Shown: positions 1 through 38,123 of the stretch, one piece after another | Numbering within the stretch: position 1 is the first letter of the stretch | Layout: every line of letters begins with the position of its first letter | Position numbers and translations under genes: made by a program | Source: Deltaproteobacteria bacterium | GTDB taxonomy: Archaea; Thermoplasmatota; Poseidoniia; Poseidoniales; Poseidoniaceae | Reading direction: 5' to 3' | Assembly (NCBI GenBank): GCA_028344335.1 | Contig: JAOMAZ010000013.1 | Span: forward strand, 1 to 38,123 | Length of the DNA stretch: 38,123 nucleotides | The notes under the pieces: model-generated | The model's input: only the letters and a program-made list of their open reading frames with translations | What the model was told of the DNA's origin: nothing | Databases searched by the model: none

Positions 1-417
1 TACAAAATTTATTGCTTTTATGGAAAGGTGTCTTTCATAACACAACGAAATGTCAATTTTGGGAAAGAAATTGAAAACTGGAAATATAATTGTTTTGACT
101 CAAATTGGGATGGAATCAAAGTAGTATATTCTGACATCAACAGCGACCCCCAGATGCAACCTCCAGAACACGCAGCAGAACTAGTCAAAATTGCTGAAAA
201 CATATCTGCAAAAATCCCAATTCCTTTCGTAAGGATTGACCTTTATTCAACTGACAAAGGAGTTGCCTTCGGAGAATTCACCTTTCATCCTGGGACCTAC
301 AAGAACCACACTCTGGAATGGGACCAAAAATTAGGCCAAGCCTACGAAGATGCGGAGCAACGTATCAAAGAATCAGGCGCCTCATTGACCGATTTTATTA
401 AAGAAATGAGGAAGTGA
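1..417 (+). CDS. TupA-like ATP-grasp protein, 3' end only (partial at left edge)
   Basis: The reading frame is open to base 1, so this is the C-terminal part of a longer protein and the GTG at 28 is probably not the start. The visible part begins YKIYCFYGKVSFI and continues to PFVRIDLYSTDKGVAFGEFT, then a conserved-looking EWDQKLG. This pattern (K-Y-CF-GK, then F-R-DLY near a catalytic GE-TF segment) is typical of the C-terminal half of TupA-like ATP-grasp proteins in teichuronopeptide, capsule and other surface-polysaccharide clusters. They are thought to ligate an amino acid to a sugar acid. The next gene downstream is a glycosyltransferase, which fits a surface glycan locus. The family call rests on remembered motifs; the substrate is unknown. 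Confidence 0.7.
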   Translation, partial: YKIYCFYGKVSFITQRNVNFGKEIENWKYNCFDSNWDGIKVVYSDINSDPQMQPPEHAAELVKIAENISAKIPIPFVRIDLYSTDKGVAFGEFTFHPGTYKNHTLEWDQKLGQAYEDAEQRIKESGASLTDFIKEMRK

Positions 418-460
418 TTCAATCAAAGTCCTTCATATTCTTGCAAATAGCAGACCTGAT

Positions 461-694
461 ATGAACGGCTATGCTCATCGCAGCCATGAAATCCTAATTG
501 CTCAATTAAATACTAATCAAATCGAAGTTCATGCCTTGACCTCACCATGGTACCCCGAAAGAAAAACACTCGACACTCCTTTGGAATTGGGGGGGGATCA
601 CCTACCATCGCTGTCTTCATCCAGCATTATTACCTGCATCTGGCGGCCCTTTCAAACGCTCAGTTGCCAGAAGAGGAAAAAGGAAGAGAAGTAA
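461..694 (+). pseudogene. N-terminal fragment of frameshifted family 4 glycosyltransferase
   Basis: This short frame holds the start of the glycosyltransferase that continues at 714-1856. It reads MNGYAHRSHEILIAQL, the usual N-terminal nucleotide-fold segment of GT4 enzymes, and the same frame upstream (422-460) encodes IKVLHILANSRPD, the expected first beta strand, but has no ATG, GTG or TTG. True coding ends at a run of eight G at 589-596. After it this frame becomes a serine-rich nonsense tail, while the +1 frame continues sensibly as GGITYHRCLHPALLPASGG into the downstream ORF. One G fewer would restore a single protein. Adding one base near 419-424 would also join a GTG at 414 to the strand, so a second indel is possible. 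Confidence 0.6.
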
Positions 695-713
695 ATACAA
701 TCCTCAACAACAA

Positions 714-1856
714 ATGCAAGTATCAAAAGTAACCAAGGGAGTTGGTTTCGTTTTCTATCGTTCCATTATGCTGACAAAAAAATACATTATTAGACCCATT
801 ATCAGATTAAAAAGGGCTATTTTTTCAAAAATAAAACCTCGATTTGAACCATTCGCCCTGCTAACAGAAGAAAAAATCATCATCAAACATTTTGTCGAGC
901 GGATTATTGACCTTGCCCAAGAAATACAACCTGACATAATCCACGCCCACACACCTTACCGCGTTGGCGCTCCTGCTCTAATTGCGGCCCGAAAACTTGG
1001 CATTCCATTTGTCTATGAGATGCGCGGTGCTTGGGAAGAGACTGCTGTTGCAAATGGTCGCTGGAAGAGTGGTGGCTTAGCCCATCGCCGCTTCAAAAGA
1101 AAAGAGACTGAAGTATTGCGTGCGGCAGATGCTGTAGTTTGTATCGGTAATTCACTTAAAGACGATGCGATAAGTCGTGGAATAGATAAAAGTAAAATCA
1201 CAGTTGTACCAAATGGGGCTTCAGAAGAAACTATGCTCAACCCCATACAAGATGAACAAATAACAGCACATAGAAAGCAACTGCAGTCCATTGATGGAAA
1301 AACCACAGTTGGATATATTGGTAGCATCCAAGCCTTGGAGGGTTTGGAATACCTTGTTGATGCTTTATCGATTCTAAAAGAGAAGGGAGTACTTCATCGC
1401 TTATTGATTGTCAGTGCTTCAGATAAAACTGAGTTAATTGATTATATCGAATCAAAGGAACTTACTTCGCAAGCAATGGTAATTGGACCTATTGATAGAG
1501 ATAAGATTTCTAATTACTATTCGATGATTGATATTTTCTGTGTGCCTCGACCTCTTATTCGTGTTGCTGAGTTGGTAACTCCTCTCAAGCCAATGGAATC
1601 AATGATGGCAGGTTGTGCCACTATCGTTTCTGATTTACCAGCACTCAAAGAATTAGTCAGTGATGGAAATACTGGAAGAATATTTGAAGCCGAAAACTCT
1701 CTGCATCTTTCACAAATAATCAATGAACTAAGTGAAGATGACAAACAAAGGAAGGAACTGGGTATTAATGCCAAAAAATGGATCCAAGAAAACCGCCTTT
1801 GGCCTTCAATCGTCCAACGATATATTCCTATTTATGAGTCCTTGAACAAGTCCTAA
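714..1856 (+). CDS. Family 4 glycosyltransferase, main body (frameshifted at its 5' end)
   Basis: This is a GT-B fold glycosyltransferase (group 1/family 4) that would transfer a sugar from a nucleotide-sugar donor onto a surface glycan. Visible motifs are the acceptor-domain end PDIIHAHTPYRVGAPALIA and VYEMRGAWEE, the linker VVPNGA, the donor-domain start TVGYIGSIQALEGLEYLVDA, and the E-x7-E motif in ELVTPLKPMESMMAG. The ATG at 714 is an internal methionine: the same frame is open back to about 591 and encodes plausible family sequence (GGITYHRCLHPALL). The genuine gene therefore runs from about 414-461 to 1856 with a single-base frame break in the G8 run at 589-596. It is either a recent pseudogene, a phase-variable gene or a sequencing artefact. 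Confidence 0.85.
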   Translation: MQVSKVTKGVGFVFYRSIMLTKKYIIRPIIRLKRAIFSKIKPRFEPFALLTEEKIIIKHFVERIIDLAQEIQPDIIHAHTPYRVGAPALIAARKLGIPFVYEMRGAWEETAVANGRWKSGGLAHRRFKRKETEVLRAADAVVCIGNSLKDDAISRGIDKSKITVVPNGASEETMLNPIQDEQITAHRKQLQSIDGKTTVGYIGSIQALEGLEYLVDALSILKEKGVLHRLLIVSASDKTELIDYIESKELTSQAMVIGPIDRDKISNYYSMIDIFCVPRPLIRVAELVTPLKPMESMMAGCATIVSDLPALKELVSDGNTGRIFEAENSLHLSQIINELSEDDKQRKELGINAKKWIQENRLWPSIVQRYIPIYESLNKS

Positions 1857-1905
1857 TGAAGGGAATCATTCTAAACCCAAGGCGTCAGTCAAGGTGCCGA
1901 GGAAG

Positions 1906-2745
1906 ATGCGAATAGCAGTATCCGGCAACGACGGCTTCATCGCCCCACATCTCTTAGAGATGCTTGGAGATGTTGCTTCAGAGATACCTTCAGAGGCTCT
2001 TGATAATCCAAGATTACTCGACGGCTCCTTGGCATCTTGTGCATGTTTGATTCACTTTAACGGCCATCCACCTAATTCTGAAATTGGACGAAATGATCCA
2101 GATGCACCTCGGTTGATGAAAGAATGGGCACGAGGAATACTTGATGCTAAGAAGCGCCATCAGGGCTTACACTTGATTTTAGTTGGATCTTTGCGCGTAC
2201 ACCCTGAATATGTTGATGAACGCTTTAGTGGTGAAACTACCCTTTCACCGCGTGATGCAACTGCAGAAGGACAACTATGGGTCGAAGAAAGGGCCTTGGA
2301 GAATGCAACCGATGATAGCCCCGTTTCCATTTTACGAGTAAGTAATGTTCACGGCTTACCCGTTGGTGGTGGAAAAGGTCGCGGCTACTTGCATTCCTTT
2401 GCTGGTGAGGCACTAACTGGCTGGATCGGTGTGCCTGGTGATGGTCAAGGGATGAAGGAAATAATTCATGTTGCAGATGTTTGTACCATTATTGCTGAAG
2501 TTGCTCACTCACCGCCCCCTACTCGAGAAGCTCTCGCCATGGGCAATGGTTGGGCAATGCCAATTTCCGAACTTGCTGAGGCAATGGCTTCCAAAATGGG
2601 GGCTGATGTCCAAATGTGGGCACCAGAAAAAGATGAATTATGGGGTGTTGTTGAAGTCGGATATCTGAAAGAGAGAATCGAGTATGAACCGATGGTCGGG
2701 ATGGAAGATATTATTCATGAAGCGATGGCAAATGCCTCGTTTTGA
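1906..2745 (+). CDS. NAD-dependent epimerase/dehydratase-like protein (extended SDR), catalytic dyad not seen
   Basis: The start MRIAVSGNDGFIAPHLLEML is a Rossmann nucleotide-binding segment of extended short-chain dehydrogenases, followed by HLILVGSLRVHP (fourth strand) and SILRVSNVHGLPVGGG, the conserved R-x-S/N-V-G segment after the active site. Length (about 279 residues) fits small sugar epimerases or reductases. The usual Tyr-x3-Lys catalytic pair is not visible: the stretch where it belongs reads SPRDATAEGQLWVEERAL. The protein may therefore be a degenerate member or use different chemistry. The ATG at 1906 is preferred over an in-frame GTG at 1894 because it starts the beta strand directly. 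It lies 49 bases after the glycosyltransferase and probably belongs to the same surface-glycan cluster. Substrate unknown. Confidence 0.7.
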   Translation: MRIAVSGNDGFIAPHLLEMLGDVASEIPSEALDNPRLLDGSLASCACLIHFNGHPPNSEIGRNDPDAPRLMKEWARGILDAKKRHQGLHLILVGSLRVHPEYVDERFSGETTLSPRDATAEGQLWVEERALENATDDSPVSILRVSNVHGLPVGGGKGRGYLHSFAGEALTGWIGVPGDGQGMKEIIHVADVCTIIAEVAHSPPPTREALAMGNGWAMPISELAEAMASKMGADVQMWAPEKDELWGVVEVGYLKERIEYEPMVGMEDIIHEAMANASF

Positions 2746-2749
2746 TTGC

Positions 2750-5700
2750 TTACTGGTATTGGGTCCAAGACCCATCTTCTGACTGATACCAATTTATCCC
2801 ATTGGCTTCACGATACCAGTTTGTTCCATGTTCATCGATTGGGAGATATTCTCCCCCGCCAGGTAAGCTCTCCCATGTTGGCACGGTTTTGGGACCCTCT
2901 TCGGTTTGACTCTCTTCTACTGTTGCTTCGGCTTCTTCTTCACGGAGTGTCGGTCTTCGATTCTTTGGCTCAGGTTTATTCACCAAAATAACTACTGCTA
3001 CGATTAACCCAATAGCCACAAATGCTGCGATTCCACCAGCTACGTAGAGAAGGGTATTTCCTCCACCTTTGTTGCTTTCCTGAATAACTGATTGATTGTC
3101 TTCTTCCTCTGGGAGGGCGATGCCAATCATTCCTTCTGGGCATCCCTGATGTTTACCAGCAAATCCTTCATGCACTGGACATTCATCGGCCTTTTTTGCA
3201 TCCTTGACCCACATTCCAGGCCATTCATTGTTGCGAGAATCATTCCACAATACATTGGCCCAGTTATCCCCGTATCCATCTAAGTCACTGTCGTTCCATT
3301 GACTGGGGATACTAGGGAAGTTGTCAGCACCATCTTCAATACCCCATGGTAATCCACCAAAACTACCTGAGTCGCTATATCCATCACCATCACTATCTGG
3401 ACAACCCATTCTATCAAGATGGGAGAATCCCTTGTAACCTGGGCACATATCTCCTTGGAAACCCCATGGGTCATCCCCATATCCATCTTCATCACCATCT
3501 ACCCATTGGCTAGGCTCATTTGGAAGAGCATCCGCTCCATCACTGGCTGTCCATCCATTATCAGGATCGGAATAAGTATCTTCATCGCTATCTGTGCAAC
3601 CAAGTCTATCGGAAGTTGAATTTCCAGCCACTAGTGGGCAATCATCTGCATTGATACCAGTTGGGTTGTCTCCGTAGCCATCTCGATCTCCATCTTCCCA
3701 TTGTGATTCATCCTGAGGGAATGCATCTGCTGTATCTCCCCAACCATCACCATCAAAGTCAGGGCAACCACGTAATCCTCCAAGGTAGGCAGTGCCTTCG
3801 ACTGTAGGGCAATCATCCTCGACATCCATGTAGAAATCGTTGTCATCATTTGGGTCTTCAGTAGCGTCTCTACAGCCATCACTATCTTGGTCAGAACTAC
3901 CATCCCTTGTCCAATTTAATTCTCCATTTGGACACGTGTCGAATTCATTCAAAACTCCATCATCATCGTTATCGGAATCTTCGCCGTCATTCTGGCAGCC
4001 ATCCCCATCATGGTCTGAGGTCGGGCCTGCTGTCCAGCCAGTTACTCCTGAAGGGCATTGGTCAACATCATCGAGCATGCCATCATTATCGTCATCATTA
4101 TCCTCGATATCGTCCTTACAACCATCGCCATCATTGTCACTTTGAGAATTGGATAACCAACCTGTTTCATTCATCGCACAATCATCGACATCATCATTAA
4201 TAGAATCATCATCATCATCAAAGTCGCATATATCTCCAAAGTAATCGCCATCCCAATTCTCTTGTTGAGGATTATAATCAGTTGGGCAATTATCAATATC
4301 ATCGTCAACCAAGTCTTGGTCATCATCCAAGTCCTCATCCAAATCTCTGCAACCATCATTGTCAATATCGGTCTGGTTGTCGGATATCCAAGAAGTCATG
4401 CCTTTTGAACAATCATCATTAATGTCAAGAATACCATCACCGTCATCATCAAAGTCTTCACTATCATCACGACACCCATCCGAATCATAGTCCAATGCAG
4501 TGTCTGAACTATTCCACTCTAATTCTCCATATTGACAATCATCGATGGCATCGTGTTTGCCATCATTATCATCATCAGTTTCGCAAGCATCCCCCTCAAC
4601 GTCTCCATCGTGATTAGATTGGTTAGAATTGGTTATTTTATCGCAATTATCGGTAAAATCATGAACCCCGTCATCATCTGTATCCCAACGGAATTTCCAA
4701 ACCCAGATATCTTCATCTGTAGCAGAGCGAGGAATGCCGTCAAAGTCAATAACTCCTGAAAAATATCCACCAGCTACGTATGTGCCATCAGATGAAACGT
4801 GTAATGCATGGGTAGTATCATCGCCTGAACCACCCATTTTATGGGCCCAATCCCATTGCCCATTTGTATATAATTGAGCCATGAAGAAATCTGATTCGCC
4901 ACTAATATTGCTTAGGATTGTACTTCCAAATTGGCTTGAACCACCTAACCAACCTCCGACTACTGGTCGGTCATCTGGATTGACTGCCAAGGCTTGAACT
5001 CGGTCATCACCACCGCTCCCCGTCATCGAATACCAATCGTGGATTCCACCGGCTTGCCAGCGGCTAACAACAATATCCCAATTACCTAATCCAGAGTAGG
5101 ATTTACCAGCATAAGTAACATCTCCGAGTTGATTTCCTCCAACCACTACTCTTTGTTGACTATCGATAACTACGTTGTTGAAATAAACTCCACAATTTGT
5201 ACCAAAACAGGCTGATGCCGCACCAACCGCCCTTCCCCACTGGAAATCACCACTGCTGGTATATTTCAGCAAAAAACCGTTATATGTCCCACTAGTACTG
5301 GATGTGAAGTTGTTATTCCAAGTTACACTACCTGTATTGTAGCCCACGATGTAAACATTTTCTGAAGCATCCAAAACCAACTGGAAACCTACTGAAAGTG
5401 CGTCTCCAATAGCACTGTATGCCCATTCCCAATCGGGTGTACTATGATTGTATTTAGCAATAAAAAACCTAGGATCATCCGAAGGTGAGCCCCCGTTTAG
5501 GTTATGGATCCCAAATGCAGAAAAGTTTTGGTAATAGCCGGTTACATAAACATTCTCAACGGAGTCCACTACGATGTCCCATCCTACATCAACATCGAAG
5601 CCACCGTATTTTACGGCATATTCCCAATTTCCATTAGTACCATTCAACTTAGCAATATAGCCATCGAATTTATCTGAAACAAGTTGGGTACTACCAAAAG

Positions 5701-6175
5701 TGACCGTTCCATTTAGATAGCCTGTTATGTAGATATCATCATCATCATCTAAAGCAACTCCGCGTGCCTCATCATAAGCAATAGCTGTACCAGCAGATTT
5801 TGCCCATAACCAATTTCCATCAGGATCTAGCTTTGCAACGATAATATCTCCAAGTCCTTCTGTATGAACTACAATACTTCCTAGCCAACAATCGACGTAA
5901 ACACTACCTGCGATGATAATATTTCCACCAGAATCTTCAACCATTTCATAAATGAAATCTCGACCTTCAGAGCCTCCAGATGCCGACCAATTGGCAGATG
6001 CTCCACGACCAAAGCCTGTGTCTGCTAAGGCATTTTCTTGAGCCTCATTTAATTCGAATGCAGGAATCAATGGTTCCTCGTGTGCGACATTTGATTGTTC
6101 TGATGATGGCGTGAAGATGAGAACAGACCCCAGCATCAACAGGGTGAGGAAGATGCAGATGCCACGCCTGTTCAT
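2750..6175 (-). CDS. Giant secreted surface protein: beta-propeller repeats, thrombospondin type 3 repeats, C-terminal TM anchor
   Basis: An 1141-residue exported protein. Residues 1-25 form a signal peptide (MNRRGICIFLTLLMLGSVLIF). Residues of about 50-490 hold roughly seven units of a W-x-A...GG...D...V-D...N-Y-V-G pattern typical of SBBP-type propeller repeats. Residues of about 496-1009 are a long run of acidic D-x-D-x-D-G-x-x-D calcium-binding repeats with regularly spaced cysteines, as in thrombospondin type 3 repeats. A hydrophobic helix follows (about 1039-1063, YVAGGIAAFVAIGLIVAVVI), then a cytoplasmic tail of about 78 residues ending with NWYREANGINWYQSEDGSW. It is probably a cell-surface adhesion, calcium-rich stalk or sensor protein. 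It is the last gene of a minus-strand run behind gcvT, and its stop is 4 bases from the convergent epimerase gene. Confidence 0.85.
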   Translation of the reverse strand: MNRRGICIFLTLLMLGSVLIFTPSSEQSNVAHEEPLIPAFELNEAQENALADTGFGRGASANWSASGGSEGRDFIYEMVEDSGGNIIIAGSVYVDCWLGSIVVHTEGLGDIIVAKLDPDGNWLWAKSAGTAIAYDEARGVALDDDDDIYITGYLNGTVTFGSTQLVSDKFDGYIAKLNGTNGNWEYAVKYGGFDVDVGWDIVVDSVENVYVTGYYQNFSAFGIHNLNGGSPSDDPRFFIAKYNHSTPDWEWAYSAIGDALSVGFQLVLDASENVYIVGYNTGSVTWNNNFTSSTSGTYNGFLLKYTSSGDFQWGRAVGAASACFGTNCGVYFNNVVIDSQQRVVVGGNQLGDVTYAGKSYSGLGNWDIVVSRWQAGGIHDWYSMTGSGGDDRVQALAVNPDDRPVVGGWLGGSSQFGSTILSNISGESDFFMAQLYTNGQWDWAHKMGGSGDDTTHALHVSSDGTYVAGGYFSGVIDFDGIPRSATDEDIWVWKFRWDTDDDGVHDFTDNCDKITNSNQSNHDGDVEGDACETDDDNDGKHDAIDDCQYGELEWNSSDTALDYDSDGCRDDSEDFDDDGDGILDINDDCSKGMTSWISDNQTDIDNDGCRDLDEDLDDDQDLVDDDIDNCPTDYNPQQENWDGDYFGDICDFDDDDDSINDDVDDCAMNETGWLSNSQSDNDGDGCKDDIEDNDDDNDGMLDDVDQCPSGVTGWTAGPTSDHDGDGCQNDGEDSDNDDDGVLNEFDTCPNGELNWTRDGSSDQDSDGCRDATEDPNDDNDFYMDVEDDCPTVEGTAYLGGLRGCPDFDGDGWGDTADAFPQDESQWEDGDRDGYGDNPTGINADDCPLVAGNSTSDRLGCTDSDEDTYSDPDNGWTASDGADALPNEPSQWVDGDEDGYGDDPWGFQGDMCPGYKGFSHLDRMGCPDSDGDGYSDSGSFGGLPWGIEDGADNFPSIPSQWNDSDLDGYGDNWANVLWNDSRNNEWPGMWVKDAKKADECPVHEGFAGKHQGCPEGMIGIALPEEEDNQSVIQESNKGGGNTLLYVAGGIAAFVAIGLIVAVVILVNKPEPKNRRPTLREEEAEATVEESQTEEGPKTVPTWESLPGGGEYLPIDEHGTNWYREANGINWYQSEDGSWTQYQ
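3140..4690 (-). repeat. Tandem calcium-binding (TSP3-like) repeat-coding region
   Basis: This is the internal repetitive part of the giant surface protein. On the plus strand it shows as dense cat/atc/tca trinucleotides, the reverse complement of Asp codons. It encodes about 20 copies of D-x-D-x-D-G loops, many followed by a D-x-C or G-C pair. The first half has compact units ending DDC; the second half has longer units of the kind GCPDSDGDGYSD...P-S-Q-W-x-D-x-D. The two unit types suggest two rounds of local expansion. Confidence 0.75.
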
Positions 6176-6237
6176 GGTGTTCCGTATGACTGCTTATTCA
6201 TCAACTAATCGCACTGCTCGCACAGATGGAGGTCTGC

Positions 6238-7371
6238 TCATACAAATGGAGGTCTAACAATGATTGCTTGCACTGATTTTCGGGGGCTTGCGATAACGAC
6301 AATTGCATCTCCCTCCTTGACTTCTTTGAGGTAAGCCATGCCAATTCCAAGATTCTCGAGGCTTGGGCTAGGGCCACCAGATGTTAAGTAACCAATAACA
6401 TCTCCTTCAGCCTTGCATGCAATAGCTTTTCCAGGTCTTGGCATCGGTCCGCGTTCTGTGTATTTTATCCCCCACCATTTGTACTCATTGTCTTGATTTT
6501 GCATGGCTTCCTTGCCGACAAATTGGTGTTCCAAATCTAGCCCAAATGGGACGTTGGTCTCGATACTATTTCTGCTAAGAAATCCCGTTGGTAAATTACT
6601 GTCACTATCTGATAAGTTAGTGGCTAGGAAATCTTGACCTGATAGTAAATACCCTTTTTCAAGCCTCAAAGTATCTCTTGCGCCTAAGCCAACTGGAACG
6701 ATTCCATGTGGCTCTCCCTTTTCTAGTAATGTTCGCCATAGAAGAGGGGCTTGTTGGTTATTAATGAAAATTTCAAATCCTCTTTCACCGGTATAACCGG
6801 TACCTTGAATCCAACCTTCAAAACCATTAGCATCATCGAATCTTTGCCACTTAAAGCGACCTGGGACATTCAGTTGGCCAAAAACCTCAGCACATATGTT
6901 TGGAGAGTTTGGACCTTGGAGGGCAAGAATTGAGGTGTTTGGAGAAAGGTCTTCAAGCAGCACGGAGCCATCATCAGGCAATAAATCAGTGAACCACTGC
7001 CACATAATTGGAATCATACTGGCATTAGGGACTCCGAGCACTTCAGATTCAGAAACTACTGCAAAAATCATATCATCGATGATATGCCCTTGATGGTCAA
7101 GAAAATGAGTATAAGCACAACGGCCAATTGGGGTTCGACTTACTTTTTGAGTTGAAATACTTTCCAACCATTCCAGAACAGTTGCGCCAGAAAAACGAAA
7201 GGAACCCATGTGAGATACATCAAACAAACCTGCAGTTGCGCGAGTTGCGCGATGTTCTTCGGCTATACTTGAATACCAAATCGGTAACTCAAAACCATGG
7301 AAATCAACCATCTTCCCTCCACAAACAAGATGCTCATCAAAACAAGCGGTTCGTACTGGCTGTCCAGTCAT
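6238..7371 (-). CDS. gcvT: Aminomethyltransferase, glycine cleavage T protein
   Basis: GcvT releases ammonia from the aminomethyl-lipoyl group of the H protein and passes the one-carbon unit to tetrahydrofolate. The 377-residue length is normal. Recognised segments are LFDVSHMGSFRFSG near the N-terminus, HIIDDMI carrying the family's catalytic aspartate, ILALQGPNSPNI, GTGYTGERGFEIFI, and GLGARDTLRLEKGYLLSGQD. The C-terminal barrel keeps the G-x-x-T-S-G-G-x-S-P-S motif (YLTSGGPSPS). No gcvH or gcvP lies in the window, so the rest of the complex must be encoded elsewhere. A folate-linked YgfZ-like role is less likely because the canonical GcvT motifs are intact. It is co-directional with topoisomerase IB (31-base gap) and the surface protein gene. 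Confidence 0.93.
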   Translation of the reverse strand: MTGQPVRTACFDEHLVCGGKMVDFHGFELPIWYSSIAEEHRATRATAGLFDVSHMGSFRFSGATVLEWLESISTQKVSRTPIGRCAYTHFLDHQGHIIDDMIFAVVSESEVLGVPNASMIPIMWQWFTDLLPDDGSVLLEDLSPNTSILALQGPNSPNICAEVFGQLNVPGRFKWQRFDDANGFEGWIQGTGYTGERGFEIFINNQQAPLLWRTLLEKGEPHGIVPVGLGARDTLRLEKGYLLSGQDFLATNLSDSDSNLPTGFLSRNSIETNVPFGLDLEHQFVGKEAMQNQDNEYKWWGIKYTERGPMPRPGKAIACKAEGDVIGYLTSGGPSPSLENLGIGMAYLKEVKEGDAIVVIASPRKSVQAIIVRPPFV

Positions 7372-7402
7372 GAGACGGCCTGATGGGTTCAGGGTTTGAA
7401 CT

Positions 7403-8473
7403 CTACTTTAGATAGTCCAGCGTAGTATACTCTGCTTTACTCAGCCCTGTAATTTGCTTTTTCCTCACAGTAGCCTCATTCCATTTATCCGTAAATGTCC
7501 CCTCCATCCAATCACTCAAGATAGTTGGATGAATGTATGATGAGCGGCAGACTGCAGGGGTATTTCCCAAGTGCGTTGCTACAGCACCGACTACTCCTTG
7601 CTCCATTTTTTTCCGCCCCTTGATCGTACCAGGGTCATCGAATACTGCAAAGCCCTGTGCAGCCATCCAAGTAGCAGTCCATGTCCTGAAATCTTTGGCC
7701 GTGAAGGAGGTTCCACTAACTCGGTTTAGATATTCATTGATGTGTTCAGCCTTGACATCTCTTGCTACACCTTTATCATCTTCATACATGAATAAATCCT
7801 GAGTATCTTCTTCTCCGCCGACTTCTTTTGAGGCGATTATCAGACGGCAAATGTCATCATCTTCGATAGTCCTCTCCCAAACTTTCCCTGATTTTCCAGT
7901 GAAATTCAATTTAATATCAAGGTCTCCATCTGCATCACTGCCAGTTACTTTGGTCATATGGCCTTCTGTCAAGGTTGACAGACCGTAGGTCTTGTTTTGT
8001 CTCGCATATTCATCACTCCCAACCCGAATGCAATATTGGTTCATCAACCAAATGATGCAGGCTACGACTTTGTCCTTGGACATCCCATCTAAATTAATAT
8101 CATGATTATAGGCTTTTCTAATTCTAGGTAAGGCTTCAGCAAATTCTAGAATTGCATCGAATTTTAAACGCGAAACTGTGACTACCCACTGGGTATGATA
8201 ACGATATTGTTTCCTACCTTTAATATCAAGACCATGGGCCTGCAGTGTGCCTTTTTTATTAGGGCAAATCCAAACTTTTGTCCATGCTGGAGGGATAGCA
8301 AGAGAATTGATTCTCTGAATTTCATCCTCTTCAATTATTTTTCCACCAGCAAGGTTAAAATAATTCCAACTTGGTTTTTTTGAACGCTTTTTCTTACGCG
8401 TTATTCCCTCCCCGTCTGTAGGAGTGATCACAAGCCCAGCCAACTTGGCAACAGCAGCACTATCTAACTTCAT
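7403..8473 (-). CDS. DNA topoisomerase IB, short bacterial/poxvirus type
   Basis: This enzyme relaxes supercoils by transient 3'-phosphotyrosyl cleavage of one strand. The order of elements matches the compact TopIB family: N-terminal domain with IPPAWTKVWICP, GLDIKGRKQYRYH, then the catalytic arginine segment CIRVGSDEYARQN, TYGLSTL, the catalytic lysine in FTGKSGK, the second arginine in FTAKDFRTWTAT, and LGNTPAVCRSSYIHP with the nucleophile Tyr313. An Asn stands where the poxvirus enzyme has His; from memory this is also the bacterial form. About 356 residues is normal for the bacterial type and much shorter than the eukaryote-like TopIB of Thaumarchaeota. ATG at 8473 is used; a GTG lies two codons upstream. 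The gene starts 18 bases after the decarboxylase stop. Confidence 0.9.
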   Translation of the reverse strand: MKLDSAAVAKLAGLVITPTDGEGITRKKKRSKKPSWNYFNLAGGKIIEEDEIQRINSLAIPPAWTKVWICPNKKGTLQAHGLDIKGRKQYRYHTQWVVTVSRLKFDAILEFAEALPRIRKAYNHDINLDGMSKDKVVACIIWLMNQYCIRVGSDEYARQNKTYGLSTLTEGHMTKVTGSDADGDLDIKLNFTGKSGKVWERTIEDDDICRLIIASKEVGGEEDTQDLFMYEDDKGVARDVKAEHINEYLNRVSGTSFTAKDFRTWTATWMAAQGFAVFDDPGTIKGRKKMEQGVVGAVATHLGNTPAVCRSSYIHPTILSDWMEGTFTDKWNEATVRKKQITGLSKAEYTTLDYLK

Positions 8474-8491
8474 ATCCACTCATGGGACGAT

Positions 8492-9910
8492 TCACTGAAT
8501 GAGCATTTCGCCGTCTTGAACAATTTTTAAGCAAGTCAAACATTCTTCAATAAAGCCCTGCAAAGATTTCTTTGAAATTGCAGAGTTGGCAATAACCGGC
8601 CTCAAAATTACTTGACCATCAATCAATGCTTTGCTGGTCATCCATTTGCCCCGTTTCATTATTTCGTCTCTGATTTGGTTATTCAAAATATTAAGGTCAA
8701 TATTTGCTGACTTCATTCGGAAACAAATATTAGTCCATTTGCGCGTTGACATCATTTCCATCTCTGGTTGCTGCTCAATTAAAAATTGGAAATGGTCTGC
8801 TAATTCCATGAATTCAATACATCTTTTAGCCCATCCTGCATCTCCAATCTCTCTCCAAGCCAACCAAAGTTTGAGAGCATCATTTCTACGTCCGCATTGG
8901 AGTGAGACTCTTCCCAAATCAAGTTCCTCACTTTGGTCATGTAATAAATACGGGACATCTGAAGTATGGTTGCAGACAGCCTTCAAAATGTTTGCATTTT
9001 TAATCAAAAAGACTGAGCATATTAGGGGAATCCCCATCATCTTGTGGGGATCCCAACAGAGTGAATCTGCCAGCTCAATTCCATCCATTAAATTCGCATA
9101 TTTGGTGCTAAACAGGCAAGACCCACCCCAAGCAGCATCAACATGCAACCAGATATTATTGGCATGGGCAATAGTAGCAATTTCTCTTAATGGGTCAAAT
9201 GCGCCACGAACCGTTGTTCCTGAAGTTGCGATGATACAAATAACATCCAAACCACTTCGCTTAGCAATTTCAATTTCTTCTTGAAGGGAATCTGTCCGCA
9301 TGCAACCATCATCATCACATCTAACTTTTATTACATTAGATATTCCAAGCCCCAGTAAATTTGCTGCCATTAATACTGAATAGTGAGATTCTCCTGATAC
9401 CATCACCACTTTCTTTCTCCCATCAAATCCCATTTGAATTGAAAGAGGGTCAAAGTTTTGCCTTCCACATAGAAGACCCAGAAGGTTTCCATTTGATCCT
9501 CCCGTAGTCAATACTCCATTTCCATCTGCAAATCCGACTAACTCCGACATCCTCTTAATAATAGCCTGTTCTACCATTGAAGCAAAAGGTGCAATCTCAA
9601 ATGTATACATTGAAGTTTGAGCCAAGGCAGCTAGGACTTCTCCTGCAAAAGCACTTGCATTGAAACCACCCCAAAGCGAATTCATGAATCCAGCGTGGTG
9701 TGTTTTGACACTATGCTTTAGAAAATCATCCATTCCTTCTAAGACCCCTTCAATTCCTTCACCTTCTAATGGTGGAGTCAGGCGACTTCTGCGGCGAATC
9801 TCTTCAGGAGTTGGAGATGAAGTAGTAAATTCTGAATCCGCCTCAGTTAACCACACTCTAATGTGCTGAACTAAAGCATCGAGAATCTGCTCCACTCTCT
9901 CACTCTCCAT
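8492..9910 (-). CDS. Pyridoxal-dependent group II amino acid decarboxylase
   Basis: A fold-type I PLP enzyme of the glutamate/aromatic/2,4-diaminobutyrate decarboxylase family, which removes the alpha-carboxyl group of an amino acid. Evidence is GVLTTGGSNGNLLGLL near residue 130, IIATSGTTVRGAFDP, WLHVDAAWGGSCLFS (cofactor Asp), and SLCWDPHKMMGIPLICS with the Schiff-base Lys290. At 472 residues it is longer than the archaeal tyrosine decarboxylase MfnA and nearer to bacterial enzymes for glutamate, aspartate, diaminobutyrate or aromatic amino acids; the substrate cannot be read from the sequence. It is the first gene of a minus-strand run and diverges from thiR across 119 bases. A purine-rich GGAG lies just before the ATG. 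Confidence 0.88.
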   Translation of the reverse strand: MESERVEQILDALVQHIRVWLTEADSEFTTSSPTPEEIRRRSRLTPPLEGEGIEGVLEGMDDFLKHSVKTHHAGFMNSLWGGFNASAFAGEVLAALAQTSMYTFEIAPFASMVEQAIIKRMSELVGFADGNGVLTTGGSNGNLLGLLCGRQNFDPLSIQMGFDGRKKVVMVSGESHYSVLMAANLLGLGISNVIKVRCDDDGCMRTDSLQEEIEIAKRSGLDVICIIATSGTTVRGAFDPLREIATIAHANNIWLHVDAAWGGSCLFSTKYANLMDGIELADSLCWDPHKMMGIPLICSVFLIKNANILKAVCNHTSDVPYLLHDQSEELDLGRVSLQCGRRNDALKLWLAWREIGDAGWAKRCIEFMELADHFQFLIEQQPEMEMMSTRKWTNICFRMKSANIDLNILNNQIRDEIMKRGKWMTSKALIDGQVILRPVIANSAISKKSLQGFIEECLTCLKIVQDGEMLIQ

Positions 9911-9935
9911 ATCTCCTGTCCGAGTGAAGACAGTA

Positions 9936-9951
9936 CAACAACCCTTTGTTG
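9936..9951. promoter_or_regulatory. Short perfect inverted repeat in decarboxylase leader
   Basis: CAACAA, a 4-base spacer (CCCT), then TTGTTG forms a perfect 6-base inverted repeat 26 bases upstream of the decarboxylase ATG. It could be a small operator or a weak hairpin in the leader. Repeats this short occur often by chance. Confidence 0.25.
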
Positions 9952-9982
9952 ATTCCCATAAGAAAAAGGTTCATGCAAATTG

Positions 9983-9993
9983 AATATTTTTTT
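9983..9993. promoter_or_regulatory. Candidate TATA-like element shared by the divergent thiR and decarboxylase genes
   Basis: AATATTTTTTT lies 37 bases upstream of the thiR ATG and reads AAAAAAATATT toward the decarboxylase. In archaea a TATA box sits about 25 bases before the transcription start, which would place a thiR start near 10015 and a short leader. No experimental support; the region is simply AT-rich. Confidence 0.35.
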
Positions 9994-9994
9994 A

Positions 9995-10017
9995 GCAATG
10001 TTGAATAACTACAATGC
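9995..10017. promoter_or_regulatory. Palindromic candidate operator upstream of thiR-thiBPQ
   Basis: Arms GCAATGTTG and CTACAATGC flank a 5-base AATAA spacer. Seven of nine arm positions are complementary, giving the pattern GCA-n-TGT-n-G...C-n-ACA-n-TGC. The element lies directly downstream of the TATA-like stretch and ends 12 bases before the thiR ATG, the place where an archaeal repressor would block transcription initiation. ThiR-family proteins are known repressors of thiamine genes, so autoregulation by the adjacent gene product is the natural inference. I did not see a second copy in this window. Confidence 0.5.
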
Positions 10018-10029
10018 AGTCGCCCATCT

Positions 10030-10893
10030 ATGTTAGGAGAAAGTGGAGATAGATGGTTGTTGCGATTACACATGCAATTAGCCCGAGACCTCAATGGTGC
10101 AGGTTGGAGCCAGAATCAAATCGCTGGAATTTTGGGCTCAACTCAGAGCACTGTATCTAGACAATTAAGCAGAACTTTACCCAACTTGCCAAGTGCTGAT
10201 GTGGACACCATAGATGCATGGTCAGCTGACCTTTCGAAGCACTTGATAGTGTATGGCCCCAATTCGAAAGTAGTCCGTCAAAGGATGATTATGGAAATCC
10301 AATTTGAAGGTGGCCAAACTTTCCAATCAAATCGAACATTAACGGGTGTTGAACTTGAAGGAGGTGCTGTGATGGCAAGCCTACTACGTCAATTAGAATG
10401 GTCTTGTTCACGCTTAAGCGTTGAAAGAATGAGTGATTGGGCATCTGCAGTTGGCATGAACTTAGCAGCATGTTTACCCGAGGCAAAATCCAGCGAAGAA
10501 GTAGCAGCATTCCCTGGTCGCCTCTCCATTCTTGGTGGACGCATCCGACACCATGAAAAAGCAACCCTTGGGGCTAGTTCAAGCCTCTCAAAAATATTAC
10601 TTCAAGCGAAAAAAATCGATGCAAATAAATGCTCAATCATCAACATCAAGGCCCCTATGAAGGGCAATCGTGTAGATGAAACTAAAATCACTAAATGCTG
10701 TCGAAATATGGGCTGGAAAATATCGAGCAGCAAGAAAGGGGAAGTGTCATCCACTGTTGGAGAAATTGATATCATCATTGAGGACGGCGAAATTGGCTGG
10801 GAACCTCATGTTTTCATTCTTGGAGAGAACCCTGGAGAAGTTGTCGCGAAGGCACATGCTTTCATTGATGCATTCGATGGAGGAACGGCGTGA
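10030..10893 (+). CDS. thiR: ThiR-like transcriptional regulator (HTH plus ThiN domain)
   Basis: Residues of about 10-50 form a helix-turn-helix (GWSQNQIAGILGSTQSTVSRQL). Residues of about 110-285 are a ThiN (archaeal thiamine-phosphate synthase-like) domain: GMNLAACLPEA, EEVAAFPGRL, LGASSSLSKILLQA, SIINIKAP. ThiN domains bind thiamine phosphate. In catalytic ThiN the last conserved segment normally reads GASSH, with a histidine I recall as catalytic; here it is GASSS, which fits a non-catalytic sensor. HTH-ThiN proteins (ThiR) repress thiamine synthesis and transport genes in archaea. Its stop codon touches the thiB ATG, and thiP and thiQ follow, so it very likely controls this operon and itself through the palindrome at 9995-10017. 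There are no membrane segments. Confidence 0.85.
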   Translation: MLGESGDRWLLRLHMQLARDLNGAGWSQNQIAGILGSTQSTVSRQLSRTLPNLPSADVDTIDAWSADLSKHLIVYGPNSKVVRQRMIMEIQFEGGQTFQSNRTLTGVELEGGAVMASLLRQLEWSCSRLSVERMSDWASAVGMNLAACLPEAKSSEEVAAFPGRLSILGGRIRHHEKATLGASSSLSKILLQAKKIDANKCSIINIKAPMKGNRVDETKITKCCRNMGWKISSSKKGEVSSTVGEIDIIIEDGEIGWEPHVFILGENPGEVVAKAHAFIDAFDGGTA

Positions 10894-11976
10894 ATGAGAA
10901 AAAATCTACTAATGATATTCCTCATGAGTAGTGCGATAACTTTGCCTGGTTGCTTAGGAACTGTTGAAATAGAAGCAGATAAAAGTAAAATCAGAATTCT
11001 TACTTACGATGTTTATGCCCTCTCTGATGATGTTATTTCCGATTTTGAAAAAGAAACTGGATATGAGGTTGTTTTCATCAAACAAGAAGATGGAGGAGCA
11101 GTTCTAGAAACAGCACTTCAGACAATAGATTCACCAATTGCGGACCTAATAATCGGCATTGATAATAGTTTTCTGCAAATCGCCCTTGACCATGAATTGT
11201 ATCAAGAATCAGGGATTGTACTACCCTCGATTCACCCCCAAGCGAGTTCACCATATTCAGGTGATTTGGCAATCCCTTATGATTGGGGGAAAGTATGCCT
11301 CAACATAAATAGTGAATATGCAGATGAAGAAAATGTCCCGATGCCAACCAACCTTTGGGACTTAACGGGCGAGGATTGGAAAGGAAAAGTTGCCGTACAG
11401 AACCCTAGAACAAGCACCCCTGGAAGAGCCTTCCTTGCTGCCACTGTGGATTATTTTGAAAACGATGCAGACAATTCAACAGATTATTCAGACTGGTGGA
11501 GTGCGATGAATGATAATAATATCATCATCACAAATGGCTGGTCCGAGTCCTACCTACAATACTACGAAGCAGGTTATGGAGTATGGGATGACTCCTTCAT
11601 TGGTGGCGCTCATGCTACTGTGTCATACTGTCATTCTCCAGGAGCAGAAGCCTACTGGGGAGATGGAACAACAAATAGCGTCGCCCTAAACATCAGTGGT
11701 GCATCTTTCCTTCAGGTAGAATATGCCGGAATCGCTTCAGGTCCCGGTGTCAATATTGAGGGAGCAAAAGTATTCCTCGAATTGCTTCTAAGCGATTCTA
11801 TTCAAAGTACGATCCCTGATACCAATGTCATGTATCCGGTATTATCGCATCTAAGCATACCTGAAGGGGCATACTTAGACCACACTGCTGACCCAGTTGA
11901 TGCAAGTATTAGCATGCAAAGAATCGCTACAGAAATGCATGGATGGTTGAATGAATGGGATTTGGCAATGGCCTAA
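10894..11976 (+). CDS. thiB: Thiamine ABC transporter, substrate-binding lipoprotein
   Basis: A 360-residue extracytoplasmic binding protein. The signal peptide ends in a lipobox, LPGC, with Cys20 as the lipid anchor. The mature part starts with IRILTYDVYALSDDVISDFE, the standard opening of ThiB/TbpA and related iron-binding-type proteins, and contains IPYDWGKVCLNIN, NLWDLTGEDWKGKVAVQNPR, TNGWSESYLQYYEAGYG and HATVSYCHSPGAEAYW. The tyrosine- and tryptophan-rich pocket segments fit an aromatic ligand such as thiamine rather than iron. It begins immediately after the thiR stop and overlaps thiP by 22 bases. A role in thiamine or thiamine-phosphate uptake follows from the neighbours and the ThiN regulator; the ligand itself is inferred. 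Confidence 0.88.
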   Translation: MRKNLLMIFLMSSAITLPGCLGTVEIEADKSKIRILTYDVYALSDDVISDFEKETGYEVVFIKQEDGGAVLETALQTIDSPIADLIIGIDNSFLQIALDHELYQESGIVLPSIHPQASSPYSGDLAIPYDWGKVCLNINSEYADEENVPMPTNLWDLTGEDWKGKVAVQNPRTSTPGRAFLAATVDYFENDADNSTDYSDWWSAMNDNNIIITNGWSESYLQYYEAGYGVWDDSFIGGAHATVSYCHSPGAEAYWGDGTTNSVALNISGASFLQVEYAGIASGPGVNIEGAKVFLELLLSDSIQSTIPDTNVMYPVLSHLSIPEGAYLDHTADPVDASISMQRIATEMHGWLNEWDLAMA

Positions 11977-13703
11977 GAATCAGAAGTCTATGGCAGGGAA
12001 TTCCTGCCTTACTTCTAATCATTATTATGGTTGTACCCATTCTATTGGCATGGCAGCGCTTAGTGGATACCAGTGAACTTAGTTTTTGGCAATCATTATT
12101 CGACCTTGATTCCCGTAGACAAACAAAAAATGCTGTGCCATTTTCTATTCTAATAGGTTTGATTTCTGCCCTAGCTACTGCTTTGATTGGACTTCCACTT
12201 TCGTTCATGCTTGGTCGATGGAAGTGGAGATGGAATCCACTTCTAAAACTCCTTGCAACCCTCCCATTCATTGTACCGAGTATCGTTGCAACCTTGGGTT
12301 TTCTTGAATTATTACGGAATGGAGGACTTTTTCACTCCCTAAGCGGGCTTGACTTGATTTCTGAAAAAGGGGTTATTTCTGATATGGGGGATGTCCTCGG
12401 GATTCAGCACTTGGGATGGTTAATTGCAATTATTATGGCCCATATTTGGTTCAATATTGCCCTGTTTGTCAGATTAGTCGAACCAGTTATTTCAAGATTA
12501 GATGAAAAAATGCTAGAGCAAGCAATGGTCTTACCCGCTGGGCGGAGTAGACTGGGGAGGATTCGTATTCTATGGTTGCCTTTGACTTGGGCTCATGCTG
12601 CTTCTGCGATGGTTTTGACCTTCGTTTTCTGTGCCACCTCTTTCGCTATTATTCTCCACTTCGGAGGATTTGAATTTTACACAATGGAGAGGGCCATGGC
12701 AGAACTTGGTGGCTCTGCTGGTATCTGCGCAAAAGGGGCAAGTAGGTGCTATGGCGCAGACGCCAGCGCTGTGGTTATGGCTCTCTCTTCGATTCAACTT
12801 CTCATAATTCTCTCGGCACTTTGGCTTCAATCATTTCTAGCAAGAAAAAAACAAGTCCCATGGCCGATATCTCAAAACAAGAAAAAACAGGCCCCGAAAG
12901 TGTTGTGGGTACCAATAGCCTTGATGATGATATTCTTGGCTGCTCCATTAATTTCAATTCTTGTTGCCAGCTTCAAAGTGAAGGGGGATTTTTCTTTGCG
13001 AGCATGGTCTGCTTCCTTTGAAGGTGAAATGTTCTCCCACTTAGAAAATTCATTATTCTATGCTGGCATGACAGCATTAATCATCATTCCATTCTCCATC
13101 TTATGCTGTGAAATTTGTATTCTTGCGGAAAAAAGAGCATGTCGAGGAATCAATCCCAGACTCAACCGGCTTTGGTCGGCCTTCAATGAAAATCTTGCAT
13201 TAACACCCTTGGCACTTTCAAGTGTGATGATCGGATTAGGGGTTCTTATTGGTATCATAAGGATTTCACCAAGCCTCATTCAAGAATGGTGGATTCCTCT
13301 TATTGGACATTGCATGGTTGCCCTACCATTTGCAATAAAATGCATTTTGCAGGCGATGAGAAATCTTCAACCAGAGCACCAAGAAATTGCTGCAACCCTT
13401 GGCTTAACACCGTTTGAAAATTGGCTCAAAATAAGATTGAGGTTATTGAAGTCGCCAATAATTGTGGCCTCCTCATTAGTAATTGCAATTTCATTAGGTG
13501 AATTTGGTGCCAGTTGGGTCGTAATTAGAGCCACTAGTCATGCAACCTTACCGATGTTCATAGATTCAGCAATTAGCCGACCATTTGATTCTCTGGCTAG
13601 GCCAAGTGCAATGGTTGCCTCAACTATACTTCTTACATGCTGTGCAATTCTACATCTTACCGCAGAAAGGTTCAGGGGCTCAGGTCAGGGGAGTGGCTTC
13701 TAA
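11955..13703 (+). CDS. thiP: Thiamine ABC transporter, permease
   Basis: A 582-residue membrane protein made of two fused permease halves, as in ThiP and other FbpB/ThiP-type importers. Each half holds about six hydrophobic helices. The cytoplasmic coupling (EAA-type) loops are EQAMVLPAGRSRLGRIRILWLP in the first half and EIAATLGLTPFENWLKIRL in the second, each the docking site for the ATPase. The segment GEFGASWVVIR near the C-terminus is typical of the family. The gene overlaps thiB by 22 bases and thiQ by one base (TAATG), so translation is coupled. Length is near that of E. coli ThiP plus a short extension. It would form the membrane channel with two ThiQ subunits. Confidence 0.9.
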   Translation: MGFGNGLRIRSLWQGIPALLLIIIMVVPILLAWQRLVDTSELSFWQSLFDLDSRRQTKNAVPFSILIGLISALATALIGLPLSFMLGRWKWRWNPLLKLLATLPFIVPSIVATLGFLELLRNGGLFHSLSGLDLISEKGVISDMGDVLGIQHLGWLIAIIMAHIWFNIALFVRLVEPVISRLDEKMLEQAMVLPAGRSRLGRIRILWLPLTWAHAASAMVLTFVFCATSFAIILHFGGFEFYTMERAMAELGGSAGICAKGASRCYGADASAVVMALSSIQLLIILSALWLQSFLARKKQVPWPISQNKKKQAPKVLWVPIALMMIFLAAPLISILVASFKVKGDFSLRAWSASFEGEMFSHLENSLFYAGMTALIIIPFSILCCEICILAEKRACRGINPRLNRLWSAFNENLALTPLALSSVMIGLGVLIGIIRISPSLIQEWWIPLIGHCMVALPFAIKCILQAMRNLQPEHQEIAATLGLTPFENWLKIRLRLLKSPIIVASSLVIAISLGEFGASWVVIRATSHATLPMFIDSAISRPFDSLARPSAMVASTILLTCCAILHLTAERFRGSGQGSGF

Positions 13704-14353
13704 TGGCAACTGCACTGCAAGTCTGTGGCCTATCAGTTTCTTTTGAAGGAGAAAGATTTCTTGAGGACATTAATTTCGCAGTTGAAGAAAATGAAATCGT
13801 CGCCCTAGTTGGAGAGAATGGCTCTGGAAAGACCACCTTACTTCGCACAATTTGTGGTCTACAAGATATCGATGAAGGAAGCATCATACTCAATAACAAA
13901 GAAATTTCAGGACAATCGGTTTACAAGAGGGGGATTGGACTTGTCTTTCAACAAACTTTGCTGATGCCCCAACTGGATGTAGCCGGCAATCTTGCTATTG
14001 GCATACCTCGAAGCATAGCCAAAAAAGAAATTCCGTCAATCATAGAAAGAGCATTGGAGGATATCGGTCTTTCTGGATTCCAAAGGAGGAAGGTTTCCAC
14101 CCTTTCTGGTGGAGAGGCCCAAAGGATCTCTTTGATGAGAGCATTATTAGCAGAACCAAAATTCTTACTCATGGATGAGCCATTGGTAAATCAAGATATT
14201 CACAATAAAAAAAAATTGGGTGAAGAAATCAGAGGCCTACTCAAACAACGCGGGGTTGCTGCATTGATAGTTACCCACCAACCAACAGTGGCAGAAAGTA
14301 TCTGCGATAGAGTTCTCTACATTAGTTCCCTCAAAGGAGGTGAAGAAGAATGA
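13703..14353 (+). CDS. thiQ: Thiamine ABC transporter, ATP-binding protein
   Basis: A 216-residue ABC ATPase energising ThiP. Visible motifs are Walker A GENGSGKTT, Q-loop VFQQTLLMPQL, signature LSGGEAQRISL, Walker B KFLLMDEP and H-loop VTHQ. The D-loop region reads PLVNQDIHNK instead of the common SALD form, a small deviation. The ATG at 13703 shares its first base with the thiP stop (TAATG) and gives the expected N-terminus MATALQVCGLSVSFEGERF; an earlier in-frame start at 13637 would lie inside thiP and adds unrelated residues. Its stop overlaps the PAP2 gene start by four bases (ATGA), so all five genes of this run look like one transcription unit. Confidence 0.92.
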   Translation: MATALQVCGLSVSFEGERFLEDINFAVEENEIVALVGENGSGKTTLLRTICGLQDIDEGSIILNNKEISGQSVYKRGIGLVFQQTLLMPQLDVAGNLAIGIPRSIAKKEIPSIIERALEDIGLSGFQRRKVSTLSGGEAQRISLMRALLAEPKFLLMDEPLVNQDIHNKKKLGEEIRGLLKQRGVAALIVTHQPTVAESICDRVLYISSLKGGEEE

Positions 14354-15135
14354 AGGATATTCACTCAATTCTCAAACCATGGCCGATGTGGAAGAGTCAT
14401 TGGCAAAAAAGGCAACAACAAAATGGTAGAAGACTGCAATATATTGCCTTTTTTTCTACGATACTCTTCCTCGCAATTCCCTATGGTATCATCAACCAAA
14501 TTATTAGTTGGATGGATATCTCAAGGCTTGACCCAGTCACGCCATTGGATGATGCAATTCCATTCATCGCGTGGACACTTATTCCCTATCTCAGTTTGTA
14601 CTTCTACTACCCTGCGGGTGCGTTAATGTCTCCAAAAAATGATACTGGTAGAATCCAAATGCTGATGTTGCATCAAGTTTTATTCCTTAGTTCATGGGCA
14701 ATAAGCATTATTTTTATTCTTATTCCAACCAATATCCACATCCGTAACCATATTCCAGAGAGCATCAGGGCAGGGGAAGGTTTCTGGGGTTTCTTCTATG
14801 GCGATATCATGCACAATACAGACCAGCCGTGGAATGCTTGGCCAAGTCTACATATCGTACAAAGCCTACTCATCGTATTGATGCTAACCCATTGGCTGAA
14901 GCCACAACAAAGAATAAAAACAATTCTTGCATTATGGATTGGCTGGTTGATGTTGGCAATATCTGTCCTAACAACCAAACAACATTTCGTCTTCGACCTA
15001 GTAACAGGAATAATTGTCGCATTATTATGCTGGCACTGGCTACTAAAGCCAGCGATAAAATGGAGCGAATCTGAAGCCGCTACTGATTTCACATTCAAGG
15101 AAAGGGAACTCCATCCTAGTAAAGTCGAAACTTAA
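14350..15135 (+). CDS. PAP2-superfamily membrane phosphatase-like protein in the thiamine operon
   Basis: A 261-residue protein with about six membrane helices. It carries two of the three PAP2 phosphatase motifs: WPSLHIVQS near residue 165 (P-S-x-H, proton donor His) and TTKQHFVFDLVTG near 210 (nucleophile His followed by the supporting Asp). The first motif (K-x6-R-P) is not evident, as in the PAP2_3 inositolphosphotransferase-type branch. Such enzymes hydrolyse or transfer phosphate on the outer membrane face. The start overlaps thiQ by four bases, so it is co-translated with the thiamine importer. A role in dephosphorylating external thiamine phosphates before uptake is an attractive inference; lipid metabolism is the plain alternative. 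Confidence 0.75.
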   Translation: MKDIHSILKPWPMWKSHWQKRQQQNGRRLQYIAFFSTILFLAIPYGIINQIISWMDISRLDPVTPLDDAIPFIAWTLIPYLSLYFYYPAGALMSPKNDTGRIQMLMLHQVLFLSSWAISIIFILIPTNIHIRNHIPESIRAGEGFWGFFYGDIMHNTDQPWNAWPSLHIVQSLLIVLMLTHWLKPQQRIKTILALWIGWLMLAISVLTTKQHFVFDLVTGIIVALLCWHWLLKPAIKWSESEAATDFTFKERELHPSKVET

Positions 15136-15180
15136 CATCTATACTCATCGAGTCAAGTCTAAATCAACTGACAAAAAGAA

Positions 15181-16668
15181 TCAGAATTGAAGACCTGCTG
15201 CCGACAAATAATAGATCAAACCAAGTCCTGCAAATGTCATCATCCATGCTCCAACCATTTTGATCATACCAGTTGCACGACGTAAGAAATCAATGAACAT
15301 CGTACGCCCTAAGCCAACCATCATAGTTACTGCAGTCATCAAAAATACTACAGATAACATCAAGCCAGTCAAACCAGCAATGGTTGCCCCATCTCCGGCA
15401 ACGGCAGTGTATGCAATAAATGGTAGAACAGCAGCAGCAGTACAATCTATTGAAGCAGCTGCATAACCAATACCATATAGATACATATTGCGGCGTGGTG
15501 TGAATTTATCATCTGCTTCAGTGGTTGACCAACGGTCGACTAAACGCTGAACAAAACTCATCAACTTTGCAGTACCACCCATCAACATGAAAGCCCCCAA
15601 GACAGTCAATAAAACTGCAATGAAGTAAGCAATGTAAAGGAAGATAGATGCAAAATTAATGAATTGATTCAAAGTTACTACTGCCACTCCAATTACCAAG
15701 AAAAAAGTCAGCATACCGGCTCCAGCCAATAATCCAATCGACATGCTACTAGGCATTGATCCCTTCAATTTACCAGATGCTTTCATCTCTTCCTCACGCA
15801 ATCCAAGATTGAGGTAATAGGAGATGTACGAGGGCAATACTGGGAATGCACATGGTGAGAAGTAAACTAACAAACCAACGAAAAGTCCTAACACAAAAAC
15901 CGGCCAAAAGCCGACCTGAAGAGCCTCAATTCCAAACCTATCATCATCTGCTTCACCATTGATTGCTCTCTCAACTTTTTCGTCAAAATCAGACCAGTCC
16001 TTAGCAGAAGAACCACCTACTTCCTTTGCAACAGGATAGCCTTCATGGTCAATAACATAGACAACAGGAGGCGCAGTTACCGAATAGTGTTTCATTAAAT
16101 CTTCACGTTTACCATCAAGTGAACCATTTTCATCTAAAATAGCAGCATCGACGGCTCCTGTTGCTAAGGTCCAAGGAGTATAGTGACAAGAATTGGCTTC
16201 TCCGTCTGTATCATTATCCCCAAAACAATCATCTAAATCATCAATACTTTCGACGTAGTCTCCTGAATAAAATACCCCTATACTAACAACAACTACATCG
16301 TATCCATCCATGGATTGCCAATCTGACAACTCTTCATCGATATGAAAAGTAACCCATTCACATCCAGTACAAGAAATGGCCATGAAATCAACGATTACCA
16401 CCTTTCCACGATGGTCGGATAATCGAAATACTCCGGTATCATTTGTGACTGAATCTTCAATGCCGCTGCGGTTTGCTGTATCAACAACAAAATCAGTCGC
16501 CAATTCAGCCTCATCTGAGGTGCCAAAACCTTTGGCGGCAGAATCAAACAAAGTCAAGGCTGCAGTGGCAATGATGCCGAATAGCACTATGCTAATGCCA
16601 AATGCTTGCCAAGTTTGCTTTTGTTTGAAGACGCCGAAGTCAAGGCCGAGGCTCTCTTGTAGACCCAT
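15181..16668 (-). CDS. TlpA-like thioredoxin fused to CcdA/DsbD-type thiol transporter
   Basis: A 495-residue fusion. One N-terminal helix (about 20-42) anchors a thioredoxin-like domain with VVIVDFMAISCTGCEWV, where Cys100 and Cys103 form the CxxC pair. From about residue 255 follow six to seven membrane helices of the CcdA family with the two conserved cysteines in YFSPCAFPVLPSY (Cys273) and ASIDCTAAAVLPF (Cys409). CcdA carries electrons across the membrane to reduce external disulfides, for example in cytochrome c maturation or disulfide repair; the fused domain would be the direct acceptor. An extra acidic, cysteine-flanked loop (DDCFGDNDTDGEANSC) interrupts the thioredoxin fold. It is convergent with the PAP2 gene and divergent from the next gene. 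Confidence 0.88.
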   Translation of the reverse strand: MGLQESLGLDFGVFKQKQTWQAFGISIVLFGIIATAALTLFDSAAKGFGTSDEAELATDFVVDTANRSGIEDSVTNDTGVFRLSDHRGKVVIVDFMAISCTGCEWVTFHIDEELSDWQSMDGYDVVVVSIGVFYSGDYVESIDDLDDCFGDNDTDGEANSCHYTPWTLATGAVDAAILDENGSLDGKREDLMKHYSVTAPPVVYVIDHEGYPVAKEVGGSSAKDWSDFDEKVERAINGEADDDRFGIEALQVGFWPVFVLGLFVGLLVYFSPCAFPVLPSYISYYLNLGLREEEMKASGKLKGSMPSSMSIGLLAGAGMLTFFLVIGVAVVTLNQFINFASIFLYIAYFIAVLLTVLGAFMLMGGTAKLMSFVQRLVDRWSTTEADDKFTPRRNMYLYGIGYAAASIDCTAAAVLPFIAYTAVAGDGATIAGLTGLMLSVVFLMTAVTMMVGLGRTMFIDFLRRATGMIKMVGAWMMTFAGLGLIYYLSAAGLQF

Positions 16669-16839
16669 ATGATGAGGCCGATAGAAAGTTGGTTTTCACT
16701 CTTTGCTAATCATTGCTCAGTATAATATTCTAATTCAATCCTTTCTGTTGACAAAGAGAACTCAGATGCCCGACTCATACTGTGAATATTTGAGTATATC
16801 TAAGGACCTATGATATACAGTTACCAAGTGGAGAAGATT
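16669..16839. promoter_or_regulatory. Divergent intergenic region with TATA-like stretches
   Basis: The 171-base region between two divergent genes. TATAATATT near 16719-16727 lies about 55 bases before the ccdA-like ATG when read on the minus strand. GTATATCTA near 16793-16801 and GATATACA near 16812-16819 lie upstream of the plus-strand gene. These are reasonable archaeal promoter candidates. No RNA gene or strong repeat is apparent. Confidence 0.3.
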
Positions 16840-17466
16840 ATGCCCGGCATCCACCCCGACCCAACTACTGCCTTCCACCAAATTCAGGTGCAACCAGAAA
16901 AAAGTAGTACAGGAAAAATCCTCTTGTTGATTGGAGTAGCAGTATTCGTGCTCGGAATTGTGCTTGGAATCTCAGGCTTTACCTCGGTTGAAGACGACCC
17001 CAAGGTTTGGGTATCTGAGGTTCAATCTGACATCGATGATGCCATCATCTGGCGGGGCACTGGTGAAATTAATGAAAGCATTTCTCTTGACCCAGAAAAG
17101 AGTTATGGTGTGGCCATAAGTCAAGATTCTGAAATTTTCAATATCTCAATTTCCGAAGCAAATCTGAGCGTTTTTAGAGCCGAGGAATGCAAAGATTCCA
17201 ACCCAGATGATACTGTTGAAGATTGTGAGGATTATGAACACTATAGCATAGGTCAAATTGAAAATTCAAGTGATGTCAAGTTGTTTTTCAATTCTACCGG
17301 AGAAGTTGTCATCGTCGATAACCTTGTTTTCTTCAAGGGTCTTGAGTCCACCGTCTGGGAACTTGCTGGTAGCAGTTTATTGCTTGCCTTTGTTGGTGGA
17401 GGATGTAGTCTATGCCTCGGGGTGTCTTTGTTAGCAGTCGGTGCTTTCATTAATTTCAAAAATTAA
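16840..17466 (+). CDS. Small membrane protein of unknown function, two TM helices
   Basis: I do not recognise a family. The 208-residue product starts MPGIHPDPTTAFHQIQV, has a membrane helix at about residues 25-47 (ILLLIGVAVFVLGIVLG), an acidic external domain of about 120 residues with a cysteine pair (EECKDSNPDDTVEDCEDYE), and a second helix near the C-terminus containing several cysteines and glycines. The ATG at 16840 is chosen because GGAG lies 8 bases upstream; an ATG at 16810 in the same frame would add ten residues. The architecture (helix, beta-rich acidic loop, helix) is common among small archaeal surface proteins. It is followed after 6 bases by the fatty acid hydroxylase-like gene. 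Confidence 0.75.
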   Translation: MPGIHPDPTTAFHQIQVQPEKSSTGKILLLIGVAVFVLGIVLGISGFTSVEDDPKVWVSEVQSDIDDAIIWRGTGEINESISLDPEKSYGVAISQDSEIFNISISEANLSVFRAEECKDSNPDDTVEDCEDYEHYSIGQIENSSDVKLFFNSTGEVVIVDNLVFFKGLESTVWELAGSSLLLAFVGGGCSLCLGVSLLAVGAFINFKN

Positions 17467-17472
17467 TACTCA

Positions 17473-18609
17473 ATGCCTAAACACCTTGAAAGGTGCTGCA
17501 ATCACCAGAACTTTGTGGTCCCCCCTAAATTGGCGATTGAGTTGCCCGATTCTTGGAAAGTCCAACACGGTCAGATAATCCCTGAAGAGGAGTTTCCTGA
17601 TGAGGAATTAGACTCTTGGCCAAAGCGCTACTTAATCCGTTTATTGGCAATGCTTTTGGTTGCTGGTGGATTGTATTACTCCCAAGAAGGATTGATTGTT
17701 TTAGTTGTATTATTCATCGCTGTTGTGCCTTTTGAAAAATTATTCCCTCGCCATAAAGGCCAGAGAATTCGCCGACCTGAATTAGGAACAGACATCGGAT
17801 ATGCTATTGCCACTCCTTTGATGGGAGTTGCAGCTACTGTTGTTGTTGTTGTCATTGGAGTGCTGAGTTTTGCTTGGGTTCCAGGTTTGCTGATACGGCC
17901 ATTAGTTGCAAAAATTCCAGTTGAAATTGCCCCTTATGTTGGATTTTTGTTGTTTGATTTTGCAGTTTATTGGACACATCGGTTTTATCACGAAATAGAT
18001 TTCTTGTGGAAGTTTCATGCAATCCATCACTCAACCGAGACATTAGACTGGGTAAGTGGATTCCGAGGCCATCCATTCGATGGAACCTTATTGGCACCAG
18101 CATTTTTCTTTTTGCTAGCAGCTGGATTTACTCCTGAATTGACCGGAATCTTTGTTGTTCTGCAAATTTTGCTGGGTTTGTTTCTACATGCAAATGTCAG
18201 ATGGAAATTAAAACCTCTTCATCGGCTTTTCATTACACCAGAATTCCATCATTGGCACCACACCAATGAAGAGGATGCAATTTGGACAAATTACTCCACC
18301 TTCTTGCCTATTTGGGATATAATATTTGGAACATATTTCATGCCAAAAAACAGGCGACCCACTGTGTATGGATGTGGAGAGAATATTCCAAAGGGAATTA
18401 TCAAACAGTTGAAATGGCCGATACCGAAATTGGTTAATCCACTTTGGGTCATTAGACATCCTTTGAAATCAATTGCTAATATTTGGAGGTTTACGAAAAA
18501 ATTGCTGAAGGCGATGAAAGGTTCAGCATTTAGACCAAGAGGTAGTAAACCGGGTTTTCGCAAAGGAGTTTCGCCTCATCCTAAATTATTTCATGATAAT
18601 GAGAATTGA
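17473..18609 (+). CDS. Fatty acid hydroxylase/sterol desaturase superfamily protein
   Basis: A 378-residue integral membrane di-iron oxygenase. All histidine boxes are present: HRFYH (His169, His173), HAIHHS (His182, His185, His186) and EFHHWHHT (His259, His260, His262, His263), with an extra His near HANVRW. Hydrophobic helices flank them. The family hydroxylates or desaturates lipids, sterols and carotenoids using oxygen, implying an aerobic host. The substrate in an archaeon with isoprenoid lipids is unclear; a carotenoid or isoprenoid chain is possible. The first 55 residues are hydrophilic and rich in acidic residues (IIPEEEFPDEELDSW), and the C-terminus is basic. It lies 6 bases after the small membrane protein gene and 49 bases before the grpE ATG. 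Confidence 0.85.
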   Translation: MPKHLERCCNHQNFVVPPKLAIELPDSWKVQHGQIIPEEEFPDEELDSWPKRYLIRLLAMLLVAGGLYYSQEGLIVLVVLFIAVVPFEKLFPRHKGQRIRRPELGTDIGYAIATPLMGVAATVVVVVIGVLSFAWVPGLLIRPLVAKIPVEIAPYVGFLLFDFAVYWTHRFYHEIDFLWKFHAIHHSTETLDWVSGFRGHPFDGTLLAPAFFFLLAAGFTPELTGIFVVLQILLGLFLHANVRWKLKPLHRLFITPEFHHWHHTNEEDAIWTNYSTFLPIWDIIFGTYFMPKNRRPTVYGCGENIPKGIIKQLKWPIPKLVNPLWVIRHPLKSIANIWRFTKKLLKAMKGSAFRPRGSKPGFRKGVSPHPKLFHDNEN

Positions 18610-18658
18610 ATCACTTTGAATGGTGAGATTCAAGAATGAGACCCTGCACGGCGGCTCG

Positions 18659-19198
18659 ATGACTGAAGATGAAAACGCGGAAGCCGAGGGCAGCGTTGAA
18701 GAAGATGGGGTCATCGAAGAGGTTGTAGAACCAACACCTGCAGAATTAATCGCTGCCGCAGAAGCAAAAGCCGAGGACGCTGAAAAGGAAATCGGTTATC
18801 GTGATGCTGAAATTCAGAATGTTCAACGCCGCCTTGCAAAAGAGAAATCGGAATTAATTCAGTATGCAAGCATGAACCTTTCCCGCCGAATGCTCTCAGT
18901 TATCGATGATGTTGATAGAGCATTGGCGAATATTCCTGCTGAGGTTTCAGATGAAATTAAGCCGGTGCTTGATGGTTTGAAGTTGCTGCGCGACAAAACT
19001 TGGACAGAATTGAAAGCATCTGGAGTTGCAGCGATGGAATCCAAAGGCAAGGCATTCAATCCTAAAAATCATGAGGCATTAACAACAATCCCTGCAACAG
19101 ACGAGTATCCTGCTGGTACAATAATCGATGTCATAGAGCCAGGATATATGTTCAAAGAACGCTTGTTAAGAGCGGCCAAAGTTGTTGTTTCTTCTTAA
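18659..19198 (+). CDS. grpE: Nucleotide exchange factor GrpE
   Basis: GrpE releases ADP from the DnaK (Hsp70) chaperone. The 179-residue product has an acidic disordered start (MTEDENAEAEGSVEEDG), a long coiled coil at about residues 40-85 (AEDAEKEIGYRDAEIQNVQR), and the C-terminal beta domain with GKAFNPKNHEAL, DEYPAGTIIDVIEPGYMF and RLLRAAKVVV. The ATG at 18659 gives the typical acidic N-terminus; an upstream GTG-type start adds 13 atypical residues. dnaK and dnaJ are not adjacent. The TAA stop shares the TTAA tetranucleotide with the stop of the convergent nadM. Hsp70 systems in archaea are considered acquired from bacteria. Confidence 0.92.
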   Translation: MTEDENAEAEGSVEEDGVIEEVVEPTPAELIAAAEAKAEDAEKEIGYRDAEIQNVQRRLAKEKSELIQYASMNLSRRMLSVIDDVDRALANIPAEVSDEIKPVLDGLKLLRDKTWTELKASGVAAMESKGKAFNPKNHEALTTIPATDEYPAGTIIDVIEPGYMFKERLLRAAKVVVSS

Positions 19199-19803
19199 CC
19201 AACATGCTCTACTTTCGGCCCAAGGAAAGCAAGCCTCCTTATTCTGAAATCATCTTCTAATAACCAATCGATAGTTATTGGCTCGAGAGTAATTGACATA
19301 ACTTCCTCCAAGGCATCTGGATTGTTGAGAGTGCTTAGCATCAATAGATTCTGGCGCACTCTCCAACCTTCAAAGGTATCTCTTTCAGTTAATGAAACGG
19401 TATGGACCTGCCATCCAGATTCTTCGTAAAGTGCAGTTGTTGCATCATTGCTACTGACTAGGACTCCGGACTTGCCATGCCAATTCTCTGCATGTCTAAC
19501 CCAATTTTGTGGGTCTCCTAAATCAGGAACTGCTAATACTTCGAAATGAGTGACTTGTTCAGATTTTAGCCAAATTTGTAGTAATTCAAGTCTTTCTTCC
19601 CATGTCCATGGGTTTTCAGGAGATTGCTCGACATTTGAAGATCCGACCATGATTCTGAAGGTTGTTGAGGGATGATGTTCATCTCTAAATTCAATGGCTT
19701 TTCTAAGTAAAAAAGTATGCCCTTTGTGGAGAGGCTGGAACCTTCCGAGGACTACTATTGCTGGCGCAGGAATTACTTCAGGTGCCGGCGGAATCATCTC
19801 CAT
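19195..19803 (-). CDS. nadM: Nicotinamide-nucleotide adenylyltransferase, archaeal NadM type
   Basis: It joins ATP and nicotinamide mononucleotide to make NAD. The nucleotidyltransferase signature VLGRFQPLHKGHTFLLRKA is at about residues 15-33, followed by RIMVGSSNVEQSPENPWTWEERLELL, the family's GS-x-x-S-x-x-NPFT-like segment, and VPDLGDPQNWV. The usual C-terminal S-x-T-x-x-R appears in altered form (VSLTERDTFEGWRVR). The ATG at 19803 is preferred to one at 19863 because GAGGTG lies just upstream and overlaps the TGA of the aminotransferase gene, which indicates coupled translation. About 202 residues versus roughly 170-180 in typical NadM; the extra length is at the C-terminus, so a somewhat broader nucleotidyltransferase role is possible. 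Confidence 0.82.
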   Translation of the reverse strand: MEMIPPAPEVIPAPAIVVLGRFQPLHKGHTFLLRKAIEFRDEHHPSTTFRIMVGSSNVEQSPENPWTWEERLELLQIWLKSEQVTHFEVLAVPDLGDPQNWVRHAENWHGKSGVLVSSNDATTALYEESGWQVHTVSLTERDTFEGWRVRQNLLMLSTLNNPDALEEVMSITLEPITIDWLLEDDFRIRRLAFLGPKVEHVG

Positions 19804-19807
19804 TCTT

Positions 19808-21001
19808 TCACCTCTCGAAATGACTCTCAACTTCGCTAATTGGTAGGTCCAACCCCATCTCATTGAAGCAGATTATCATTCTCTTACAGCCTTCAATCAT
19901 TTCCTCAATTGGAGTCTCCCCCATCGATCCTATTCTGAACATTTTTCCTTTCATGTGGTCTTGAGCCCCAATCACAAAGGTCTTGTATTCAGATTGAAGT
20001 TTTGAGCGCCATGAATCATCAATTCCTTTGGGATAAAGAATTGCTGTTACTGTATTTGAGCACTGCTTTTCATCTACTAATAATTCGAAACCGAGGCTGC
20101 TGAATAATGAACGGACTCCTTTGGCCATAGTTTCGCACCTTTGCCAACGCTTTTGTAATCCTTCTTCTGCCAAAGTTCGCAGTGCTGCACACCAACCCAA
20201 AGTTAGGTTAATCGCCGGAGTCCAAGGAGTTTGATCGTCTCCTCCTTTATTGAGGGCTGCATGAATATCGAGATAATAAGAAGGATTTGCGGAACCATCT
20301 TGCTTCCTCTTTTGCGCCTCTTCGATCCATTTATCGCTAACTGCGATTGCGGCTACTCCGCTAGGGCCTGCACTGCATTTTTGTGCCCCCATGACAACTG
20401 CTTCTACATTCCATTTTTCGGGATATACTGGCATTCCACCAACGCTGGTTATGCCATCAATAAGTAAGCCCGCATCATATTTTGTACAGAGTTTTGACAG
20501 TGCAGCGGCATCTTGAGTAATTCCACTACTTGTTTCATTATGGCAAAAAACCAAGGCTTCGTATTCACCACTTTGTAGATGCCTTTCTATTTCATCAAGG
20601 TCGAATGCCTTTCCCCAATCGTATTTGATATGAATACAATTTGCAAATACATCTGTGATTTGTGCTATCCGTTCTCCAAATTTACCATTGCTTGGGACGA
20701 GGACTTTGTCAGTTCTTCGAAACCGATTGGCTATCGACATTTCAGTTGCAGCTGTACCACTTCCAGAAACAACGATGACAGTATATCCATCTTCTCCAGT
20801 CCAAGATTGTTGCCCTCTTTCATGAGAAGATGGGGTGAGATTGAAGGCTATTCTTAGGAGGTGGTTTAGTTCTGCCATCACTGATTTGTATTCAGGTCCT
20901 CGTGCCGTCATAACAGGAGAAGACATCGCAGTAAGGACTCTAGAATTCATCCTTACAGGTCCAGGAACCAAGAAACAGGACTCGCCATCCCATTCATCCA
21001 T
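19808..21001 (-). CDS. Class V PLP aminotransferase (serine/alanine-glyoxylate type)
   Basis: About 397 residues. The opening FLVPGPVRMNSRVLTAMSSP and MTARGPEYKSVM are the hallmark of the alanine-glyoxylate/serine-pyruvate branch; TVIVVSGSGTAATEMSIAN binds the cofactor phosphate, LLIDGITSVGGMPV supplies the cofactor Asp region, and VMGAQKCSAGPSGVA contains the Schiff-base Lys208. The exact amino donor cannot be read; serine, alanine or aspartate with glyoxylate or pyruvate are candidates, and a link to glycine and one-carbon supply for GcvT and MetH is plausible. ATG at 21001 has GAAGG just upstream; an alternative ATG at 21019 adds MPREGN. It diverges from pdxT and overlaps the translation signal of nadM. 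Confidence 0.85.
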   Translation of the reverse strand: MDEWDGESCFLVPGPVRMNSRVLTAMSSPVMTARGPEYKSVMAELNHLLRIAFNLTPSSHERGQQSWTGEDGYTVIVVSGSGTAATEMSIANRFRRTDKVLVPSNGKFGERIAQITDVFANCIHIKYDWGKAFDLDEIERHLQSGEYEALVFCHNETSSGITQDAAALSKLCTKYDAGLLIDGITSVGGMPVYPEKWNVEAVVMGAQKCSAGPSGVAAIAVSDKWIEEAQKRKQDGSANPSYYLDIHAALNKGGDDQTPWTPAINLTLGWCAALRTLAEEGLQKRWQRCETMAKGVRSLFSSLGFELLVDEKQCSNTVTAILYPKGIDDSWRSKLQSEYKTFVIGAQDHMKGKMFRIGSMGETPIEEMIEGCKRMIICFNEMGLDLPISEVESHFER

Positions 21002-21027
21002 GTTACCTTCTCGGGGCATTCAGTCCT

Positions 21028-21062
21028 TCAATGCACCCATTGATATTTTACATAGCATTGAA
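21028..21062. promoter_or_regulatory. Inverted repeat cluster between pdxT and the aminotransferase gene
   Basis: TCAATG-CACC-CATTGA (21028-21043) is a perfect 6-base inverted repeat. A further CATTGAA at 21056-21062 pairs perfectly with TTCAATG at 21027-21033. Between them lies TGATATTTTACATA, a TATA-like stretch usable on either strand. The whole cluster fills the short divergent gap, so it is a candidate shared operator; the binding protein is unknown. Confidence 0.4.
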
Positions 21063-21065
21063 TGG

Positions 21066-21656
21066 ATGAACACCTTCGGGGGGGCTGTGTTGAGAATCGG
21101 TATTGCCATGCTGCAAGGTGCTCGGAGTGAGCATGCACAGGCTCTTTTGCAGGTCGATTCTGAAATAGAAATTGTTGAATTACGAAAGCCGAGTGATCTT
21201 TTGCTGGGAATAGATGGCTTGATTCTACCAGGTGGTGAATCCACTAGTATGAGATTGGCATCAGCATCCAAAGGATTACTGAAATCATTATTTGATTGGA
21301 TGATTGAAAATGAAGATAAGCCAGTTTTAGGAACATGTGCGGGTGCTATTTTACTCTGTCAACCTGATTTTGAATTACAACCACTCGTTGATGCCATGAT
21401 TAGTAGAAATTCATTCGGACGACAGTCAGATTCATTTCAGGCTAAATTGAAAGTGCATATTTTTGAAGAAAGTGAGTTTTCTGGAGTTTTCATTCGAGCA
21501 CCCAGATTCATTGAAAATAGCTGCCAAGAGGTTGCATGGTTAGGTAATGAGGTTGTGGGAATTCTTGATGGAAATAGGATGGCTTTAACATTCCACCCTG
21601 AGTTAACTGATGATTTGTTGTTTCATCGCTGGCTAATAACTCAGGCTTCTGTTTGA
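21066..21656 (+). CDS. pdxT: Pyridoxal 5'-phosphate synthase glutaminase subunit
   Basis: PdxT hydrolyses glutamine and feeds ammonia to PdxS for PLP synthesis. The 196-residue protein shows IGIAMLQGARSEHAQAL at the N-terminus, LILPGGESTSMRLA (glutamine-site loop), VLGTCAGAILLC with nucleophile Cys91, the substrate segment NSFGRQSDSFQ, FIRAPRF, and ALTFHPELTDD with catalytic His177 and Glu179. ATG at 21066 is used; a GTG at 21087 and a TTG at 21090 would begin nearer to the usual N-terminus (LRIGIAMLQG). pdxS is not in the window. The gene faces away from a PLP-dependent aminotransferase across 64 bases and is followed after 36 bases by the radical SAM gene. Confidence 0.92.
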   Translation: MNTFGGAVLRIGIAMLQGARSEHAQALLQVDSEIEIVELRKPSDLLLGIDGLILPGGESTSMRLASASKGLLKSLFDWMIENEDKPVLGTCAGAILLCQPDFELQPLVDAMISRNSFGRQSDSFQAKLKVHIFEESEFSGVFIRAPRFIENSCQEVAWLGNEVVGILDGNRMALTFHPELTDDLLFHRWLITQASV

Positions 21657-21692
21657 CAGCATCTTGAAAACGTCAATCATTACCGATAGGTT

Positions 21693-22823
21693 GTGCAAGA
21701 CCATTCTGCGACTGGAATTCAAGCAGCAGATGCTAATGAAGCGGTTGGTTGTATTCAATGCCAAACAGGAAGTAAGTTGGTATTGTTCGTAACTGGGCAT
21801 TGCCATTGGATGTGTGATTATTGCCCATTGTCTGAAAATAGAAGGGAAGTAGATGTGATGTTCGCCAATGAACGCCCTTGTACTGATTTTACTCAAGTCA
21901 TCGAGGAAGCCAAAGCGATGAATGCAACAGGAACTGGAATTACAGGCGGCGACCCATTGATGGCAAGAGAGCATACAATTGAGGCAATTAAGGCATTAAA
22001 GGCTGAGTTTGGCCCTCAACACCATATCCACATGTATACCAGTATTCCATTTGCCGTAGAGCATGCAGCCTCATTTGCGGAAGCCGGTTTGGATGAAATC
22101 AGGTTTCATTTATTGAAGTTGGAATTGAAAAAATACTTACCTATAATGCAAGCCTGCAAAAATTCAGGGTTAGTGGTTGGAGTTGAAATTCCTGCAGAAC
22201 CTGATGAAGAACAAAGATTGTTTGAGTTACTTGAGGAATTAAGAGATGCACCGATTGAATTCCTCAATCTAAACGAATTAGAAATAACTACAGGAAATCA
22301 TGCTGAAATGGAATTACGTGGATTCAATCTTTCAAATGAAATGACTGCAGGTGCAGAAGGTTCGGCAGAATTGGCATTGGCATTACGAGATCGAGTAATG
22401 TGCGCAGAGTTGGCTATTCCAGATGCTCATGATGAATTATTGAGAGAGGCATATGGATTTCATTTGAAATTTTGTACATCCTCATACAAAGATGCGGGTC
22501 AATTACGTGCCAGATTCAAGCGAAGAGCCGGCCACACTCTGCGTCCCTATGAAGAATTGACTAATGATGATACTATCATCTTTGGAGCATTGTTTTCTTC
22601 AACATCTTTAATTGAAAGTGACATCGAAGAAATACTTGAAGAAACTGGAATTTCTGCTGATTGGATATTTAGGGATGATGAAAATATACGAATTGAAATG
22701 CCAGTTGAATTAGCAGAAGAATTTGCCCAAGAGGTGAATGCGCCTGTTGCGATTATCGAAGTCCACCCAACTCACGAAAGGTTAGAAGTTTCATTAACTT
22801 GGCTTAATTCTCAACGTCCTTGA
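21693..22823 (+). CDS. Radical SAM protein, COG2108-like, uncharacterised
   Basis: A 376-residue radical SAM enzyme. The cluster motif is GHCHWMCDYCPLS (Cys37, Cys41, Cys44), ligating a [4Fe-4S] cluster that cleaves S-adenosylmethionine. A second cysteine pair upstream (GCIQCQTGSKLVLF) and ITGGDPLM (the GGEP-like SAM-binding segment), HHIHMYTSIPF, and FLNLNELEIT match the archaeal family I know as COG2108, related to pyruvate formate-lyase activating enzymes but of unknown substrate. The C-terminal third carries a separate acidic domain. The start is GTG at 21693. Its 3' end overlaps the convergent unrecognised gene by 20 bases. The suf operon and SAM-cycle genes nearby would support such an enzyme, although no direct link is shown. 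Confidence 0.8.
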   Translation: MQDHSATGIQAADANEAVGCIQCQTGSKLVLFVTGHCHWMCDYCPLSENRREVDVMFANERPCTDFTQVIEEAKAMNATGTGITGGDPLMAREHTIEAIKALKAEFGPQHHIHMYTSIPFAVEHAASFAEAGLDEIRFHLLKLELKKYLPIMQACKNSGLVVGVEIPAEPDEEQRLFELLEELRDAPIEFLNLNELEITTGNHAEMELRGFNLSNEMTAGAEGSAELALALRDRVMCAELAIPDAHDELLREAYGFHLKFCTSSYKDAGQLRARFKRRAGHTLRPYEELTNDDTIIFGALFSSTSLIESDIEEILEETGISADWIFRDDENIRIEMPVELAEEFAQEVNAPVAIIEVHPTHERLEVSLTWLNSQRP

Positions 22824-23430
22824 GTTTTTTTCCATCCAAAATCCATTTACTTGCAGGCATGTGTTCTCTGCCCAAGAGCAAACTAATTCCCTCTTTTTTT
22901 GCCATTTGCAATACATGAAATAGACCTTCAGAATTACGCTGATGCGCTTCCATAGTAGGTAGAATATGTGGGTCTGATTTTTCATCAAGACTCTCTCCCA
23001 ATTTCTCTCGTCTTTGCATCCAATCCATGACTACTGCATTTGAATATTCTTTCTTAGTAAATGTTGAGATATTCTCAATCATTTCAAGCCATATTTCAGG
23101 CTCGTATAATTCATCGACATGCTCAACTTCTCTTCCAAGAAGTGTTTCGATGTAGATGAAAGTTCTACCTTCCCATGCCTCCCATTCTCCAATTGCAGAC
23201 CATCTTGCAAGTAGCAACATTCCTTCGGGCGATTGTAATTTACCGGATTCTAAAAAATCTAGAATCTCAGCCCCAGCATCAATATCGAATTGACGTTCCA
23301 TTTCAGAGTCAGCAGTTGGTCTTTCTAAAGTAGAGGATTCTAACTTTTCAATCAGTTCGGTAGTAGTCAGAGATAATAATTCCTGAAGAGCATTGCCATC
23401 GATTAGAAGCACTACCATGTCGATGCCCAT
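22804..23430 (-). CDS. Hypothetical protein, no family recognised
   Basis: I cannot assign a function. The product of about 208 residues is soluble, acidic and mostly helical, with no signal peptide, cysteine motif or membrane segment. It begins MGIDMVVLLIDGNALQELL; the VVLLIDGN stretch resembles the first strand of PIN-like or HAD-like folds, but no further catalytic acidic residues can be placed with confidence. Other notable segments are LLARWSAIGEWEAWEGRTFIY and ISLLLGREHMPASKWILDG. The ATG at 23430 has AAGGTG just upstream; starts at 23460 and 23418 are also possible. Coding overlaps the end of the radical SAM gene by 20 bases. Codon use and composition look like the neighbours, so I regard it as real. 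Confidence 0.65.
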   Translation of the reverse strand: MGIDMVVLLIDGNALQELLSLTTTELIEKLESSTLERPTADSEMERQFDIDAGAEILDFLESGKLQSPEGMLLLARWSAIGEWEAWEGRTFIYIETLLGREVEHVDELYEPEIWLEMIENISTFTKKEYSNAVVMDWMQRREKLGESLDEKSDPHILPTMEAHQRNSEGLFHVLQMAKKEGISLLLGREHMPASKWILDGKKLKDVEN

Positions 23431-23601
23431 CACCTTGCCCAAGTGCACTGATGATATCACCTAATCGGAAGGTTTGTTCATTTCTCCTCTTGAGATATGA
23501 TGTTCAAAACAGCGCTCTAAATAAGCAAATATTTCACCGAGGAGGACCTTCTTCTTCTTTTAGCTTTAGCATTATTTTTCATAAGATTTACACACCTCGA
23601 C

Positions 23602-23609
23602 GATATATT
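23602..23609 (+). promoter_or_regulatory. Candidate TATA box for the DRG-metF-metK-ahcY-metH operon
   Basis: GATATATT lies about 100 bases before the DRG ATG. A start 25 bases downstream would fall near 23628-23634, giving a leader of about 75-80 bases that contains the inverted repeats described separately. It is the best TATA match in the 279-base intergenic region. Confidence 0.35.
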
Positions 23610-23624
23610 GCCATAGATAAGCTA

Positions 23625-23704
23625 GGGCTGGATTCTTCATGTTGATGGCAGACATGTGTAAGCCTTGAAGTGCATGGCTCAGCCCGTCGCCATCAAGGGG
23701 GAGG
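23625..23704 (+). promoter_or_regulatory. Leader with competing inverted repeats before the methyl-cycle operon
   Basis: GGGCTG (23625-23630) can pair with CAGCCC (23680-23685), and inside it CTTCA (23635-23639) with TGAAG (23666-23670). TTGATGGC (23642-23649) is a perfect 8-base complement of GCCATCAA (23689-23696), which abuts the Shine-Dalgarno-like GGGGGAGG at 23697-23704. The 8-base pairing crosses the other two, so the folds are either alternatives or a pseudoknot. Such an arrangement could gate ribosome access. The caveat is that part of this region could be coding if the DRG protein starts at 23674. Confidence 0.35.
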
Positions 23705-23709
23705 CGTCT

Positions 23710-24825
23710 ATGGCAACAATCGAAGAGCAGATTAAGGCCATTCAGACTGAAATGGACAAGACCCAGAAGAATAAAGCCACTGAACACCACGTCGGTCGCT
23801 TAAAGGCAAAGATTGCCAAATTAAAGATGGCTCGAGAGAAAGCCGACGCCCACGCAAAATCCAGTGGCGGGGGTAAGGGCTTCGAAGTCAAGAAAAGTGG
23901 TGATGCAACTGTTGCCTTGGTAGGATTCCCTTCGGTTGGAAAATCAACCCTAATTAACCAGGTCACCGATGCTAAATCAGAAACTGCTGGATATGCATTC
24001 ACTACTCTCACATGTATTCCAGGTGTAATGGAACACAGAGGGGCAAAAATCCAGATTCTTGACCTGCCTGGGTTGATAAAAGGGGCAGCAAATGGAAAAG
24101 GTCGAGGTCGTGAAATTCTCAATGTAATTCGCGCATCAGACATGGTTTTGTACATTGTTGACCCCTTTCAGGATGCTCATTTTAGAGTTCTACACAAAGA
24201 ATTGGAACTGGCTGGAATGCGTCTGAACGAGGGTAAACCTCCGGTTTTTATCAGCCGTACAGACAGAGGTGGAATTGATATACGCACTACGGTTGAACAA
24301 ACCCGATTAACTGACGAACAAATTTCGGATATTATTCGTGCTTTCGGTTATTCATCAGCAATCGTCACCTTGAGAACAGATGTCTCAGCCGACCAAATCG
24401 TTGATGTCTTAGCAGGAAATAGAGTCTATTCGAAGGCCGTTGTTGCAATCAATAAAATCGATATCGCCAAAGAAGAACAGTTGGTACATATGGAAAATAT
24501 GCTGCCAAAAGGCTGGCCACTGATGAGAATCTCCGCATTCAAGGGTGATGGACTCGATGATTTGAAGGATTTTATCTATGATAATCTCGGCTTTATGCGA
24601 GTATTTCTTAAACCACAAGGACAAGAGGCAGATATGGAAGAGCCACTCATTATCAAAGACACAAGTAGGGTGGAGGATGTGTGTAATAACCTGCACCGAG
24701 ACTTTGTCAGAAAATTCAGATTTGGCAGAGTAAAAGGACCATCTGCTAAATTTGATTGGCAAAGAGTGGGGCTGGATCATTTGCTCAAAGACGGGGATAT
24801 TCTAACGGTCATTACAAGACGTTGA
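23710..24825 (+). CDS. DRG-family (OBG-type) GTPase with TGS domain
   Basis: A translation-associated GTPase conserved in archaea and eukaryotes. The 371-residue product has an N-terminal coiled/HTH segment (MATIEEQIKAIQTEM, TQKNKATEHHVGRLKAKIAK), then the G domain with G1 GFPSVGKST from residue 72, G2 around TTLTC, G3 DLPGLIKGAANGKGRG, G4 NKID, and a C-terminal TGS domain (VRKFRFGRVKGPSAKF, HLLKDGDILTVI). The ATG at 23710 matches the family's conserved start and is preceded at 5 bases by GGGGGAGG; an in-frame ATG at 23674 would add 12 residues. It is the first gene of the plus-strand run into metF, 9 bases away, which is an unusual partner for a ribosome-associated GTPase. Confidence 0.93.
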   Translation: MATIEEQIKAIQTEMDKTQKNKATEHHVGRLKAKIAKLKMAREKADAHAKSSGGGKGFEVKKSGDATVALVGFPSVGKSTLINQVTDAKSETAGYAFTTLTCIPGVMEHRGAKIQILDLPGLIKGAANGKGRGREILNVIRASDMVLYIVDPFQDAHFRVLHKELELAGMRLNEGKPPVFISRTDRGGIDIRTTVEQTRLTDEQISDIIRAFGYSSAIVTLRTDVSADQIVDVLAGNRVYSKAVVAINKIDIAKEEQLVHMENMLPKGWPLMRISAFKGDGLDDLKDFIYDNLGFMRVFLKPQGQEADMEEPLIIKDTSRVEDVCNNLHRDFVRKFRFGRVKGPSAKFDWQRVGLDHLLKDGDILTVITRR

Positions 24826-24834
24826 GGTGAAAAA

Positions 24835-25782
24835 ATGGTAGCAGACTTAGATTTTTTGAATAAGATTCACGACCGTATTCCAGTATCCTTGGAAATACTA
24901 CCACCAAATAGGGGGCTCGGGTTGGATGCGATACATTCATTCTTTGAGGGTTTGAAGCCATGGAAACCTGCCTTTGTTAGTGTAACTTATCATCAGGCCT
25001 TCAAAGTTGAAGAAAATGATAGTAGGATTTGGAACCGTAAGAAACCGGGCACTGTTGGAGTATGTGCAATGTTGAAATTCCAATATGATTTGAAAGTCAT
25101 ACCCCACGTTATTTGTGGCGGTTTCTCGTCATTTGAATCAGAAGATTTTCTTGTGGATTTGGATTATTTGGGATTAGATACGATTCTTGCATTAAGAGGC
25201 GACCCAAAAAAGGGAGATGCTGAATTCAAACACCACCGAGACGGACACCGTTATGCTTCTGAACTCGTTGAACAAGTAATGCGCCTGAACAAGGGAGAAT
25301 ACATGGAAGATGTCAAAGAAGCAAAATCAACTTCCTTTGTCGTCGGAGTTGCAGCCTATCCCGAAAAACACCGTGAAGCAGTCAGTTTCGATGTCGACAT
25401 TCAAAATTTGAGGAAAAAGATAGATGCTGGCGCTTCCTTCATCATTACTCAAATGTTCTTTGATAATCAGGTCTACTTTGACTTCATTGAAAGGGCCAGA
25501 GAAGCAGGGATTACAATTCCCATTATTCCTGGAATAAAAATAATCACCAGTAAAAGACAAGTCGAAATATTACCTGAAATATTCCATACAAAAATGCCTG
25601 CTGACTTGTGCAATAACATTCAGAAATGTGGAAGTAATTCTGAGGCGGTGGAAATAGGAATAAAACATGCAATCTCGCAATTTAAAGAATTAGAAGAATA
25701 TGGTGTCCCTTGTATTCACATATTCAGCATGAATAATTTATCACCAATTACATCTCTATTGAAGGGTGTTCAACGCATTTAA
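24835..25782 (+). CDS. metF: 5,10-methylenetetrahydrofolate reductase
   Basis: MetF reduces methylene-tetrahydrofolate to the methyl form that MetH uses. The 315-residue flavoprotein barrel begins with PVSLEILPPNRG (the S-x-E-x-x-P-P opening), then AFVSVTYHQ, KVIPHVICGGFS (H-x-T/x-C), LGLDTILALRGDPKKGD (the ALRGD-P flavin motif), FVVGVAAYPEKHREA, FIITQMFFDN and IPIIPGIKIITS. Length is normal for the bacterial-type enzyme. AGGTG lies just upstream of the ATG. It sits between the DRG gene and metK in a run that encodes the whole methyl cycle, so folate rather than a methanopterin is the likely carbon carrier here. The NADH-binding mode cannot be judged from sequence alone. Confidence 0.93.
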   Translation: MVADLDFLNKIHDRIPVSLEILPPNRGLGLDAIHSFFEGLKPWKPAFVSVTYHQAFKVEENDSRIWNRKKPGTVGVCAMLKFQYDLKVIPHVICGGFSSFESEDFLVDLDYLGLDTILALRGDPKKGDAEFKHHRDGHRYASELVEQVMRLNKGEYMEDVKEAKSTSFVVGVAAYPEKHREAVSFDVDIQNLRKKIDAGASFIITQMFFDNQVYFDFIERAREAGITIPIIPGIKIITSKRQVEILPEIFHTKMPADLCNNIQKCGSNSEAVEIGIKHAISQFKELEEYGVPCIHIFSMNNLSPITSLLKGVQRI

Positions 25783-25834
25783 TGGAATAATTACTAGCGA
25801 GGTCTTGATAAACACTTGTTGAGTCGCCGGTTCT

Positions 25835-27085
25835 ATGAGTCAAGGCCACTTGTTTACCTCAGAATCCGTTGCTGCTGGGCATCCCGACAAGGTCTGCGAT
25901 AATATTTCAGATGCAATTCTCGATGCTTGCCTTTCGCTAGATCCTCGTGCAAGGGTTGCGGTTGAGACATTAGTCAAGGGAATGGATGATGGTTCTCATA
26001 TCGTCATTGGGGGTGAAATTACCATTCATGGTGGACATACTGTCGACTACGAGGCAATTGCCCGCAAAACTGCTGCCGAAATCGGCTATACAAACCATGA
26101 TTATGGAATGTTCGCAAACGATAGTGAAAGTTGTAAAGTTCAAGTTTTGGTTAGTACACAATCAGGAGATATTTCACAAGGAGTCACCGAAGGAGAAGGC
26201 ATGTTTGCATCTCAAGGGGCTGGCGACCAAGGTCTGATGTTCGGATATGCAACAGATGAAAGTGAATCATGGGATGAACTGAAGGGGTTTTACATGCCTC
26301 TGCCAATATTACTCAGTCAAAGATTGACAATGGCTCTAAGCGCTGCTGGTCTGGATGGAACCCTCGAATGGGCAAGGCCAGATGCCAAGAGCCAAGTAAC
26401 AATTGAGTATTCTGAAGAAGGAAAGCCAACCCGTTGTGAAACTGTTGTTGTTGCGATTCAACACGATGACCTACGCGATATGTTTGATGGGGATGAGTCC
26501 AAAGAACAACAATACATACAGAGCCAAATTGTCGAGCACATCATTAACAAAGTCATCCCATCTCAATTAATAGATGAACAAACTAATGTTATTGTAAATG
26601 GCACAGGGCGCTTTGAGAAAGGTGGGCCTCATGCAGATGCAGGTCTAACAGGTCGCAAGATTATCGTTGATACATACGGTGGAATGGGACGCCATGGTGG
26701 AGGTGCATTCAGCGGCAAGGACCCAAGTAAAGTAGACAGGTCAGCAGCCTATGCATCGCGCTGGGCTGCAAAACACATTATCGCTGCAGGACTTGCACAG
26801 AGATGTGAAATCCAACTCGCATATGCTATTGGAGTTGCAGAACCCGTCAGCATAAAGGTAGAGACATTTGGCACAGGAAGCATTCCTGACTCTGTTATTT
26901 CAGAACGCTTGGCCAAAGCCTTCGATTTCCGCCCAGCAGCAATTATTTCAGACCTCGGGCTACTCAAACCAATCTTCAAGCGAACCGCTGCTGGCGGACA
27001 CTTTGGCAGAGTTCCAGAAGAAGATGGTGGATTCAGTTGGGAAGCACTTGACCAAGCAAGAATTGCTATTCTACAAAACAAGTAG
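25835..27085 (+). CDS. metK: S-adenosylmethionine synthetase, bacterial/eukaryotic type
   Basis: MetK makes S-adenosylmethionine from methionine and ATP. The 416-residue protein follows the bacterial MetK pattern closely: [54 protein letters not shown], a glycine-rich loop [40 protein letters not shown] and GGHFGR near the C-terminus. Most archaea instead use a divergent methionine adenosyltransferase with little sequence similarity, so this gene suggests acquisition from bacteria or a lineage-specific replacement. A 52-base gap separates it from metF, and ahcY follows 11 bases later. All expected ATP and methionine loops appear intact. Confidence 0.96.
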
Positions 27086-27096
27086 GGATTGATTCA

Positions 27097-28530
27097 ATGC
27101 TGATGAAGGAGGAGAACAATTTGCAGACAGAAGATTACCAAGTAGCTGATATCAGCCTTGCAGACTGGGGACGTAAAGAAATTGACATCGCAGAGCATGA
27201 AATGCCTGGATTAATGTCGGTTCGTGCTAAATATTCGCCGGAGAAACCTTTGGCTGGAGTACGAGTGACCGGCTCACTGCATATGACAATTCAAACCGCA
27301 GTGCTTCTTGAGACCCTAGTTGAACTGGGCGCAACAGTACGTTGGGCAAGTTGCAATATTTACTCAACCCAAGACCATGCTGCAGCCGCAATTGCAGTAA
27401 CTGGAGTTCCGGTATTCGCTTGGAAGGGGGAAACTTTGGAAGAATACTGGGATTGCACATTCAAAGCGCTTGACCATAGAAATGGACTTGGCCCTCAACT
27501 AATTGTCGATGACGGTGGAGATGCAACACTTCTCCTTCATCGTGGTTATGAATTAGAAAATGGCTCTAACTGGGTTAACGAGGAAACCACAAATCACGAG
27601 GAACAAGTTATCAAGAATTTGTTGAAGAGAATTCATTCCGAAAGACCATCATATTGGAAATCGATTGTCGAAGAGTGCAAGGGAGTTTCTGAAGAAACAA
27701 CTACAGGCGTTCACAGACTATACCAGTGGGTTGAATCAGGATCTTTGCTTTTCCCTGCAATCAATGTTAACGACTCGGTTACGAAGGCAAAGTTCGACAA
27801 TCTATACGGCTGCCGTGAATCACTTATCGATGGAATAAAGCGTGCTACTGACGTTATGATCGCAGGTAAAACTGCCGTTGTTTGTGGCTACGGAGATGTC
27901 GGAAAAGGCTCTGCACAGGCATTGAAGGCAATGGGGGCAAAAGTCATCGTAACTGAAATTGATCCAATCTGTGCTCTTCAAGCAGCAATGGAAGGCTTTT
28001 ATGTTCAGACTGTCGAAGATACATTGGGAACTGCAGACATCTATGTTACTACCACTGGGAACAAGGATGTCATCACTCTTTCACACATGGAAGCAATGAA
28101 GGACCAAGCAATTGTTTGCAACATTGGTCACTTTGACAATGAAATTCAGGTTGATGCTTTGGAAGCACGAGAAGATGTTGATTGCCTAAACATCAAACCT
28201 CAAGTTGACAAGTTCACTTTCCCTGCTGGAAATTGTATCTTCCTCTTGGCCTCAGGTCGCTTAGTCAACCTTGGTTGTGCAACTGGGCACCCAAGTTTTG
28301 TCATGTCCAATAGTTTCACCAACCAGACTTTGGCGCAGATGGACCTTTGGAAGAACAAAGAAACTTACGAGAATGATGTTTACATATTACCAAAACACCT
28401 CGATGAAGAGGTTGCAAGATTACACTTGGAAAAGATTGGCTGCAAATTGACCACAATGACTGAGGAACAATCAGAATATCTCAACGTGCCGAAATCTGGA
28501 CCTTACAAGCCTGAACACTACAGGTACTGA
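27097..28530 (+). CDS. ahcY: S-adenosylhomocysteine hydrolase
   Basis: AhcY splits S-adenosylhomocysteine to homocysteine and adenosine, relieving product inhibition of methyltransferases. The 477-residue form shows [77 protein letters not shown], the NAD-binding loop [14 protein letters not shown] at about 260, [33 protein letters not shown] and the C-terminal [10 protein letters not shown]. The insert around residues 165-205 and the KPEHYRY tail mark the long bacterial/eukaryotic type. Start choice is uncertain: ATG at 27097, ATG at 27103, or TTG at 27121, the last being preceded by GGAGGAG at a good distance. It abuts metH downstream. Confidence 0.95.
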
Positions 28531-28540
28531 ATGATGGTTG

Positions 28541-31500
28541 ATGGAGATGGACGCCTCGCGTATATCCACCTTCAAGGAATTACTAAAACAACGTATCCTA
28601 ATCATCGATGGTGCGATGGGCACCATGCTACAACGCTATGGTCTTGAGGAGGAGGATTTTAGAAATGATTCCCTCAAGGAGCATCAAATCGACCTTAAAG
28701 GAAACAACGATTTGCTTGTTCTAACAAAACCTGAAGTTGTCAAGGAAGTACATCTTCAATATTTTGAAGCAGGAGCAGATATTGTCGAAACAAATACATT
28801 CGGCGCCACAAGTATTGCTCAATCCGAATACGGACTTTCCCATTTGGCCTATGAAATGAACCTTGCTGCGGCTAGAATTGCTCGAGAGGCTGCGGAGGAA
28901 TGCTCTGAAAGTAGTGGTAGGTCTTGTTTTGTTGCAGGTGCGATTGGCCCCACTAATATCACACTTTCAGCATCTGCTGATGTAGATGATGCTTCAACTC
29001 GAGCCTCTACTTGGGACGAGGTCTATGCAGCCTATGTTGAGCAGGTAAAAGGCCTGATTGACGGGGGCTCAGACATTATCCTGATAGAAACAATATTCGA
29101 CGTTTTGAATTCAAAGGCTGCAATAAAAGCCACTCTCGATGTGTTTGAAGAACTTGAAATTGAATTACCAATTATTATCTCGGTTACTTTCATCCAAGAA
29201 GGAGGAGATCGGACCGTATTTGGACAAAGTGTCGAAGCCTTCTGGGAGACCATTAGGCATGCAAAACCAATCTGTGTTGGAATGAATTGTGGACTTGGCG
29301 CAACTGGATTACGGGGCAAACTACAGACTCTCTCTAGAATTGCCGATACTAATGTCCACATTTATCCAAATGCTGGCTTACCAAATCCCCTTTCTCCTTC
29401 AGGCTTTGATGAAACTCCCGAAATCACCGCTGCTCACATCCAACACTTAGCAAAGGACGGATTATTGAACTTAGTCGGCGGATGCTGTGGAACAACTCCC
29501 CCACACATCAAAGCAATTGCACAGGCAATGAAGGGAATCTCACCCCGAGAAATACCTACACATGAACGCCTTCCTAGTTATGCAGGACTCGATACTTTTG
29601 TTGTTCGAAATGACTCTAATATGGTGATGATTGGAGAGCGAACCAATATTACCGGTTCAGCTCTATTCAGGAGATTGGTAAGTTCAAATGACTTAGAAGC
29701 CGCAGTTGAAGTTGCAGCAGACCAAATAAAAAATGGTGCAAATATACTCGATGTCAACATGGATGAAGGCCTAATTGACAGCGAGTTAATGATGACAAAG
29801 TTTCTCAATATTATCGCCACAGAGCCAGATATCTGCAGCGTTCCAATGATGATTGATTCCTCCAAGTGGAGCGTTATCGAAGCCGGCTTGAAATGTGTTC
29901 AAGGAAAACCAATTGTAAATTCTATTTCACTGAAGGAAGGAGAAAAGGAGTTTCTCCGCCAAGCCAAGGAAATTTGGCGCTACGGAGCGGCTGTTGTCGT
30001 CATGGGTTTTGATGAAAAAGGGCAGGCAGATACAATTGATAGAAAAGTCAGTATTGCAATAAGAGCACATCAATTGCTATTAGATGCCGGATTCCATCCA
30101 ACAGATATCATTCATGATCCAAATATCTTAGCAATTGCAACTGGAATGGAAGAGCATAATGAATATGCTATCAACTTCATTGAAGCCACTTCCTCGATAA
30201 GAGAACAGTGTCCTGGTGCAATGGTTAGTGGAGGAGTTAGCAACCTGTCATTCTCATTCAGAGGAAATGACCAAGTTAGGTCTGCTATTCATGCAATATT
30301 TCTCAAACACGCTATTGATGCTGGGTTATCGATGGCAATTATCAACCCTGCTCACCTAACAATTTTGGAAAATGTGGACCCTGAACTTCAACAATTGGCA
30401 ATTGATGTGGTATTGAATAAAAGAGATGATGCGACAGATAGATTGGTTGCTTCTGCGAATAAATATTCAGGGAAGCAAGAAGGCAAAGAAGAAACTCAAC
30501 AATGGAGGACACTACCTGTTGAGGAAAGATTATCTCATTCATTGGTAAATGGAATCTCCGAATTCGTAGAAACCGATGTTGCAGAAGTTTTGGCGATATT
30601 GCAAGAGCCTCTGCAAGTTATCGAGGGGCCATTGATGGTAGGAATGGGCGTGGTTGGTGAATTATTCGGTTCTGGCCAGATGTTCTTACCGCAAGTTGTG
30701 AAGAGTGCTAGGGTCATGAAAAAAGCCGTCGCTTATCTTGAACCATTCATGCAAAAAGAAGGTGATGTGCACAAAGGCAGAGGCCAAGTTGTTATGGCTA
30801 CTGTCAAGGGAGATGTTCATGATATCGGCAAGAATATCGTAGGTATCGTTCTCCAATGCAATGATTATGTCGTACATGACCTTGGTGTTATGGTTTCATG
30901 CGAAGAAATACTGGCAAAGGCAGATGAAGTTGGAGCCGATATCATTGGCCTTTCAGGCCTAATCACTCCATCTCTTGATGAGATGATGAGAGTGGCGGCA
31001 GAAATGCAACGCAGAGATATGAAAACTCCACTGCTCATTGGTGGTGCAACTACCTCAAGGCAGCATACAGCAGTTAGAATATCTCCAAAATATCAGCATG
31101 AAGTAGTACATGTCAAGGATGCATCTTTGGTATCTGGTGTTCTCTCAAATCTCCTAGATGATGAAAGAAGGATTGAATTTAATACTAAATTAGAAGAAGA
31201 AGAAGCGCGCTTAACTGCACTTCACCAAAAGAAAATGGCCAACCCATTACTCAGCCTTGACAAGGCAAAGGCAAGGGCTCCAAGTCTAGTTTTTGATGAT
31301 TCAACGATACCAACCCCCGATAAACTGGGATTAGTAATTGAAGAAATCAGTTTGGAAGAAGCGGCAACTTACATCGACTGGACTTTCTTCTTTACCGCCT
31401 GGCAAATGAAAGGAAGATATCCGGCAATTCTAGATGATGATGAAAAAGGTGAAGTTGCTCGAGGGTTATTCGAAGATGGACAGAAAATGTTGCAGAATAT

Positions 31501-32200
31501 TATCTCTGAAAAACTGATGGAAATTAAAGCAATCAGAGGGTTTTGGCCAGCATATTCAGATGGTGATGATATTCATGTCCGTTCGAGTACTGGGGACTCT
31601 ACACTTGGGAAATTCGTTATGCTGCGCCAACAGAGGGACCATTCGAAATCCTCAAATTATTCGCTCTCAGATTTTATTTGCCCAGATGGAGACCATCTCG
31701 GTGCCTTCGCAGTTTCGGTACATGGCGCCGAAGAAATGTGTAAGCAGTTTGAAGGTGAAAATGATGACTATTCTTCAATAATGGCAAAAGCCATTGCAGA
31801 TAGGTTGGCAGAAGCAAGTGCAGAACTATTGCATTCAAGGGCAAGAAAATCGTGGGGGTTCGGAGATAGTGATGATATCGATTTACAGACTCTATTAAAG
31901 GAGGATTATCGCTCAATAAGACCGGCTTTCGGCTATCCAGCCTGCCCCGACCATAGCGAGAAGAGATTCTTGTTTGACTTACTTGAAGCAGAAAAACATG
32001 GATTTATTCTAACCGATTCATTTGCTACTTACCCTGCTGCTTCAGTGTCTGGGATATATTTGGCACATCCTGAAGCCCACTATTTTGCTATTAATCGGGT
32101 TGATGAGACACAAGTAATGGATATTGCCAGAAGAAAAGGAACTTCGCGACGAGATGCTGAGTATTGGTTGGCCTCAATTATTGATTATGATCCGGATTAG
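28541..32200 (+). CDS. metH: Cobalamin-dependent methionine synthase, full length
   Basis: MetH transfers a methyl group from methyl-tetrahydrofolate to homocysteine through cob(I)alamin. All four modules are present in about 1219 residues: homocysteine domain ([13 protein letters not shown]; zinc ligands Cys250 in GMNCG and Cys315/Cys316 in [10 protein letters not shown]), folate domain ([22 protein letters not shown]), cap and B12 domain ([11 protein letters not shown] with cobalt ligand His760), and the SAM-binding reactivation domain ([16 protein letters not shown]). The numbering is nearly the same as E. coli MetH. ATG at 28541 is chosen among TTG 28538, ATG 28541 and ATG 28547. It closes the metF-metK-ahcY-metH run and makes methionine synthesis by this route dependent on B12. 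Confidence 0.96.
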
Positions 32201-32241
32201 AAATCATTGTTGACATTCAAATTAACATCAGCAAAAGAAGA

Positions 32242-32256
32242 TTTTTTGGTGTTTTT
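32242..32256 (+). terminator. Oligo-T transcription terminator candidate after metH
   Basis: Two T tracts (six T at 32242-32247 and five T at 32252-32256) lie 42-56 bases after the metH stop in the 87-base convergent gap. Archaeal termination uses oligo-T runs without needing a hairpin, and none is obvious here. Confidence 0.45.
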
Positions 32257-32287
32257 CTTGCTCGCTCCATCAAATAGTGGAGTGGTT

Positions 32288-32602
32288 TTACCAAATCCCC
32301 ATATCCATCAAGGCATCTTCAGAAGCATGGGTTTTAGCGTCCCATCTTGGGGTCCAAATTAAATTGATATGAACACTATCAACACCTTCAGTTGAGAGAG
32401 CAGCCATATGAGCAGCAGCCATTATTTCAGCAGCCATTGGACAACCTGGTGAAGTCAAAGTCATGTCAACTTCTACATGTAGGGCGCCATCCTTATCACC
32501 AAAGCGGACAGCATAAACTAATCCTAATTCAACGATAGAAATTCCTAACTCGGGGTCTTCAACACTCTGCATAGATTCTTTGACCATTTCCTCATCGACC
32601 AT
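32288..32602 (-). CDS. sufT: MIP18/DUF59-family Fe-S assembly protein, SufT-like
   Basis: A 104-residue single-domain protein of the MIP18/PaaD/SufT family, which helps mature or deliver Fe-S clusters. It shows the family core: SVEDPELGISIVELGLVYAV near the N-terminus and MTLTSPGCPMAAEI with the conserved cysteine, ending WTPRWDAKTH, the usual W-x-P-x-W segment. The ATG at 32602 is used because GGGGGAG lies just upstream; the GTG two codons earlier overlaps the sufE stop. It is the last gene of the suf operon, which supports the SufT assignment over a phenylacetate-pathway PaaD role. Confidence 0.88.
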   Translation of the reverse strand: MVDEEMVKESMQSVEDPELGISIVELGLVYAVRFGDKDGALHVEVDMTLTSPGCPMAAEIMAAAHMAALSTEGVDSVHINLIWTPRWDAKTHASEDALMDMGIW

Positions 32603-32604
32603 CT

Positions 32605-33030
32605 TCACTCCCCCAATAATGCTGCTTCATGCTGTACCTTCTTGAACATATTCAGGAAACCATTAGCCCTTGAAGGGGTTAATGCTTCTTTCAATCCCAT
32701 TTCCTTAACATATGCAGGTGAAAAACTTGCTATTTCTGCTAGGCTTAAGCCTTCAAGGGCGGTAGCGGTGATTGAAATCAATCCTTGAACCAATTTAGAA
32801 TCTGCAGCCCCTCGGAGATGAAAACTACCATCCTCATTCAAACATGCCAATACATGTGCTTCAGATTGACAACCATGAACTTTGGTTGATGGAGTCCATT
32901 CTGATATCGGTAATTCATCAACATCATCTGCTAATTCAAAGAGCATTTCATAGCGCTCTGAAGCATCGAAAGCGACAGAAAAATCCTCTATTAGTTCTAG
33001 TAATCCTGCAGGCCATTCTGTTGTTGCCAT
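32605..33030 (-). CDS. sufE: Sulfur acceptor protein SufE
   Basis: SufE takes persulfide sulfur from SufS and passes it to the SufBCD scaffold. The 141-residue product contains the active-site segment TKVHGCQSEAHV with Cys54, preceded by ERYEMLFELADDVDELP and followed by FHLRGAADSKLVQGLISI and the C-terminal SPSRANGF-like stretch (LTPSRANGFLNMFKKV), all standard for SufE. ATG at 33030 is taken; an in-frame GTG at 33042 overlaps the sufS stop region. It sits between sufS and the sufT-like gene with near-zero spacing, so translation is probably coupled. SufE is uncommon in archaea, which mostly carry only sufBC. Confidence 0.92.
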   Translation of the reverse strand: MATTEWPAGLLELIEDFSVAFDASERYEMLFELADDVDELPISEWTPSTKVHGCQSEAHVLACLNEDGSFHLRGAADSKLVQGLISITATALEGLSLAEIASFSPAYVKEMGLKEALTPSRANGFLNMFKKVQHEAALLGE

Positions 33031-33042
33031 AACCAAAACCAC

Positions 33043-34299
33043 TCAAGCATATTTATTGCAAATATCAGTTATTGCAGAGATGAATTCATCAACCTCATGC
33101 TCTGTATTGTAGAGCCAATATGAAACCCTATTTGTTGCAGCGATATTGAATTTTCTCAATAATGGTTGAGCACAGTGATGGCCGGTTCTAATGGCGAAAC
33201 CTCTTGCATCGAGAAATGCAGATAAATCATTTGCATGTAGACTTTCGTGCAAGAAGGATACCACTGCGCCATCACCTTCTTCATGTCTTCCGAAAATTCG
33301 CATACCTGGGATTTTTCGTAATCCAGCAACGGTTTTTTGGGCTAAAAATAGCCCATGCTGATGTACACTCTCAATATCCCATTGTGCCATCCAATCTATG
33401 GCTGCCCCCCAACCTATTGCTTCGGCTATTTTAGGAGTACCAGCCTCTAACATATGCTCGTTTTCTTGATAAGTAGAATGATCCAAATGAACTTCTCTAA
33501 TCATATCTCCACCACCCATGAATGGTTCCATTTGCTGGAATGTTGGTTCATTTATTATTAGAGCCCCAATACCGGTTGGTCCACCCATCTTATGGGCGGA
33601 TATCGCCAACATATCAACACCTAATCCCTCAAAATTGAGGCGGTCATGAGGGGCTGCTTGGGCTGCATCAAAGATTAATTTTGCACCGGCTTCATGAGTT
33701 AGATGAATTATTTCCTTTATCGGATTTCTAACTCCGAGTACATTGGAAGTATGTACACAAGCAACAAGTTTTGCTCCCTTTACTGCAATTGTAAATGCAT
33801 CCATATCAAGTTCAAAAGTCTCTAAATCAAATGGAGTCCAACGAAGTTCAACTCCTTTTTCCTTAGCCAACATTTGCCATGGAACAATATCGGCATGGTG
33901 TTCCATTTCAGTTAAAACAATTGCATCTCCTTCAGCAAGATTTGTTCTTGCCCATGCATGAGCTGCTAAATTGATGGCTTCTGTTGTTCCACTGGTGAAA
34001 ACCAAGCGTGATTGCGTTGCTCCAAACCAATGTTTGAGTTTCAATCGGCTTTCTTCGTAAGCAGTTGTAGCCTCACTTGCCAAGGTATGGGCGGCCCTGT
34101 GGACATTGGAATTGTTATTACGATAATATTCACTCATCGCATCGATCACTTGCTGAGGCTTTTGTGTAGTAGCGGCATTATCTAAATAAATTAGTTGCTT
34201 TCCATCTCCGACTTCCCTTTTTAGGATAGGGAAGTCTTTGCGTGCATCTTCTACAGAAAGAGCAATTGGCTCGGGCCAATCATCAATAGACCACGCCAT
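33043..34299 (-). CDS. sufS: Cysteine desulfurase SufS
   Basis: SufS removes sulfur from cysteine as an enzyme-bound persulfide. The 418-residue group II desulfurase shows LIYLDNAATTQKPQQVIDAM, VHRAAHTLA, VFTSGTTEAINLAA, TEMEHHADIVPWQ, LIFDAAQAAPH, the PLP lysine in ISAHKMGGPTGIGAL (Lys237), and the catalytic Cys376 in RTGHHCAQPLL. The HCAQP motif with a short loop is the SufS rather than IscS/NifS pattern. The ATG at 34299 follows GGAG and overlaps the end of sufD by a few bases upstream; an earlier in-frame start at 34356 would overlap sufD further. Partner sufE is directly downstream. Confidence 0.95.
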   Translation of the reverse strand: MAWSIDDWPEPIALSVEDARKDFPILKREVGDGKQLIYLDNAATTQKPQQVIDAMSEYYRNNNSNVHRAAHTLASEATTAYEESRLKLKHWFGATQSRLVFTSGTTEAINLAAHAWARTNLAEGDAIVLTEMEHHADIVPWQMLAKEKGVELRWTPFDLETFELDMDAFTIAVKGAKLVACVHTSNVLGVRNPIKEIIHLTHEAGAKLIFDAAQAAPHDRLNFEGLGVDMLAISAHKMGGPTGIGALIINEPTFQQMEPFMGGGDMIREVHLDHSTYQENEHMLEAGTPKIAEAIGWGAAIDWMAQWDIESVHQHGLFLAQKTVAGLRKIPGMRIFGRHEEGDGAVVSFLHESLHANDLSAFLDARGFAIRTGHHCAQPLLRKFNIAATNRVSYWLYNTEHEVDEFISAITDICNKYA

Positions 34300-34304
34300 C
34301 TTAA

Positions 34305-35426
34305 TTACTCCAGTAAATTGCAATCTAGATGTATTGTAAGCCTGCCTTTTAACCAATCACTTATCGAATCACGAGGTAAATTTTTGAAGGCTGCGATGAG
34401 AAATCCATTGACTATTAGTCCTTCAGACTCTTCTGCATCCAAGCCTCTACTCATTAGGTAGAACATTTGGTTGGCATCAAGTGGAGCACTTGCGGCTCCA
34501 TGTGCAGCACTGACGTCATCTGCCAATACCTCCAACTCTGGAATCGAATCCGCCCTCGCTTTTTCAGAAAGTAGAAGGTTCTTGAATATCTGACTAGCAT
34601 CACTTCCATCAGCACCTTTGGATATCGTCAATTTACCTGTCGATATTGCTCTACTTTTGTCATCACAAGAACTGTGGATGACTAATTCACTATGGTTATT
34701 TCCCACTGGGTGAGTTAACTGCAAATGGTGGTTATCCTTTCGGCTTCCTTTACCATTACTGGCAATGAATTGTTTGTAAGTAGTACCTTTACCAAGGGTT
34801 CCTCTTAAGTCGCTGCGAACTAATTCCCCACCCAATGACAGAAGGCTTGAAGTCGTTGTTGAATCCCTTCCTATATCCCAAGATTCTGCCCTTAGAATGG
34901 TGCTGAATGGTGATAAAGCCTGTTCCATTCCTTCGTGGTAATGGCAGCCATGACCTATTATTCCCTCTCTTAGTAATCCAAACCAACCTGCTTCTCCAGA
35001 GACTGACCAAATTATTTCAACATCAGAATTATTTCCAACCTGAACTTGAATATGACTAATCGCTAAATGTCCGCTAGCTCTGATGGAGACATGCACTGGA
35101 CTTGTGATAAGGGTATTTTCTTCGATGTTTAATTTCCAAGTATCTCCATCACAAGCAGCCAGTAAAAATGCCACAGCTTTATCGTCATGCTGAAATGATG
35201 TATTACCATTTGAAATCGTTTTGGTGAGTGAGATTCCAGATGGTAGTTCTGAACCATCCATCATCGAAATGGCTACTTCTGCCTCTAGGAAATCATCTGG
35301 TACTTCATTTAATTTCCCAGTTGGGTGAAGTTTCTTCCAGGGGGTATACTTCCATGCATGGATAGCCTGAGAGGGTGTCTCTAATGTTGCATAGAATGAC
35401 TTGCTCATCGAACCACCCGTGTTCAT
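34305..35426 (-). CDS. sufD: Fe-S cluster assembly protein SufD
   Basis: SufD pairs with SufB and SufC to form the cluster-building scaffold. The 373-residue protein is a beta-helix with the conserved C-terminal core HGAASAPLDANQMFYLMSRGL and EGLIVNGFL, as in SufB/SufD proteins; the N-terminal half is divergent, which is normal for SufD. The histidine in AAHGAAS corresponds to the conserved SufD His near the SufB interface. The start overlaps the sufB stop by four bases, and its stop lies 5 bases before sufS. ATG at 35426 gives MNTGGSMSK; a second ATG at 35408 is equally possible. Confidence 0.9.
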   Translation of the reverse strand: MNTGGSMSKSFYATLETPSQAIHAWKYTPWKKLHPTGKLNEVPDDFLEAEVAISMMDGSELPSGISLTKTISNGNTSFQHDDKAVAFLLAACDGDTWKLNIEENTLITSPVHVSIRASGHLAISHIQVQVGNNSDVEIIWSVSGEAGWFGLLREGIIGHGCHYHEGMEQALSPFSTILRAESWDIGRDSTTTSSLLSLGGELVRSDLRGTLGKGTTYKQFIASNGKGSRKDNHHLQLTHPVGNNHSELVIHSSCDDKSRAISTGKLTISKGADGSDASQIFKNLLLSEKARADSIPELEVLADDVSAAHGAASAPLDANQMFYLMSRGLDAEESEGLIVNGFLIAAFKNLPRDSISDWLKGRLTIHLDCNLLE

Positions 35427-36829
35427 CCAATGCTGCCTTCCATTTCCATTTCCAGTAATTTATTCAGTTCACTAGCATATTCTAGTGGAAGTTCTTTGGT
35501 GAAGGGTTCAAAGAAACCGTTGATAATCATCCCCATTGCTTCCTCTTCAGTATGTCCTCGGCTCATCAAGTAGAATAATTGTTCACCTGAGACTTTGGAA
35601 ACGCTCGCTTCGTGTTCAACGACACAACTTTGGTTGGATACCTCCATTGTTGGATAAGTATCTGAGCGGCTGTCCTCATCGAGCAACAAAGCATCACAAA
35701 CAACACTAACTTTACAATTATGCGCTTTCGGTGAAACTTTTACCAATCCACGATAAGAGGAACGTCCGCCGTTTTTAGAGATCGATTTTGCTAGAATTCT
35801 GCTACTGGTATTGGGTGCTAAATGGTGGACTTTGCTGCCGGCATCTTGGTGTTGTCCTTCTCCAGAATATGCTACGGATATGACTTCGGCATGAGCGCCC
35901 TCTTCCTTTAAGATGACAGCAGGATACTTCATTGTCAAGCGAGAACCAATATTACCATCTACCCATTCAATTGTTGAGTTTCGATAAGCAACCCCGCGCT
36001 TAGTCACTAAATTATAGACATTGGCTGACCAGTTTTGGACGGTTGAATATCTAATATGCGCTCCTTCTTCAGCGATTAATTCAACTACTGCTGAATGGAG
36101 AGAATCTGAGGAATAAGTTGGAGCTGTACATCCCTCGATGTAGTGGACACTACTTCCCGGTCTTGCGATTATCAAAGTCCGTTCAAATTGACCCATATTC
36201 TTTGCATTAATTCTGAAATATGCCTGCACTGGCATTTCCACGTGCACCCCTTCAGGAATGATAAGGAATGAACCTCCTGACCAAACTGCAGTATTTAGGG
36301 CAGAGAATTTATTATCGCTATATGGGACTACACTGCCAAAGTATTGCTTAACTACATCTTCATATTCTCTTAAACCACTATCCATGTCCAAGAACACAAC
36401 CCCTTGTTCTTCCAAATCTTCACGGATGCTGTGGTAGACCACTTCTGATTCATATTGAGCGGTTACTCCGCCAAGCCATTTTTGCTCAGCATCAGGAATA
36501 CCCAATCTCTCGAAAGTGTTCTTTATGTCTTCAGGTACTTCCTCCCAATCAGTTTCAGAGCCTTTGCTGGACTTCAGGTAATAACATACTTTCTCAAAAT
36601 CAATGCTATTCAACATCTCACTATTTCCCCAATCTGGCATTGGACGTGCAATAAAGTGCTTGAATGCCTTCACTCGAATGTCAGTCATCCATTGAGGTTC
36701 ATTCTTCAATTCGCTGATATCCCTGACTACTTGTTCTGAAAGTCCGAAATCAAAGCGTATAGTCGCATTTTCTGGGTCATGAAAACCATAGCGGTAATCA
36801 CCAACAGCATCCCTTGCATCCTGACTCAT
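35423..36829 (-). CDS. sufB: Fe-S cluster assembly protein SufB
   Basis: SufB is the main scaffold subunit on which clusters are built. The 468-residue product starts MSQDARDAVGDYRYGFHDPE and contains GLSEQVVRDIS, FSALNTAVWSGGSFLIIPEGV, EGCTAPTYSSDSLHSAVVE (with the conserved cysteine), TVQNWSANVYNLVTKRG, WVDGNIGSRLTMKYPA and the C-terminal core VEHEASVSKVSGEQLFYLMS, closely matching bacterial and archaeal SufB. The ATG at 36829 is chosen because GAGGG lies 7 bases upstream, just after the sufC stop; the longer frame to 36907 lies inside sufC. No sign of an intein, which is common in SufB genes, is present. Confidence 0.95.
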   Translation of the reverse strand: MSQDARDAVGDYRYGFHDPENATIRFDFGLSEQVVRDISELKNEPQWMTDIRVKAFKHFIARPMPDWGNSEMLNSIDFEKVCYYLKSSKGSETDWEEVPEDIKNTFERLGIPDAEQKWLGGVTAQYESEVVYHSIREDLEEQGVVFLDMDSGLREYEDVVKQYFGSVVPYSDNKFSALNTAVWSGGSFLIIPEGVHVEMPVQAYFRINAKNMGQFERTLIIARPGSSVHYIEGCTAPTYSSDSLHSAVVELIAEEGAHIRYSTVQNWSANVYNLVTKRGVAYRNSTIEWVDGNIGSRLTMKYPAVILKEEGAHAEVISVAYSGEGQHQDAGSKVHHLAPNTSSRILAKSISKNGGRSSYRGLVKVSPKAHNCKVSVVCDALLLDEDSRSDTYPTMEVSNQSCVVEHEASVSKVSGEQLFYLMSRGHTEEEAMGMIINGFFEPFTKELPLEYASELNKLLEMEMEGSIG

Positions 36830-36839
36830 ATTTATCCCT

Positions 36840-37592
36840 CTATGCATTTGTTGGCTCAAGCCAATCATAGCCCTTATCCTCGACTTGAATTGCAAGTTCT
36901 GAGCCACCTTCTTTAACTATCCGGCCATCTATCATGACATGTACATGTGATGGTTTAACATGGTCGAGAAGTCTTTGATAATGAGTAATCACCAAACATG
37001 CCGCATCATCAGAGATACTGTTGATTCCATCTGCAACCATCCTAAGAGCGTCTATGTCAAGTCCAGAATCGGTTTCATCTAGCATCGCTAACTTGGGTTT
37101 GAGTAAGAGCATCTGAAGGATTTCCAACCTCTTCTTTTCGCCACCTGAAAAACCGTCATTAACATATCTTGCCAAAAACGAATTATCAACTCCAAGGATT
37201 TTCATTGCTGCTTTCATTTCATCTCTTAACTCGCGATTGTTAGGGCAATCATCTTTACGTACTGCCTGAACTGATTTCCTCAAGAAGGTACCAACTTGTA
37301 CCCCCGGAATTGCTTGTGGGTATTGGAATGAAAGAAACATCCCTGCCCTTGCTCTTTCAAAAACTTCAAGTTCATCCAAAGGAGTTCCATTGAAATGAAT
37401 ACTACCTTGAGTAATTTCGTAGTCTGGATGACCCATCAATACATTTGCAAGAGTTGACTTTCCTGCCCCGTTTCTCCCCATAATGGCATGAACTTCTCCC
37501 TTCTGAATCTCCAAAGATAAACCTTTGATGACCACAGTTCCTTCCACTGAAACGTGCAGGTCAGAAATACTGAGTACGCAACTAGTAAGCAT
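36840..37592 (-). CDS. sufC: Fe-S cluster assembly ATPase SufC
   Basis: SufC is the ABC-type ATPase that drives conformational change of SufBD. About 250 residues with Walker A AIMGRNGAGKSTLANVLMGH, Q-loop FLSFQYPQAIPGV, signature NDGFSGGEKKRLEILQ, Walker B KLAMLDETDSGLDIDAL and H-loop VITHYQRLL. The FSGGEKKR and DETDSGLD forms are specific to SufC. ATG at 37592 gives MLTSCVLSISDLHVSVEG, close to the usual N-terminus; ATGs at 37622 and 37637 are possible but add atypical residues, and none of the three has a convincing ribosome-binding site. Confidence 0.94.
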   Translation of the reverse strand: MLTSCVLSISDLHVSVEGTVVIKGLSLEIQKGEVHAIMGRNGAGKSTLANVLMGHPDYEITQGSIHFNGTPLDELEVFERARAGMFLSFQYPQAIPGVQVGTFLRKSVQAVRKDDCPNNRELRDEMKAAMKILGVDNSFLARYVNDGFSGGEKKRLEILQMLLLKPKLAMLDETDSGLDIDALRMVADGINSISDDAACLVITHYQRLLDHVKPSHVHVMIDGRIVKEGGSELAIQVEDKGYDWLEPTNA

Positions 37593-37646
37593 GTTCTCAA
37601 GGTGAGGGGCGAGAATACCCTTCATCAAACTGTGCATTGAATAGAT

Positions 37647-38102
37647 TCACACAAAATCTACATTTCCATGGGCTAAAATGAATTCTCTTCCTAATTCATC
37701 GAATGTATCCAATAATGCAACACTGAATTTTATTAGCGATATTTCTTCATCGGCCTCAAGGTCTTTTTTGACTCCTGATAAAGTTCCAGGGGCAGCCCCA
37801 CAAGACAAACAAGCCCCTGTTAGGTCGAGAACGAGGTCTAGTCCTTCAGTTGTATGTGAATGACTTACTAAGGCAATTCCTCCTCCATGCCCATCCAATG
37901 CTGCTGCTACTGGACCCAAACGGACAAAACAGGCTTTGATGAAAGTTTCAACGTCTTCTTCAACCAATTTTTTCAATGAGGCTGCCTGTAACCGAATCCT
38001 CTCAATTGCAGGAATTGATTTCTCAAGCCGCTTTTTTGCCTCGATACGGACAGACTCCTCTGCCTCTGCACGGTAGCGAGAAGCCAAGTCATCCTGTTCC
38101 AT
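37647..38102 (-). CDS. NifU-like (Nfu) C-terminal-domain protein at the head of the suf operon
   Basis: A 151-residue protein with an alpha-helical N-terminal part of about 55 residues (RYRAEAEESVRIEAKKRLEK) and a NifU C-terminal-type domain: LGPVAAALDGHGGGIALV, LDLVLDLTGACLSCGAAPGT and LSGVKKDLEADEEI. Cys98 and Cys101 form the C-x2-C pair that in Nfu proteins binds a [4Fe-4S] cluster for delivery to targets. The usual C-x2-C-P-x-S/T-x-x-TL is altered to CLSCGAAPGTL. About 40 residues follow the domain, which is unusual. The frame stays open upstream of the ATG at 38102 to the window edge, so an earlier start is possible. It lies about 55 bases upstream of sufC and likely carries clusters from the scaffold. 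Confidence 0.78.
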   Translation of the reverse strand: MEQDDLASRYRAEAEESVRIEAKKRLEKSIPAIERIRLQAASLKKLVEEDVETFIKACFVRLGPVAAALDGHGGGIALVSHSHTTEGLDLVLDLTGACLSCGAAPGTLSGVKKDLEADEEISLIKFSVALLDTFDELGREFILAHGNVDFV

Positions 38103-38123
38103 AGGCAATGCTGTATGGCCACC

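Follow-up and report, generated by a model that had tools for sequence, protein, structure and literature searches.

The operon described in this study probably forms a vitamin B1 salvage module, in which a PAP2 membrane phosphatase would act as a thiamine-dedicated ectophosphatase on thiamine mono- and diphosphate (TMP and TDP). It lies in a stretch of 38,123 nucleotides (the window), which originates from Candidatus Poseidoniales (Marine Group II), in a MAG that is 57% complete. Marine Group II was without cultured representatives when the order was named, and two main genome papers on it are silent on thiamine (PMC6461757, PMC6336850). No paper linking PAP2 to a thiamine transporter was found in the literature searched, within the limits of that library.

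The operon was compared with 59 relative genomes from 20 genera, most of them incomplete MAGs. Those relatives in the GTDB set that carry names belong to Candidatus Poseidoniales, often with the label Poseidoniaceae, and the window's family is taken here to be Poseidoniaceae and the sister family, with 24 of the genomes, to be Thalassarchaeaceae. Gene order was mapped at 61 loci, the window included, and a second set held 80 further loci, some from genomes already counted.

The operon and its PAP2 protein

The reading frames of the window contain five genes on the + strand between 10030 and 15135, preceded by a conserved operator and promoter region (9973–10007):

9973–10007 contains, at 9973–9985, + strand: putative ThiR operator ATGCAAATTGAAT, one mismatch to the consensus ATGCAnnnTGCAT, conserved before thiR
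10001–10007, + strand: TTGAATA, a promoter element resembling a TATA box, 22 bases ahead of the ThiR ATG, conserved with the box
10030–10893, + strand: ThiR, regulator with helix-turn-helix (HTH) and ThiN domain, 287 aa; PF10120 (ThiN) at residues 134–275
10894–11976, + strand: ThiB, thiamine-binding lipoprotein, 360 aa; TIGR01254, match to 2qry, LPGC lipobox
11955–13703, + strand: ThiP, fused two-domain ABC permease, 582 aa; PF00528 in two stretches
13703–14353, + strand: ThiQ, ABC ATPase, 216 aa; PF00005 (123.7 bits), Walker A GENGSGKT, LSGGEAQR
14350–15135, + strand: PAP2_3 membrane phosphatase, 261 aa, catalytic H168, H212 and D216; PF14378 and PF01569 above cut-off

There is no gap between ThiR and ThiB, and the following genes overlap by 22 bases (ThiB/ThiP), 1 base (ThiP/ThiQ, with the ThiQ ATG at 13703) and 4 bases (ThiQ/PAP2). 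The last of these overlaps is ATGA, which is typical for translational coupling. The first-pass annotation had these five genes and their junctions exactly right, as coordinates and domain matches for each name confirm. It was mistaken in describing the PAP2 gene as fused in, as this is a separate gene overlapping thiQ by 4 bases, and its operon start at 9983 falls inside the promoter region, the start of ThiR being 10030.

The ThiN domain of ThiR scored 90.8 bits against a Pfam cut-off of 25, with weak HTH matches at the N-terminus, below the Pfam cut-offs. The architecture is thus an N-terminal HTH with a C-terminal ThiN domain, with a conserved putative operator before thiamine genes. ThiB reached 162 bits with TIGR01254 (NCBIfam cut-off 93) and matched 2qry, a solved thiamine-binding periplasmic protein, at E=4.9e-25, its score with the narrower thiB equivalog being 88.6 bits, short of the cut-off of 317. 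ThiP models were among the best matches of ThiP, none of them over the equivalog cut-off. The parts of a ThiBPQ-type importer, a ThiB-type binding protein, a fused permease and an ABC ATPase, are therefore present in one operon, and TPP riboswitches before the orthologous operon of the sister family support the reading that the window's ThiBPQ would import thiamine or its phosphates.

The fifth protein scored 37.8 bits with PAP2_3 and 30.8 bits with PAP2 (Pfam cut-offs about 27). Ten residues (D158, N162, W164, P165, S166, H168, S205, Q211, H212 and D216) are invariant in all 49 PAP2 sequences, and so are the motifs NxWPSxH and SxxxxKQHxxxD. With the catalytic motifs PSxH and SxxxxxxHxxxD and a PAP2 fold (Z 8 to 15), the protein belongs to the PAP2 superfamily. 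Of motif C1 (KxxxxxxRP), only R132 is conserved, in 48 of the 49, roughly where it would be expected; deviations in this motif are frequent among PAP2_3 members. The AlphaFold model (pLDDT 92) contains six long membrane helices. Lys and Arg residues cluster in the N-terminus and in loops 92–103 and 183–192, and the active-site loop 125–166 is acidic, a positive-inside charge pattern that would place the N-terminus inside and the active site outside the membrane.

A search of PDB sequences with the PAP2 profile gave a single match (E=0.15). By fold, the nearest solved structures are an SMS-related protein (Z 14.6), IPC synthase (12.9), Aur1 (12.3) and PgpB (11.7), with further matches to LpxE, G6PC1 (Z 11.0) and PhoN (Z 8.8). 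That the nearest of these are lipid enzymes counts against the ectophosphatase reading. PAP2 might instead act on a lipid, be it a polyprenyl phosphate or an archaeal phospholipid, for instance in the manner of an IPC synthase-like phosphotransferase, with its place in the operon unrelated to thiamine chemistry. This is favored by the match to PAP2_3, a family that takes in Aur1-type enzymes, as well as by the best structural matches. A common fold leaves the substrate open, however, since G6PC1 and PhoN use small soluble esters, and the fold matches would suggest phosphoryl transfer by histidine as the chemistry, leaving the substrate unfixed. We regard action on a lipid as unlikely, considering also the gene linkage described below.

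A constant phosphatase with exchangeable transporters and regulators

Homologues of PAP2 were found in 54 of the 59 relatives, of ThiP in 36, of ThiB in 35 and of ThiR in 32, the last confined to the window's family. In 28 of the 36 genomes with ThiP, PAP2 follows ThiBPQ in the same orientation at a distance of no more than about 3 kb, and in 14 of the 18 genomes with orthologues of the alternative upstream gene, a sodium:solute symporter (SSS, PF00474), it follows that gene likewise. Several loci among the 12 genomes without this linkage stop at a contig edge. The 80 further loci have ThiBPQ genes upstream of PAP2 in 61, ThiR-SSS in seven and ThiR only in one, the remainder being unlinked or cut. 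A PAP2 gene beside thiQ in this genome alone, which the first-pass annotation had named as speaking against its proposal, is not what was found, PAP2 being downstream of a thiamine transporter order-wide.

The two transporters are mutually exclusive, with ThiP in 36 genomes, SSS in 18 and both in none of the 59 (Fisher p = 5e-11, relatedness ignored). Within one genus, ThiR-SSS occupies in one genome (G022) the slot that ThiR-ThiBPQ holds in its congeners G015 and G029. On the PAP2 tree, which otherwise mostly matches the two families, long branches excepted, the transporter label changes eight times, and at least six exchanges are forced by well-supported branches. PAP2 is thus what stays constant, and the transporter is what varies. 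The SSS tree intermixes the two families, which points to transfer inside the order.

This history has a bearing on lipid chemistry too, as there is no lipid reason for a linkage that outlasts at least six transporter exchanges and the change from ThiR to a TPP riboswitch, nor for the pairing of PAP2 with ThiR alone in genus g5.

In most of the 61 loci, the gene next after PAP2 is a convergent one, for TlpA/CcdA in the window's family or for a PiT phosphate transporter in the sister family. The association could be old synteny only, PAP2 having chanced beside the conserved TlpA/CcdA gene and remained there, as the adjoining TlpA/CcdA or PiT gene in both families would favor. This is very unlikely, as it does not account for the thiamine transporter upstream after each exchange, for the ThiR-PAP2 pair of genus g5 with its own box, or for the direct overlaps, which besides the one in the window measure 11, 26 and 4 bases in SSS operons (G051, G044 and G046). 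The PiT gene raises the further idea that PAP2 scavenges phosphate and supplies the adjacent transporter, instead of serving vitamin salvage, since it follows PAP2 in most sister-family loci. It is on the opposite strand, however, and absent beside PAP2 in the window's family, and regulation runs through thiamine elements, leaving phosphate supply a highly improbable function.

Two unrelated-looking genes (c13 and c11) lie between thiQ and PAP2 in most loci of the window's family. Because these genes are also found in the opposite orientation, they are not counted in the module. One genome of 91% completeness (G006) has a different gene after thiQ, which counts against the salvage reading.

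The layout upstream of thiR in the window's family is ATGCAnnnTGCAT-N15-TTGAATA, then about 22 bases to the start codon, and the ThiR mRNA appears to be leaderless. A box with no more than one mismatch, at the exact 15-nt spacing to TTGAATA, was found in 39 of 45 upstream regions. Whole-genome matches to the box (up to one mismatch) are nearly all before thiR, and at this threshold it is absent from all 24 sister-family genomes, which are without ThiR. Extra box-like matches in genus g5 (L259–L261) and in G020 (L263) fall inside reading frames and were put down to chance. In G028, where SSS is on another contig, the same box occurs with TTGAATA 13 bases on, about 80 bases before the SSS start.

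TPP riboswitches (RF00059) precede SSS-PAP2 and ThiBPQ-PAP2 at 12 of 17 sister-family loci scanned, nine of them reaching the Rfam threshold and three narrowly missing it (E ≤ 7e-7), and a full riboswitch is missing at the other five. In these riboswitches, the last helix includes the site where the ribosome binds ahead of SSS or thiB. An Rfam search of the window gave no match, and no TPP riboswitch was found at the 12 loci scanned in the window's family. In genus g5 the ThiR box stands before a pair made up of ThiR and PAP2, and ThiBPQ has another location, with a TPP riboswitch of its own in front (G032, G025). These contexts tie PAP2 to thiamine control by two unrelated mechanisms. Genus g4 has PAP2 behind an aconitase gene, without the box, which counts against the salvage reading, as do the five sister-family loci short of a full riboswitch. 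The grouping of the g4 PAP2 with that of g11 on the tree suggests that the gene may have been reacquired.

We lean towards a broader reading of these patterns, that Poseidoniales carry an undescribed family of membrane thiamine-phosphate ectophosphatases as a fixed core, around which both transporter (ThiBPQ or SSS) and regulator (ThiR or riboswitch) are exchangeable. This would be a natural example of regulator and transporter being swapped around one enzyme, and it would make SSS a probable new thiamine symporter.

Thiamine metabolism and the proposed salvage route

The first-pass annotation had presumed a thiamine auxotroph, and the enzyme searches agree with this. ThiC was found in none of the 59 genomes (13 of 14 controls positive), and neither ThiE nor ThiL exceeded its cut-off in any of the 59. 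There were 54 weak ThiL matches, none over the cut-off, and the three tested are PurM. The Thi4 matches listed mostly cover profile positions 10–60 in flavoproteins of 380–620 aa, reflecting a shared FAD-binding fold, and no full-length Thi4 is among them. Thiamine pyrophosphokinase (TPK) is over its cut-off in 53 of the 59 genomes, representing all 20 genera, and TIGR01378 confirmed the two proteins tested. No TPK was found in the window's own genome, as expected given its 57% completeness. These results predict that Marine Group II is obligately dependent on preformed thiamine.

TPK makes the diphosphate from free thiamine in a single step, and TMP would need ThiL. With TPK present and no ThiL over the cut-off, free thiamine is usable and imported TMP would be a dead end without known use, which gives a reason for a phosphatase. 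PAP2 is very likely dedicated to thiamine uptake and, being kept with whichever B1 importer a species uses, most likely strips phosphate off dissolved B1 before uptake; the activity would most likely be hydrolysis of TMP and TDP. The first-pass proposal thus has strong support from several independent lines.

In the proposed route, the membrane-anchored PAP2, with its active site outside, would remove phosphate from dissolved TMP and TDP. The lipoprotein ThiB would then bind the free thiamine, and ThiP and ThiQ would carry it into the cell, the import step falling to the SSS symporter in many relatives, and TPK would turn it into TDP inside the cell. The ThiN domain of ThiR would sense thiamine status and control the operon via the box at 9973–9985, with a TPP riboswitch taking the place of ThiR in the sister family. 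A repressor role of HTH-ThiN proteins is reported by Hwang et al. (2017, as listed among the references of PMC8305020), and ThiR would probably follow this scheme in its ligand and direction of control.

Some points count against the need for a phosphatase. The ligands of ThiB from E. coli include phosphorylated thiamine, so that a phosphatase is not strictly needed with ThiBPQ, and TDP, if imported, could be usable directly. TMP was mostly below the quantification limit in one coastal series, which likewise counts against the phosphatase reading (PMC10881298). If the salvage reading is true, PAP2 would open the phosphorylated B1 pool to Marine Group II, and highly abundant ocean archaea would live on phosphorylated B1 released by other cells.

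Comparison with known systems

The operon resembles ThiBPQ of E. coli in having binding protein, fused permease and ATPase together, but differs in that a PAP2 gene joins them, with an HTH-ThiN regulator in the window's family and no thiamine biosynthesis behind. The symporter that replaces ThiBPQ can be compared, by description, with ThiV of SAR11, an SSS-type importer of the pyrimidine HMP under TPP riboswitch control (PMC11452348). Transporter family and riboswitch control are alike, whereas the substrate is HMP for ThiV and, as we infer, thiamine for the Poseidoniales SSS. With no ThiC, and no ThiE over the cut-off, HMP is without known use in Poseidoniales, and SSS is therefore unable to serve HMP salvage by a known route.

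PAP2 itself shares its fold and the PSxH and HxxxD catalytic motifs with Aur1, IPC synthase and SMS-related PAP2_3 enzymes, but at about 10% identity, and it differs from them in its thiamine-linked gene context. In proposed logic, it matches the yeast phosphatase CgPMU3 and its relatives, which are under thiamine starvation control; CgPMU3 is described as critical for access to external thiamine (PMC6027888, PMC10246790). The yeast enzymes, however, are eukaryotic members of histidine phosphatase families with an unrelated fold, whereas that of Poseidoniales is an integral membrane PAP2 protein encoded in an archaeal transporter operon.

TPP riboswitches and uptake control

The sister family f2, which is probably Thalassarchaeaceae, carries a TPP riboswitch at locus L116, with equivalents at loci L101, L102, L104-L106, L108, L110, L111, L114, L117 and L132.

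L116:3661-3771, TPP riboswitch (f2)

These f2 riboswitches include the thiamine transporter gene's ribosome-binding site in their final helix, and the unlinked ThiBPQ of genus g5, from the window's own family f1, is also preceded by a TPP riboswitch (loci L091 and L092). No TPP riboswitch was found at symporter loci L107, L113, L115 and L119 (genus g16 and genome G041), where an upstream aldehyde dehydrogenase gene overlaps the symporter gene by 1–4 bases. Control of uptake in genus g16 and G041 may have been lost or altered.

Genes between transporter and PAP2

Most f1 loci place a gene pair, termed c13 and c11, between the transporter and PAP2, with the pair in reverse orientation in genomes G019, G043 and G057.

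L066:6939-7472, c13, ~178 aa
L080:4446-5666, c11, ~405 aa, zinc ribbon at the C-terminus

A ThiR-ThiBPQ-PAP2 locus typical of Poseidoniales was also observed in a record labelled Gammaproteobacteria MED855 (L216), which is probably a mis-binned contig.

Convergent neighbours of PAP2

Two kinds of gene were observed to converge on PAP2.

window:15181-16668, thioredoxin/TlpA-like plus CcdA-like membrane protein, convergent to PAP2
L110:5965-8100, PiT phosphate transporter with PhoU-like tail, convergent to PAP2

Throughout the order, the TlpA/CcdA-like gene is conserved next to PAP2 and convergent with it. At nearly all f2 loci, PAP2 faces the convergent PiT gene, the product of which possibly imports the phosphate set free.
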